50,500 bases of DNA. Source: Gemmatimonadaceae bacterium. Its GTDB lineage: Bacteria > Gemmatimonadota > Gemmatimonadetes > Gemmatimonadales > Gemmatimonadaceae. The DNA lies in assembly GCA_020853635.1 (NCBI GenBank), contig JADYYN010000233.1:1-50500 (forward strand), written 5' to 3'. The notes below the pieces were generated by a model that was not told the DNA's origin, searched no databases, and saw only the letters and a program-made list of their open reading frames with translations. Made by a program: the position numbers and the translations under genes. Shown here one piece after another: positions 1-50,500 of the stretch (its first letter is position 1; every line of letters starts with the position of its first letter).

Positions 1-54
1 GACACCGGGAGAGAGAGAGGGCAATCACTGGCGGCGGACCACAGGCGTCGAGAG

Positions 55-654
55 TCAATGCGTCACCCCGGTCCCGCGGAGCGCATGCCAGAATGTGAGG
101 ACGATGATCCGGAGATCGAACACGAAACCACGACGCTGCAGATACGCCGCGTCGAACGCCACCTTCTCAGGGATCGAGAGCTCGTCCCGACCATTGATCT
201 GCGCCCAGCCGGTGATGCCCGGCGTGAGATGGTGCACGCCGACGGCGGTGCGTTGCGCGACGAGGTCATCTTGGTTGAACAGCGCCGGACGCGGCCCGAC
301 GATGGACATGTCGCCTCGAATCACGCTCCACAGCTGAGGAATCTCATCGAGACTCGTCTTGCGCAACAGTCCGCCGATCGGCGTGAGATGCTGTTTGGGC
401 GAAGTCAAGAGATGCGTCGCGACCGCCGGCGTGTTCACACGCATCGTGCGCACCTTCGGCATTCGGAACAGCGCGTTCTCCCGACCGACGCGATCGGACC
501 AGAACAGCACCGGGCCTTCTGACGTTAGGCGGACGGCGACCGCGACGAGGAGGAACGGAACGGCAAGGATCACTGCGGCCGGGACGGCGAGCAGCAGATC
601 GAACGCGCGCTTGTGAATCGGCATGAACGGGGGCTGCGGAGCAGCGGCGCTCAT
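55..654 (-). CDS. PglC/WcaJ-type sugar transferase (polyprenyl-phosphate phosphoglycosyl transferase)
   Basis: Transfers a sugar-1-phosphate from a nucleotide sugar to a polyprenyl-phosphate carrier at the inner membrane, the first step of capsule, exopolysaccharide or O-antigen repeat synthesis. The 199-aa protein has the short single-domain layout of this family: an N-terminal hydrophobic segment (about residues 18-43), KVRTM (67-71), the catalytic Asp-Glu pair in SLDEIPQLW (D103-E104), SIVGPRPAL (117-125) and GITGWAQINGRD (146-157). The ATG at 654 is preceded by a GAGG Shine-Dalgarno at good spacing, so it is preferred over the internal Met11. It is the last recognised gene of the alaS-linked operon and lies 37 bp after the SDR gene. 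The sugar specificity cannot be read from sequence. Confidence 0.9.
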   Translation of the reverse strand: MSAAAPQPPFMPIHKRAFDLLLAVPAAVILAVPFLLVAVAVRLTSEGPVLFWSDRVGRENALFRMPKVRTMRVNTPAVATHLLTSPKQHLTPIGGLLRKTSLDEIPQLWSVIRGDMSIVGPRPALFNQDDLVAQRTAVGVHHLTPGITGWAQINGRDELSIPEKVAFDAAYLQRRGFVFDLRIIVLTFWHALRGTGVTH

Positions 655-691
655 CGATCACCTCGCGGGACGGAGTCGACCACGGCGCAGC

Positions 692-1474
692 TCAACCAGA
701 CAACACACTCCCACCATTCACATTCACGATCTCCCCCACCAGATGCCGCGCCCCCGGCGCACACAACGCCACCGCCGCCCACGCCACATCCCCCGCCGTC
801 GCCACCCGCCCGTTCGGAATCCCCGCCGCGATCCTTGCCTTCCCGCCCCCCGCGAACGCCTCCACACACATCTCCGTATCCACCCACCCCGGCGCCACAC
901 AGTTCACCGTGATCCCGCGCCGCGCCAGCTCGATCGCCTGCGACTTCACGAACGAGATCATCGCCCCCTTGCTCGCCCCGTAGTCGGCATGATACGCCTC
1001 CCCGCGCTGACCCGCCGTCGAGGAGATGTGCACCATCCGCCCGCCGTCCGACATCGCCCGCGCGGCCGCACGCGACACGAAGAACATCGCATCGACATTC
1101 TCACGCATCGTCCGGTGCCAGCGCTCATCGCTCATCTCGTGCACCGGCACATCCTCGCTCGGCCAGATGCCGGCGCTGTGGATCAGGATATCCAGTCCAC
1201 CGAACGCCCCCACCGCCGCCGCGATCAAAGAGTCGGCGCCCGCCGCCTCGCCCAGGTCGGCCGCATGCGCGATTACCGGCACCCCGCGCCCCGAGAGCTT
1301 CGCCACCAGCGCGTCCGCATCCGCGCGGCGCGAACGGTAGCCCACACACACCGACGCGCCGCACGCCACTAGCAGTTCCGCCGCCGCCGCGCCGATCCCG
1401 CGCGTGCCGCCCGTCACCACAGCGCGTTTGCCCGCCAGCGAGAACATCGACGCGACTCCGGCCGCGGCGCTCAT
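692..1474 (-). CDS. Short-chain dehydrogenase/reductase (SDR), 3-oxoacyl-ACP reductase-like
   Basis: A 260-aa classical SDR, an NAD(P)-dependent oxidoreductase. Visible motifs: the cofactor glycine motif TGGTRGIG (residues 21-28), HSAGIW (99-104, equivalent of the NNAG motif), a catalytic Ser at 151/152 and Y165-x3-K169 in YGASK. Length and motif spacing fit the FabG-like subgroup. The start ATG overlaps the stop of the upstream isomerase gene by 4 bp (ATGA), so the two are probably translationally coupled; a second in-frame ATG (Met10) directly before the Rossmann fold is an alternative start. Its position between a sedoheptulose-phosphate isomerase and a sugar transferase suggests a sugar-modifying role, but SDR substrates cannot be predicted and a fatty-acid or general reductase role remains possible. 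Confidence 0.85.
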   Translation of the reverse strand: MSAAAGVASMFSLAGKRAVVTGGTRGIGAAAAELLVACGASVCVGYRSRRADADALVAKLSGRGVPVIAHAADLGEAAGADSLIAAAVGAFGGLDILIHSAGIWPSEDVPVHEMSDERWHRTMRENVDAMFFVSRAAARAMSDGGRMVHISSTAGQRGEAYHADYGASKGAMISFVKSQAIELARRGITVNCVAPGWVDTEMCVEAFAGGGKARIAAGIPNGRVATAGDVAWAAVALCAPGARHLVGEIVNVNGGSVLSG

Positions 1475-2064
1475 CGCGCCACCTCGGCGTCGATCACGTC
1501 ACAGATCGCATGCTGGATGCTCAGATGGATCTCCTGTGAGAGGTCCGTGATCTGCGTCGGCACCACCAGCGTGAGGTCCGCCATCGTCCGGATCTTCCCG
1601 CCGTCCTTGGCCGTCAGCACCAGCGATCGGATCCCCATCGCCTTGGCCGTCTCCACCGCGCGCAGGCAGTTGGGCGAGTTGCCGCTCGTGGTGTGTGCGA
1701 TCAACAGGTCGCCCTTCCGCCCCAACGCCTCGACCTGACGGCTGAAGATCTCATCGTACGAGAAGTCGTTCGCTGCGGCCGTGATGAGCGAGGTGTCGGT
1801 AGTCAACGCGATCGCGCGCAGCGGACGCCGCGTGCGACGGACTCGCACCACGTATTCGGTCGCCAAGTGCTGCGCGTCGGCAGCGCTGCCGCCGTTCCCG
1901 CAGAACAGCAACGTCCCCCCGCCCTGCAACGTCTCGCGCACCATCACGGTCGCCGCGCGGATGCCATCGCCGAGTTGATCGGCCGACTGCGTGGCCAACG
2001 CGGCCAACTCGCGCAGATGATCCACCGGATCGTGGCTCGTCGTCTTGCCGGCGATCTCGCTCAC
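1471..2064 (-). CDS. gmhA: SIS-domain phosphoheptose isomerase (GmhA-like)
   Basis: Sedoheptulose 7-phosphate isomerase, which makes D-glycero-D-manno-heptose 7-phosphate for the LPS core or heptose-containing glycans in the cytosol. The 197-aa protein has the SIS fold signatures CGNGGSAADAQH (55-66) followed by the expected catalytic Glu (E70), HTTSGNS (124-130) for phosphate binding, and a C-terminal QEIHLSIQH carrying the two histidines usual in GmhA. Length matches the family (about 190-200 aa). It starts at GTG, overlapping the stop of the preceding 104-aa gene by 4 bp, and its own stop overlaps the SDR start by 4 bp. The other heptose genes (hldE, gmhB, hldD) are not in the window, so a related SIS isomerase of different specificity cannot be excluded. 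Confidence 0.82.
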   Translation of the reverse strand: MSEIAGKTTSHDPVDHLRELAALATQSADQLGDGIRAATVMVRETLQGGGTLLFCGNGGSAADAQHLATEYVVRVRRTRRPLRAIALTTDTSLITAAANDFSYDEIFSRQVEALGRKGDLLIAHTTSGNSPNCLRAVETAKAMGIRSLVLTAKDGGKIRTMADLTLVVPTQITDLSQEIHLSIQHAICDVIDAEVAR

Positions 2065-2375
2065 AGCGCCGCCCCCGCGATGCGCTCCATGGCCTGCATC
2101 GCACGCGCGCGCAACGTCGCCGGCTCATCGGCCGCCGCCTCTAACGCCCAGGTCACACAGGCATCGGCCGCCAGCAGATCGAGCGCGTCATCGCGTGCTG
2201 CGGACTTCTCGCTCCCCAACACCGTCGCGAGCAGCTCTTCACCCGCCCGCAGCAGCGCCTCGGCATGCGGCAAAGCGGCGTACTCCGGGTGCGCGTCGAG
2301 CACCGCCCGCACCTGCGCGACCAATCGCTCCGGAGCTTCCGGCTGCCGCGACGCGATCCACTCGGCGTGCGTCAT
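2061..2375 (-). CDS. Uncharacterised 104-aa protein between alaS and gmhA
   Basis: No family recognised. The protein is small, Ala/Leu/Glu-rich and predicted all-helical, with no signal peptide, membrane segment or Cys motif (one Cys only). It opens with MTHAEWIASRQPEAPERL and contains a run of amphipathic helices (LLRAGEELLATVL, ALDLLAADACVTWALEAA). It is a genuine gene by context: its ATG overlaps the alaS stop (ATGA) and its stop overlaps the gmhA GTG (GTGA), so translation of all three appears coupled. It might be an adaptor or a small helical regulator, but that is only a guess from composition. Confidence 0.75.
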   Translation of the reverse strand: MTHAEWIASRQPEAPERLVAQVRAVLDAHPEYAALPHAEALLRAGEELLATVLGSEKSAARDDALDLLAADACVTWALEAAADEPATLRARAMQAMERIAGAAL

Positions 2376-5092
2376 GCGATGCCGGCCAGCGCGGCCTTCA
2401 CGATCTCACCGGCAACGGTCGGCATCTCGGCCACCTGCGCGCCGGTCACGCCGGCCTGCGCCATGTGATCCTTGCCGCCGCCGCGGATGCCGGTCTTGGC
2501 CGCCAGCGACTTCACGATGCCACCCGCCGTGATGCCCTTCGCGCGCAGGTCATCGGACACGACGATCACCAGACCGCCCTTGTCCTCACCGAAGTCGGCG
2601 ACGATCACGCCGACACCGGTGCCGAGCTTCTCGCGCACCACGTCGCCGAGGGCCTGGAGATCCTTCATCGAGTCGGCCTTCACGACCTTGGCGAGCACCT
2701 TCGCCGCGCCCACCGTCTCCGCACCGGCGAACAGGTCCCCACCCTGCGCGCCACCGCCGCGCATGGCCTCGTCGAGCTTCTTCTCCAGCGCCTTCTTCTC
2801 GCCGAGCAGCACGTCGAGACGGCGCGCGATGAGTTCCGGTGTGACGGCGTTGAGCTTGAGTCGCTCGGCCACGCCATCGAGGGCGCGTTCACGTTCGCGC
2901 AGGTGCGCGAAGGCGCCGCGGCCAGTGACTGCCTCAATGCGACGCACGCCCGCCGCCACACCACTCTCCGAGACGATGCGCATCAGCGCGATCTGTCCGG
3001 TGTTCTTCACATGCGTGCCGCCGCAGAGCTCCACCGACAATCCGGGGATCTCGACCACGCGCACCACGTCGCCGTACTTCTCGCCGAAGAGCGCCATCGC
3101 GCCACCGGCGATGGCCTCCTTGTACGGCTTCTCCGTGATGCGCACGTCGACGTTGGCCCACACGCCTTCGTTCACGATCGATTCGATACGCTCTAACTGC
3201 TCGGCCGTGATGGGGCCGTGGTGTGTGAAGTCGAACCGCAACCGCTCCGGCGCGACGAGCGAGCCGGCCTGATGCACATGCTCGCCGAGCACCGTGCGCA
3301 GCGCCGCGTGCAGCAGATGCGTGGCGGTGTGGTTGCGCTCGGTGTCGGGTCGGCGCGCCGCCGGCACGCGCGCGCGGGCCTTCTCGAACTTCACCGTGCC
3401 GCGCACGGAACCGATCGCCGCCACACGGCCGTCGATCTTCTTCACATCGGACCCCGAGACCGACCAATCCGAGCCGATGATCTCGCCGCGGTCGGAGACT
3501 TGGCCACCGGACTCCGCGTAGAACGGCGAGTCCTGCAGCATCACCGCCACCGGCCCGTCACCGAGTGTGCGCACGGCGGCGACCAACGACTCCGTGTCGA
3601 TCACATCGTAGCCGACGAAACGCCCCATGGGTGCGTCGCTCGCGGGGACGCTCCAGCTCGCGAGATCCGAGAGCTCGTCCGCCGAGACGGTGATCTTCTT
3701 CGACTTGCGTTCGTCCTGCGACTGCTTGCGCTGCTGGTCGAGCGCATGTTCGAAGCCGGCGATGTCCACGAGATATCCCCGCTCACGCGCCATGAGCTCC
3801 GTGAGATCGAACGGGAAGCCGAACGTATCGTAGAGCTTGAAGGCCTCCTCGCCGGTGATCGTCCCGCGCACCGCGGTGGAGCCCTGCGTGGAGCCCGTCG
3901 GCGCCAACTGCTCGAAGCGCGACATACCGCCGTCGATGGTCGCGAGGAAGCGTTCTTCCTCCGCGCGCGTGGTGTCGAGGATGTGTTTGCGCCGCGCGGC
4001 GAGCTCGGGGAACTGGCCCTGCATGGTCTCGATCACGACCTCGACCACATGCACGAGCGTCGGCTCGCGGCGGCCCAGCAGCCATGCATGACGCACCGCA
4101 CGGCGAAGGATGCGACGCAGCACGTAGCCGCGCCCCTCGTTGCTCGGGAAGATGCCGTCGGCGAGCAGGAACGCGACCGCTCGCGCGTGGTCGGCGAGCA
4201 CGCGGTACGACGCCGAGTCGGTGTTGGCGTAGGCGTAAGGCTTGCCGGTGATCTCGCTGACCTTGGCGAGCAAGGGCGCGAAGAGATCGACGTGGTAGTT
4301 GTTCGAGACGCCCTGCATCACCGCCGCGATGCGCTCAAGCCCCGCGCCGGTGTCCACCGACGGCCGCGGCAACGGCACGAGCGTGCCGTCCGGCTGCCGA
4401 TCGAACTGCATGAACACGAGGTTCCAGATCTCGAGGAAGCGACCGGCCTCGGCGCCCTCGACGAACGCGTCGGTGGAGAATTCACCGCGATTGCGATCGG
4501 TCCACTCGCCACTGGCACCGGCCGGGAACTCGAAGTCCTTCGCCATGTGCGCGAGGTCGACGTAGATCTCGGTGCACGGGCCGCAGGGGCCGGTGTCGGC
4601 CATCTGCCAGAAGTTGTCGCGCTCGCCGAGCCCGTAGATGCGGGAATCGGGCAGCCCGGTCACCTCGCGCCAGAGCGCGCGCGCTTCGTCGTCGTCCTTG
4701 TAGACGGTGACGCGCAGATGCTCCTTGGGCAGCTTGAGCTCTTCGGTGACGAACCCCCAGGCGAAGCGGATCGCATCGCGCTTGAAGTAATCCCCGAAGG
4801 AGAAGTTGCCGAGCATTTCAAAGAAGGTGTGGTGCCGCGCGGTATGGCCGACCTGTTCGAGGTCGTTGTGCTTGCCACCGGCGCGGACGCACTTCTGGGA
4901 GGTCGTCGCCCGGCGATTGCCGTCTGGAGCGGCCTCCTGGCCCAGAAAGACCTTCTTGAACTGGACCATGCCGGCGTTGGTGAAGAGCAACGTCGGGTCG
5001 TCCCCCGGGATCAGGGGGGAGGAGGGGCGCACGGCGTGGTGTTCACGTGCGAAGAAATCGAGGAATCGGCGGCGAATTTCGGACGCATGCAT
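2372..5092 (-). CDS. alaS: Alanine--tRNA ligase
   Basis: Charges tRNA-Ala with alanine and edits mischarged Ser/Gly. I place the start at 5092 (MHASEIRRRFLDFF), the canonical AlaRS opening; 12 extra upstream codons are open but atypical. The product is 906 aa, slightly longer than the usual ~875. N-terminal class II catalytic core: FTNAGMVQFK and MLGNFSFGDYFK. Editing domain: HTATH (around residue 585) and CGGTH (around 690), supplying the zinc-binding His/Cys ligands. C-terminal DHHA1-like domain with the GGGKDHMAQAG signature. It heads an operon whose later genes act in glycan synthesis. A TACAAT hexamer lies just before the start, but no convincing -35 accompanies it. Confidence 0.97.
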   Translation of the reverse strand: MHASEIRRRFLDFFAREHHAVRPSSPLIPGDDPTLLFTNAGMVQFKKVFLGQEAAPDGNRRATTSQKCVRAGGKHNDLEQVGHTARHHTFFEMLGNFSFGDYFKRDAIRFAWGFVTEELKLPKEHLRVTVYKDDDEARALWREVTGLPDSRIYGLGERDNFWQMADTGPCGPCTEIYVDLAHMAKDFEFPAGASGEWTDRNRGEFSTDAFVEGAEAGRFLEIWNLVFMQFDRQPDGTLVPLPRPSVDTGAGLERIAAVMQGVSNNYHVDLFAPLLAKVSEITGKPYAYANTDSASYRVLADHARAVAFLLADGIFPSNEGRGYVLRRILRRAVRHAWLLGRREPTLVHVVEVVIETMQGQFPELAARRKHILDTTRAEEERFLATIDGGMSRFEQLAPTGSTQGSTAVRGTITGEEAFKLYDTFGFPFDLTELMARERGYLVDIAGFEHALDQQRKQSQDERKSKKITVSADELSDLASWSVPASDAPMGRFVGYDVIDTESLVAAVRTLGDGPVAVMLQDSPFYAESGGQVSDRGEIIGSDWSVSGSDVKKIDGRVAAIGSVRGTVKFEKARARVPAARRPDTERNHTATHLLHAALRTVLGEHVHQAGSLVAPERLRFDFTHHGPITAEQLERIESIVNEGVWANVDVRITEKPYKEAIAGGAMALFGEKYGDVVRVVEIPGLSVELCGGTHVKNTGQIALMRIVSESGVAAGVRRIEAVTGRGAFAHLRERERALDGVAERLKLNAVTPELIARRLDVLLGEKKALEKKLDEAMRGGGAQGGDLFAGAETVGAAKVLAKVVKADSMKDLQALGDVVREKLGTGVGVIVADFGEDKGGLVIVVSDDLRAKGITAGGIVKSLAAKTGIRGGGKDHMAQAGVTGAQVAEMPTVAGEIVKAALAGIA

Positions 5093-5346
5093 ATCATTGT
5101 AAAATAAGGCGTTGGGGCTACTTTTCACAACGTGGCGACCGGGGTCGTGACCGGGCTGGCACTCGGCGGGTATTCCGGGGGTATGCCACGGGTCGTGCCA
5201 GCGGCACAGGTCGGTGGGTCGCGTCGTTCCGAACCGATATTTACCGCAGGTGTAGGGTGATAGTCCTAAGTGAGTCGTGGTTCTGTGCCAGTTTCCTTAA
5301 GTCCGCGCGACCGTCGGCGTCACACGAAAAACCCACTAAACAATAG

Positions 5347-7230
5347 ATGCGGAACCGCTTCTACTTCTTGATCGATCTGTTCGGACTGGCCCTCGCGCCG
5401 TTCCTCGCGATGGCACTCCGACTTGAGGGCTTCGACTGGCCCGACGGGTACTACGAAACCGCGCTCTGGTACGCCGCGCTGACACTTCCCATCCGCCTCG
5501 GCGTCGCTTGGGCCGCGGGCCTCTACAACTGCATTTGGCGCTTCGCGAGCATCGTGGAGCTCGAACGCATTCTGATCGCGGGCGGCATCATCGCCGTGAT
5601 CGATCTCGTGATCGGCCTGAGCATCGACGGCACCGTCGCACCGCGACGCACGCCCTACAGCGCGATCGCGATCGACGCGATGTTGTCCGTCGCCGTGTTG
5701 GCCGGGCCGCGCCTGCTCTCCCGCATCATGCAGTTGCGTCGTCGGCGCGAGGGCGAAGCGGTGCGCACGCTCGTCGTCGGCGCCGGCTCCGCCGCGCAGG
5801 TCGTCGCGCGCGAAGCCATCCAAAGTGAGCGCGCTCATTTCGAGATCGTCGGCTTCGTCGACGATGACGTGAAGAAGCAGGGCCAGCTCATGAACGGCAT
5901 CCGCGTGATCGGCCGGGTGGACGAACTCCCCCGCCTCATCCGCAGCCACGGCGCAAAGGAAGTCATCATCGCGATGCCGTCCGCGAAGGGCACCGAGATC
6001 CGTCGCATCGTCGAACTCGCCTCGCAGGCCGGTGCGCGCACGCGCACCATCCCCAGCATCTCGGACATCGTCTCGGGCCGCATCGAAGTCAGTGCACTGC
6101 GCCCGGTCGAAATTCAGGACCTCCTGCGTCGCGCGGCCATCTCCACCGACATCACCAAGGTCAGCGCACTCGCGAAGGACCGCACCGTGCTCGTGACCGG
6201 CGCGGGTGGCAGCATCGGCTCCGAGTTGTGCCGTCAGATCGCGGCGCTCGAGCCCAAGCTACTCGTGCTGCTCGATCACTCCGAGAATCAGGTCTTCGAG
6301 ATCGAAGGCGAACTCCGCCGCCGCTTCCCTGCTCTCAAGCTCGCGCCGGTCATCGCCGACGTCCGCGATGAGCAGCGCATCCGTCGCACGTTCGAACGCT
6401 TTCACCCGTACGCCGTCTTCCACGCTGCCGCACATAAGCACGTGCCGCTCATGGAAGAGAACGTCGTGGAGTCGGTCACCAACAACGTGCTCGGCACCCG
6501 CAACGTGGTCGAGGCCTCGGTCGATACCGGCGTGACGCACTTCGTGCTCATCTCCACCGACAAGGCCGTCCGCCCCACGTCCATCATGGGCGCCACGAAG
6601 CGTCTCGCCGAAGGGATCGTGCGAGCCGCGGCGACGCGCTCGCAGAAGCACTTCGTAGTGGTGCGCTTCGGCAACGTGCTCGGCTCCCGTGGGTCGGTGG
6701 TCCCGACGTTCATGGCGCAGATCGAACGCGGTGGACCGGTGACGGTCACGCACCCGGACATGCGCCGCTACTTCATGACGATCCCCGAGGCGGTGCAGCT
6801 CGTACTCCAGGCGGGAGCGCAGGGTCAGGGCGGCGAACTGTTCGTGCTCGACATGGGTGAGCCGGTGAAGATCGCCGATCTGGCGCGCGACCTCATCCGG
6901 CTCTCCGGGCTCGAGGAAGGCACCGACATCGAGATCCGCTACACCGGTATGCGCCCGGGCGAGAAGCTCTACGAAGAAGTGCTGTTCGGCGACGAGGATG
7001 TGCGCAGCACCGAACATCCCAAGGTGCTCCGCGTACTCGCGGAGGATCCGGACAACGTGCTCGTCGGAAAGATCGACGAGCTGCTACGTGCGGTGGCGCT
7101 GCAGGCACTCGACGATCAGGCGCTGCGCGACGGGGTGACCGGCTTGGTGCCGGACTTCATCTTCCCCGACAAGCGCAACGACGTGTTGCCGATCGGCAAG
7201 CGGGTGAGCGGGGAGATCCGGCGGGCATAG
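5347..7230 (+). CDS. Membrane-bound nucleoside-diphosphate-sugar 4,6-dehydratase (WbpM/CapD/PglF family)
   Basis: Converts UDP-GlcNAc (or a related UDP-HexNAc) to a 4-keto-6-deoxy sugar for surface glycans. The 627-aa protein has the full-length architecture: four hydrophobic helices in the first ~125 residues, a CoA-binding-like Rossmann domain (VVGAGSAAQVVAREA), then the SDR dehydratase domain with TGAGGSIGSELC (about 284-295), STDK (403-406, catalytic Thr-Asp-Lys) and M414-x3-K418 (MGATK). The Met in place of the classical SDR Tyr is typical of this long dehydratase family and not a defect. It starts at ATG 5347 and is divergent from alaS. The 218-bp alaS gap holds no recognisable RNA gene. 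It probably works with the nearby sugar transferase in the same glycan pathway. Confidence 0.93.
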   Translation: MRNRFYFLIDLFGLALAPFLAMALRLEGFDWPDGYYETALWYAALTLPIRLGVAWAAGLYNCIWRFASIVELERILIAGGIIAVIDLVIGLSIDGTVAPRRTPYSAIAIDAMLSVAVLAGPRLLSRIMQLRRRREGEAVRTLVVGAGSAAQVVAREAIQSERAHFEIVGFVDDDVKKQGQLMNGIRVIGRVDELPRLIRSHGAKEVIIAMPSAKGTEIRRIVELASQAGARTRTIPSISDIVSGRIEVSALRPVEIQDLLRRAAISTDITKVSALAKDRTVLVTGAGGSIGSELCRQIAALEPKLLVLLDHSENQVFEIEGELRRRFPALKLAPVIADVRDEQRIRRTFERFHPYAVFHAAAHKHVPLMEENVVESVTNNVLGTRNVVEASVDTGVTHFVLISTDKAVRPTSIMGATKRLAEGIVRAAATRSQKHFVVVRFGNVLGSRGSVVPTFMAQIERGGPVTVTHPDMRRYFMTIPEAVQLVLQAGAQGQGGELFVLDMGEPVKIADLARDLIRLSGLEEGTDIEIRYTGMRPGEKLYEEVLFGDEDVRSTEHPKVLRVLAEDPDNVLVGKIDELLRAVALQALDDQALRDGVTGLVPDFIFPDKRNDVLPIGKRVSGEIRRA

Positions 7231-7238
7231 CGTTCTCG

Positions 7239-7266
7239 CGCGGCGCCACCGTCGAGTGGCGCCGCG
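7239..7266. terminator. Hairpin between convergent genes
   Basis: A perfect 11-bp stem (CGCGGCGCCAC / GTGGCGCCGCG) with a 6-nt loop lies 8 bp after the dehydratase stop and 10 bp before the stop of the opposing gene. There is no T-tract on either side, so it is terminator-like rather than a textbook intrinsic terminator. Confidence 0.5.
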
Positions 7267-7276
7267 GACTAATCGG

Positions 7277-7882
7277 CTACCGCGTGCGGCGCCACGGTAG
7301 GCCCACGAGGATCCCGCTCCGGTACGGGAAGAGCTCGCCGCTGACGTTCCAGAGTTTCGCGCCATCGTACCGGCGGCCCGTAGCGCGGTCGTAGCCCTTG
7401 TACAGCGACTGCACGCTCCCGCCCCCAACAAAGGCGTCGAGGGTCCAACCGCCCCGGAGCTGCCACACGCGGCCGACACTGCCACCGACCAAGAGACTCG
7501 CGCCCTCCTGATAGAGCGTCGTATCGCGGTAGTCTGGCCGCTGAATGCGGAACACCGCCGCGCCCGCGTTGAGCGCGGCATACCACCCTTCCGCCCGCGC
7601 CTCACGATAGAACCGCCACTCGGCCGCGCCGACGGCGAAGGTGAAGGGATAGTCCTCCACCGATCGCCAGGGTGACACCATCACGTCCCACTGGAAGGTG
7701 CGGCCGTCGCGACGGAGCGGACGTTCGACACCCACGTGCACGATGCCGACCAGCGAGGTCGCGCCGATCTTGATGCGCGAGCCAGCGTCGGCGCCTTGGG
7801 CTGCCAGCACACCGGGCGCGAGCGTCGCGCACACGGTGAGCAGGCTGAGCTGGGGCAAGAAGGAACGGAAGCGTCGCGTCAT
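7277..7882 (-). CDS. Secreted protein, DUF3575-like / outer-membrane barrel-like
   Basis: 201-aa predicted exported protein: Arg-rich n-region, hydrophobic core and an Ala-x-Ala type cleavage area (about residues 26-29, VLAAQG). The mature part alternates polar and aromatic residues in beta-strand style, with VERPLRR and AAEWRFYREAR resembling the VEY and PEWRYW segments of DUF3575 proteins, and several Gly-rich strands (LLVGGSVGRVW, AFVGGGSV). This suggests a small outer-membrane or periplasmic beta protein of unknown role. It lies 10 bp downstream of recX on the same strand, possibly co-transcribed with it, and converges with the dehydratase gene. The family assignment is tentative. Confidence 0.65.
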   Translation of the reverse strand: MTRRFRSFLPQLSLLTVCATLAPGVLAAQGADAGSRIKIGATSLVGIVHVGVERPLRRDGRTFQWDVMVSPWRSVEDYPFTFAVGAAEWRFYREARAEGWYAALNAGAAVFRIQRPDYRDTTLYQEGASLLVGGSVGRVWQLRGGWTLDAFVGGGSVQSLYKGYDRATGRRYDGAKLWNVSGELFPYRSGILVGLPWRRTR

Positions 7883-7892
7883 CGCCGAAAGT

Positions 7893-8591
7893 TCACTCGT
7901 CCGCGGCGAGCGCGCGACGGGCGGCCTGCACGGCCGCCCCCGGTCCGAAGCCCCGACGTACCAGCCACGCCGTGAGCCTTCGCTGGGCCACGGCGGGCTC
8001 GAGACTGCGCAACGAGCGCGCGCGGCGTGCGGCGGCGGCCGCGAGCGCGTCTTGCTCCACCTCCGCCGCGTCCTCGCCGCGCGCTCCGATCACGCGGTCG
8101 ACCAGGCCACTCTCCACCCCGCGGCGCCTCAGTTCCGCCACCACGCGTCGAGTGCCGTAGCCCCGCGAGCGGGCTGGGCCGTCGACGAACGCGCGCGCGA
8201 ACGCCGCATCGTCCAGCAAGCCGAGTTGTGCGAGCCGATCGCAGGCCCAGCTGATGTCATGCGCCGCATGGTCGCGCTGCTTCAGATAGCGCTCCAGGTC
8301 GCGCCGAGGGCGGCCTTTGCGCGCCAGCGCGGCGGCGGCCTTGTCGTAGCACTCGGTGGCCCGGCTGGCGGCCCAGAGGCGCGCGACGAGCGCCTCGTCG
8401 AGTGACTGCCCGATCTTGAGCCGGAGGTCGCCGATGGTCTCGACGGACACCGGTGCGACGACGACTTCACCGACGGTGACGCCGTACCGACCGGCTCGGC
8501 GCGGGAGTTCGGCGATGGCGCGGACGGGGCCGGCTGAGGGCGGAGCCAGCGGCTCGCGCTGTTTCGATCGACCGTATGTCAGAGTGGTCAA
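7893..8591 (-). CDS. recX: Recombination regulator RecX
   Basis: RecX modulates RecA filament extension and activity. The 232-aa protein shows three-helix RecX repeats: AAALARKGRPRRDLERYL, then LAQLGLLDDAAFARAFVDGPARSRGYGTRR with the hallmark YGTRRV, and a C-terminal repeat ending in RRLTAWLVRRGFG. The ~90-residue N-terminal extension is common. It lies about 200 bp downstream of recA on the same strand, the classical arrangement. The start is uncertain: the TTG at 8591 is only 1 nt from the AGGAG Shine-Dalgarno, whereas the next candidate in frame is a CTG at 8582, 10 nt from it; no ATG or GTG lies close by. Confidence 0.9.
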   Translation of the reverse strand: MTTLTYGRSKQREPLAPPSAGPVRAIAELPRRAGRYGVTVGEVVVAPVSVETIGDLRLKIGQSLDEALVARLWAASRATECYDKAAAALARKGRPRRDLERYLKQRDHAAHDISWACDRLAQLGLLDDAAFARAFVDGPARSRGYGTRRVVAELRRRGVESGLVDRVIGARGEDAAEVEQDALAAAAARRARSLRSLEPAVAQRRLTAWLVRRGFGPGAAVQAARRALAADE

Positions 8592-8795
8592 GCTCCTGTG
8601 ACCCGCGACGCGAAAACGACGCCGGGGGCGGACCAGAGTGGAACGGCGGGGATTCCGGGCCCCGACGACTCACCGCAGATCGCGCCCCCGACTAAGGGCC
8701 GATGTGAGAGGGAAACTGGGAGAGGTGAGGTACCACGTCTCGACTTCCCGACTCACGCTGTTGTCTTGCGAACCGCGGTGGTCTGCGGTGGACGA

Positions 8796-9836
8796 CTACT
8801 CCTCGTTCTCTTCGGCGACGACCTGCTTGTTGACGCCGAGTACGACCTTCACCTTCTCTTCGATCTCGGCCATCACCGAGGGGTTGTCCTTGAGGAACAG
8901 CTTGGCGTTCTCGCGGCCCTGACCGATGCGCTGCGGTCCGTAGCTGTACCAGGCTCCCGACTTCTCGATGATCCCCGACTCCGCCCCGATGTCGACGAGG
9001 AGCGAGGTGTGCGAGATCCCTTCCGCGTACATGATGTCGAACTCGGCCTGCTTGAACGGCGGCGCGACCTTGTTCTTCACCACCTTCACCCGGACGTGCG
9101 AGCCGATCACGTCCTCCTTCTCCTTCACCGGGCCGATGCGGCGGATATCGAGCCGTAGCGACGCGTAGAACTTGAGTGCCTTACCGCCGGTGGTCGTCTC
9201 GGGGTTTCCGAACATCACCCCGATCTTCTCACGCAGCTGATTGATGAACACCACGGAACAGTTCGAGCGAGCGATGGCACCAGTCAGCTTGCGGAGCGCC
9301 TGGCTCATCAGACGGGCCTGCAGACCCACGTGCGAGTCTCCCATCTCTCCCTCGATCTCGGCCTTCGGCACCAGGGCCGCCACCGAGTCGATCACGATCA
9401 CATCCACCGCGCCGCTGCGGACCAGGATCTCACAGATCTCGAGGGCCTGCTCCCCGGTATCCGGCTGCGACACGAGCAACTTCTCAACATCAACGCCGAG
9501 CTTCTTGGCGTAGTCGGTATCCAACGCATGTTCGGCGTCGATGAAGGCCGCCGTCCCACCCTGCTTCTGCGCATTCGCCACGACGTGCAAGCAGACCGTG
9601 GTCTTACCGCTGGACTCGGGGCCGTAGATCTCGGTGATGCGACCCCGCGGGATCCCACCGACTCCGATCGCGGCGTCGAGATTGATGGCCCCAGTCGGGA
9701 TCGCATCGATCTTCACCCGCATCCCTTCAGCGCCGAGCTTCATGATGGCGCCTTTGCCGAACGACTTCTCGATCTGCGAGACCGCGAGACCCAACGCCTT
9801 CGTACGATCCGCCTGCTGTGCAGCCGTGGTGGCCAT
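8796..9836 (-). CDS. recA: Recombinase RecA
   Basis: ATP-dependent strand-exchange recombinase and co-protease of the SOS response. The 346-aa product starts at [15 protein letters not shown]; upstream in-frame codons are non-conserved promoter sequence. Visible features: Walker A GPESSGKT (72-79), EHALD, the L1/L2 DNA-binding loop regions with MSQALRKLT and [17 protein letters not shown], and an acidic C-terminus ending ENEE. Length is typical. Upstream, between this gene and yraN, is an SOS-box-like site at 9958-9972, so DNA-damage induction is likely. recX follows on the same strand. Confidence 0.98.
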
Positions 9837-9957
9837 CGTTGCCTCAGTGGTCCTGCCTGTAGGGCCGGTGGTGCCGGCTCGTGAAGGGAATCTAGCCCCT
9901 CGGAGGGTGGGGGCTATCCCGAACGAACTGCGAAAATCCTGTGTGCTTCTGGATACC

Positions 9958-9972
9958 GAACAAACTACGAAC
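9958..9972. promoter_or_regulatory. Candidate LexA (SOS) box of recA, GAAC-N7-GAAC
   Basis: GAAC (9958-9961), 7 nt, GAAC (9969-9972); in the recA sense this reads GTTC-N7-GTTC, the direct-repeat form of LexA operator established for alphaproteobacteria. It sits about 120-135 bp upstream of the recA start, where the promoter is expected. A further GAACGAAC lies nearby at 9921-9928. No lexA gene is in the window, so the cognate repressor specificity is unknown. Confidence 0.5.
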
Positions 9973-10040
9973 TGTGAGCGATCCCGCAAGGTCCGGCATG
10001 GGGCGGTTCCTCGGGAGCCGTACCGTATCCCGTCCAGTCA

Positions 10041-10183
10041 CATTCATTGTTTTCTACATTCACTGTAACTCAATTAACAACAACAGCTTACCGTGTTGAC
10101 TGCCTGTGGAATGCGTGTTGATCACGTGTGGACTCCCGTGAGTTATCCACAGGCCGTCCACGCCGCCCCAGGGGTTATCCACA
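10041..10183. other. Origin-like block: AT-rich tract plus DnaA boxes
   Basis: Positions 10041-10090 are 70% A+T, in sharp contrast to the GC-rich surroundings. They are followed by TGTGGA at 10105-10110 and 10127-10132 (inverted TCCACA cores, 22 bp apart) and two perfect DnaA boxes TTATCCACA at 10143-10151 and 10175-10183 (32 bp apart). Spacings of about two and three helical turns place the boxes on one DNA face. The layout (AT-rich unwinding-type tract next to clustered boxes) is that of a bacterial oriC, but dnaA, dnaN, gidA or parAB are absent from the window. It may instead be a DnaA-controlled regulatory region of recA or yraN. The 349-bp gap between these two genes contains only this block and the SOS-like site. 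Confidence 0.5.
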
Positions 10184-10185
10184 CG

Positions 10186-10596
10186 TCAGGCGACCCGAAA
10201 CGCGTCCTCCACGTGCTTCACCAGCACCCGCTCCCCCGCGATCAACACCCCGACGACATCGAATCGATACGATTCTTCCGCGCGCCCGTGACGGTCGATC
10301 CACACGCGCGCGCTCCGCGCGAGTTCGCGTTGCTTGCGATAGTGCACGGCTTCGACGGGATCACCGAACCGTGCACCGCTGCGTGCTTTCACTTCGACGA
10401 ACGCGACGAGTGCATCGCGACGCACGACGAGATCGATATCGCGGTGTCCGTTGCGGAAGCGACGGTACACGACGCGCCAGCCTTTGCGCGTGAGCCATCG
10501 CTCTGCGATCCGTTCTCCGAGTTCGCCGACACGCTGATTGTGTTGGGTCACGCGACGAACGTACGCGACGCGCGTCTGCGGGCGTGATCGGCTCAT
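10186..10596 (-). CDS. YraN / UPF0102 family nuclease-like protein
   Basis: 136-aa protein of the UPF0102 (YraN) family, which has a restriction-endonuclease-like fold and a possible role in DNA processing or uptake. Motifs: GELGERIAERWL (24-35), GHRDIDLVV (50-58) and the active-site-like FVEVKAR (66-72), followed by the family-typical FGDPVEAVHYRK. The usual Glu-Ile-Asp of the GEIDLI motif is here Asp-Ile-Asp. I choose ATG 10596; more upstream codons remain open but lie in the repeat at 10631-10994. A GTG at Val16 is an alternative start. The gene ends 3 bp from a perfect DnaA box. Confidence 0.85.
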   Translation of the reverse strand: MSRSRPQTRVAYVRRVTQHNQRVGELGERIAERWLTRKGWRVVYRRFRNGHRDIDLVVRRDALVAFVEVKARSGARFGDPVEAVHYRKQRELARSARVWIDRHGRAEESYRFDVVGVLIAGERVLVKHVEDAFRVA

Positions 10597-10630
10597 CGCT
10601 AACCGGCGCTGAACTTTGCTCCGCGCCGGA

Positions 10631-10994
10631 ACCGCGTGTGCGTTGCCCCGCTCGGAGCCGCGGGCCCCGCGTCGCGCGCCTATGCGCTTACACGCGGCGA
10701 GCCCCGCGCTGCGCGCGGGTCTCTTGCTACGCGCAGCGGCGCGCGCTTGCGGGGCTCGCGGCTCCTCGCTGGATCGGCGCGTGGGACGGCGCGTGGGACG
10801 GCGCGTGGGACGGCGCGTGGATCTGCGCGGTCGCGCGCTCGCACGCGCTCCCCAGCCAGAGCGGGAGGCCCGCGACGCGCGACCGCAGCACGCCCTCGCG
10901 CGTAGCAAGAGACCGCCGCGCCGTTGCGGCGGGCTCGCAGCGTTCACGCGCGTGGGCGGGCCAGGGCGCGCGACGCGGGCCGACCGCCGCGCGC
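10631..10994. repeat. 364-bp direct repeat, copy 1 (left of padR-ADOP)
   Basis: This block recurs at 14076-14439 with a constant offset of 3445 bp, no indels and, by my count, about 22 mismatches (roughly 94% identity). The last ~130 bp differ at only one position. It contains paired inverted segments: GAGCCGCGGGCCCCGC (10655-10670) with 10749-10764 (one mismatch), and GGTCTCTTGCTACGCGC (10718-10734) with 10898-10914 (perfect), so strong folding is expected. It fills most of the 495-bp gap between yraN and padR. Open frames through it are GC-driven and show no protein family. Confidence 0.9.
10776..10819. repeat. 12-bp tandem repeat inside repeat copy 1
   Basis: Unit GGCGCGTGGGAC, 3.7 nearly perfect copies. 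The same place in copy 2 (14221-14264) holds four decayed 12-bp units, and many of the differences between the two copies fall in or next to this tract. Confidence 0.85.
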
Positions 10995-11061
10995 AGAAGC
11001 AGAACGCCGCGAGAACGCCGCCAAACCCTTTCGCCGATCCCTTTGTCGAACCAACGTAGAG

Positions 11062-11081
11062 ATACCTAGAAACCTATGTAT
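11062..11081. promoter_or_regulatory. Probable PadR operator
   Basis: Imperfect palindrome ATACCTAG-AAAC-CTATGTAT (7 of 8 arm positions match) directly before the GAGG Shine-Dalgarno (11082-11085) of padR. PadR repressors commonly bind ATAC/GTAT-type palindromes in their own promoters, so autoregulation of the padR-permease operon is likely. A TTGTCG hexamer at 11043-11048 may be the -35 element of the overlapped promoter. Confidence 0.55.
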
Positions 11082-11091
11082 GAGGCTTCAG

Positions 11092-11421
11092 ATGCCACGA
11101 CACGACCGCCTCCGCGGGACCATAGAGCTCCTCATCCTCTCCACCCTCGCCTGGGGCCCGCGCCACGGCTACGCCATCGCGCGATGGCTGGAGGAGAAGT
11201 CCCACGACGGCTTCCGCGCCGAGGAAGGGACGCTCTACCCCGCCCTGCACCGTATGGAGCAGCGGAAGCTGATCGCGAGCGACTGGCGCATCTCCGAGCT
11301 CGGACGGCCAGCGAAGTTCGACCAGCTGACCGCTGCCGGAAAGCGTGAGCTTCGCAAAGAAGCCGCAGATTGGCGCGCCTTCGCCGCCTCAGTCACGCTG
11401 GTGTTGGAGGCGGCGCCATGA
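11092..11421 (+). CDS. PadR family transcriptional regulator
   Basis: 109-aa winged-helix repressor of the short PadR type. It opens with MPRHDRLRGTIELLILSTLAWGP, followed by HGYAIARWLEEKS, the conserved EEGTLYPALHRMEQRKLI recognition helix/wing region and GRPAKFDQLTAAG. The start at 11092 has a GAGG Shine-Dalgarno 6 nt upstream; an ATG 4 codons earlier lacks one. Its stop overlaps the next gene's ATG (ATGA at 11418-11421), so it is coupled to the ADOP permease, the standard PadR-ADOP pairing. It probably represses its own operon through the palindrome at 11062-11081; the ligand is unknown. Confidence 0.93.
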   Translation: MPRHDRLRGTIELLILSTLAWGPRHGYAIARWLEEKSHDGFRAEEGTLYPALHRMEQRKLIASDWRISELGRPAKFDQLTAAGKRELRKEAADWRAFAASVTLVLEAAP

Positions 11422-14063
11422 AGCAGCCGCGCGAGGGTGACATCGAACGGCAGATCCTGCCGAAAGCGGTCGACGCGAAGGTCGATTCGGAGCTCGCGTT
11501 CCACTTGGAGATGCGCGAGCGCGAACTCATCGCGCGCGGGGTGCCGCCCGCCGAGGCCCGGGAGCAGGCGCTCGCGGCGTTCGGCGACATGGGGGGCGTG
11601 CGGGCGGAACTCACGCGCATCGGCCGCTCTACGGAGAGCAGTGAACGCCGCCTGCGCCTCGTCGCCGAAGCGCTCCAGGATGCGCGGTTCGCCTGGCGAA
11701 TGGTGGCGCGTCGCCGTGCCGCGACACTCCTCATCATCGCGGTGCTCGCGCTCGGGATCGGTGCCACCACAGCGATCTTCAGCGTGGTTGATGGTGTGCT
11801 GCTGCGGCCGCTGCCGTTCAACGAGCCGGATCAACTCGCAGCCGTCTGGATCGGCCAACCCGCGCTCGCCGACGACCCAGTGCTGGGCTGGCTCGCGGAG
11901 GCGACGCCGATCGGCTCCGGCGAATACCACGCGATGCGCGATGCGACGCCGAGTTTCGCGGGGCTCGGACTGTGGACACTTGGCACAAGCACACTCACCA
12001 CGGACGAAGGCACCGAGCCCGTGGCGGTGGGCACCGCAACCCAATCGGTGTTCGAGCTCCTGCGAGTCGCGCCGACACTCGGGCGCACATTCACGGCGGG
12101 CGAAGATGCGCTCGATGGCGCGGACGTCGGCGTCCTCAGCTGGGAGTCGTGGCGCGGGCGCTTCGGTGGCGACAGCGCAGTGCTCGGGCGATCGATCGTG
12201 CTCAATGGCGCACCCCACACCATCATCGGCGTCATGCCGGCGGGATTCCGGCTCGACCGCACGGCCGAACCGCCGGTGGTCTGGGTCCCGGCGCTGCAGG
12301 ATTCGTCGGACCTCGCGGAACGTCGCAATCGCAGCTATCACGCGATCGCGCGGCTGCGCGCGGGTGCCACGTTCGCGGGCGCGGCGCAGCAGGCGACGCC
12401 AGCGCTGCGCGAGGTCGCGGGCGACACGTCGCTCGTCGCGCGCGTGGCCCCGTGGCAAGCCGATGAGGGGCGCAACGCGAGCGGCCCGGTGTTGCTCCTG
12501 CTCGCCGCCGCGACGCTGCTGTTGGTGATCGCCTGCGTGAATGTCGCGCTGCTGCAGCTCGGCGAGGTGAGTGCGCGACGCGACGAGATCACGGTGCGTG
12601 TGGCACTGGGCGCGGGTCAAGGGCGATTGGTGCGACAGCTCCTCGGCGAGAGTCTCGTGTTGGCGTTGATCTCGTCCGCCATCGGCGCGACGGTCGCGTG
12701 GGTGATGCTGCGTGGACTCCTGGCGATCGCCCCGGAGCGGCTACCCGGGCTCGACACCGTGCAGGTCGATGGTCGTGTGCTCGGGTTCGCGCTGCTGATC
12801 GCGCTTGCGACGGGGTTGCTGTTCGGGATCGTACCCGCGTGGCTCGTAGGGCGGAGCGGACCGGCCGCGGCTGTGCGCGGCGGCGGCGGACAGAGCGCAC
12901 GCGGCGCCGCCGTGCTGCAGCGTGGGTTGTTGAGCGCACAGATCGCGATGTCGATGGCACTGCTCGTGATGAGCGTGCTGCTCGGGCAGAGCCTCTATCG
13001 GCTCACGGCCGTGGACCCGGGATTCCGCGCGGAGCAGCTCACCGCGCTGCGCGTCACCATGCCATGGCAGTACGAGGACGAGCAGGTCCGCGCCCGCACG
13101 GAGGCGGTCCGGCGTCGCATCGCGGCACAGCCAGGCGTGAGTCGTGTGACGGTGAGCAGTGCCCCGCCCTTCTCGGGCAACAGCAGCAGTTCGCCGGTGA
13201 CCCTCGATCCGTCGATCGCAGGAGAGCGACGGCCGCTGCACACGCAGCAGCAGTCCGTGGCGACGGACTACTTCGAGTCGATGGGCGTCCGCATCGTCGC
13301 CGGACGAGGGTTTGAGGCGGGCGATGGGTTCGGCGGCGAACCGGTCGCCGTGGTGAGCGAGGCGATGGTACAGCGTGATTTCGGCGCGCACCCAGCGATC
13401 GGGCAGCGCGTCCAGCACCATGGCGAGTGGCGGCGCGTGGTGGGCGTCGCGGCGGACGTGCGGGGACGTTCGCTCGCCGAGACCGACGGCGCGGCGATCT
13501 ATGTGCCGTTCGACCAACATCCCGCCTTCGCGCCGACGTTCCTCGTGCGCGGCGCGGATGCCGCGCTGCAGACGGCCGCGATGCGCGCGATGTTGCGCGA
13601 GATCGACGGGCAGATGGTACTGCGGACCATGACCCGCGTGCCGGAGGCGATCGAACGGTCGTACGGCGCGCAACGCTACCGGACGATCCTCTTCACGGCG
13701 TTCGGCGCCTTCGCCGCGCTGCTCGCGGCGGTCGGACTCTACGGTGTCAGCGCACGCACCGCCGCGCGACGGCTGCGCGAGGTGGGGATCCGCATGGCGG
13801 TCGGCGGGTCGCCACGCAGCGTGGCGCGGCTGCTGGTGACGGACGCGATGCGGGGCGTGGCGATCGGGATCGGGATCGGCGTGCCGGCGGCGTTCGTCAC
13901 GGCGCGGGCGTTGCGCGAGTACCTGTTCGAGGTCTCGCCGTGGAATCCGGTGGCCTACGTGCTCGTGGGCGCGCTGCTCGCGATCGCGACGTTGGCGGCG
14001 AGCGCGTGGCCGGCTTGGGCGGCGACGCGGGTGGATCCCGTGCGCGTGCTCCGCGCGGAGTAG
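11418..14063 (+). CDS. ADOP-type duplicated permease (MacB-like / FtsX domains)
   Basis: 881-aa inner-membrane protein of the acidobacterial duplicated orphan permease type. Layout: an N-terminal cytosolic prefix domain (FHLEMRERELIARGVPPAEAR), a transmembrane helix with TLLIIAVLALGIGATTAIFSVV, a MacB periplasmic core domain (VFELLRVAPTLGRTF, GVLSWESWRGRFGG, IIGVMPAGF), an FtsX domain with three helices (about residues 360-480), then a second periplasmic core and a C-terminal FtsX domain (AFGAFAALLAAVGLYGVSA, REVGIRMAVGGSP). No ATPase domain is present and no ABC ATPase gene is adjacent, hence orphan. The ATG at 11418 overlaps the padR stop. Likely role: efflux or lipoprotein/peptide handling across the periplasm; substrate unknown. 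The gene pair is bracketed by the 364-bp repeats. Confidence 0.92.
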   Translation: MKQPREGDIERQILPKAVDAKVDSELAFHLEMRERELIARGVPPAEAREQALAAFGDMGGVRAELTRIGRSTESSERRLRLVAEALQDARFAWRMVARRRAATLLIIAVLALGIGATTAIFSVVDGVLLRPLPFNEPDQLAAVWIGQPALADDPVLGWLAEATPIGSGEYHAMRDATPSFAGLGLWTLGTSTLTTDEGTEPVAVGTATQSVFELLRVAPTLGRTFTAGEDALDGADVGVLSWESWRGRFGGDSAVLGRSIVLNGAPHTIIGVMPAGFRLDRTAEPPVVWVPALQDSSDLAERRNRSYHAIARLRAGATFAGAAQQATPALREVAGDTSLVARVAPWQADEGRNASGPVLLLLAAATLLLVIACVNVALLQLGEVSARRDEITVRVALGAGQGRLVRQLLGESLVLALISSAIGATVAWVMLRGLLAIAPERLPGLDTVQVDGRVLGFALLIALATGLLFGIVPAWLVGRSGPAAAVRGGGGQSARGAAVLQRGLLSAQIAMSMALLVMSVLLGQSLYRLTAVDPGFRAEQLTALRVTMPWQYEDEQVRARTEAVRRRIAAQPGVSRVTVSSAPPFSGNSSSSPVTLDPSIAGERRPLHTQQQSVATDYFESMGVRIVAGRGFEAGDGFGGEPVAVVSEAMVQRDFGAHPAIGQRVQHHGEWRRVVGVAADVRGRSLAETDGAAIYVPFDQHPAFAPTFLVRGADAALQTAAMRAMLREIDGQMVLRTMTRVPEAIERSYGAQRYRTILFTAFGAFAALLAAVGLYGVSARTAARRLREVGIRMAVGGSPRSVARLLVTDAMRGVAIGIGIGVPAAFVTARALREYLFEVSPWNPVAYVLVGALLAIATLAASAWPAWAATRVDPVRVLRAE

Positions 14064-14075
14064 CGGCGCTGCGGC

Positions 14076-14439
14076 ACCGCGTGTGCGTCGCACCGCTCGG
14101 AGCCGCGGGCCCCGCTTCGCGCGCCTATGCGCTTACACGCGGCGAGCCCCGCGCTACGCGCGGGTCTCTTGCTACGCGCAGCGGCGCGCTCACGCGGGGC
14201 TCGCGGCTCCTTGCTGGATCGGCGCGTGTGACGGCGAGTGGGAAGGCGCGTGGCATGGCGAGTCGATCAGCGTGGTCTCGCGCTCGCACGCGCACCCGAG
14301 CCCGAGCGGGAGGCCCGCGACGCGCGACCGCAGCACGCCCTCGCGCGTAGCAAGAGACCGCCGCGCCGTTGCGGCGGGCTCGCAGCGTTCACGCGCGTGG
14401 GCGGGCTAGGGCGCGCGACGCGGGCCGACCGCCGCGCGC
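14076..14439. repeat. 364-bp direct repeat, copy 2 (right of padR-ADOP)
   Basis: Second copy of the block at 10631-10994, beginning 12 bp after the permease stop and ending 4 bp before the ftsK stop codon on the opposite strand. The inverted arms are preserved (14100-14115 with 14194-14209; 14163-14179 with 14343-14359), so the folding potential is maintained. It fills the whole 380-bp gap between the two convergent genes and could act as a two-way transcription barrier. Confidence 0.9.
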
Positions 14440-14443
14440 CGAA

Positions 14444-17044
14444 CTAAGCCGCCGTGCGCTCCCCTGCGATGCGATCGATGTCTTCGAGACCGATCAGCAC
14501 GTCGCGCGGCTTGGAGCCGTCCGGGGGCCCAAGCACGCCGGCCAGGTGCCGTTGGTCGATGATGCGCGCCGCGCGGCCATACCCGATCTTCAAGCGACGC
14601 TGCAGCAGCGACGTCGAACCGCCCTGATGCTGCACGCAGACCTCGGCCGCCTCCCGGAACAGCTTGTCGCGGTCGCCCTGGTCCTGACTCGACTCCTCGC
14701 CACCACCGGCCTCCAACGCTTCGCGCGCACGCACCGCCTCGAGGATGTCGGCCTCGGCGGCCTGCTCCTCGATCGCGATGAGTCCCTGCGCTTCCATCGC
14801 CGCGCGACGCGACTCCTTCTTGTCGACGTACCACTGCATCAGCCGCTCCGTGTCGTCGTTCGACAGGAACGCACCCTGCAAGCGGCTCGGCTCGCTCTTG
14901 CCCGGCGGGATGAACAGCATGTCGCCGTTGCCCAGCAGGCTCTCGGCGCCCATGCCGTCGATGATCGTGCGGCTGTCGATCTGGCTCGCCACCCGGAACG
15001 CGATGCGGCTCGGGAAGTTCGCCTTGATGAGGCCCGTGATCACGTTCACGCTCGGACGCTGCGTGGCCAAGATCAGGTGGATGCCGATCGCACGCGCCTT
15101 CTGCGCGAGCATCGCGAGCGGGGTCTCGACCTCGGCGGCGACGGTCATCATCAGGTCAGCGAGTTCGTCGATGACCACGACGATGTACGGCAGGATTCCG
15201 CCCGTGTACTCACGGTTCTCGAAGCCGACGTTCGGATCCTTCGGCTTCTTGAGCGGTGAGCCCGCGCGCACCTTGGCGTTGAAGTCCTGGATGTTGCGCG
15301 CGCCGTTCTCGGCGAGCAGCGCGTAGCGCTCCTGCATCTCGAGCACGGCCCACTTGAGCACCGCCGCCGCATCGCGATTGTCGGTGACGACCTTGTGTCG
15401 GAGATGCGGCAGCACGTTGTACACACTGAGCTCGACCATCTTCGGGTCGACCATCAGGAAGCGCAACGTCTTAGGTGTGTGACGGTAGATCAAGCTCGTG
15501 ATGATCGTGTTCACGCACACCGACTTGCCCGAGCCGGTCGCACCGGCGATGAGCAGGTGCGGCATCTTCGCCAAGTCGGCGATCACCGCACTGCCTTCGA
15601 GGTCCTTGCCGAGCGCGATGGGCAGCGCCATCGGCTTGTTCTGATAGTCGGCGCTCTCGAGCATCTCGCGGAACGCGACCATTTCCGGCGACGGATTGGG
15701 CACCTCGACACCCACGGCGCCCTTGCCCGGGATGGGCGCGACGACGCGGATGGACGGCGCACGCATGGCCAACGCGAGATCGTTCGCGAGATTGGCGAAC
15801 TGGCGCACCTTCACGCCCGGCGCGGGCTCGATCTCGTACTGCGTGACCGTGGGGCCGCTGGTGCGCCCGCTGAGCACGCCATCGACCTTGAACGTGCGCA
15901 GCGACTCGATGAGCTTGGCGCCCATCGCGTCGAGTTGCGCACGGCCCGCTTCCACATTGCGCTCGGGTGCCTTGGTGAGCAGCGTCGGGCTGGGAAGTTC
16001 CTCAGAGTTGGGCAACACGATCGGCGAGACCTGTTCGATTTCCTCGATCTCATCCTTCGCGTCTTTCTTCGGCTTCTTCGCGCGCGCGGACTTGGCCGTC
16101 GCGGCGCCATCGAGGGCTTCGTCGAGCGCAGCGTCGATGTCCTCATCGGAGTCGGTGACCACGCTGAGCTGCGTCTTGGGCGGCACCGTGTCCGGCTTGG
16201 CGGTGATGCCCATGAGCGAGAGATCGATCTCGGGCATCTCCTTGGCGTCCGGCTCGAGCGTCTCGGCCTTGGTCAGTGCGGCGTCCACGGCGGCGTCGGC
16301 AGCGAGCTGGGCCGGCGACTTGGTGCCGACCGCCACCAGCGCGCGCAGCGGATTCCATCCCAGCGTGACCGCCGTGAGCACGGACACCGCGATCACGAGC
16401 GCGAACCACGCGCCACCGCGACCGAATGTCTCCGACAGGTAGTACGCCGAGAGCGAACCCCAGAGGCCCGCGTAGTTGTCGCCGGTGCCGGCGGGCACGG
16501 AGCCCAGCCGCGCGAGACCGGTCGCAATGGGCACGAGCACCACGAGCCCGAGCGGGAACAGATCGAAGTGACGACGCGACGACGCGCCGAGCCGGCCCAG
16601 GGCGCGCAGCGCGCGCACGGCGGGGATGAACGGCACGATGACCGCGGCCACGGCGCCCACCAGCCCGAGTACCGCCCAACGCATGCAACCGCCCACCGGA
16701 CCGAACGCGCCACCGGCGACCGTGCACGACTCGAACGCGGCCGGCGTGCGACCGAAGATCAACGCCCCCGCGATGAACAGCGACCCGACCAAGAGCACGA
16801 TGCCGAGGATCTCACCGCGCAGCGTACTCTGCGTCGGCGCCGACGCGGACGCCGCGATGATATCCGCGACATCGGTCACCTGCGCACTGCTGCGGCGCAC
16901 CGGCTTGGGCGCCACGTCATCGGTGCTGAGGGCGGGCACACCGAGTGCGTCAGAGACGGACCGTCGGACGCGCGTACGGCGCGGCTGAGGGGCCAGAGGG
17001 GATTCCAGGAGGAGCGGGTCTTCCTGAGGGAGTTTCCGCGGCAT
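14444..17044 (-). CDS. ftsK: DNA translocase FtsK/SpoIIIE
   Basis: Septal DNA pump that clears the terminus region and supports dimer resolution. 866 aa: an Arg-rich N-terminus, four to five hydrophobic helices between about residues 75 and 230, a short acidic/Lys linker (KSARAKKPKKDAKDEIEE), the alpha-beta motor with Walker A GATGSGKS (501-508) and Walker B IVVVIDELADLMM, and a C-terminal winged-helix gamma domain (VCVQHQGGSTSLLQRRLKIGYGRAARIID) that reads KOPS-like sequences. The length is normal for the short-linker form. The minus-strand start at 17044 is an ATG. The 69-bp gap upstream includes a run of G on the minus strand. Confidence 0.96.
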   Translation of the reverse strand: MPRKLPQEDPLLLESPLAPQPRRTRVRRSVSDALGVPALSTDDVAPKPVRRSSAQVTDVADIIAASASAPTQSTLRGEILGIVLLVGSLFIAGALIFGRTPAAFESCTVAGGAFGPVGGCMRWAVLGLVGAVAAVIVPFIPAVRALRALGRLGASSRRHFDLFPLGLVVLVPIATGLARLGSVPAGTGDNYAGLWGSLSAYYLSETFGRGGAWFALVIAVSVLTAVTLGWNPLRALVAVGTKSPAQLAADAAVDAALTKAETLEPDAKEMPEIDLSLMGITAKPDTVPPKTQLSVVTDSDEDIDAALDEALDGAATAKSARAKKPKKDAKDEIEEIEQVSPIVLPNSEELPSPTLLTKAPERNVEAGRAQLDAMGAKLIESLRTFKVDGVLSGRTSGPTVTQYEIEPAPGVKVRQFANLANDLALAMRAPSIRVVAPIPGKGAVGVEVPNPSPEMVAFREMLESADYQNKPMALPIALGKDLEGSAVIADLAKMPHLLIAGATGSGKSVCVNTIITSLIYRHTPKTLRFLMVDPKMVELSVYNVLPHLRHKVVTDNRDAAAVLKWAVLEMQERYALLAENGARNIQDFNAKVRAGSPLKKPKDPNVGFENREYTGGILPYIVVVIDELADLMMTVAAEVETPLAMLAQKARAIGIHLILATQRPSVNVITGLIKANFPSRIAFRVASQIDSRTIIDGMGAESLLGNGDMLFIPPGKSEPSRLQGAFLSNDDTERLMQWYVDKKESRRAAMEAQGLIAIEEQAAEADILEAVRAREALEAGGGEESSQDQGDRDKLFREAAEVCVQHQGGSTSLLQRRLKIGYGRAARIIDQRHLAGVLGPPDGSKPRDVLIGLEDIDRIAGERTAA

Positions 17045-17113
17045 CGGTCTCGGGGCTACAGTGGATATACCCGAGACGATCCGGCCCCCCCCGGAGAAAC
17101 GCCGATACCCGAC

Positions 17114-17779
17114 TCAGCGACTGCGGCCGAAGACGTAGCTGAACGTGGTGACGATGGCGCCCAGCTCCTGCTCGGCGCGGTCGACGTTGAATCGCTCGAA
17201 GCGATAGCCGATGGAGGCGCCCACCGGCAGCTTCGCGGCCACCCAGCGGACCTCGGTCTCGAGGTCGAATCCGTGGGCGCTCTTCCCGCTCCCGCCGAGC
17301 GGGACGTACACCCCTGCCCGTCCTCCGAGCATGATCGGTGTGGTCCCCAGCGCCGTGGCGCCACGACCGCCGAGGCGGAGCGCCGAGTACATCTGGTCGA
17401 GATCGACATCGGTGACTGGCGAATGCCCCGGGCGCCGTAACACGCCGAGCTCGCCAGCCGCCGTCTCACTGCCGAACAGCAGCGTCATCGCGAGGGACGA
17501 GTACTTGCCGGTGCCCGCGGCCTGCTCGCTCATCTCGACGAAGTACAGCTGGGCCGCGAAACGCGAATCGCGCAGTCGCAGCGTGAGGTCGATGCCACCG
17601 GCGTTGGCGTCGAGCGCGGTGGGCAGCCGGTTGCGGACGTTGGAGAGCAGACGGACGTTCTGCAGCACGAGCGCGAAGTGTCCCCGGAGCAGCGGCTCCT
17701 GCGCGGCTTGCGCCTTCAGCTCGGGCGCGCCGGCGGCGAGCAGCAGCCCGACCAGCGCGAGACGATGGCGTCGCCGCAT
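17114..17779 (-). CDS. Exported beta-rich protein of unknown function
   Basis: 221-aa protein with an N-terminal signal peptide (MRRRHRLALVGLLLAAGAPELKA, likely cleavage before QAAQEP). The mature part consists of alternating beta-like strands rich in Gly, Thr and aromatics (HFALVLQNVRLL, GIDLTLRLRDSRFAAQLYFVEM, YSSLAMTLLFGSE, GASIGYRFERFNV) and ends in a strand finishing FSYVFGRSR, compatible with a small outer-membrane barrel. No family recognised. The start is ATG 17779 (a GTG one codon earlier is also possible); it overlaps the stop of the upstream gene (TGATG), so it is coupled to the kinase-linked 355-aa gene. Confidence 0.7.
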   Translation of the reverse strand: MRRRHRLALVGLLLAAGAPELKAQAAQEPLLRGHFALVLQNVRLLSNVRNRLPTALDANAGGIDLTLRLRDSRFAAQLYFVEMSEQAAGTGKYSSLAMTLLFGSETAAGELGVLRRPGHSPVTDVDLDQMYSALRLGGRGATALGTTPIMLGGRAGVYVPLGGSGKSAHGFDLETEVRWVAAKLPVGASIGYRFERFNVDRAEQELGAIVTTFSYVFGRSR

Positions 17780-18846
17780 CACGGAGTCTCCTCGCTTATG
17801 CGTACGGTGACGCGATATGCCGCGAGTGCGCGGCCGTTCTCCGTCATGGTGCGAGCGACCGCATCCGCGTGCGCGCGCCGCAGTCCCTCGTTCGCAGCAA
17901 CGGCAGCGGGCAGCGGGCGCCCCTTCTCGAGGAACGCCGCGGCGACACCGCCGAGTGCAACCAGGCCGCCGAGGCCGGCCGCTCGGGGATCTGGATCGTA
18001 GAAGCGCGCGAGGAGTCCGCCGCCTCGTGGCGTCGTCGCGAGCGACGACGTGAGGACGCCGAACGCGATGCCTGTGGCCGCCGTCCGCACGCGACTCGGC
18101 TTCTCGTGCTCCTGCTGCAGTCGTGCCGAGTCGAGCATCGGCAGCGGTGCAACAGTCAGCGGCGTCGCGTTGGCACTGAGCGCACGGCTCACGGTGATCG
18201 AATCACGAGTGCGCACATCGACGCCGCTCACCCGCAACGCGTAGTCGCCCGTCGCGATCCAGGCCGTCATGCCGTCGTGGGCGCGCAAGCGCATGACACC
18301 GCGACCGGTCACGACCGCGGAATCATGCACGATGCTCCGACCGCTGGTGCGGTGCACAAGTGCGAGACGCAGGCGCGTGGGCCGCGTGGTGAACACCGTC
18401 ACGTCACCGGTGGGCGATGCACCCGCGAGTTCCAACTGTTGCGCGGTCTCGATGCCGACGGCGAACGTCTCGGCGCGCGCGATCGCGAGCAGCGAGTCGA
18501 GCCCTGTCCAGCGCAGCTCCGGCTCGATCTCCACATCGGGGCGCACGCGCACCAACGCGCGGAGTTGACGCAGCGAGGAGTCCGGCTTCTGGAACTCCAT
18601 CTCCTCGGGGAAGTACGCGAGCGCGAAGATCTGATGGAACACCGCCGCCTGCGACGACCGCATGCGCGGCGCGTCAGTCTCGAGGTCCTTCGCGAGCCGC
18701 ACGGCCTCCGTGTAGCGCAAATCGTTCAACGCCCGTCGGATGCTCTCGATCGCGTCGTCGACGGGGGTGTTCCGCTGTTGCGCCATGGCGGCCGACGAAG
18801 CGAGGCAGAGCACCAAGAGCAACAGCGCACGACTGATCAGGGGCAT
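17779..18846 (-). CDS. Exported TPR-like protein encoded with a Ser/Thr kinase
   Basis: 355-aa protein with a clear signal peptide (MPLISRALLLLVLCLASSAAMA, cleavage before QQRNTP). Residues about 28-115 form helical TPR-like repeats (AIESIRRALNDLRYTEAVRLAKDLE, AAVFHQIFALAYFPEEMEF, SLRQLRALVRVRPDVEI). The middle is beta-rich (VTVFTTRPTRLRLALVHRTSG, MTAWIATGDYALRVSGV) and a Gly/Ala-rich hydrophobic stretch (GLGGLVALGGVAAAFL) lies near the C-terminus. Its start overlaps the kinase stop by 10 bp and its stop touches the next gene's start, so kinase, this protein and the barrel-like protein form a coupled trio. Function unknown; a periplasmic partner for the kinase's C-terminal sensor is plausible. 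Confidence 0.72.
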   Translation of the reverse strand: MPLISRALLLLVLCLASSAAMAQQRNTPVDDAIESIRRALNDLRYTEAVRLAKDLETDAPRMRSSQAAVFHQIFALAYFPEEMEFQKPDSSLRQLRALVRVRPDVEIEPELRWTGLDSLLAIARAETFAVGIETAQQLELAGASPTGDVTVFTTRPTRLRLALVHRTSGRSIVHDSAVVTGRGVMRLRAHDGMTAWIATGDYALRVSGVDVRTRDSITVSRALSANATPLTVAPLPMLDSARLQQEHEKPSRVRTAATGIAFGVLTSSLATTPRGGGLLARFYDPDPRAAGLGGLVALGGVAAAFLEKGRPLPAAVAANEGLRRAHADAVARTMTENGRALAAYRVTVRISEETP

Positions 18847-20588
18847 CGAGGAGCTCGGAATCCGATGACCGCCGTGTCGAGCGACGCGACGGTGAGGGTG
18901 GTGTCCCAGTTGGCGCAGCCGTCTGCACGCAACGAGACGCGGGCCTGTCCGGCTCGAACGGTCACGAGTCGCGGGCCCTTCCCACCAATGACCACGGCCG
19001 GCTGTTCGTTCACGTAGAGCGTTGCCAGCGGGATGCGGCTGCCGATCTTGATCCAGCCGAGGGCGGGGACGATCGGGTCTTTCCCGGCGGCGACGCGTTG
19101 TTCGTTGCGATCCTCGAGTCGGTCGAGCGCCTTGGTGATCGCCTTGCCGCCGAGCGGCAGGCGCGTGCCGCGGCCGGCGCCGGGGGACGGCGCTGGCGTG
19201 GTCGCGGGTGAAGTCGCGGGGGTCGAGTCGGGGTTGTCGACTGGCGGTCCGACGGGTGAGTTCGTGGGTGTGTTCGCCGGTGTGTTCGTGGGTGTCTTCG
19301 TGGGTGTCTTCGCGGGTGTGTTCGCCGTCGTGTCACCCGTCGTGGAATCCCCGGCACCGACCACTGCCAACGGGACACCGGGCGTCCCTGCTCCGCTCTG
19401 AACGGCGCCCGTGTCCCCCGGCGGAACGACGCTCCCGGTCCCGCCTGGGCTCCAAGGCCCGAACTGCATCGCCGCCACGACGCCGGCCGCGGCGAGGACC
19501 GTGGCACCCAGCCACAGCCCGCGCCGCGAGCGCGCCGGCGTGGCCGCCGCGAGCGGCGCGCGCGGCGTGAGGTTCGGCGACGTCATCGGACGCGTATCCG
19601 CCGCGTGCGCCTCGGAGTGATGCACGGTCGGCCGGAAGCTCGGCACGGGACTCGTGGGCACGCTCAGCTGCGGCTGCTCACGCGCACCTTCATCCGCGAA
19701 GCGCGCGATGCGCGACTTGGTCTCGAACTCCATCGTCGCACTCAACGCGCCGAACGCCGCCACCGCCTCGGCAACGGAGGCGTAGCGCTCGGCTGGATCC
19801 TTGGCGAGCATGCGCTGCACACAGGCCTCGACGCTCGCCGGGATCTCATCGTGCGGCACTCGCATGGCCGGCACCGGCTCGAACAAGTGGCCCTTCATCA
19901 CTTCGCCGATCGAAGGGCCCGAGTACGGGGTCCGTCCGGTGAGCAACTCGTACGCGAGGACCCCGAGCGCGTACTGGTCTGCGGCGCCGGTGACCGGCTG
20001 GCCGTTGAACTGCTCGGGGCTCATGTAGTGCGGCGTGCCGATGATCACACCGGAGTGAGTGAGCCCTGCCCCCTCCGTCTGCTTGGCGATACCGAAGTCG
20101 GTCACATAGACCCAGCCTTCGCGGTCGAGCATCACGTTCGCGGGCTTCACGTCGCGATGCACCACCCCGCGCTGATGCGCGTAGTGGAGTGCATTGCCCA
20201 TGTAGCCGATGATCGCCTGGGTGAACGCGAGCGACTGCCCACCCTCATGCCGGATGACCGAATCGAGCGAGCGCCCCTCGATGTACTTCATCACGTAGTA
20301 CGCGAGCCCCGGCTCCTCGCCGATCGCGTGGATGGGCACGATGTGCGGATGACTCAGCCCCGCGGCCACGCGTGCCTCGCGACGGAAGCGGTCGATCGCA
20401 CCCGGCGTGCTCATCAACGCCGGCGACATCACCTTGATCGCGACCTTGCGATCGAGTGCGAGGTCGAGCGCGAGGAATACCGACGCCATGCCACCAGCGC
20501 CCAACTCCGCGTACACATCGTAGCGTCCGATGGTCGCGCGGCGGAGTCGGTCGAGCAGACTGGCGGAGGTGAGATCGGGCGACGTCAG
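18837..20588 (-). CDS. Transmembrane Ser/Thr protein kinase (PknB-like) with Thr-Pro repeats and PEGA-like domain
   Basis: Eukaryotic-type kinase. From the CTG at 20588 it is 583 aa: SLLDRLRRATIGRYDV leads into the glycine loop GAGGMASV (30-37), VAIK (K52), HRD (144-146), DFG (164-166) and GTPHYMSPEQF. A juxtamembrane linker, a transmembrane helix (around 355-375), a threonine/proline repeat region (TPAKTPTKTPTN) and a C-terminal PEGA-like beta domain (ATLYVNEQPAVVIGG) follow. The first canonical start, GTG 20516, would cut off the GRYD segment that normally begins beta-strand 1. No ATG, GTG or TTG exists between the preceding in-frame stop and 20516, so the CTG is inferred and lacks a strong Shine-Dalgarno. 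It sits downstream of comB and is coupled to two exported proteins. Confidence 0.92.
   Translation of the reverse strand: MTSPDLTSASLLDRLRRATIGRYDVYAELGAGGMASVFLALDLALDRKVAIKVMSPALMSTPGAIDRFRREARVAAGLSHPHIVPIHAIGEEPGLAYYVMKYIEGRSLDSVIRHEGGQSLAFTQAIIGYMGNALHYAHQRGVVHRDVKPANVMLDREGWVYVTDFGIAKQTEGAGLTHSGVIIGTPHYMSPEQFNGQPVTGAADQYALGVLAYELLTGRTPYSGPSIGEVMKGHLFEPVPAMRVPHDEIPASVEACVQRMLAKDPAERYASVAEAVAAFGALSATMEFETKSRIARFADEGAREQPQLSVPTSPVPSFRPTVHHSEAHAADTRPMTSPNLTPRAPLAAATPARSRRGLWLGATVLAAAGVVAAMQFGPWSPGGTGSVVPPGDTGAVQSGAGTPGVPLAVVGAGDSTTGDTTANTPAKTPTKTPTNTPANTPTNSPVGPPVDNPDSTPATSPATTPAPSPGAGRGTRLPLGGKAITKALDRLEDRNEQRVAAGKDPIVPALGWIKIGSRIPLATLYVNEQPAVVIGGKGPRLVTVRAGQARVSLRADGCANWDTTLTVASLDTAVIGFRAPRCP
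19261..19326. repeat. 12-bp tandem repeat encoding Thr-Pro repeats in the kinase
   Basis: About 5.5 units of a 12-bp sequence close to TTCGTGGGTGTG (plus-strand reading), coding on the minus strand for tetrapeptides of the form Thr-Pro-Ala/Thr-Asn/Lys. It lies in the predicted extracytoplasmic linker between membrane helix and PEGA-like domain and keeps the frame, so unit-number variation would only change linker length. Confidence 0.8.
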
Positions 20589-20650
20589 GTGGGGCTCAGT
20601 GCTGGTGGGGAATCACAATGACGAGGTACCGCGGTGCAGCGATCGGGAGC

Positions 20651-21454
20651 TTATACCCCACCGGTTGACGATCGGCCGACGGCGCCGTTATCGGACCAAC
20701 ACATGAGGCGCCCGTTCTGCTCCCGGACCGCCTGCGCGATCGCGTCATCGCTCCCGCACGACCGAATATCCTCACCAAAGCCCTGCGCCCGCAACGCGCT
20801 CGCGTGCGGCGCGAGCGCCACCGCGTGAGCTGCGTCACAATCCGCCGCCTGCCAACGGCGCACGGCGTGCGCGGTGGCCTCGTCGCCCGCGCCAAGCCCA
20901 GGGTCGCCGAGTCGCGCCGCGAGTGCGACGGCTAACGCGCCGGCGAACGCCGTGTCCTCGTGCGCTTCCTCGCCCGCCTGCCCGGCGCAGAGCAACGTGA
21001 TGCGACCCGTGACCGACGCCGGCTCCGTGAGCGCGCGCCGCACCGCCTCAACAGTGGCCGAGCGATTCACGAACGCGCCGACGAGTCGCGCGGCCGCGCC
21101 ATCGGCGGCGTGCAGCGCTTGGGTGCCGTTGGTCGTGGTGGTAAGCACCGTGCGCCCCTCGACCCGCGCTGCCGTGTAGTCGAGCGGCGAGTTCCCCACG
21201 TCGAATCCGGGCAGCGCCACGTTGCCCCGCTCACCGCCGAGCAGCACTTGGTCGCGGACGAACGCCGTCGCGCGCGCACGCACTTCGTCCGGCGTCGCGT
21301 ACGCCTCCACCCACGCGGCCCCGTTGGCGAGTGCGGTGATCACCACCGACGACCAGCGCAACACATCGATCACCACAACAACGTCCCCCGCGAGCGCACT
21401 CGGAGGGACGTCTTGCCAACGTAGGAAGGTCCGCAGCGTCGCCGGGGTCGTCAG
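20651..21454 (-). CDS. comB: 2-phosphosulfolactate phosphatase family protein (ComB)
   Basis: Member of the ComB family, Mg-dependent phosphatases that hydrolyse 2-phosphosulfolactate in sulfonate/coenzyme M biosynthesis; bacterial members often have unproven substrates. Family motifs: VVVIDVLRWSS, ITALANGA, GNSP, TTTNGTQAL, and CAGQAGEEAHEDTAFAGAL. The first standard start (GTG 21376) falls inside VVVIDVLR and removes the first beta-strand. The open frame continues up to the accC stop with no ATG/GTG/TTG, but a CTG at 21454 follows an AAGGGG Shine-Dalgarno at 6-nt spacing and gives LTTPATLRTFLRWQDVPPSALAG, aligning with the family N-terminus (267 aa). A second CTG at 21436 is also possible. 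comA and comC are not nearby. Confidence 0.85.
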   Translation of the reverse strand: MTTPATLRTFLRWQDVPPSALAGDVVVVIDVLRWSSVVITALANGAAWVEAYATPDEVRARATAFVRDQVLLGGERGNVALPGFDVGNSPLDYTAARVEGRTVLTTTTNGTQALHAADGAAARLVGAFVNRSATVEAVRRALTEPASVTGRITLLCAGQAGEEAHEDTAFAGALAVALAARLGDPGLGAGDEATAHAVRRWQAADCDAAHAVALAPHASALRAQGFGEDIRSCGSDDAIAQAVREQNGRLMCWSDNGAVGRSSTGGV

Positions 21455-21457
21455 TGC

Positions 21458-22828
<1,371 letters not shown>

Positions 22829-24025
22829 TTAGCGTGCGCCCTGGTTGACCTGACTCCAATCGCCTTCCGACGAGCCGGCGATACCCTGCACGAGCAGGGC
22901 GAACTCGCTGGGGCTCGAGGACGCGAAGAGTGCGGACTCGTAGGAGATCACGCCCTGCTTGTACCAGTTGAGCAGGGACTGATCGAAGGACTGCATCCCG
23001 TACTGCACCGTGCCTTCACGGATGAGGTCGGGGATGGCGAGCGCCTTGGACGCGTCGCGGATGTTCTCCGAGACGGCGGCGCTGTTGACGAGGATCTCGG
23101 TGGCCGGGATACGGCCCGGCTTGTCGGCGCGCGGCACGAGGCGGAGACAGACGACCGCCTGCAACGCGGTGGAGAGCTGGAATCGGATGTCCGCCTGTTC
23201 GTGGGGCGGATAGAACGAGAGGATGCGGTTGATCGTCTGCGTCGCATCCATCGTGTGCAGTGTCGAGAACACCATGTGGCCGGTGTCAGCGGCCTTGAGC
23301 GCGATCTCCAGCGTCTCAAGGTCGCGGATCTCACCGATCATGATGATGTCGGGGTCCTGACGCAGCACGCGGCGGAGCGCTTGTGCGAACGACGTGGTGT
23401 CGGTGCCGACTTCGCGCTGATTGATGTGGCACTTGATGTCGCGATGCAGGAACTCGATCGGGTCCTCGATCGTGATCACGTTCGCGTGCCGGTTCTCGTT
23501 CACGTACTGGATCATCGACGCGAGCGCGGTGGACTTGCCCGAACCCGTGATGCCGGTGACGAGCACGAGACCGCGCGGCTTGAGCGCGATCTCCTTGAGC
23601 ACCGGCGGCAGATTGAGTTCTTCCATCGAGAGCGCCTGGAACGCGATCGCGCGGAAGGCATACGCGAGCGAGCCGCGCTGTTGATACACGTTCACGCGGA
23701 AGCGCCCGACACCCGGCACGCCGATGGCGAAGTCGGCGTCCTTGGCTTCGTCGAACTCGCGCCGCTGCTTGGGCGGGATGATCTGCTCACCGATGGAGCG
23801 CAGATCCTCGGGCCGGAGCGGCGCCATGTCCATCGCGACGAGTTCGCCGTTCAGTCGCATGGTGGGCGGACGGCCGATCTTGAGGTGCAAGTCGGAACCG
23901 CCCTGCTGGGCCATCGTCTGGAGGACGATCTTGAAGTTGTACGGCGGCGCGGCCGGCTGACCGGGGGCCGCACCGGCGGCGCCCGCAGGGACAGCGGTGG
24001 CGACGGTCTTCCGCGGCTCAGCCAT
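22829..24025 (-). CDS. pilT: Type IV pilus retraction ATPase PilT
   Basis: Hexameric ATPase that powers pilus retraction. 398 aa from MAEPRKTVATAV, including a ~30-residue Ala/Pro-rich extension before the PAS-like N-domain (GGSDLHLKIGRPP). Motifs: Walker A GITGSGKS (158-165), Asp box EDPIEFLH, Walker B DPDIIMIGEIRD, the His box STLHTMDA and the C-terminal QSFDQSLLNWYKQG. A PilT rather than PilB assignment follows from size and from the absence of a zinc-binding Cys tetrad. The ATG at 24025 overlaps the accB stop by 8 bp and the gene ends directly before accC, so it splits the accB-accC pair. No other pilus genes are in the window. Confidence 0.93.
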   Translation of the reverse strand: MAEPRKTVATAVPAGAAGAAPGQPAAPPYNFKIVLQTMAQQGGSDLHLKIGRPPTMRLNGELVAMDMAPLRPEDLRSIGEQIIPPKQRREFDEAKDADFAIGVPGVGRFRVNVYQQRGSLAYAFRAIAFQALSMEELNLPPVLKEIALKPRGLVLVTGITGSGKSTALASMIQYVNENRHANVITIEDPIEFLHRDIKCHINQREVGTDTTSFAQALRRVLRQDPDIIMIGEIRDLETLEIALKAADTGHMVFSTLHTMDATQTINRILSFYPPHEQADIRFQLSTALQAVVCLRLVPRADKPGRIPATEILVNSAAVSENIRDASKALAIPDLIREGTVQYGMQSFDQSLLNWYKQGVISYESALFASSSPSEFALLVQGIAGSSEGDWSQVNQGAR

Positions 24026-24506
24026 TCGCGCTGACACGGAAGAGCACCTGGCCGTACTCCACCGGGTGCGCATCGGTCGCGTTGATCTCGACGACGGTGC
24101 CCGAGACCTCGGACTCGATCTCATTCATGATCTTCATCGCCTCGATGATGCAGAGGACCTGGCCCTTCTTGATCTGCTGGCCGACGGTGACGTAGGCCTT
24201 CGCACCCGGCTCAGGCGAGCCGTAGAACGTCCCGACCATCGGCGACTTCACATCGGTGAGGTTGCTCGCGGCGGCGGGCGCCGCTGCGGCAGGAGCAGCG
24301 GCAGGCGCGGCCGCCGGAGCTGCCGCAGCCGGAGCGGCCATCGCCACCGGGGCGGCGGCCGGCGCCGCGATCTGCACCGCGCCGCGCGACACCGGCGTCT
24401 TGCTCAGCCGGATCCGCATGCCCTTGTCCGACGAGATCTCCATCGAATCCACGGTGGATTCATCGAGCATCTCGAGGAGCTTCTTCACGTAGCGAAGGTC
24501 GATCAT
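24018..24506 (-). CDS. accB: Acetyl-CoA carboxylase biotin carboxyl carrier protein
   Basis: Carries biotin between the carboxylase and transferase of acetyl-CoA carboxylase. 162 aa: N-terminal helix region MIDLRYVKKLLEMLDES, an Ala/Pro-rich flexible linker (about 47-80) and the biotinyl domain with the biotin-accepting lysine in EAMKIMNE (K125). The start is ATG 24506. Upstream there is no purine Shine-Dalgarno; the mRNA leader is pyrimidine-rich because it is the complement of the purine repeat at 24518-24545. Its stop overlaps the pilT start. Confidence 0.96.
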   Translation of the reverse strand: MIDLRYVKKLLEMLDESTVDSMEISSDKGMRIRLSKTPVSRGAVQIAAPAAAPVAMAAPAAAAPAAAPAAAPAAAAPAAASNLTDVKSPMVGTFYGSPEPGAKAYVTVGQQIKKGQVLCIIEAMKIMNEIESEVSGTVVEINATDAHPVEYGQVLFRVSANG

Positions 24507-24517
24507 GGAAAAGGCAG

Positions 24518-24545
24518 ATGGGAGATGGGTGATGGGAGAGGGGAG
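24518..24545 (+). repeat. Purine-rich intergenic repeat with G-quadruplex motif
   Basis: Four G-runs at 24520-24522, 24527-24529, 24534-24536 and 24540-24543 separated by 3-4 nt satisfy the G3+N1-7 quadruplex pattern on the plus strand, i.e. the template strand for accB. The segment GATGGGAGAGGGGAG (24531-24545) matches 14 of 15 bases at 27025-27039, before the hflX core. It lies between the peptidase stop and the accB start. Confidence 0.7.
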
Positions 24546-24552
24546 CGCGCCC

Positions 24553-25680
24553 TCAGCCCAGCTGCAGCAGTGTGCGGTCGAAACTGCTCAACACGTGGGG
24601 ACCTTCGGAGGTCAGCACCACATCATCTTCGATGCGGACCCCGCCCCACCCTTCCAGATAGATCCCGGGCTCGATGGTCACCACCGATCCCGCCGGCAGC
24701 GGCGACTCGGCGGTCTTCGCGACCCGAGGGGACTCGTGCACTTCCAAGCCGATCCCATGGCCCAGCGAGTGCCCGAAGGCGTCCCCGTATCCAAGGCGCT
24801 GAATGTAGTCGCGCGCGAGCGCGTCGGCATCCCGGCCGCGCATTCCCGCCCGAACAAGGGCCGAAGCGCTCCCGTTCGCTTCCCGAACCGCCGTGTGCAC
24901 TTCGAGCTGTTTCGCGGTCGGCGCGGCACCGACCACCACGGTGCGCGTCAGATCCGAGCAGTAGCCGGCGTGGATCGCCCCGAAGTCGATGAGCAGCAGA
25001 TCGCCCTTGGCGATGACGTTCGTGGACGCCCGCGCGTGGGGCAGCGCGGACCGCGCGCCCGCCGCGATGATGGTCTCGAACGGGAAGCCCTCACTCCCCG
25101 ACCGACGAAGTTCCTTCTCGAGGATCCCCGCCACCGCGAGTTCCGTCATGCCGACGTGCACCTGAGGCAATGTCGCCGCGAGCGCCACTTCAGCGATCCG
25201 CACGGCGCGCCGGATGCGGTCGAGCTCGTCCGCGTCCTTCACCTCGCGCAGGACCTCCACCAGGTTGATCGCCGGCCGCCACAACCAGCGCGAGCCGTCG
25301 CTCGACGCATCAAGGAACCGCGCGGCATCCTGGTGCGTGACATGGGCGCTCTCGAACGCCAGCACCTTCGTGCCCGGCAGTGCCTGCAGCTCCTGCCACA
25401 ACCGAGTCCACAGCGAACTCGTCTCGATCACCACGCGCACCTCGCGCGCGACCTCGGTCTTCACCTGCGTGGCGTAGCGGAAGTCCGTGAGCAGCACGCA
25501 GTCGGTGGGCGTCACCACGACCAGCGCGTTGGAGCCGGAGAAGCCGGTCAGGTAGCGCACGTTGGGCAGCGCACTCACGAGCAGGCCGTCGAGCCCGCTC
25601 TCGGCGAGGGACTGCCGGAGTCGTGTCAGCCGCGCCCCGTGATTGGACGGGGTCGCGATGGCCGCGCGTTCGTCGCTCAT
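24553..25680 (-). CDS. pepP: Xaa-Pro aminopeptidase family protein (M24)
   Basis: Cytosolic metallopeptidase that removes residues before proline. 375 aa from ATG 25680 (MSDERAAIATPS). The N-terminal creatinase-like domain (GLLVSALPNVRYLTGFSGSNA) is followed by the pita-bread catalytic domain with the metal ligands visible: two Asp in LIDFGAIHAGYCSDLTRTV, His in GHSLGHGIGLEVHE, Glu in VTIEPGIYLEGWGGVRIED (second Glu in RIED). Size fits PepP/PepQ-like proteins of the short form. It lies 13 bp after hflX and 46 bp before accB. It precedes accB in the position occupied in many bacteria by a peptidase-efp pair; efp is not present here. The P-versus-Q distinction is not certain. Confidence 0.93.
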   Translation of the reverse strand: MSDERAAIATPSNHGARLTRLRQSLAESGLDGLLVSALPNVRYLTGFSGSNALVVVTPTDCVLLTDFRYATQVKTEVAREVRVVIETSSLWTRLWQELQALPGTKVLAFESAHVTHQDAARFLDASSDGSRWLWRPAINLVEVLREVKDADELDRIRRAVRIAEVALAATLPQVHVGMTELAVAGILEKELRRSGSEGFPFETIIAAGARSALPHARASTNVIAKGDLLLIDFGAIHAGYCSDLTRTVVVGAAPTAKQLEVHTAVREANGSASALVRAGMRGRDADALARDYIQRLGYGDAFGHSLGHGIGLEVHESPRVAKTAESPLPAGSVVTIEPGIYLEGWGGVRIEDDVVLTSEGPHVLSSFDRTLLQLG

Positions 25681-25693
25681 GTGCGGCTCTCCA

Positions 25694-27094
25694 TCACGCG
25701 CGCAGCGCGCCGTCGTGCTCGAGCTTCGACAACGACGCCGCGTCGAAGCGGCCACGAACGACCATCACGCCCTCGTCCTCGTCGGCCTCGCTTGAGAGGA
25801 TTTCCCCGAAGCGATGCGCCTCGGCAAGCAGGCGACCGTCGGTGAGCGGGATGCGGAGCTCGACCTCGGGGCGCCGGTCACGCAGTGCTTGGCGGAGCAA
25901 CGCGCGCAGCGGCTCCAACCCCTCACTACTCGCCGCCGACGTGAAGATCGACCCCGGCGCGAGGTTGTTCATGCGGTCCTCGAGCGCCGCGCGGTCCTCC
26001 GGCGAGAGGCGGTCCACCTTATTGAACACATACCGCATGGGCAGATGCTGCACCCCGAGCTCGCCGAGCACTTCGTCGACCACGAGCCGCTGCTCCTCCC
26101 ATGTGGGATGACTCGCGTCGATCACGTGGAGGAGCAGATCGGCCTCCTGCACTTCCTCGAGCGTCGCGCGGAAGCTGGCGACGAGATGGTGGGGCAGCTT
26201 GCGGATGAATCCGACCGTGTCGGTGAGCAGCACCGACTGATGGTCGCCGAGATCGACCTCGCGCGTGAGCGGGTCGAGCGTCGCGAACAAGCGATCTTCG
26301 ACGAACACCTCGTTGGCGCCCGAGATGCCGCGCAGGATGGAGCTCTTGCCGGCGTTGGTATAGCCCACGAGCGACGCCCGGAAACTCCCTGACCGTCCGG
26401 CGCGCTGCTGATGCCGGGCCTTGGTCACCTCCACGAGCCGGTCCTTGAGCAACTTGATTCGCTGGCCCACGAGCCGCCGGTCGGTCTCGAGCTGCGTTTC
26501 ACCCGGGCCGCGCACGCCGATGCCACCGCGGAACTTCTCCAAGTGCGTCCACATCCGCGTGAGCCGCGGCAGCGAGTACTCGGGCTGCGCCAGCTCCACC
26601 TGCATGCGCGCCTCGGCCGAGCGGGCGCGTACGGCGAAGATGTCGAGGATGAGTTCGGCGCGGTCGATCACGCGCTTTCCGACTTCCCCCTCGAGGTTCT
26701 TGCCCTGCGCCGGGGAGAGTTCGTCGTCGAAGATCACGAGCGTCGCGTCCTTCTCGGCGATCATCGTCTTGAGCTCGTCGACTTTTCCCCTGCCGATGTA
26801 CGTGGACGAGTCGGGCCGGTCGAGCTGCTGCGTGAGCGTGCCCACGACGAGCGCGCCTGCCGTGTCGGACAGACGTTCGAGCTCTTCGAGATGCTCGTTC
26901 ACGTGGTGCCGCGCATTGCTGCGTTTGATGGGCGCCCCGACGAGGATCGCGCGTTCTTGCGGGGCGTGCAGTTCGATCAGGGACTTGATGGGGCGCTCAT
27001 GCTCGAGGATAGTGCAAAATAGTAGATGTGAGAGGGGAGATGTGAGATGGGGGAGCACGGCGTTGACGGCCGGGCTCCCCCAAAGTCTGCACAC
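25694..27094 (-). CDS. hflX: GTPase HflX
   Basis: Ribosome-associated GTPase that splits or rescues stalled ribosomes. The N-terminal HflX domain shows SSTYIGRGKVDELK, LSPAQGKNLE and RMQVELAQPEYSLPRLTRMWTHLEKFRGGIGVRGPGETQLETDRR; the G domain has G1 GYTNAGKSSIL, G3 DTVGFI and NKVD, with a further C-terminal domain. The start is unclear. The only standard starts are GTG 27094 and GTG 27058, but translation from these would run through the purine/pyrimidine repeat at 27025-27054, giving a non-conserved LPHLTSPLSHLL segment. Homology suggests a start near IKSLIELHAPQERAILV, where only a CTG (26980) is available. The coordinates give the longest frame. Confidence 0.93.
   Translation of the reverse strand: MCRLWGSPAVNAVLPHLTSPLSHLLFCTILEHERPIKSLIELHAPQERAILVGAPIKRSNARHHVNEHLEELERLSDTAGALVVGTLTQQLDRPDSSTYIGRGKVDELKTMIAEKDATLVIFDDELSPAQGKNLEGEVGKRVIDRAELILDIFAVRARSAEARMQVELAQPEYSLPRLTRMWTHLEKFRGGIGVRGPGETQLETDRRLVGQRIKLLKDRLVEVTKARHQQRAGRSGSFRASLVGYTNAGKSSILRGISGANEVFVEDRLFATLDPLTREVDLGDHQSVLLTDTVGFIRKLPHHLVASFRATLEEVQEADLLLHVIDASHPTWEEQRLVVDEVLGELGVQHLPMRYVFNKVDRLSPEDRAALEDRMNNLAPGSIFTSAASSEGLEPLRALLRQALRDRRPEVELRIPLTDGRLLAEAHRFGEILSSEADEDEGVMVVRGRFDAASLSKLEHDGALRA
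27025..27054 (+). repeat. Purine-rich repeat near the hflX 5' end
   Basis: GATGTGAGAGGGGAGATGTGAGATGGGGGAG-type tract, related to 24518-24545 (14 of 15 bases over one segment) and sharing an exact 12-mer GATGTGAGAGGG with 8701-8712 in the recA-recX gap. All three have the purine strand on plus, i.e. pyrimidine-rich in the sense of the neighbouring genes. Confidence 0.6.
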
Positions 27095-27143
27095 TACCCC
27101 GCTTCATCTACCATTCGCCATCCGCCCGCTGCCAGCTGCCCGT

Positions 27144-27635
27144 TCAGAATCTCAGGCCGTCGAGCCGCCCAGTGCCCGAGTACGGCCGCGTGATGTTGCC
27201 GAACGGCGTCACGTAGGTGAACTGCCCGGTCACGCGATAGTCCACGCTGCCCTTCTGCGTGAGCTTCGTCATCGCAGCGCGCACGGCAGCGAACGTGAAC
27301 TCCACCGGCACGACCACTTCGGAATGCCCCTTGTTGCTGAGCGTCACCAGCTTCTCGATCTCGCCGAGCGCGACTTGGTTGGTATCGACCCACACCGTGT
27401 ACGAGAGCTTGGTGGCATCCAGACGGTATTCATTGGGATTGTAGACGTCGAGGATGACGTCCAACGAGCCACCCTGCGTGCCGACGCCCTTCACTACCAC
27501 GTTCTTCACTTCGACGACCGGATTGGCGAACGCCTGCTTCGCCAGCGAGGCGCAGCCCGAGGCGCCCAAGGTCGTCAGGCCGAGCACGGCCACCGCTGCC
27601 ATCGTGAACCCGCGACGCCACATGCGCTGCTGCAT
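27144..27635 (-). CDS. LEA14/WHy-domain lipoprotein
   Basis: 163-aa predicted lipoprotein. Signal region MQQRMWRRGFTMAAVAVLGLTTLGASGC with a lipobox-like ASGC (Cys28 of this start); the mature part is a WHy/LEA type 2 beta-sandwich: PVVEVKNVVVKG, LDVILDVYNPNEYRLDATKLSYTVWVD (the hallmark NPN), and VVVPVEFTFAAV. Such proteins are linked to desiccation or envelope stress, but the bacterial role is largely inferred. Start ATG 27635 has a GGAG Shine-Dalgarno and overlaps the rarA stop by one base (TGATG), indicating co-expression with rarA. Confidence 0.85.
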   Translation of the reverse strand: MQQRMWRRGFTMAAVAVLGLTTLGASGCASLAKQAFANPVVEVKNVVVKGVGTQGGSLDVILDVYNPNEYRLDATKLSYTVWVDTNQVALGEIEKLVTLSNKGHSEVVVPVEFTFAAVRAAMTKLTQKGSVDYRVTGQFTYVTPFGNITRPYSGTGRLDGLRF

Positions 27636-29017
27636 CAATCGTTCTCCGTTCGGGGAGCGTCGGCTCCCGGTTGTGTACTGCGGTCCTTGAGCGCGCGCCA
27701 CCAGGCGAGCCGCTTCTCGATCTCCTTCTCGAATCCGAACGCACCGGGCGTGTAGAACGGACCACGCACTTCATCCGGAAGATAGTCCTGCGGCGTGTAG
27801 CCCTCCGGCGCGTCGTGCGCGTACTGATACCCGGCGCCGTAGCCCAGTTCCTTCATCAGTCCGGTGGGGGCGTTCCGAATGTGCAGAGGCACCGGCGCCG
27901 CCGGCGTCGCGTCGGCGGCGGCCTGCGCGGCCTTCCACGCCACGTACACGCGATTCGACTTGGGCGCAGTCGCGAGATACACCGCCGCTTCCGCGAGCGC
28001 GAGTTCGCCCTCGGGCGAGCCGAGGAAGTGATACGCGTCGCGCGCGGCCAACGCGACCTCGAGTGCGCGCGGGTCGGCGAGCCCCACGTCCTCGCTGGCG
28101 AACCGGACCGTCCGCCGCGCGATGAACAACGGATCCTCGCCCCCGCGGATCATGCGCGCGAGCCAGTACAGCGCGCCCTGCGGGTCGGACCCGCGCAGCG
28201 CCTTGTGATACGCCGAGATGAGATTGTAGTGCTGTTCGCCCGACTTGTCGTACGACGGCACGCGCATCTGGAGCGCCGCCGTCGCGATCTCGCTGGTGAT
28301 TACACCGTCGGTCGCCAGAACGGCGGCCGCCTCGAGCACCGTCAGTGCTCGGCGCGCATCGCCGTCCACCTGCTCGGCCAAGAGGTCGCGCGCCGCGACG
28401 TCCAGCCGGAGCGGTGCGCCATCAAGCGCCGCGGACACACCGCGCTCGGTATCGGCCATCGCCCGCTCGAGCAGCGTCGCGATCGCAGCCGCGTCGAGCG
28501 GCTGCAACACGAACACGCGCATGCGGCTGAGCAGCGCGCCGTTGATCTCGAAACTCGGATTCTCCGTCGTCGCGCCGATGAGCGTGAGCAACCCGCTCTC
28601 AACGTGCGGCAGCAACGCGTCCTGTTGCCCGCGATTGAACCGATGGATCTCGTCCACGAACAACACCGTGCGCGAGCCGAGCACGCGACGCTTCTCGGCG
28701 TCGCCGACGATCTCGCGGATGCGAGCGACGCCGTCGGTCACGGCGCTGAACGGCACGAACTCACCGGCCACGTGACGTGCGACCAGACGTGCGATGGTCG
28801 TCTTCCCGGTGCCGGGCGGTCCCCAGAGCAGGATGCTGCCGGTCTCGCCCCGCTCCATGGCCACGCGCAGCGGTTTCCCCGCTCCGAGGATCGCGTCCTG
28901 TCCCACCACCTCGTTGAGCGACCGCGGCCGCAGGCGCGAGGCCAGCGGCGCCTGAAGCGGCCGTTCGAAGAGCCCCGGTGCGCCGTGGTCCGCGCGTCGG
29001 TCGCTGCCGCGCGACAC
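27635..29017 (-). CDS. rarA: Replication-associated recombination protein RarA (MgsA)
   Basis: AAA+ ATPase acting at stalled replication forks. 460 aa: N-terminal segment PLASRLRPRSLNEVVGQD, Walker A GPPGTGKTT, Walker B LFVDEIHRFN, sensor 1 GATTENPSFEIN, arginine-finger region LLSRMRVF and the C-terminal helical tetramerisation domain (SAYHKALRGSDPQGALYWLARMI, HIRNAPTGLMKELGYGAGYQYAHD). It starts at GTG 29017, one base after the stop of the ZIP transporter gene, and ends overlapping the lipoprotein gene. Normal length. Confidence 0.95.
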   Translation of the reverse strand: MSRGSDRRADHGAPGLFERPLQAPLASRLRPRSLNEVVGQDAILGAGKPLRVAMERGETGSILLWGPPGTGKTTIARLVARHVAGEFVPFSAVTDGVARIREIVGDAEKRRVLGSRTVLFVDEIHRFNRGQQDALLPHVESGLLTLIGATTENPSFEINGALLSRMRVFVLQPLDAAAIATLLERAMADTERGVSAALDGAPLRLDVAARDLLAEQVDGDARRALTVLEAAAVLATDGVITSEIATAALQMRVPSYDKSGEQHYNLISAYHKALRGSDPQGALYWLARMIRGGEDPLFIARRTVRFASEDVGLADPRALEVALAARDAYHFLGSPEGELALAEAAVYLATAPKSNRVYVAWKAAQAAADATPAAPVPLHIRNAPTGLMKELGYGAGYQYAHDAPEGYTPQDYLPDEVRGPFYTPGAFGFEKEIEKRLAWWRALKDRSTQPGADAPRTEND

Positions 29018-29018
29018 G

Positions 29019-29729
29019 TTAGTGCCCGAGCATGAGACGGAACGCCACCGAGATCGCGCATCCGGCGAAGAACGCCATGTTGTGGCCCCACCCCGCCTTG
29101 CCCTGGAACTCCGGGATCAGGTTCGACGCCCCGACGTACAGCGTCACACCGGCCGAGAGTGCGAGCCCCCACTGCGCGAGCGGATCGAAGAGATCCGTGA
29201 ACACCACGCCGAGCAACGTCGCCACACCGAGCGCCGCCGCCGCACCCATGGCGGCCGTACGAGTCCGCCCCGACGCGACCCAGAGCGACGCGCTCGCGAG
29301 CCCCTCCGGCACCTTATGGAGGAACACCGCGCCGCCGACCAACACGCCGAGGTCCTGACTCACCGCGAACGCACTGGCGATGGCGACGCCGTCAACGAAG
29401 GTGTGGAGCAGCAGTCCCACCAGCGCCGCCGTGCTCACGCCCCGGCTCACATGGTGCGTCTCCTCACCGAAGTGGAAATGCCCCACCAGCGCGTGCTGCG
29501 TGAGATGCACCAGCAGGAAGCCGGCGAGGATGATGTACGCCGCCCGCGCCCCTCCGTGCTCGATCGCCTCGGGCAACAGCCCGGCGATGGACACGACGAC
29601 AAGGAAGCCCGCCGAGAAGGCGAGCAGCAGCTCGAGCGAGCGCGGAGACCATCGCGGGCGCGCGGTGACGGCGGCGGCGCCGACGACGTTCCCCGCCGCA
29701 GCGAGCACGGCGTAAAGGATCGAAGTCAC
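29019..29729 (-). CDS. ZIP family divalent metal transporter
   Basis: 236-aa inner-membrane protein with about eight hydrophobic helices. The metal-binding ZIP signatures are present: HTFVDGVAIASAF (helix IV, HxxxDG) and HKVPEGLASA (helix V, HKxPEG), plus a His-rich loop HALVGHFHFGEETHH between helices III and IV. It imports Zn or other divalent metals. Closest to the ZupT/GufA-like bacterial group by size; the metal is not predictable. It is followed directly by rarA. Confidence 0.92.
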   Translation of the reverse strand: MTSILYAVLAAAGNVVGAAAVTARPRWSPRSLELLLAFSAGFLVVVSIAGLLPEAIEHGGARAAYIILAGFLLVHLTQHALVGHFHFGEETHHVSRGVSTAALVGLLLHTFVDGVAIASAFAVSQDLGVLVGGAVFLHKVPEGLASASLWVASGRTRTAAMGAAAALGVATLLGVVFTDLFDPLAQWGLALSAGVTLYVGASNLIPEFQGKAGWGHNMAFFAGCAISVAFRLMLGH

Positions 29730-29777
29730 GGGGGAAAGATAGCCGCCAAGGCAAGGCGGCCGGCCAACGCGGTCGGA

Positions 29778-30230
29778 CTAGACGGCGCCGGAGGGTGCGC
29801 CGCCCAAGTGCCGTACGAGCCCGCGCAGGGCGAGCTCATAGCCGTACGCGCCGAACCCGGCGATGATGCCGACGGCCCCGGGTGCGAGCCACGAATGGCG
29901 GCGTTCCGGCTCGCGGGCGTAGATGTTGGAGAGATGGACTTCGGCGTACGGCAGCGACACCCCCGCGAACGCATCGCGCAACGCCAGACTCGTATGTGTC
30001 CACGCGCCGGCGTTCACCACCGCGCCGGTCACGACGCCGCGGCAGTTGTGGACGGCCTCGAGCATCCGGCCTTCGTCGTTGAACTGCGAGAACAGCAGCG
30101 TGACCCCGAGCGCCGCACCCACTTCTTCCAAGTGCGACTCGATCTCGGCCAGCGTTGTGGTCCCGTAGATCTCCGGCTCGCGGATCCCCAACAGGTTCAG
30201 ATTCGGACCATTGAGGACCGCGATCCTCAC
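29778..30230 (-). CDS. aroQ: Type II 3-dehydroquinate dehydratase
   Basis: Third step of the shikimate pathway: trans-dehydration of 3-dehydroquinate in the cytosol. 150 aa, normal for the type II dodecameric enzyme. Motifs: VLNGPNLNLLGIREPEIYG with the catalytic Tyr (Y22), FSQFNDEGRMLEAVH, and NAGAWTHTSLALRDAF, which carries the active-site His. In that motif most relatives have NPGAYTH, so the Pro-to-Ala and Tyr-to-Trp changes are mild departures. The ATG overlaps the stop of the upstream TPR gene by 4 bp. Confidence 0.95.
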   Translation of the reverse strand: MRIAVLNGPNLNLLGIREPEIYGTTTLAEIESHLEEVGAALGVTLLFSQFNDEGRMLEAVHNCRGVVTGAVVNAGAWTHTSLALRDAFAGVSLPYAEVHLSNIYAREPERRHSWLAPGAVGIIAGFGAYGYELALRGLVRHLGGAPSGAV

Positions 30231-32587
30231 TTCGTCAGGCCTCGCAGCCAGCCCTGGAACTGATCGAGGTCATCGTCTTCCGGCGCCGCCGAAGGCAGAT
30301 CGCCCACATACGACGACGACTCGACGATCGGGGCCGTGTCGGCATCGGTCGGCGTCGACATGGCTGACGGCACCGAGGACGACGAGAAGAACTGGTCGAA
30401 GCGGAGCTTCTCCGACGCGCGGGACACGCGCGGCGAGCCGGGCGTCGCCGACGGCAGCTCAGGCGGCATCGGGGCCGAAGGACCTTCACCGAAGAGCGAG
30501 TCGAGCGCCGTGCCACCGGACGGACCGGAGGTCGCGCCAACCGCGGCGAGTCGATGTGCAGCGCGTTCGTCTTCCACATTCACCTCGGGGCCGAAGAGTT
30601 CGTCGAGCGGACTCAGTGGAGACCCCGCAGCGGTCGGAATCGTCACGACCGGCGGTGCGACGGTCAGACCGCGACGCGCGAATGCGGCGAAGAAGTCACG
30701 GACATTCGGGCCCGTCGGCTCAGCGACTGGCGACACCGGGGCGGCTGGCGTGACGCGCGGAGGCCGCGCGGCCACCGGCGTGTCGAGCGCCACCTCGTCG
30801 AACGACATCGCCGAGAGCATCGCGTTGGTCGGTGCCGGCTCCGCGATCTCGACGGCGTCCGCAGGCACTTCGAACTCGAGCGACGCGCGTGACTGCGTCT
30901 CGAGGGCGCGCAGGCGATCCCGCAGTCCCTCATCAGCCGGCGACTGGGCCACGAGCTGCCGGTATACGTCGATGGCGCGGTCCGTGAGTCCCTGCTCCAG
31001 ATAGAACTTCGCCATCGTCTCGGTCACGAACGTGACCGGCGGCGTGACCGACGCGGGCTCCGCAATCGGCTCTAGCGAGGGCGGCGGCATCTCCACGAAC
31101 ATCGACGCCACCCCCACGGACGGCGCTTCGATCTCGAACGTCTCGTCGATCGCGATGCTACCGGGATCATCCGGCTCGGCAGGGAGTGCGGGCAGCGCGT
31201 CGTCAGCAGTCGCGTCGTCAGTCGCGGCCTCAGGCAACAGGCTGAACTCGTCGCCGGCGTCATCGGTGTGGAAGGCCTCAACTCCCGGGCCGTTGGGCTC
31301 GAGGTCTGGCGTGGACGAGAGCTCATCGAGCCCGGCGACGAAGAACTCGCTGTCGGCGGTCTCGATCAGCTCGGACGGCGCAGACAGCGATTCGAGCGAC
31401 GTCCCCATGGGATCCAGATCCGCGTCGATCAGACCATCGACCCCTTCGACGGTGGGAAGCGCGTCTTCGACCGGCTCCAGAATGGAGCGGAACGCACCCG
31501 AGTCGGCAGGCGGACGGAACTCGCGCTCCTCCATTCCTTCGATAGCCAGCGGCTGCACGGATGGCGCGGACGCCGACTCCGATTCGAAGTTGTCGAGGCG
31601 CGCGACGTCTGCGGCTTCGAACTCCGTGGTCTCCAGATCCGGCAGCGGTGCGACCTCAGCCGAGAACTCGGCGAGTTCGATGCCCTCGACGACCGGCGGC
31701 AGCTCGTCCGCCGGGGGGACGGACGGCGCGGCCGCGGTCGGAACCACGAACTCCGGCATCGCCGGGGTCGGCGGGCGGAATCGCGGCATGAGGGGTTCGG
31801 TGGTCTCGCCGACGACGGCCGGCGGGAGCGCTGCGGCCGGTGGCGGGACTGCCGGAGCCGCTGGAGCCGGCGGTGCTGGTGCCGGCGCCGACGCGCCCTC
31901 CCCGAAGTCGAAGGCCACATCGAACAAGGATCCCCGTTTCGCCGGCTTGGGCGGGACGACGACCTCGACCGTTTTGGCGTCCTCGAGCGCCGGCGGCCGC
32001 GAGACGGCGGCGGCGGCCTGGGCGGGCGCCGGGGTCATCGGGCGGATGGGCGTCGAGCCGCGGGGCGGCATGGGCGGCGCATCGCCCGTGAGTCCCACCG
32101 CCTGCGACGACGCGGTCACGCGCACCGACGGCGCGACCGAGATGATGTTGGGCGCCCGCGACGGGCCGGATGCCGGCTCCACGTCCTGACGTCCCCCGAC
32201 TTCTTCCAGCAGGGCGATGACTTCGTCGTTGCGGCGATCGAACTCGAGGAGCCGCGTGTACCAGCTGCGCGCCGTTTCGGTATCGCCGCCCAGGCGCGCG
32301 ATGTCGCCCAGGTGGCGCAGGGCGATGAGGTTCTCGGGGTCCAGAGCCAGCGCGGACTCGAACGGCCCACGCGCCTCGTCCAGTTGCCCGAGCTCGAACA
32401 GGCACTGTCCGTAGACCACGAAGCCGTTCATGGACGCCGGCTGCTCGCCCAGGTGCTTCTGGCAGATGAGGATGGCGCGATCGACCTGCCCCGTCTTCCG
32501 AAGTTCGTTCGCAAACGGCGCGAAGAACTTCTTCGGGTTCTCATGGTATCGCTTACGGAGCTCTTCGACGCGGTTCGGTGCGGCCAT
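30227..32587 (-). CDS. Large TPR protein with disordered Pro/Ala/acidic middle (paralogue-like A)
   Basis: 786 aa from ATG 32587 (MAAPNRVEELRKRYHENPKKFF). Residues about 15-130 form TPR repeats (QVDRAILICQKHLGEQPASMNGFVVYGQCLFELGQLDEARGPFESA, ENLIALRHLGDIARLGGD). A very long low-complexity region follows, rich in Pro, Ala, Glu and Asp, and contains one more TPR unit around residues 535-570 (MAKFYLEQGLTDRAIDVYRQLV). The C-terminus ends with DLDQFQGWLRGLTK, a hydrophobic helix after an acidic patch. No signal peptide or membrane segment. It is coupled to aroQ by a 4-bp overlap and divergent from ppiD. Function unknown; a scaffold or FimV/PilF-like role is conceivable but unproven. Confidence 0.8.
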   Translation of the reverse strand: MAAPNRVEELRKRYHENPKKFFAPFANELRKTGQVDRAILICQKHLGEQPASMNGFVVYGQCLFELGQLDEARGPFESALALDPENLIALRHLGDIARLGGDTETARSWYTRLLEFDRRNDEVIALLEEVGGRQDVEPASGPSRAPNIISVAPSVRVTASSQAVGLTGDAPPMPPRGSTPIRPMTPAPAQAAAAVSRPPALEDAKTVEVVVPPKPAKRGSLFDVAFDFGEGASAPAPAPPAPAAPAVPPPAAALPPAVVGETTEPLMPRFRPPTPAMPEFVVPTAAAPSVPPADELPPVVEGIELAEFSAEVAPLPDLETTEFEAADVARLDNFESESASAPSVQPLAIEGMEEREFRPPADSGAFRSILEPVEDALPTVEGVDGLIDADLDPMGTSLESLSAPSELIETADSEFFVAGLDELSSTPDLEPNGPGVEAFHTDDAGDEFSLLPEAATDDATADDALPALPAEPDDPGSIAIDETFEIEAPSVGVASMFVEMPPPSLEPIAEPASVTPPVTFVTETMAKFYLEQGLTDRAIDVYRQLVAQSPADEGLRDRLRALETQSRASLEFEVPADAVEIAEPAPTNAMLSAMSFDEVALDTPVAARPPRVTPAAPVSPVAEPTGPNVRDFFAAFARRGLTVAPPVVTIPTAAGSPLSPLDELFGPEVNVEDERAAHRLAAVGATSGPSGGTALDSLFGEGPSAPMPPELPSATPGSPRVSRASEKLRFDQFFSSSSVPSAMSTPTDADTAPIVESSSYVGDLPSAAPEDDDLDQFQGWLRGLTK

Positions 32588-32801
32588 CGGGCGGGTGCGG
32601 GATGAGGAGGGCGAAGCCACGGATCGCGCTCTGGCCAAGGTAGCATCGGCACAGAGAGAGCGTCAATCAGAAGTTCGCGTCTCGCTTGATTTTACGTTCG
32701 CTTTCGGGGTAGCTTTACAGGCTCTATCAACCAGCGTGAAGCCCGGGGACCATCCTCGTTCCCGCGCTCCTTTCTACCGTTGAATTCAGGGGTCGTGGTC
32801 C

Positions 32802-34640
32802 GTGCTGCAATCGATGCGGGGCATCGCCAAGTACATCTGGATCTTCTTGTTCGTCGCCTTCGTCGGCGGCTTCCTGCTCGGTGAGGTCTCCGGCCTCCTC
32901 GGCCGGACTCCCGTCACCACCACCACCGTGGTGGGCAAGGTGAACGGGGACGAAATCCCGTACGTGGCGTGGCAGAACCTGACGAACCAGCTCTCCCAAG
33001 AGCAGGAACAGCGCGCCGGTCGTGCGCTGAACCTCGATGAGCGTCAGGTGCTCGAAGACCAGGCGTTCAACCAACTGGTCTCCGACCTCCTGCTCCAACA
33101 GGAATACGAGAAGCGGGGCATCCGCGTCACGGATGAGGAGATCAAGAACGCGGCGCTCAACTCCCCGCCCCAGCAGATGTTGACCAATCCGCAGCTGCTG
33201 ACGGATGGTCGGTTCGACCCGGCGAAGTACCAGCGGCTGCTCGCGTCGCCGGTCGCCCGCCAGCAAGGTCTGCTGCTGCAGCTCGAGAGCTTCTATCGCA
33301 GCGAGATTCCGCGCTCCAAGCTCTTCTCCCAGCTGATCACGGATGCGTGGCCGAGCGACGAGCGCCTCTATCGTATGTACCGCGACGAGCGTGACTCGGC
33401 GACCGTCGAGTTCGTGGCGCTGGCCCCCTCGGCCGCGCAGGTCGCCGCAGCCGAGGTGAGCGACGCGGACGTCCGGAAGTTCTATGACTCGCAGCCGGAC
33501 CGCTGGGACCGTCCGGGCCGCGCCGTGGTCTCGATCATCAGTCTCGACCGGACGCCGAAGGCGGCCGACACGGCCTCCACGGCGGCCAAGCTGCGTGCAC
33601 TCAAGGCAGAGATCACGAGCGGCCAGTCCACGTTCGAGGACGTCGCCAAGCGTGAGTCCGAGGACACCATCTCGGGCCCCATGGGCGGCGACCTCGGTCG
33701 CGGCGCCAAGGGGCGCTTCGTGCCGGAGTTCGAGAAGGCGGCGTTCGCGCTGCGCCCGGGCCAGATCTCGGAGCCGGTGCCGACCCAGTTCGGCTGGCAC
33801 ATCATCAAGGCCACGGAGCGGAAGGGCGACACGCTGGCGCTGCGCCACATCCTGCTCACGGTCAAGCAGAACGACTCCACGGCGGTGCTGACGGATCGCA
33901 GCGCGGACGTGCTCTCCACCATCGCGGCGGGCATGACTGAGGGCTCACGCCTCGACAGCGCAGCGAAGGAACTCGGCCTGCTCGTCACCTCGGTGCCCGT
34001 CACCGAAGGCCAGACGGCCTACTATCTCGGTCGCCCGGTGGGCGGCATCACCGGCTTCGCATTCGGCGGCGCTGCCCGTGGCGAGATCAGCGACCTCATC
34101 GACGACGAGAGCGGCTACTACCTCGCGCGCATCGACTCCCTCTCGCCCGGCGGCAAGGCGCCGTTCGAGGCGGGGAAGGACGAGATCCGCACCGCACTCA
34201 AGGAGCGGAAGGCCGCCGAGGGCCTCGTCCCGCAGGCGACGGCGCTGGTCGCTGACGCCAAGGCCACGACGCTCGAGGCCGCCGCCAAGAAGGCCGGCCT
34301 CACCCCGCAGCGAGCAGGGCCGTTCACCCGCCTCGGCTTTGTGCCGGGACTGGGGTACTACAACGAGGCGGTCGGGGCGGCGTTCTCGATCCCCGTGGGC
34401 GGTGTCGGTGCGGCGCGCTCGACCGACGGCGTGTACGTCGTCCGCGTGATCTCTCGCTCGGAGGGCACCCGTGAGGCCTTCGAAGCCCAGAAGGCGGAGC
34501 AGCGGGACCGCGTGATCCAGGCGCTCCGTGAGCAGCGTGTGCGGCTCTTCCTCGACAACCTCCGCCGCGACGCGACGATCGTCGACAAGCGCGATCAGAT
34601 CAACGCGACCCTCCGGCGCCAATCGCTGGACGCGCCGTAA
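32802..34640 (+). CDS. ppiD: PpiD-like periplasmic peptidyl-prolyl isomerase
   Basis: Membrane-anchored folding factor at the Sec exit. 612 aa: one N-terminal transmembrane helix (about residues 12-30, WIFLFVAFVGGFLLG), a SurA/PpiD N-domain (GKVNGDEIPYVAWQNLTNQL, LVSDLLLQQEYEKRGI), and a parvulin-like domain (SGPMGGDLGRGAKGRFVPEFEKAAF ... QFGWHIIKA) followed by a second, degenerate parvulin-like region after LALRHILLTV. Start GTG 32802 (MLQSMRG), matching the family opening; an ATG 4 codons later is an alternative. A possible promoter lies in the 214-bp divergent gap: TTGATT 32686-32691, 18 bp, TAGCTT 32710-32715 (weak). A strong terminator follows the gene. Confidence 0.9.
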   Translation: MLQSMRGIAKYIWIFLFVAFVGGFLLGEVSGLLGRTPVTTTTVVGKVNGDEIPYVAWQNLTNQLSQEQEQRAGRALNLDERQVLEDQAFNQLVSDLLLQQEYEKRGIRVTDEEIKNAALNSPPQQMLTNPQLLTDGRFDPAKYQRLLASPVARQQGLLLQLESFYRSEIPRSKLFSQLITDAWPSDERLYRMYRDERDSATVEFVALAPSAAQVAAAEVSDADVRKFYDSQPDRWDRPGRAVVSIISLDRTPKAADTASTAAKLRALKAEITSGQSTFEDVAKRESEDTISGPMGGDLGRGAKGRFVPEFEKAAFALRPGQISEPVPTQFGWHIIKATERKGDTLALRHILLTVKQNDSTAVLTDRSADVLSTIAAGMTEGSRLDSAAKELGLLVTSVPVTEGQTAYYLGRPVGGITGFAFGGAARGEISDLIDDESGYYLARIDSLSPGGKAPFEAGKDEIRTALKERKAAEGLVPQATALVADAKATTLEAAAKKAGLTPQRAGPFTRLGFVPGLGYYNEAVGAAFSIPVGGVGAARSTDGVYVVRVISRSEGTREAFEAQKAEQRDRVIQALREQRVRLFLDNLRRDATIVDKRDQINATLRRQSLDAP

Positions 34641-34653
34641 GTCGTCGAGTGGG

Positions 34654-34720
34654 CGGCGGCCGCTGGTCGGCCGCCGAGTGGTACACGAAGGGGGCCCGGA
34701 CGAGTTGTCCGGGCCCCCTT
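34654..34720. terminator. Double hairpin terminator between ppiD and tatA
   Basis: A 9-bp stem (CGGCGGCCG / CGGCCGCCG, 34654-34676) is followed by a 14-bp perfect stem, AAGGGGGCCCGGAC / GTCCGGGCCCCCTT with a 5-nt loop (34688-34720), ending in TTTC on plus and preceded by GAA on minus. It is well placed to stop both ppiD (plus) and the convergent tatA operon (minus). Confidence 0.88.
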
Positions 34721-34742
34721 TCGCTGTCGTGCGCGATCAGGA

Positions 34743-34991
34743 TCAGATCAGGCGGCGCGGTTCCTTCTCGGGCGCGTCATCGTGCTGCACGCTGCGCGGC
34801 TGCGCCGGCGGCAGCGACTCATGCTCGGCCGGCGCCGCGAACTCCGCCTTCGCCTCGTTCATGTTCTTCTTGAACTCCTTGATGCCTTTGCCGAACGACC
34901 CTGCGATCTCGGGGATCCGCTTGGCTCCGAAGAGCAGCAGGACCACCACGAGCGCCATCAGCATTTCCGTCGCACCGAATCCACCGAACAT
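34743..34991 (-). CDS. tatA: Sec-independent translocase TatA/E
   Basis: Pore-forming subunit of the twin-arginine translocase. 82 aa: short periplasmic start MFGGFG, one membrane helix ([21 protein letters not shown]), the hinge Gly/Pro, amphipathic helix [21 protein letters not shown] and an acidic/Gln-Pro tail. The FGxxxIPE hinge fits TatA. A textbook Shine-Dalgarno (AAGGAGG, 5 nt before the ATG) overlaps the stop of the upstream DUF4321 gene. tatC lies separately at 49495-50286. Confidence 0.93.
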
Positions 34992-35001
34992 ACGAACCTC
35001 C

Positions 35002-35286
35002 TTAGAACAACGAACGCGCGATGAGATAGGCTGCCAGGACCCCGACGAGACTCAGCAGCGAGACGTCGAGCGCGATGGGCCCTAAAGCGAACTTGATGAC
35101 GATGAGGTCGATGGGCAAGGGGCCGATCGACGGCGTGACGAAGCCAAGGTTCAGGAACTCCTTCACCGCGCCGGCCGGCAACGCCATGCGGGCGAACTGG
35201 TGCATGAACCCGCCAAGGACGAATCCCGTGGCGAGGACGATGGCGTGGTACCCGGGACGGTGTTTCGCAGAACCTTGTGGCGGCAT
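35002..35286 (-). CDS. DUF4321-like small membrane protein
   Basis: 94-aa protein with two hydrophobic helices (about 14-32, [17 protein letters not shown], and 75-93, [20 protein letters not shown]) separated by [20 protein letters not shown], which matches the pattern of DUF4321 proteins. Function unknown. The ATG 35286 overlaps the stop of the polyprenyl synthase gene by one base (TGATG), and tatA follows 10 bp after its stop, so the three are co-expressed. Confidence 0.82.
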
Positions 35287-36290
35287 CAGAATCTCCGATC
35301 CATGACATACCCCAAAGCGCCGAACAAGGACTGGCGCACGTCGGATTCGGGGAGACCGGCCAGGGCTTCCTCGGCTTCCTGGGCGAACTGTTCGCCCTTC
35401 TGCCGCGCGTATTCGAGCCCGCCGCATTCCGACACGATGCCGACGACCTCGGCGATATGCGCGTCACTCGGCGTCGGATCGGCGAAGAGTGCGTCGACGC
35501 GGGCACGCTGGGCACGATTCATCTGCCCCAGCGCATGGATGAGCGGCAGCGTGACCTTGTGCTCCTTGAGGTCGTTGCCGCTGGGCTTTCCCGTCACCGC
35601 TTCCTGCTCGGTGTAGTCGATGAGATCGTCGGCGACCTGGAAGGCCATGCCGAGGCGCTCACCGAAGCGTCGCATGGGCGCCCGGAAGCGCGGGGCTCCC
35701 GCGAGGGCGCCCATCTCGCAGGCCGCGCCGACGAGGGACGCGGTCTTGGCGCGATTGAGCGTGTAGTAATCGGTCTCGCTGAAGCTCAACGCATCGAATG
35801 ACGAGAGCTGGCGCAACTCGCCGACCGTCATCTCGTTGGACGCCTGCGTGAAGATGCGCAGCGGCTCCATGTCACCCAGACGCACCAGCTCGGCGATCGC
35901 CTTGGAGAACAGGAAGTCACCCATCAGTACGGCGACCTGATGACTGAACAGCGCGTTGATGGTCGGTTGCCCGCGGCGCAGCACAGAGTGGTCCACCGCG
36001 TCGTCGTGCACGACGCTGGTGAGATGTACGAGTTCGGCGACCGCGGCCAGCGGAACGGCGCGAGCCTCCGGGGTGCCCTCGACCGATGACGCGAGCAGCA
36101 GCAGCGTCGGCCGGAACAGCTTGCCACGCATGCCGCGCAGGTGCGCGTTCGCGGCCTCGACGATGGCGACGTCCGCCTGGACGATCCGCCACATCTCCTC
36201 CGGCACGCGATCCAAGCGGTCCTTGATGGGCGCCTGGAGCTCGCGCAGCGCATTCGCCACCGGCGCGTGCAGTCGGGTCTCGAGCGTCAC
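35286..36290 (-). CDS. Polyprenyl diphosphate synthase (trans, IspB-like)
   Basis: Makes long-chain all-trans prenyl diphosphate, usually for the quinone side chain. 334 aa: FARM VVHDDAVDHS (first Asp-rich motif DDAVD), substrate region GKLFRPTLLLL, and SARM AFQVADDLIDYT (DDLID) with downstream GNDLKEHKVTLPLIHAL. The residues before FARM (ELVHLTSVV) lack large aromatics close to the motif, which favours a long product (C35-C40 or longer), though chain length is uncertain. Overlaps the upstream TPR gene by 4 bp and the DUF4321 gene by one base. Confidence 0.93.
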   Translation of the reverse strand: MTLETRLHAPVANALRELQAPIKDRLDRVPEEMWRIVQADVAIVEAANAHLRGMRGKLFRPTLLLLASSVEGTPEARAVPLAAVAELVHLTSVVHDDAVDHSVLRRGQPTINALFSHQVAVLMGDFLFSKAIAELVRLGDMEPLRIFTQASNEMTVGELRQLSSFDALSFSETDYYTLNRAKTASLVGAACEMGALAGAPRFRAPMRRFGERLGMAFQVADDLIDYTEQEAVTGKPSGNDLKEHKVTLPLIHALGQMNRAQRARVDALFADPTPSDAHIAEVVGIVSECGGLEYARQKGEQFAQEAEEALAGLPESDVRQSLFGALGYVMDRRF

Positions 36291-39253
36291 GAGAGCTGCT
36301 TCTCCACTGCGTTCAACCGGTCCCCGATATCGCGGAAGTTGATGTCGACGGCGAAGACCCGCTGGTAGTGCTTCTTCGCGTCAGGGAACAGGTGCAGTTC
36401 CTCAGCGATGGTGCCGAGGAGATAGAGCACGCCGATGAGCTGCTCGTCGGCCACGCCCGGCTCCGCCAACGCACGTTGGAGGATGGTCGCTGCCACCGGA
36501 AGCTGCTGCTTCTCGACGAAACAGAGGCCGAGTGACTCGATCGCGCGCACGCGGTTGTTCGAGCCGCGCAGCGCCTTCTGGAACTCGGAGATCGCCTCGT
36601 CCAGCAGGCCCATCTCCTTGTATGCCACACCGAGGTCGTAGTGGGCCTCGTGGTCCTCGTCGTCGACGTTGTCCGCGACGCCCTGCTTGAACTTCCGGAG
36701 CATGTCGGCGAAGTCGGCCTGCTCATCGCCGGTGGGCTCCTTCTCCTCAACGACCATGCGCGTGCTCTTGGGCAGGTCGTCGTCCTTGAACCAATCACCG
36801 AGGGAGATGTAGTCCTCCTCGGGCGCCGGCTTCTTGACCGAGCCACTCGGCGCCGACGCCGAGGACTTGTTCATCGCCTTGGTAGAACGGCGGGGGGCGG
36901 GCGCGGGTTCCGGTACCGGCGCCTCGGCGATGGTCTCGAGCGCAGCCTGCGCGCGCAGATCCTCGGGGTCGATCTCGAGCACACGCTGGTAGACCACGCG
37001 GGCCTTGGCGCCTTGCCCGTCGCGCACGAGCGCATCGGCGAGTTCCACGTACGCTTCGCCCAACCGGCGGCGGTCGTTCGCGCGGAAGGCGAACTCGACG
37101 CGCTTCTGGTGGTACGCGATCACGTTCGGCGCGAGCCGGACGATCTCCTCGGCGATCGACGCGGCCGTATCGAGGTCGCCGTCGCGTTCGTAACCCTTGA
37201 GCGCGACTTCGAGTTCCGCGATACCGGACTCGCGCTGCCCGTCGTCGAGCATCGCCTCGGCGAGCTGACGGCGCAGGCCCCAGTCCTCGGGCGCATCGGC
37301 GGCGCGGTCACGGAGCCGGTCGACCGACGTCGCGAGGATGACAGAGGTGGCGCGCGCCGGCGGCTTGGCGCTGGCGAGCTCTTCGTCACTGATGGGGGGC
37401 AGCGGCGGCGGCGGCGGTGGCTCGAGCAAGCCGGACTGTCGCGCGACGTAGTTCTCGTCGAGCGGGAACGCATGCACGCCTTCGCTGGACTCCACCTGCA
37501 GCGGCTCGAAGGTGGGGCTCTCTTCTGCCGCGCCCGCCGGAGCGCCGAACGCCCCGAAGTCGGAGCTGGCGACACTGCCCGTGTTCGCGGGGGTGAGCCC
37601 GGACGGCGTGAGCTCCCGCGGGATGGCGCGCTCGGTCGTCTCCGGGATGATCGCCCCGTCCAGCCCTTCACTCCGCCGCGGGATCGCCCGTTCGGCGGTG
37701 GAGGGCATGTCGAGTGGCGTCGCGGTGCGCTCGCGCGGCTTGGGGACCTCGAGCACCGGGAGGTCCACGAGCACGGGCGGCATTGACGCGGTCGGAGTCG
37801 GCGGCACGTCGATCTCGAGATCCGGCGCGACGTCCGTCGCCGACTCGATGCTCGGCGCGTCCGTCGGCGGCAGATCCGCCGGCGTGAACGAGGCGGACGG
37901 CAGCTCGATGATCGGAAGATCGTCCGCGACCGGGGTCGACTCGACGATGGGGATGTCCATCGTGCGCCGCAGCACCTCCGGCGGCGGTGCGACGACCGTC
38001 GGCTCAATCTCGAGCATCGGGATATCAACCGTCGTGTCGACCGATGCCGACGGCGATTCGATGATCGGGAGATCGACCGGCTGCTCCGACTCGGTGAGCG
38101 CAATGCGCTGCACCGTTTCCACCGTTTCGATCGCGTCCGGCGAGACGGAGGGCTCCTCGATCAGCGTCGGCTCGAGTCCGAGCATCCCGCCGTTCGCGTC
38201 GGGCGCAGCCTCAGCGGGCGCAGCCGTGGGCTCGATCATCAGCCCGTCGAGCGTGGCCGCGTCGGGTGGCGCGGCAGCCTCGGGCTCCGCCGGCACCGCC
38301 TGGATCGGCTCCGCCGGCGTCGGGTCCGGCATGATGAACGTCAGCCCACCCTTCACCTCGACCTTCGGCGGCGCGGCGGGGGTCGGCCGAGCGGGGGCGG
38401 CTGGTGCCGCTGCGGCTGGAGCCGCTGGAGCCGCTGGAGCCGGCGCGGACGGTCCGGTGCTCGGCTCCTCCTCCACGTGGAGCAGGTTCAATCCTTCGAC
38501 CGCCTTCGTCACGCGCCGCTGCCGCGTCTTGAGCGCAGGCGTCATGGCGGAGGCCCGCTTGCTCGGCCCGCCGTCCAAGTCGAGGAAGACGAGTCCGCCA
38601 GTCTTGGAGCCACCGCCGTCGTCGTCGGCCCGCGGTTCGACGCTGGGGTCAATCGCCTTGATCTTATCGGCGATCGTGCCCATGTCGGCGTCGCGATTCG
38701 TACGCGCGGCCTGCGCGTAGGCGATCTGCAACTGCTCGATCGCCTCCTTCTTGCGGTCGGCCTTCACGAGCTGGTCGGCGAGCATGAGCCGCACGTCGTC
38801 CTGATCGGGGACGAGGTCGGCGAACTCCTTCAGCGCACGGAACGCTTCGTCGAGGTTGCCGGCCTTCTGCATGCGGCTGGCGTATTCGAGGAAGTTCTGT
38901 CGCGCGTCGGACTTGAAGCCCTTCTCCGCCGAGATCTTGCCGAGCTTGTAGTACACGATCGCGCGGCCTGGCGACTGGCGCAGGATCTTGTTGCAGAGCG
39001 CGATGGCGGGGTTGTAGAAGCCACCATCTGTGTACTGGTCGACCGCGCGCTCCCAGACCGACACCGCTTCGGCGAGATTGCCCGCCTTCTGCATCAGGTC
39101 ACCCACGCGATTGTACAGCGGGATGTCGACCGGATCCTCGTCGCCGCTCTCGTACGCTTCGATGATCTCGCGATACACCGCGAGTGCCTTGTCCATCTGC
39201 TTCTTGGCCTCGAAGTCGGCCGCTTTCTTCTTGAGCTTGAGGATGTCGGCCAT
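36287..39253 (-). CDS. Large TPR protein with disordered middle and short linear repeats (paralogue-like B)
   Basis: 988 aa. N-terminal TPR array (about residues 1-190): FEAKKQMDKALAVYREIIEAY, YNRVGDLMQKAGNLAEAVSVWERAV, IALCNKILRQSPGRAIVYYKLGKI, AFRALKEFADLVP. A disordered Pro/Ala/acidic region (about 240-670) contains five copies of a D-[IL]-P-[IMV]-[IVL]-E motif (DLPIIES, DIPMLEI, DIPIVES, DLPIIEL, DLPVLEV), a duplicated TERAIPR and a polyproline run. The C-terminal TPR domain (about 680-988) includes EAHYDLGVAYKEMGLLDEAISEFQKA. No signal peptide. The organisation resembles the protein at 30227-32587. Function unknown; a cytosolic scaffold is a fair guess. Coupled to the polyprenyl synthase gene. 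Confidence 0.82.
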   Translation of the reverse strand: MADILKLKKKAADFEAKKQMDKALAVYREIIEAYESGDEDPVDIPLYNRVGDLMQKAGNLAEAVSVWERAVDQYTDGGFYNPAIALCNKILRQSPGRAIVYYKLGKISAEKGFKSDARQNFLEYASRMQKAGNLDEAFRALKEFADLVPDQDDVRLMLADQLVKADRKKEAIEQLQIAYAQAARTNRDADMGTIADKIKAIDPSVEPRADDDGGGSKTGGLVFLDLDGGPSKRASAMTPALKTRQRRVTKAVEGLNLLHVEEEPSTGPSAPAPAAPAAPAAAAPAAPARPTPAAPPKVEVKGGLTFIMPDPTPAEPIQAVPAEPEAAAPPDAATLDGLMIEPTAAPAEAAPDANGGMLGLEPTLIEEPSVSPDAIETVETVQRIALTESEQPVDLPIIESPSASVDTTVDIPMLEIEPTVVAPPPEVLRRTMDIPIVESTPVADDLPIIELPSASFTPADLPPTDAPSIESATDVAPDLEIDVPPTPTASMPPVLVDLPVLEVPKPRERTATPLDMPSTAERAIPRRSEGLDGAIIPETTERAIPRELTPSGLTPANTGSVASSDFGAFGAPAGAAEESPTFEPLQVESSEGVHAFPLDENYVARQSGLLEPPPPPPLPPISDEELASAKPPARATSVILATSVDRLRDRAADAPEDWGLRRQLAEAMLDDGQRESGIAELEVALKGYERDGDLDTAASIAEEIVRLAPNVIAYHQKRVEFAFRANDRRRLGEAYVELADALVRDGQGAKARVVYQRVLEIDPEDLRAQAALETIAEAPVPEPAPAPRRSTKAMNKSSASAPSGSVKKPAPEEDYISLGDWFKDDDLPKSTRMVVEEKEPTGDEQADFADMLRKFKQGVADNVDDEDHEAHYDLGVAYKEMGLLDEAISEFQKALRGSNNRVRAIESLGLCFVEKQQLPVAATILQRALAEPGVADEQLIGVLYLLGTIAEELHLFPDAKKHYQRVFAVDINFRDIGDRLNAVEKQLS

Positions 39254-39262
39254 TCCGGAAAC

Positions 39263-40570
39263 TTACCCGCCGAACCCGGGGTGAGACAAGCGTTTGGAGG
39301 CCGCGAAGATAGGGGCCGCGGGCCGCCCGCCGACCCAGGTCCGGACGCAGCGATTGTCGCCGTACCAGTAGGGGATCTCGCGGTGGTCGCGGACGTCGAA
39401 GAGCGCGAGGTCGGCGTGGAAGCCGGGGGCGAGTTGCCCGAGTTCACCCGCGAGCCCGAGCGCGGCGGCCCCGTTGACCGTCGCGGCCACGAAGGCTTCG
39501 CCGACGCTCAGCTTGAGCTGGCTGACGCCAAGCGTGAGAATGAGCGGCAAGCTGACGGTGGGGCTGGTGCCGGGGTTGAAGTCCGAGGCCAGTGCAACGG
39601 GGACACCTGCACCGATGAGCGCGCGGGCCGGCGCCTGCTTCGGACGACCGAGGAACAACATGGTGCCGGGAAGTAACGTCGCCACGGTCCCGCTCGCCGC
39701 GAGGGCCGCGATGCCCTGCTCCGAGATCGCGGCGAGGTGGTCGGCCGATGTCGCGCGCAACTCGGCGGCGAGTTCGGCGGCGGCACCGTTCTCCAGCTCA
39801 TCCGCGTGGAGCTTGATGCCCAAGCCGGCGTCCCGCGCGGCGGTGAGGATGCGCCGAGACTCGTCGGCCGTGTAGACGCCCGGTTCGCAGAATACGTCAG
39901 CGAAACGCGCGAGCCCCTCGGCCGCGACCGCCGGGATCATCTCCCCCGTGACGAGCGCGATGTATTGCGCGCGGTCGCGCGGTGCCTCGCGATAGTCGAG
40001 CGGCACTTCGTGTGCGCCGAGGAAGGTGGGCACGAGGCGCAGCGGCAACTCGGCGGCGAGTCGGCGGATCACACGCAACGTGGTGAGCTCGGATTCGAGC
40101 GAGAGTCCGTAGCCTGACTTCACCTCGAGCGTGGTGGTACCGTGAGCGGCGATGCGGTGCAGGCGCGCCGTCGCGAGCGCAACGAGCTCGTCCGCGCTGC
40201 GCGTGCGCAGATCGCGCACGGAGGAGTGAATGCCACCCCCACGCTTCGCGATCTCGAGATACCCGATGCCGGCGGCGCGCATCTCCTGCTCCTCGTAGCG
40301 CGCACGGCCGAAAATGGCGTGGGTGTGCGAGTCGACGAAGCCAGGGGTGAGGACGCCCTGCTCGCAGTCGATGAGCGACGCGGTGGGATGCGCTGCGCGG
40401 AGCGCCGCGTCCGTGTCGACCGCGAGGACGCGTCCCGCCGCGTCGATCGCGACGCCCTCGCCAACGCGCACCGCGGCGTCAGACTGCTCGGCGCCGGAGC
40501 GGGCACGGGCCGGTCCTGCGCAGGTCACGACCTGCGACGCGTTGATGAGCAGTTGGGTGGCTGGCGTCAT
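39263..40570 (-). CDS. hutI: Imidazolonepropionase
   Basis: Third step of histidine degradation: hydrolyses 4-imidazolone-5-propanoate to formiminoglutamate. 435 aa from ATG 40570 (MTPATQLLINASQ), with a GGAG Shine-Dalgarno. Amidohydrolase features: metal-binding DSHTHAIFGRARYEEQ, substrate loop KSGYGLSLESELTTLRVI, His in TFLGAHEVP, KLHADELEN, and Asp in ASDFNPGTSP. Normal length. It lies 14 bp after the radical SAM gene and 9 bp before the start of the following TPR gene (39253). Confidence 0.96.
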   Translation of the reverse strand: MTPATQLLINASQVVTCAGPARARSGAEQSDAAVRVGEGVAIDAAGRVLAVDTDAALRAAHPTASLIDCEQGVLTPGFVDSHTHAIFGRARYEEQEMRAAGIGYLEIAKRGGGIHSSVRDLRTRSADELVALATARLHRIAAHGTTTLEVKSGYGLSLESELTTLRVIRRLAAELPLRLVPTFLGAHEVPLDYREAPRDRAQYIALVTGEMIPAVAAEGLARFADVFCEPGVYTADESRRILTAARDAGLGIKLHADELENGAAAELAAELRATSADHLAAISEQGIAALAASGTVATLLPGTMLFLGRPKQAPARALIGAGVPVALASDFNPGTSPTVSLPLILTLGVSQLKLSVGEAFVAATVNGAAALGLAGELGQLAPGFHADLALFDVRDHREIPYWYGDNRCVRTWVGGRPAAPIFAASKRLSHPGFGG

Positions 40571-40584
40571 GCGCTCCAAACTAC

Positions 40585-41559
40585 TCAGGGCGAGGCGACG
40601 AGGTCGAGGAATCGGTCGACGCGCAACGGCGCCTGTGCCTCGCCGCGGCAGGCGTAGAAGCAGCGGTCGCACTTGATGGGCGCATACCCGGCGTAGTCTT
40701 TCCAGTGCCCGTCGACCGGAAAATCGGGGCACCGTCGAATGCCGCCGTACGGATCGATGTGCACCGTCTCCTGTCCCGAGCGGCAGGGTTCCTTCATCTC
40801 ACCGCGCACGTACTTCGGGATGCTCTCGAGGTAGTAGTCGGAGTTGGAGAGTGTCCCGCGGCGCTGCTTCTTGAACGCGAGCAACTCACGCACGAGCTCC
40901 TCGAGCCGCTGCTGATGCGCGGCGCCGAGCAGATGATCGCGATTGCCGTTCTTGAAATCGGTGTAGACCGAGAGGTTCACGCCGACGCGCATGGCGGCCG
41001 CAGCGCGCACCAGCGGCATCACGTCGTCGAGGTTGTCGTCCTTGATGACGGTATTGAATCTCACGGTCATCCCTGCCCCGCGGATCGCCTCGGCGTTGGC
41101 GAGGATCTTCTTGCTGAGGCCCGGGATGCCGCGGGCCTTGTCGTGGCGTTCGTCGAGGTAGTCGAGCGAGATGGAGAACTGCCCTACGCCCGCGTCCCAG
41201 AGCGAACGCGCTCGCTCGAGCGAGAGCATGCCGCCGTGTGTGATGAGCGTCGTCCACTTGGTGCTGATCGCGCGATCGACCGCGTTGACGAGCTCTTCGA
41301 GGTCCTTGCGCAGCAGCGGTTCGCCGCCGGTCCACGTGATGAGCATCGGATCGAACGCGCGGGCGGCGTCGGCGAAGGAGGTGAGCTCCTTCGCTTTCAT
41401 CTCGGGCGAGGTCTTCCAGTAGTCACAGAACGCGCAGCTCGCGTTGCAGCGCATGGTGACCTCGAAGTGCACGAGGACCGGACGCCGCTGCCACTTCAGC
41501 TTGGCGTACTTCCAGCTGAAGGGCGCGAGATGCCAGGGGCGGAACTTCGTGGAGAGCAG
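40585..41559 (-). CDS. Radical SAM protein with SPASM-like C-terminal Cys cluster
   Basis: 324 aa when started at CTG 41559: LLSTKFRPWHLAPFSWKYAK then RRPVLVHFEVTMRCNASCAFCDYW. The SAM-binding 4Fe-4S motif is C38-x3-C42-x2-C45, followed by GGEPLLRKDL and VRFNTVIKDDN. The C-terminus carries further cysteines (EPCRSGQ, IRRCPDF, KCDRCFYACRG), which look like an auxiliary-cluster SPASM/twitch domain. The first standard start, GTG 41472, begins at HFEVT, only 8 residues before the cluster, and drops the conserved-looking RRPVLV segment; no ATG/GTG/TTG exists between the hutU stop and it. It sits inside a hut operon, 3 bp after hutU. Substrate unknown; resembles HpnH/PqqE-like radical SAM proteins. 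Confidence 0.88.
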   Translation of the reverse strand: MLSTKFRPWHLAPFSWKYAKLKWQRRPVLVHFEVTMRCNASCAFCDYWKTSPEMKAKELTSFADAARAFDPMLITWTGGEPLLRKDLEELVNAVDRAISTKWTTLITHGGMLSLERARSLWDAGVGQFSISLDYLDERHDKARGIPGLSKKILANAEAIRGAGMTVRFNTVIKDDNLDDVMPLVRAAAAMRVGVNLSVYTDFKNGNRDHLLGAAHQQRLEELVRELLAFKKQRRGTLSNSDYYLESIPKYVRGEMKEPCRSGQETVHIDPYGGIRRCPDFPVDGHWKDYAGYAPIKCDRCFYACRGEAQAPLRVDRFLDLVASP

Positions 41560-41562
41560 CGG

Positions 41563-43224
41563 TCAGCCCTGGATGGACGGGAGCTGGATGCCTTCACGCG
41601 CCGCGGTCCGGATGGCGATGTCGTAGCCCGCGTCCGCATGACGCGCGACACCGATACCGGGGTCGTTGGTGAGCACGCGTTGAAGTCGCTCGCGCATCTC
41701 AGGAGTACCGTCGGCGACGATCACCTGCCCCGCGTGCAGCGAGTTGCCGATGCCCACGCCGCCGCCGTGATGGAAGCTCACCCAGCTCGCCCCGCTCGCC
41801 ACGTTGAGCAGCGCGTTGAGGATGGCCCAGTCCGCCACCGCGTCGGAGCCGTCCTTCATGGCTTCGGTCTCGCGGAACGGTGACGCCACCGAGCCGGTGT
41901 CGAGATGGTCGCGGCCGATCACGATGGGCGCGGACACCTCGCCGTTGGCGACGAGGTCATTGAGCGCGACACCGAAGCGCGCACGCGCCCCCTGGCCTAG
42001 CCAGCAGATGCGCGCCGGCAGTCCCTGGAAGTGGATCCGCTCGCGCGCCATCGTGATCCAACGCTTCAGGTGCGCGTCCTCGGGGAACATCTCGAGCACG
42101 AGTTCGTCGGTGCGTGCGATGTCCTTGGGGTCACCGGAGAGCGCGGCCCAGCGGAACGGTCCCTTCCCTTCGCAGAAGAGCGGACGCACGTACTCGGGCA
42201 CGAAGCCGGGGATCTTGAACGCGTCGCTCACGCCGGCATCGAGTGCGACCGTGCGGATGTTGTTCCCGTAGTCGAACGCGATCGCCCCGCGGTCCTGCAT
42301 CGCACGCATCGCGCGCACATGCGCGACGGCACTCGCCGTGGAGCGCTTCACGTACTCGGTCGGATCGGTCGTGCGCAGCGTCGCAGCCTCGGCCAGCGAC
42401 ATGCCGTGCGGCACATAGCCGTTCAGCATGTCGTGCGCGGAGGTCTGGTCGGTGACGACGTCGGGGATGATGCCGCGCTCGACCATCATCGGGAGCACGT
42501 CCGCGGCGTTGCCGACCAAGCCCACACTCAAGCCGCGCTTGGCCGCCTGCGCCTCGCGGATCCACCGCATCGCTTCGTCGAAGTCGTGCGTCATGCGGTC
42601 GCAGTAGCCGGACTGCAGGCGCTTCTCGATGCGGGTGGGATCGACGTCGACGCCGAGGATCGCGGCGTCGTTCATCGTCGCGGCGAGGGGCTGCGCACCG
42701 CCCATGCCACCCAATCCCGCGGTGAGCACGAAGCGCCCGGCGAGCGTGCCATCGAAGTGTTTGGCCGCGAGTGCCCCGAACGTCTCGTACGTGCCCTGCA
42801 CGATGCCCTGCGACCCGATGTAGATCCACGAGCCCGCGGTCATCTGCCCGTACATCATCAGGCCCTGCCGCTCGAGCTCGCGGAAGTAGTCCCAGTTCGC
42901 GAACCGACCGACGAGGTTGGAGTTGGCGATGATCACGCGTGGCGAGTGGCGATGGGTGCGGAACACCGCGACGGGCTTGCCGCTCTGCACGAGCAGGGTC
43001 TCGTCGTCTTCCAGCGCGCGCAGCGAGCGCACGATCGCGTCGAAAGCCTCCCAGTTGCGTGCCGCTTTGCCCGTGCCGCCATAGACGACCAGATCCTCGG
43101 GCCGCTCGGCCACGTCGGGATCGAGGTTGTTCATCAGCATGCGGAGTGCGGCTTCCTGCTGCCAACCCTTGCAGCTGATCTCACGGCCGCGCGGTGCGCG
43201 GATGACTCGCGGGGTGCTGGGCAT
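41563..43224 (-). CDS. hutU: Urocanate hydratase
   Basis: Second step of histidine degradation, converting urocanate to 4-imidazolone-5-propanoate with tightly bound NAD. 553 aa, typical. Signatures: [30 protein letters not shown], the NAD-binding region [37 protein letters not shown], and [18 protein letters not shown] with the active-site Cys. It begins at ATG 43224, divergent from the serine hydrolase; the 85-bp gap between them must hold both promoters. Confidence 0.97.
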
Positions 43225-43309
43225 TCTCGTCGACGGTGGGGGTGCCTGAGAAATCTAGTGACGGTTCCCGGCGGGCCGTATGTTCTCCTGACCCCTCACC
43301 CCACCTCCG

Positions 43310-44914
43310 ATGCGCGCCGCCCGCTCTGTCGCTCCCTTCGTCCGCGCCGTGCCGTTCGTGCCGGCTCTGTTGGCAGCCACCCTCACCGCCGGCGCCGCGC
43401 TGGCAACGACGGTGCTCGCCCCCTCGCCCGTCGGCGCACAGGCGCTACGCCGACAGACAGAGTCCGAACTCGACGCCTTCATCACGAAGGGCATGGAGCA
43501 GTGGAAGATCCCCGGACTGTCGATCGCGATCGTCCGCGGCGACTCGGTGGTCTACGCGAAAGGGTTCGGCGTGCGCACCGTCGGCGAGAGCGGGCGCGTC
43601 GATGCGGACACGCGCTTCGGCATCATGTCCACGACCAAGGCCATGACCGCGCTCGCGGTCGCCATGCTCGTCGACAGCGGCAAGGTGGCGTGGGACGATC
43701 CCGTCACCAAGCACCTACCGTGGTTCGCACTCTCCGATCCCTACGTCACGCGTGAACTCACGGTGCGGGACCTGTTGCGCCACAACGCGGGACTCGGCAA
43801 CGCGGATCTGCTCTGGGTCCGAGGAGACCTGAACGCGCGGCAGATCCTCGAGCGCGTGCGAGGCCTGCCCATGGCGTATTCGCTGCGCAACGGCTTCGTC
43901 TACCAGAACGTGATGTATCAGGTCGCCGGCGAGGTCGTCGCCGCCGCGTGCGGCATGCCGTGGGAGCGCTTCGTCGAGTCGCGCATCATGGCGGCGCTCG
44001 GGATGACGCGCTCCAACGCCACGCTCGAGACGATGCAGGCGCAGGCTCGCGCGAGCAACGACCCGAACGTCTCATCGGCACACTGGAACTTCGACGGCAG
44101 CGTGCGCCGCATCGCCGAACTTCCGGTGGACCCGGTGCCCGCCGCGGGTTCCGCGTGGATGAGTGCGAACGACGCCGCGCGCTGGCTGCGTTTCCTGCTC
44201 GACTCCGGACGCGTGAACGGTCGTCGATTGGTCTCAGAGAAGAACTTCAAGGAGCTCTTCAAGCCACAGGCGTTCGTGCCGCCGGGCGAGTTCTATCCCA
44301 CCGCGGCACTCACCAAACCGCACTGGACCACCTACGCGCTCGGCTGGTTCCAGCAGGACTATCGGGGCCGCTACGTCGCGATGCACACCGGTTCCATCGA
44401 TGGCCGCACCGCGATCATCGGCCTCATGCCCGACGAACGGCTCGGCGTGATGATCTTCGGCAACGTCGACCACGCAGAGTTCCGACACGCGCTCATGTGG
44501 CGCGTGTTCGATGCCTACACCGGCGCGCCGATGCGCGACTGGAGCACGGAGCTGCTGGCGCTGTATGGTGCACGCGCCGAAGCCGGCAAGAAGGCGGTCG
44601 CGGCGCGCGAGGCAGCGCGGATCAGCGGCACATCACCCTCCCGCCCGCTCGCGGAGTACGCCGGCACGTACGAACACCCGGTGTACGGCGACATCGCGGT
44701 GACGTTCGCGAATGGCGCACTCGCGCTCCGCTTCGGCTCGTTGCCGGACAATCAGGGCGCGCTGGAACACTGGCACCACGACACATTCAGCGCGCGACTC
44801 GGCGACGGACGCGGCGGGCGCACGATGTTCACGTTCCGAGTGAATGCCGCCGGGAAGGTCGCCGCGCTCCGATTCGAGGATGCGGCCGACCTGGAGTTCG
44901 TGGCGAAACGATGA
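43310..44914 (+). CDS. Secreted serine hydrolase, beta-lactamase (class C) family
   Basis: 534-aa exported hydrolase. A long signal peptide is predicted (cleavage near VGAQA, residues 41-45). Catalytic motifs: S107-T-T-K110 (SxxK), Y198-Q-N200 (YxN) and HTG (around residue 364) in the KTG position. After the hydrolase domain a C-terminal beta domain (about 430-534, EYAGTYEHPVYGDIAVTFANG) resembles DUF3471-type extensions. These enzymes are usually esterases or D-amino-acid peptidases, not true lactamases. There is no obvious Shine-Dalgarno; a TATGTT hexamer at 43279-43284 could be the -10. It is the only plus-strand gene among the hut genes. Confidence 0.9.
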   Translation: MRAARSVAPFVRAVPFVPALLAATLTAGAALATTVLAPSPVGAQALRRQTESELDAFITKGMEQWKIPGLSIAIVRGDSVVYAKGFGVRTVGESGRVDADTRFGIMSTTKAMTALAVAMLVDSGKVAWDDPVTKHLPWFALSDPYVTRELTVRDLLRHNAGLGNADLLWVRGDLNARQILERVRGLPMAYSLRNGFVYQNVMYQVAGEVVAAACGMPWERFVESRIMAALGMTRSNATLETMQAQARASNDPNVSSAHWNFDGSVRRIAELPVDPVPAAGSAWMSANDAARWLRFLLDSGRVNGRRLVSEKNFKELFKPQAFVPPGEFYPTAALTKPHWTTYALGWFQQDYRGRYVAMHTGSIDGRTAIIGLMPDERLGVMIFGNVDHAEFRHALMWRVFDAYTGAPMRDWSTELLALYGARAEAGKKAVAAREAARISGTSPSRPLAEYAGTYEHPVYGDIAVTFANGALALRFGSLPDNQGALEHWHHDTFSARLGDGRGGRTMFTFRVNAAGKVAALRFEDAADLEFVAKR

Positions 44915-44917
44915 CCG

Positions 44918-44945
44918 GGTGCGCGCGTCCGAACCGGCGCGCACC
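44918..44945. terminator. Hairpin between convergent hydrolase and hutH genes
   Basis: 9-bp perfect stem GGTGCGCGC / GCGCGCACC with a 10-nt loop in the 34-bp gap between two convergent stop codons. No T-run, so terminator function is probable but not certain. Confidence 0.5.
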
Positions 44946-44948
44946 GAT

Positions 44949-46454
44949 TCAGACGCTGAAGCGCCCTTCGCTGACGGCGACGGCCAACGCTTCGATGTCC
45001 GGTCCGAGCACGCGGTCTTCCGCGAGCGCCGGGATGATCGTGCGCACCGTTGCGTAGGCCTTCTCCACGCCCACACCACCACGCAGCGGCCGGCGGAACT
45101 CGAGGCCCTGCGCCGCACACATCAGCTCGATGGCGAGCACATGCTGCACGTTGTGCAGAATGCGGCGCAGTTTGGTCGCCGCGCCCATGGCCATCGGCAC
45201 GACGTCCTCTTTGCTGCCGTCGGTGGGGATGGTGTCGACGCTCGCCGGATGTGCGAGCACCTTGCACTCACTCGTGATGGCGGCGGCCGTGACCTGCGCC
45301 ATCATGAAGCCGGAGCTGACACCAGCGGTCGGCGTGAGGAATGGCGGCAGTCCTTCGTTGAGATCGGGATGCACGAGGCGATCGATGCGACGTTCGCTCA
45401 TCACCGCGAGGTTGGTGAGCGCGATCGCGAGCACGTCCATCGCCATCGCCGCCGCCTGTCCGTGGAAGTTGCCGCCCGAGAGCATGGTCCCGTCATCGAA
45501 CACGAGCGGGTTGTCGGTGGCGGCGTTCAGTTCGCCGCTGATCAGACCCTCCGCGAAACGGATGGCTTCGAGCACCGGGCCGTGCACCTGCGGGATGCAG
45601 CGCAGCGCGTAGGCATCCTGCACCCGCGGGTCTCCCGAACGATGCGATTCGCGGATCGCACTGTCGGTGAGGAGCCGGAGCATGAGGGCGGCGGACTCGA
45701 TCTGCCCGCGCTGCCCGCGCGCCTCGTGGATGCGCGGATCGAACGCAGTCGGTGTGCCGAGGAGGGCTTCGAGGGTCGCGGCACCGGCGACGTGGGCGGC
45801 CTCCCAGCAGCGCTTGGCGCCCACGAGCGCCATGGTGCCAACGGCCGTGTGCGCCTGCGTCCCGTTGATCAGCGCGAGCCCTTCCTTGGGCCCGAGCACG
45901 ATCGGAGCGAGTCCGTGCGCCTTGAGCACGTCCGCTGCCCGGCCACGCCCCTGCGCGTGCGTGAGCTCGCCTTCACCGATGAGCGAGAGCGCCAAGTGCG
46001 CGAGCGGCGCCAGGTCCCCACTGGCACCCACAGAGCCCTGCTCCGGCACTTCGGGCGTGAGCCCCGCGTCGAGCATCGCGCAGAGCAACTCGGCCAGCTC
46101 CGGGCGTGCGCCGCTGAAGCCCTTCGCCAGCACGTTCGCCCGCAGCACCATCATCGCGCGGACCTCGCGCCGCGGCAGCCGCGGCCCCACGCCGGCCGCG
46201 TGCGAGCGCACGAGATTGATCTGCAACTGCGCGAGTTGGTCGGGAGGGATCGCGAAGTCGGAGAGTTTGCCGAAGCCCGTGGTCACGCCGTATACCGCCT
46301 CGCCACGGGCCGCGAGCCCTTCGACGATCGCACGCGTGGTGGACATCCGTGCACGTGCGGCTGGCGCGAGTCCGACCGTGCGATGACCATCGGCGACCGC
46401 GGCCAGATCAGCGATCGACAGCGAGTTCCCGTCCAGCAGAAGAGGCGCGGTCAC
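44949..46454 (-). CDS. hutH: Histidine ammonia-lyase
   Basis: First step of histidine degradation: removes ammonia to give urocanate. 501 aa from GTG 46454 (MTAPLLLDGN). The self-forming MIO cofactor triad A144-S145-G146 lies in GSVGASGDLAPLAH, and YGVTTGFG (55-62) provides the catalytic Tyr; later FHGQAAAMAMD and a QxxY-type region are as in the family. The start overlaps the lptD stop (GTGA), so hutH is translationally coupled to lptD and tatC and separated from hutU by an opposing gene. Confidence 0.96.
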   Translation of the reverse strand: MTAPLLLDGNSLSIADLAAVADGHRTVGLAPAARARMSTTRAIVEGLAARGEAVYGVTTGFGKLSDFAIPPDQLAQLQINLVRSHAAGVGPRLPRREVRAMMVLRANVLAKGFSGARPELAELLCAMLDAGLTPEVPEQGSVGASGDLAPLAHLALSLIGEGELTHAQGRGRAADVLKAHGLAPIVLGPKEGLALINGTQAHTAVGTMALVGAKRCWEAAHVAGAATLEALLGTPTAFDPRIHEARGQRGQIESAALMLRLLTDSAIRESHRSGDPRVQDAYALRCIPQVHGPVLEAIRFAEGLISGELNAATDNPLVFDDGTMLSGGNFHGQAAAMAMDVLAIALTNLAVMSERRIDRLVHPDLNEGLPPFLTPTAGVSSGFMMAQVTAAAITSECKVLAHPASVDTIPTDGSKEDVVPMAMGAATKLRRILHNVQHVLAIELMCAAQGLEFRRPLRGGVGVEKAYATVRTIIPALAEDRVLGPDIEALAVAVSEGRFSV

Positions 46455-49400
46455 GGCGTGCGGGTGGAGGGAGAGGTCGCGGGCGTGTTGACTTGATTGC
46501 GGAACGACTGGCGATCGTAATCCAACTTGATCTCGGGCTGCGCCTTGAGCGAGATGAAGAACGTGAACGCGAAGTTGCCGTTCGGCGACTGCGTGAACCC
46601 GAACACCGCGTTCCAATCATGCAACTCGCGCTGCAACGTCACCACCTGGCTCGCGAACTCGCTGCGCTCGACGTCGTAGGTGGTGGACCATGCCAACGCC
46701 CACTTGGGCGTGAGGTTGAAGCTCGTGCGTACGCCGAGTGACGTGGTGGGCGGGATGCGGAAGATGGTACCGCCGGCGGGCGGGATCCCGTTGGGATTGT
46801 TCGCGCTCGCCGCCCGTTCCGCTTCGAACACGCAGGTGTCGTAGATCGGGAGCCCGAGGAAGTTCGCGCACTGCGCTGCGGGATCGAAGTCCTGCACGCG
46901 TCCGCCGACCGGCGGGCGCTGACGGTTCGCACTGAGATTGAAGGACGCCGTGAAGCCTTGGCCGTTGGGGATCGCCTGCACGACGTTGCGCGAGCGCGAG
47001 CCCGTGATGGCGTTGATCCCCTGCTGATCGGGCGACGACCCGCCGAGTGCGCCCGGGCCGAAGTCCGCCCCCGCCGCGCTCGCCCCCGCGCCGACCGACG
47101 GCGTCGCGCCGAAGAGCCGCCCGATCGCCTGCACGATCTTCGAGTTGCCGTCGAGGGAGAACGAGGCGCGCACCGACTCGCGGAACGGCTTGAACTGCGC
47201 CGTGTCGGAGAGCACGCTGCCCTGGAACAGCGAGTAGTCCACGCCGAGATCGAATCCGGGCAGCAGATCCGAGCGGAACGTGTACCCGAAGCGGTCCGAC
47301 GCGAAACCCGAGCCGCCGGTCTGTCGGGCGCGCTCGAAGTCGTAGGTGAGCGGTTGGAACTGCAACGAGACCACCTTCACCTTCTTCCCTTCGCCGTCCG
47401 CGCTGTCGCCCTTCACCCGCATCTTCGCCTCGAGGTTCGTGGCGAGACCGAGCGTGAGCCGATTCTGTGCGAGGGCGCCGAGATAGCCCTGCTGCGTCGC
47501 ATTGAGGGCGGCGAGGAACTCGTCACTCACGGACGCTTGGGGCGAGTAGCTGTAGGTGAGCGTCGGGGTGATCGCGTGCCGGAAGCGCGCGATCGGCCCG
47601 AAGCCCGGTAACAAACGGAAGACCGTGGGCGAGACGCCGATGCCGTACGACAGGCGTTTGCTCTGCGTCACCCACTGCCCGTTGGTGAGATGCGTGCGGA
47701 TGGCGAAGCCGCGCGGATCCACGTTCTGCGCGGTGATGCTCGGTCCGAGATTCCACGTGCCCTGGAAGAACTGCGGCAGCCCGATCGACATGTCGAAGTC
47801 CGCGGACGACTCGAACGTGCGTGCGAAGACGCGGTCCTGCCGGCGGCTCGTGTCCGCCACGTCGCGCACGGTGATGATCTGCGGGAAGTCGCGGAGGTTC
47901 TCACTGAACTTGAAGCCGCTCTGCACCTGGAAGTCGAGGATCTTGAACGGCGTCGCGAGCGCGAGCGAGGTGTTGGTGGTATTGCGCTTGAGTCGCACCG
48001 AGTCGAGCGCGCCGCCGCGATCGAGATAGCGGAACGCGAAGTCCCCTGCCCCGTCCTGATTGAGGTTCTGCGTGTTGGAGTACGTCAGCGAGGGCGTGAG
48101 CAGGAACCAGCCGCCGAGTTCGAGCGGCTTGGACGAGACGTTCACCGAGGGGAAGGTCTGATCGACCTGATCACGTCCGGGATACTGTCGGCGCGTGCCA
48201 CCGATGTTCACGTTGAACGGCCCCTGCTGCCGCACGAGATTGAGCTGCGATGCAATGGTCGCGAGCGCCGCGTAGGGGTTGATGCTCGTCTGTCGCTGCG
48301 TCGTCGTGTTGGACGCGTAGTTGATGTTCGAATTGAGCTTCGTCCGGGCCGAGAACTCCTGCGAGTGCGACCAGGCGACGGCCGTGTTCGTACTGCCCGA
48401 ACTCAGACTCGTCCGCGCCACCCCGATGCTCCCGGAGATGAACCGGTCGAGCCAGCGGTATCGCATCTCCGCGTTCGTGCGGGTCCAGCCCGGATCCTGC
48501 TCGGTCGCGCGCGCACTCGACCGCCAATCGAGCGACACCTGCGCGTCGATGTAGTCGGTGAGCGCGAAATAGTAGCCGAGGTTCTCGATCGTCCGGCGGT
48601 ACGTCGGGCTGTTGCGCACGAGTTCGGCGAAGCCGACCCGGGGCGGCAGGATGCCCGAGCGACGGCCCTCGCGGATATCCTTCACGATGAACGGCAGCCA
48701 CATCACCGGCACGTCCTGCACGTACAGGATGGCCGGGCGCGCGACGATGATGCTGCCGCTCACGCGCTTGATCTCGCGCGCGATGAAGTGGTAGTGCGGC
48801 AGCGAGTCCAGGCACGACGTGATCAGGCCGCCCTTGGCATAGAGCGTCGACGTGTCCTTGGTGGTGTCGCTGGTGAACGCGGCGCGATGCGCCTGGATCT
48901 GCCAGTCGGCGCCGGAGTTCGCGACGGTGGTGAACTCGCGCGTCTTGCCGAGCCGGTTGGTGATGTCGTAGCTGAGCTCGCCGAGACCGCGCACGTCCTC
49001 GCGTTGCTCCGGGACGCGCATGATGATGGTGTCCCCGCGCGCCCGTACCATCTTGAGCGAGTCGCTGTACGCGATGGTATCCGACACGAGGATGGTCGAG
49101 TCGCGCTGCACCGCGGCGCGCGCACTGTCGGTGCCGGTGAGCGTCATCGTGCGACCGGCGGCTGCGAACGCGACCACGTCCCCTTGGAACCGCACGACGG
49201 TGTAGCCTTTCCGCGCGAGCAGGGCGAGCATGACCGAGTCGTCGGGTGCCCAGTCGACGAGCTTGGGGCGCGCCGCGGTGGTATCGCGCCGGTTGAGCGT
49301 ATCGGTGCGGTCACGGATCTGTCCGCGGCCCGGTTGGTTCAGACCGCCGGCGCCGGTCGGAGTCGGCGGCACGGGAACCGGCGGCTGCACCCGCGGCGGC

Positions 49401-49498
49401 TTGGCGACCTGCGCGTCCACCGCCTGCGACACAAGAACCGTCAGCGACAGCACCACCGACAGCATGGCCGCGGCGCGGCGCCACGGCCTGCGACTCAC
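46451..49498 (-). CDS. lptD: LPS-assembly protein LptD-like outer-membrane protein
   Basis: Outer-membrane translocon that places LPS in the outer leaflet. 1015 aa from GTG 49498: signal peptide (MSRRPWRRAAAMLSVVLSLTVLVSQAVDA), a Pro-rich segment, an OstA-like N-terminal jellyroll (FQGDVVAFAAAGRTMTLTG, SDTIAYSDSLKMVRARGD), the LptD hallmark region VQDVPVMWLPFIVKDIREGRRSGILPP, and a long beta-barrel of alternating strands to the C-terminus. Disulfide-forming Cys pairs typical of E. coli LptD are not evident, as in LptD of many other phyla. The start overlaps the tatC stop (GTGA) and the stop overlaps the hutH start. Confidence 0.88.
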   Translation of the reverse strand: MSRRPWRRAAAMLSVVLSLTVLVSQAVDAQVAKPPRVQPPVPVPPTPTGAGGLNQPGRGQIRDRTDTLNRRDTTAARPKLVDWAPDDSVMLALLARKGYTVVRFQGDVVAFAAAGRTMTLTGTDSARAAVQRDSTILVSDTIAYSDSLKMVRARGDTIIMRVPEQREDVRGLGELSYDITNRLGKTREFTTVANSGADWQIQAHRAAFTSDTTKDTSTLYAKGGLITSCLDSLPHYHFIAREIKRVSGSIIVARPAILYVQDVPVMWLPFIVKDIREGRRSGILPPRVGFAELVRNSPTYRRTIENLGYYFALTDYIDAQVSLDWRSSARATEQDPGWTRTNAEMRYRWLDRFISGSIGVARTSLSSGSTNTAVAWSHSQEFSARTKLNSNINYASNTTTQRQTSINPYAALATIASQLNLVRQQGPFNVNIGGTRRQYPGRDQVDQTFPSVNVSSKPLELGGWFLLTPSLTYSNTQNLNQDGAGDFAFRYLDRGGALDSVRLKRNTTNTSLALATPFKILDFQVQSGFKFSENLRDFPQIITVRDVADTSRRQDRVFARTFESSADFDMSIGLPQFFQGTWNLGPSITAQNVDPRGFAIRTHLTNGQWVTQSKRLSYGIGVSPTVFRLLPGFGPIARFRHAITPTLTYSYSPQASVSDEFLAALNATQQGYLGALAQNRLTLGLATNLEAKMRVKGDSADGEGKKVKVVSLQFQPLTYDFERARQTGGSGFASDRFGYTFRSDLLPGFDLGVDYSLFQGSVLSDTAQFKPFRESVRASFSLDGNSKIVQAIGRLFGATPSVGAGASAAGADFGPGALGGSSPDQQGINAITGSRSRNVVQAIPNGQGFTASFNLSANRQRPPVGGRVQDFDPAAQCANFLGLPIYDTCVFEAERAASANNPNGIPPAGGTIFRIPPTTSLGVRTSFNLTPKWALAWSTTYDVERSEFASQVVTLQRELHDWNAVFGFTQSPNGNFAFTFFISLKAQPEIKLDYDRQSFRNQVNTPATSPSTRTP

Positions 49499-50286
49499 GC
49501 CGCCGCCCCGCCGATCGACGGCTCGGACTTCTTTGCGCTGCGCTGCCTGAGCCGATACGTGACCCACGAGACGATGATACTGACCTCGTACAGCGCGTAC
49601 AGCGGCCCCGCCATGAGGATCGTCATCGAGAGCACGTCGCCCGGTGTGACCAGCGCCGAGACGAGGATGCTGGCCACCATCGCGTGCCGACGGTACTTGG
49701 CGAGCATCCGCGGTGTGACCAGCCCAAGGGCCGTGAGCGCCAGGATGATCAACGGCACCTGCGCGATCGCGCCGAAAGCGAGACAGATGGTGATCATGAA
49801 TGAGAAGTACTCGCCCGCGGAGATCATCGGCGCCAATGACGCCGACTGGATCCCGAAGAGCATCTTCAGCATGAGGGGGAGCATCCAGACCCATGCGATG
49901 ATTACCCCGGATGCGAACAGAATGGTCGCGCCGAGGAGGACGGGGACGACCAGCTTCTTCTCATGACGGTGCAGCGCCGGGGAGAGGAAGGCCCAGAGCT
50001 GATATCCGATCACCGGCGTCGCCAGCACGAGACCACAGCCGAACGCGACCTTGAGACTGATGGTCGCGGTGTCGGCAGGGTGCGTATAGATGAGCTTGTT
50101 CCCCTGCAGGAAGGGGAGCACGGGCGTCGCGAGGAAGCCGATGACGTTCCGATCCTGATCGAACACCACGATCATCGACAGCAGCATGCACACGAACAAC
50201 GCCCCGACACTCCAGAGGAGCCGATTTCTCAGCTCCTCCAGGTGCTCAAGGAACGGCATCTCCGCCGATTTCTGTTCTTCCGTCAT
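49495..50286 (-). CDS. tatC: Sec-independent translocase TatC
   Basis: Receptor and core of the twin-arginine translocase. 263 aa with six membrane helices. Family hallmarks: N-terminal PFLEHLEELRNRLLWS (the conserved Glu pair binds twin-arginine signals), FLSPALHRHEKK, the fourth-helix region and VTPGDVLSMTILMAGPLYALYEVS near the C-terminus. Start ATG 50286. Coupled to lptD by a 4-bp overlap. Confidence 0.95.
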   Translation of the reverse strand: MTEEQKSAEMPFLEHLEELRNRLLWSVGALFVCMLLSMIVVFDQDRNVIGFLATPVLPFLQGNKLIYTHPADTATISLKVAFGCGLVLATPVIGYQLWAFLSPALHRHEKKLVVPVLLGATILFASGVIIAWVWMLPLMLKMLFGIQSASLAPMISAGEYFSFMITICLAFGAIAQVPLIILALTALGLVTPRMLAKYRRHAMVASILVSALVTPGDVLSMTILMAGPLYALYEVSIIVSWVTYRLRQRSAKKSEPSIGGAAA

Positions 50287-50319
50287 CGCGATTCCAGGGA
50301 CCGGCGGTGCGGCGAAGGG

Positions 50320-50500
50320 TCAGGGCTTCTTGGTGAGGAAATCCTGAGCCAGGACGGCCGCATCAGTCCGCGGGTACTTGTCTACGACCTGCTGATACAA
50401 CACACGCGCCCGGTCGGTCTGCCCTACCGCACGCAGCGCCGTGGCGCGCTTGTAGAGCGCCGTGGGCGCGCGATCGGAAGCCGGATACCGCGAGACCACC
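50320..50500 (-). CDS. TPR protein, C-terminal fragment (YbgF/CpoB-like), cut by window edge
   Basis: The last 60 residues of a minus-strand gene whose start lies beyond 50500: VVSRYPASDRAPTALYKRAT, ALRAVGQTDRARVLYQQVVD, KYPRTDAAVLAQDFLTKKP. This is one and a half TPR/outer-lipoprotein-type repeats of the kind ending Tol-Pal-associated CpoB/YbgF or BamD-like proteins. It stops 33 bp before the tatC start on the same strand, so the operon continues to the right. Confidence 0.7.
   Translation of the reverse strand, partial: VVSRYPASDRAPTALYKRATALRAVGQTDRARVLYQQVVDKYPRTDAAVLAQDFLTKKP

Follow-up and report, generated by a model that had tools for sequence, protein, structure and literature searches.

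A predicted DnaA-assembly array upstream of recA in one clade of the Gemmatimonadaceae

What does a cluster of DnaA boxes do between recA and yraN? In the window analysed here, a stretch of 50,500 nucleotides from a Gemmatimonadaceae bacterium (GCA_020853635.1, contig JADYYN010000233.1), two perfect boxes, a series of weak ones and an A+T-rich tract lie upstream of recA in an arrangement that recalls oriC. A preliminary description of this DNA offered three readings, namely the chromosomal origin, a site that titrates DnaA and DnaA control of recA. The first finds no support in the comparison with relatives. DnaA control of recA is favoured, since in one clade the element goes with recA and since the array stands upstream of LexA-type sites, a combination with a precedent at E. 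coli uvrB; titration takes second place.

Layout of the yraN-recA gap

The source genome (G000 in the labels used here, where G, L and C numbers denote genomes, loci and contigs) is an assembly of 4.17 Mb in 295 contigs, 84% complete. In the window recA occupies 8796..9836 on the minus strand (TIGR02012, 562 bits) and yraN 10186..10587 on the same strand (TIGR00252 above its cut-off; its end is sure and its start not fixed). The gap of 9837-10185, from the recA start at 9836 to the yraN stop at 10186, is where the preliminary description had placed the cluster. Two perfect TTATCCACA boxes are found on the plus strand at 10143..10151 (R2 of the array in the recA sense) and at 10175..10183, adjoining the yraN stop. 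A degenerate core, TCCACG, lies at 10157..10162 on the same strand, 11 bp from the core at 10146 of the first box. Four weak units follow on the minus strand: F1 with the core TCCACA (10127..10132; TGTGGA on the plus strand), F2 with TCAACA (10116..10121; TGTTGA), F3 with TCCACA (10105..10110; TGTGGA) and F4 with TCAACA (10094..10099; TGTTGA). The perfect boxes and the two TGTGGA cores had been recognized before, and the TGTTGA units at 10094 and 10116 complete a four-unit series, 10094, 10105, 10116 and 10127, in exact 11-bp steps. The tract of 70% A+T over 50 bp, also described earlier, is located at 10036..10085, 3′ of the F units and towards recA. No other 50 bp of the gap are richer in A+T, and the surrounding window is 65-72% G+C.

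Read in the recA sense, the yraN stop is followed by a TGTGGATAA box, a degenerate CGTGGA, a second TGTGGATAA box and, 19 bp further from core to core, by TCCACA, TCAACA, TCCACA and TCAACA in 11-bp steps, the A+T-rich tract, GTTC-N7-GTTC, a TTCG element and recA. The strong boxes (R) and the helically phased weak boxes (F) point apart, with the A+T-rich tract beyond the F array, and roughly 260-350 bp separate the array from the start codon of recA. A G+C-rich repeat is present in two copies, 93% alike, at 10610-10960 and 14072-14405 of the window, and shorter pieces of it occur on contigs C70, C134, C210 and C239 among the 18 matches listed.

Between the array and recA there are two LexA-type sites on the minus strand. 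GTTC-N7-GTTC at 9958..9972 has the TTCG-N7-TTCGG form seen at lexA loci, and a second TTCG...TTCGG-type element lies closer to recA at 9919..9934; the gap comparison behind this second element took only the last 340 bp from G070 and did not include G049. The TTCG-N7-TTCGG form occurs twice at the best lexA locus of nine of nine genomes (L168-L176). This common form makes the recA-gap elements putative LexA sites, of a TTCG/GTTC type which we take to resemble the alphaproteobacterial LexA box. The gap thus presents DnaA boxes together with LexA-type sites upstream of an SOS gene, as expected of a co-regulated promoter of the uvrB type. A simple scan of window 9800-10250 found no sigma-70-type promoter or terminator, and a search of window 8700-10700 returned no Rfam match at E<=1. 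The genome's own DnaA carries the Pfam DNA-binding and ATPase domains. Two more matches to the DnaA-type ATPase domain lie side by side in 642-residue open frames at L017 (G000:C264:43740-45284).

How unusual the cluster is depends on what is counted. With one mismatch allowed three boxes are counted in the window where 1.74 would be expected, 19 shuffles in 100 contain as many, and by that count the window is not enriched in DnaA boxes. The perfect TTATCCACA, on the other hand, occurs only seven times in the whole assembly; for seven boxes placed randomly along 4.17 Mb, about 0.0005 pairs no more than 50 bp apart are expected. Allowing two mismatches at most, the pattern TCMACA-N5-TCMACA-N5-TCMACA is matched at two overlapping places in the assembly, both in the recA-gap series and both free of mismatches, and three such units spaced at 11 bp without mismatch exist nowhere else in it. 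Ten other genomes have zero to two matches each, all with two mismatches, and the pattern read backwards gives a single match in 11 genomes (G022). The 11-bp core steps also make the units tandem double DnaA boxes, 2-3 bp apart, with an unexceptional score on a generic position weight matrix: the recA site scores 16.2 against shuffle maxima of up to 19.3 and is not singled out. It ranks third in the 127,331 bases of its own genome that were scanned, with two other places scoring higher; of the 15 top scores listed for G110, none comes from the recA gap.

The origin question and other DnaA-box regions

The claim that the site has the anatomy of oriC holds in part. The box cluster, the tract of 70% A+T over 50 bp beside it and the polarity of the outer boxes are all present; a skew minimum and a conserved trio-like run are not. 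The source genome is in 295 pieces and skew was judged in two complete relatives. In G110, a member of the same genus, the skew sum is lowest in the first stretch, at dnaA, and highest after the 1.55-Mb stretch; 42 stretches were sampled (835,783 bases, 26% of the chromosome), and the sum ends at +0.16 rather than zero. recA is located at 1.950 Mb and the boxes of the dprA-hemW region at 1.894 Mb, and the nine stretches from 1.63 to 2.20 Mb are all negative, with no turn at recA. Twenty sampled stretches of G022 place the minimum at dnaA and the maximum at 1.86 Mb. A skew minimum elsewhere was what the preliminary description had named as evidence against an origin, and in both relatives it falls at dnaA. 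Cumulative skew within the window dips near 10-12 kb and equally deep near 29-31 kb, and so says nothing.

The recA site belongs to the terminus half of the chromosome in the relatives. dif-like sites are found at 1,930,289 in G022, 2,121,493 in G048, 1,421,889 in G098 and 1,479,038 in G070, about 306, 247, 268 and 335 kb from recA, respectively. The search used a dif consensus and is only partly telling; it gave a match in six of ten genomes and none in G000, G110, G023 and G099. The dif-like word TACGTATAATATGTATTATGTAAA, or a form one mismatch off, occurs in the source genus and a related one (G134:C50:42221, G045:C12:110853 and G070:C1:1479038).

A cluster at dnaA, which the preliminary description had proposed looking for, is indeed there. 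Read by eye and unscored, the dnaA-dnaN gap has boxes and DnaA-trio-like runs in five of five genomes: imperfect ATCCACA boxes followed by CTACTACT-like runs in the source genome, G110, G070 and G023, and TTTCCACG followed by a CTACTACT-like run in G045. Such a box-plus-trio plan is reported for most bacterial origins (PMC8287927). At the recA gap five NTN triplets in a row follow the array in the source genome (P 0.02), but nine other gaps of the genus have three at most (three in G099 and G134, one or two in seven others) and G049 is unscorable; no conserved series of at least three NAN triplets within 16 bp of a box was found.

Boxes, a phased array and an A+T-rich tract are what a main chromosomal origin at recA would display. 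The sampled skew sum that is lowest at dnaA in G110 and G022, the dif-like sites 0.25-0.34 Mb from recA in four genomes, the boxes with trio-like runs in the genome's own dnaA-dnaN gap and the lack of a turn at recA speak against it and leave it a very small probability. As far as sequence can tell, the recA-gap site is not the skew-defined origin. A secondary DnaA-dependent origin, in which the array would open the A+T-rich tract and load helicase, perhaps only under stress, fares little better. The outer boxes point apart with the A+T-rich tract beyond, as in E. coli oriC, the five-triplet run follows the array in the source genome, and a DnaA-dependent alternative origin has been described in E. 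coli rnhAB mutants after UV (PMC12000880). The skew has no turn at recA, however, the tract in relatives is modest at 58-70% A+T, and the reading is considered very unlikely because the triplet run is not conserved. About equally slim is the chance that such an origin rests while growth is undisturbed and is called on when forks fail, its place beside recA letting recombination and re-initiation be switched together; if so, its rare firing would leave no mark in the GC skew.

Two further box-bearing regions were seen in the source genome. The dprA-hemW gap and the start of hemW (L009:7068-7980, G000:C83) hold five TTWTCCACA boxes around an A+T-rich tract that carries a 25-bp palindrome, GAGAAWNNACTTTAAGTNNTTCTCA. 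With up to three mismatches the palindrome occurs once in each of 11 of 12 genomes (it is absent from G150 and doubtful in G019) and not at all in the control; for seven genomes its place was read as the dprA-hemW gap, 27-55 kb from recA. This region may be a second DnaA site. Between a bactofilin gene, downstream of parB, and a gene for a BMP-type lipoprotein (L010:6353-6474, G000:C159) there is a further A+T-rich gap with TTATCCACA boxes, and boxes at this place recur in G110, G070 and G023, about 19 kb from dnaA.

Conservation of the long gap and its array

Of 73 genomes of the family, 43 have a yraN-recA gap of 60-184 bp and the other 30 one of 200 bp or more. Near-identical genomes (G145 and G045, G066 and G084) are counted separately, and L038, where yraN was not found and the last 284 bp were used as the gap, is placed among the 30 by assumption. 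TTATCCACA with at most one mismatch occurs in 24 of the 30 long gaps, always on the same strand, and ranks at the top of its 1680 anagrams (mean 1.3). The other six long gaps, with no box at that threshold, are those of G110, G132, G066, G084, G120 and G004. The commonest 9-mer of any kind is again a DnaA-box variant, TTTTCCACA with its reverse complement, in 18 of 23 long gaps, a count that leaves out the genomes labelled g13 and the 150 bp nearest recA. The g13 genomes conserve the word TTATCAACA and not the perfect box. Seven of the 43 short gaps have a box inside the gap, six of them in the genus of G022, and short-gap G143 has a match at the end of yraN, boxes up to 30 bp inside yraN being listed as well. 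The short recA gap in the genus of G022 keeps TTGTCCACA near the yraN stop in six of six genomes (L078, L105, L106, L130, L135 and L136).

The phasing is more narrowly distributed. The 11-bp core step occurs 13 times in ten gaps of the source genus, against a mean of 0.15 and a maximum of 2 in 200 shuffles; adding an eleventh genome brings the count to 15, spread over seven genomes, and the best non-shifted anagram reaches 2. A template built from the source genome alone, R2-19-F1-11-F2-11-F3, fits eight of ten genus-mates (G023, G070, G087, G099, G110, G122, G134 and G150; P<=0.035). G049 and G128 do not match it, nor does any of 18 long-gap genomes from other genera (lowest P 0.06). These P values, like those for the triplet runs, come from 200-500 shuffles, 0.0000 meaning that no shuffle reached the value. 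The array of G110 is weak (P 0.025) and is found in a gap that has no box within one mismatch. In nine placed genomes the cores are more alike than the spacers in 36 of 36 pairs (0.66 versus 0.37), a difference inflated by the choice of placements on the cores. Judged from these sequences, the box is a trait of the clade and the phased array one of the genus. Lack of conservation of the boxes in relatives, which the preliminary description had held would count against its reading, is not what is observed: they recur in most long gaps, and their template in most genus-mates.

The long gap itself follows the RecA phylogeny. In a tree of 59 rows, 27 long-gap rows and one short-gap row (G143) form a group of 28 with support of 100/98, so that two changes in gap length are needed, for example one gain and one loss. 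Rows had at least 250 residues; 40 loci of 801 bp were left out, including G018, G004, G087, G139 and the short-gap genomes fetched at that length. G139 is a second member of the source genus with a short gap alongside G143, and the long gap has been lost in both. The long gaps of G018 and G004 stand outside the tree, and G079, the other genome examined from the genus of G004, has a short gap. In 28 further named records, other than genus members already seen, the gaps measure 90-176 bp. On this evidence the lengthening is confined to one clade, and in the gaps examined it is always at recA. Since most of the family has the gap without the element, the insert is probably an addition upstream of a basic recA promoter region. 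Genera without the array keep a gap of 60-184 bp, so the array would not be needed for basic recA expression.

A possible DnaA input to recA and its precedents

From layout, conservation and location, which are read directly from the DNA, we infer binding, spreading and an effect on recA as follows. The strong boxes would hold DnaA, and at high DnaA-ATP the protein would spread along the weak 11-bp units towards recA, altering access to its promoter. recA would in this way gain, besides LexA, a second input that reports on the replication cycle, like DnaA and LexA at uvrB. The uvrB precedent would make repression the likelier sign of such control. That this predicted DnaA-assembly array is joined to the recA promoter region and tunes recA in one clade of the Gemmatimonadaceae is given about an even chance. 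It is favoured by the 11-bp phasing, the top rank of the box word, the fit of the template, the clade-bound gap, the LexA-type sites, the domains of the genome's own DnaA and the uvrB, recN and dinJ precedents. Against it stand the misfits G110, G049 and G128, the loss of the long gap in G143 and G139, the absence of the array outside the genus, the unexceptional matrix score and the scan that found no sigma-70-type promoter.

The main rival is a site that acts on DnaA itself, through titration, datA-like hydrolysis or DARS-like reactivation, so that its place beside recA would be historical. It owes this rank to perfect boxes that are few and concentrated at four regions: in a count of TTWTCCACA in three assigned genomes, five of six in G110, six of seven in G070 and six of eight in G023 lie at the dnaA promoter, parB-bactofilin-lipoprotein, dprA-hemW and recA, some of them inside coding sequence. 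E. coli control sites likewise keep their chromosomal place (PMC4585315). A site with two strong boxes in the terminus half would probably be a poor early titrator, however, the element keeps a single orientation towards recA, and the boxes point apart where those of both E. coli DARS face each other 11 bp apart; the reading is rather unlikely. Unlikelier again is a motif that binds another protein, or a functionless remnant of common descent. The word conserved in the g13 genomes is not the perfect box, and related genomes share history; yet among 1680 anagrams the top-ranking one is precisely the DnaA box, and cores exceed spacers in likeness in every pair. This reading keeps some weight because that likeness is inflated by the choice of placement. 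If DnaA does set RecA levels in this clade, initiation of replication would be tied directly to how much of the main recombinase is available. With DnaA sites arranged much as in oriC, conserved within a genus and distant from the origin, the array also lends itself to asking how an origin differs from a site where DnaA only assembles. The open-licence literature in PubMed Central yielded no report of a DnaA array at recA.

Among known systems, the DnaA of E. coli binds preferentially to paired boxes separated by 2-3 bp, which 15 of its 16 bound regions contain, and accepts a 9+2 bp spacing in vivo; recA is absent from the 16 regions listed (PMC11317965). The recA gap shares the tandem 9-mers 2 bp apart with these double boxes and differs in having three successive pairs with weak members. 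The boxes of the unwinding module termed BUS are also followed by an A+T-rich tract on the 3′ side (PMC8287927), but here a trio-like run occurs in the source genome alone and the better module is at the dnaA-dnaN gap. E. coli oriC has two perfect boxes in diverging orientation, one of them flanked on its outer side by the 50 bp richest in A+T. The recA element resembles it in this respect, but is not at a skew minimum in the relatives sampled, is half as large, lacks a conserved run of trio-like sequence and has recA as its neighbour. DARS1 and DARS2 of E. coli have two facing boxes with cores 11 bp apart and then a tandem box at 12 bp. The recA-gap boxes point apart at 19 bp and no such set of three was found, so that a DARS geometry is rejected for its opposite polarity. 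A few repair genes of E. coli are known targets of DnaA. uvrB is an SOS gene repressed by both DnaA and LexA, with boxes that include DARS1, and recN and dinJ are further cases (PMC6015884). At uvrB, as at the locus described here, an SOS gene is preceded by DnaA boxes and by LexA or LexA-type sites, and uvrB/DARS1 also has three boxes with core steps of 11-12 bp. The differences are that the gene is recA, that the boxes point apart instead of facing, that four weak tandem units are present and that the LexA-type sites do not overlap the boxes. By analogy, E. coli uvrB appears to be the nearest functional precedent for an array whose polarity is that of oriC and not that of DARS.
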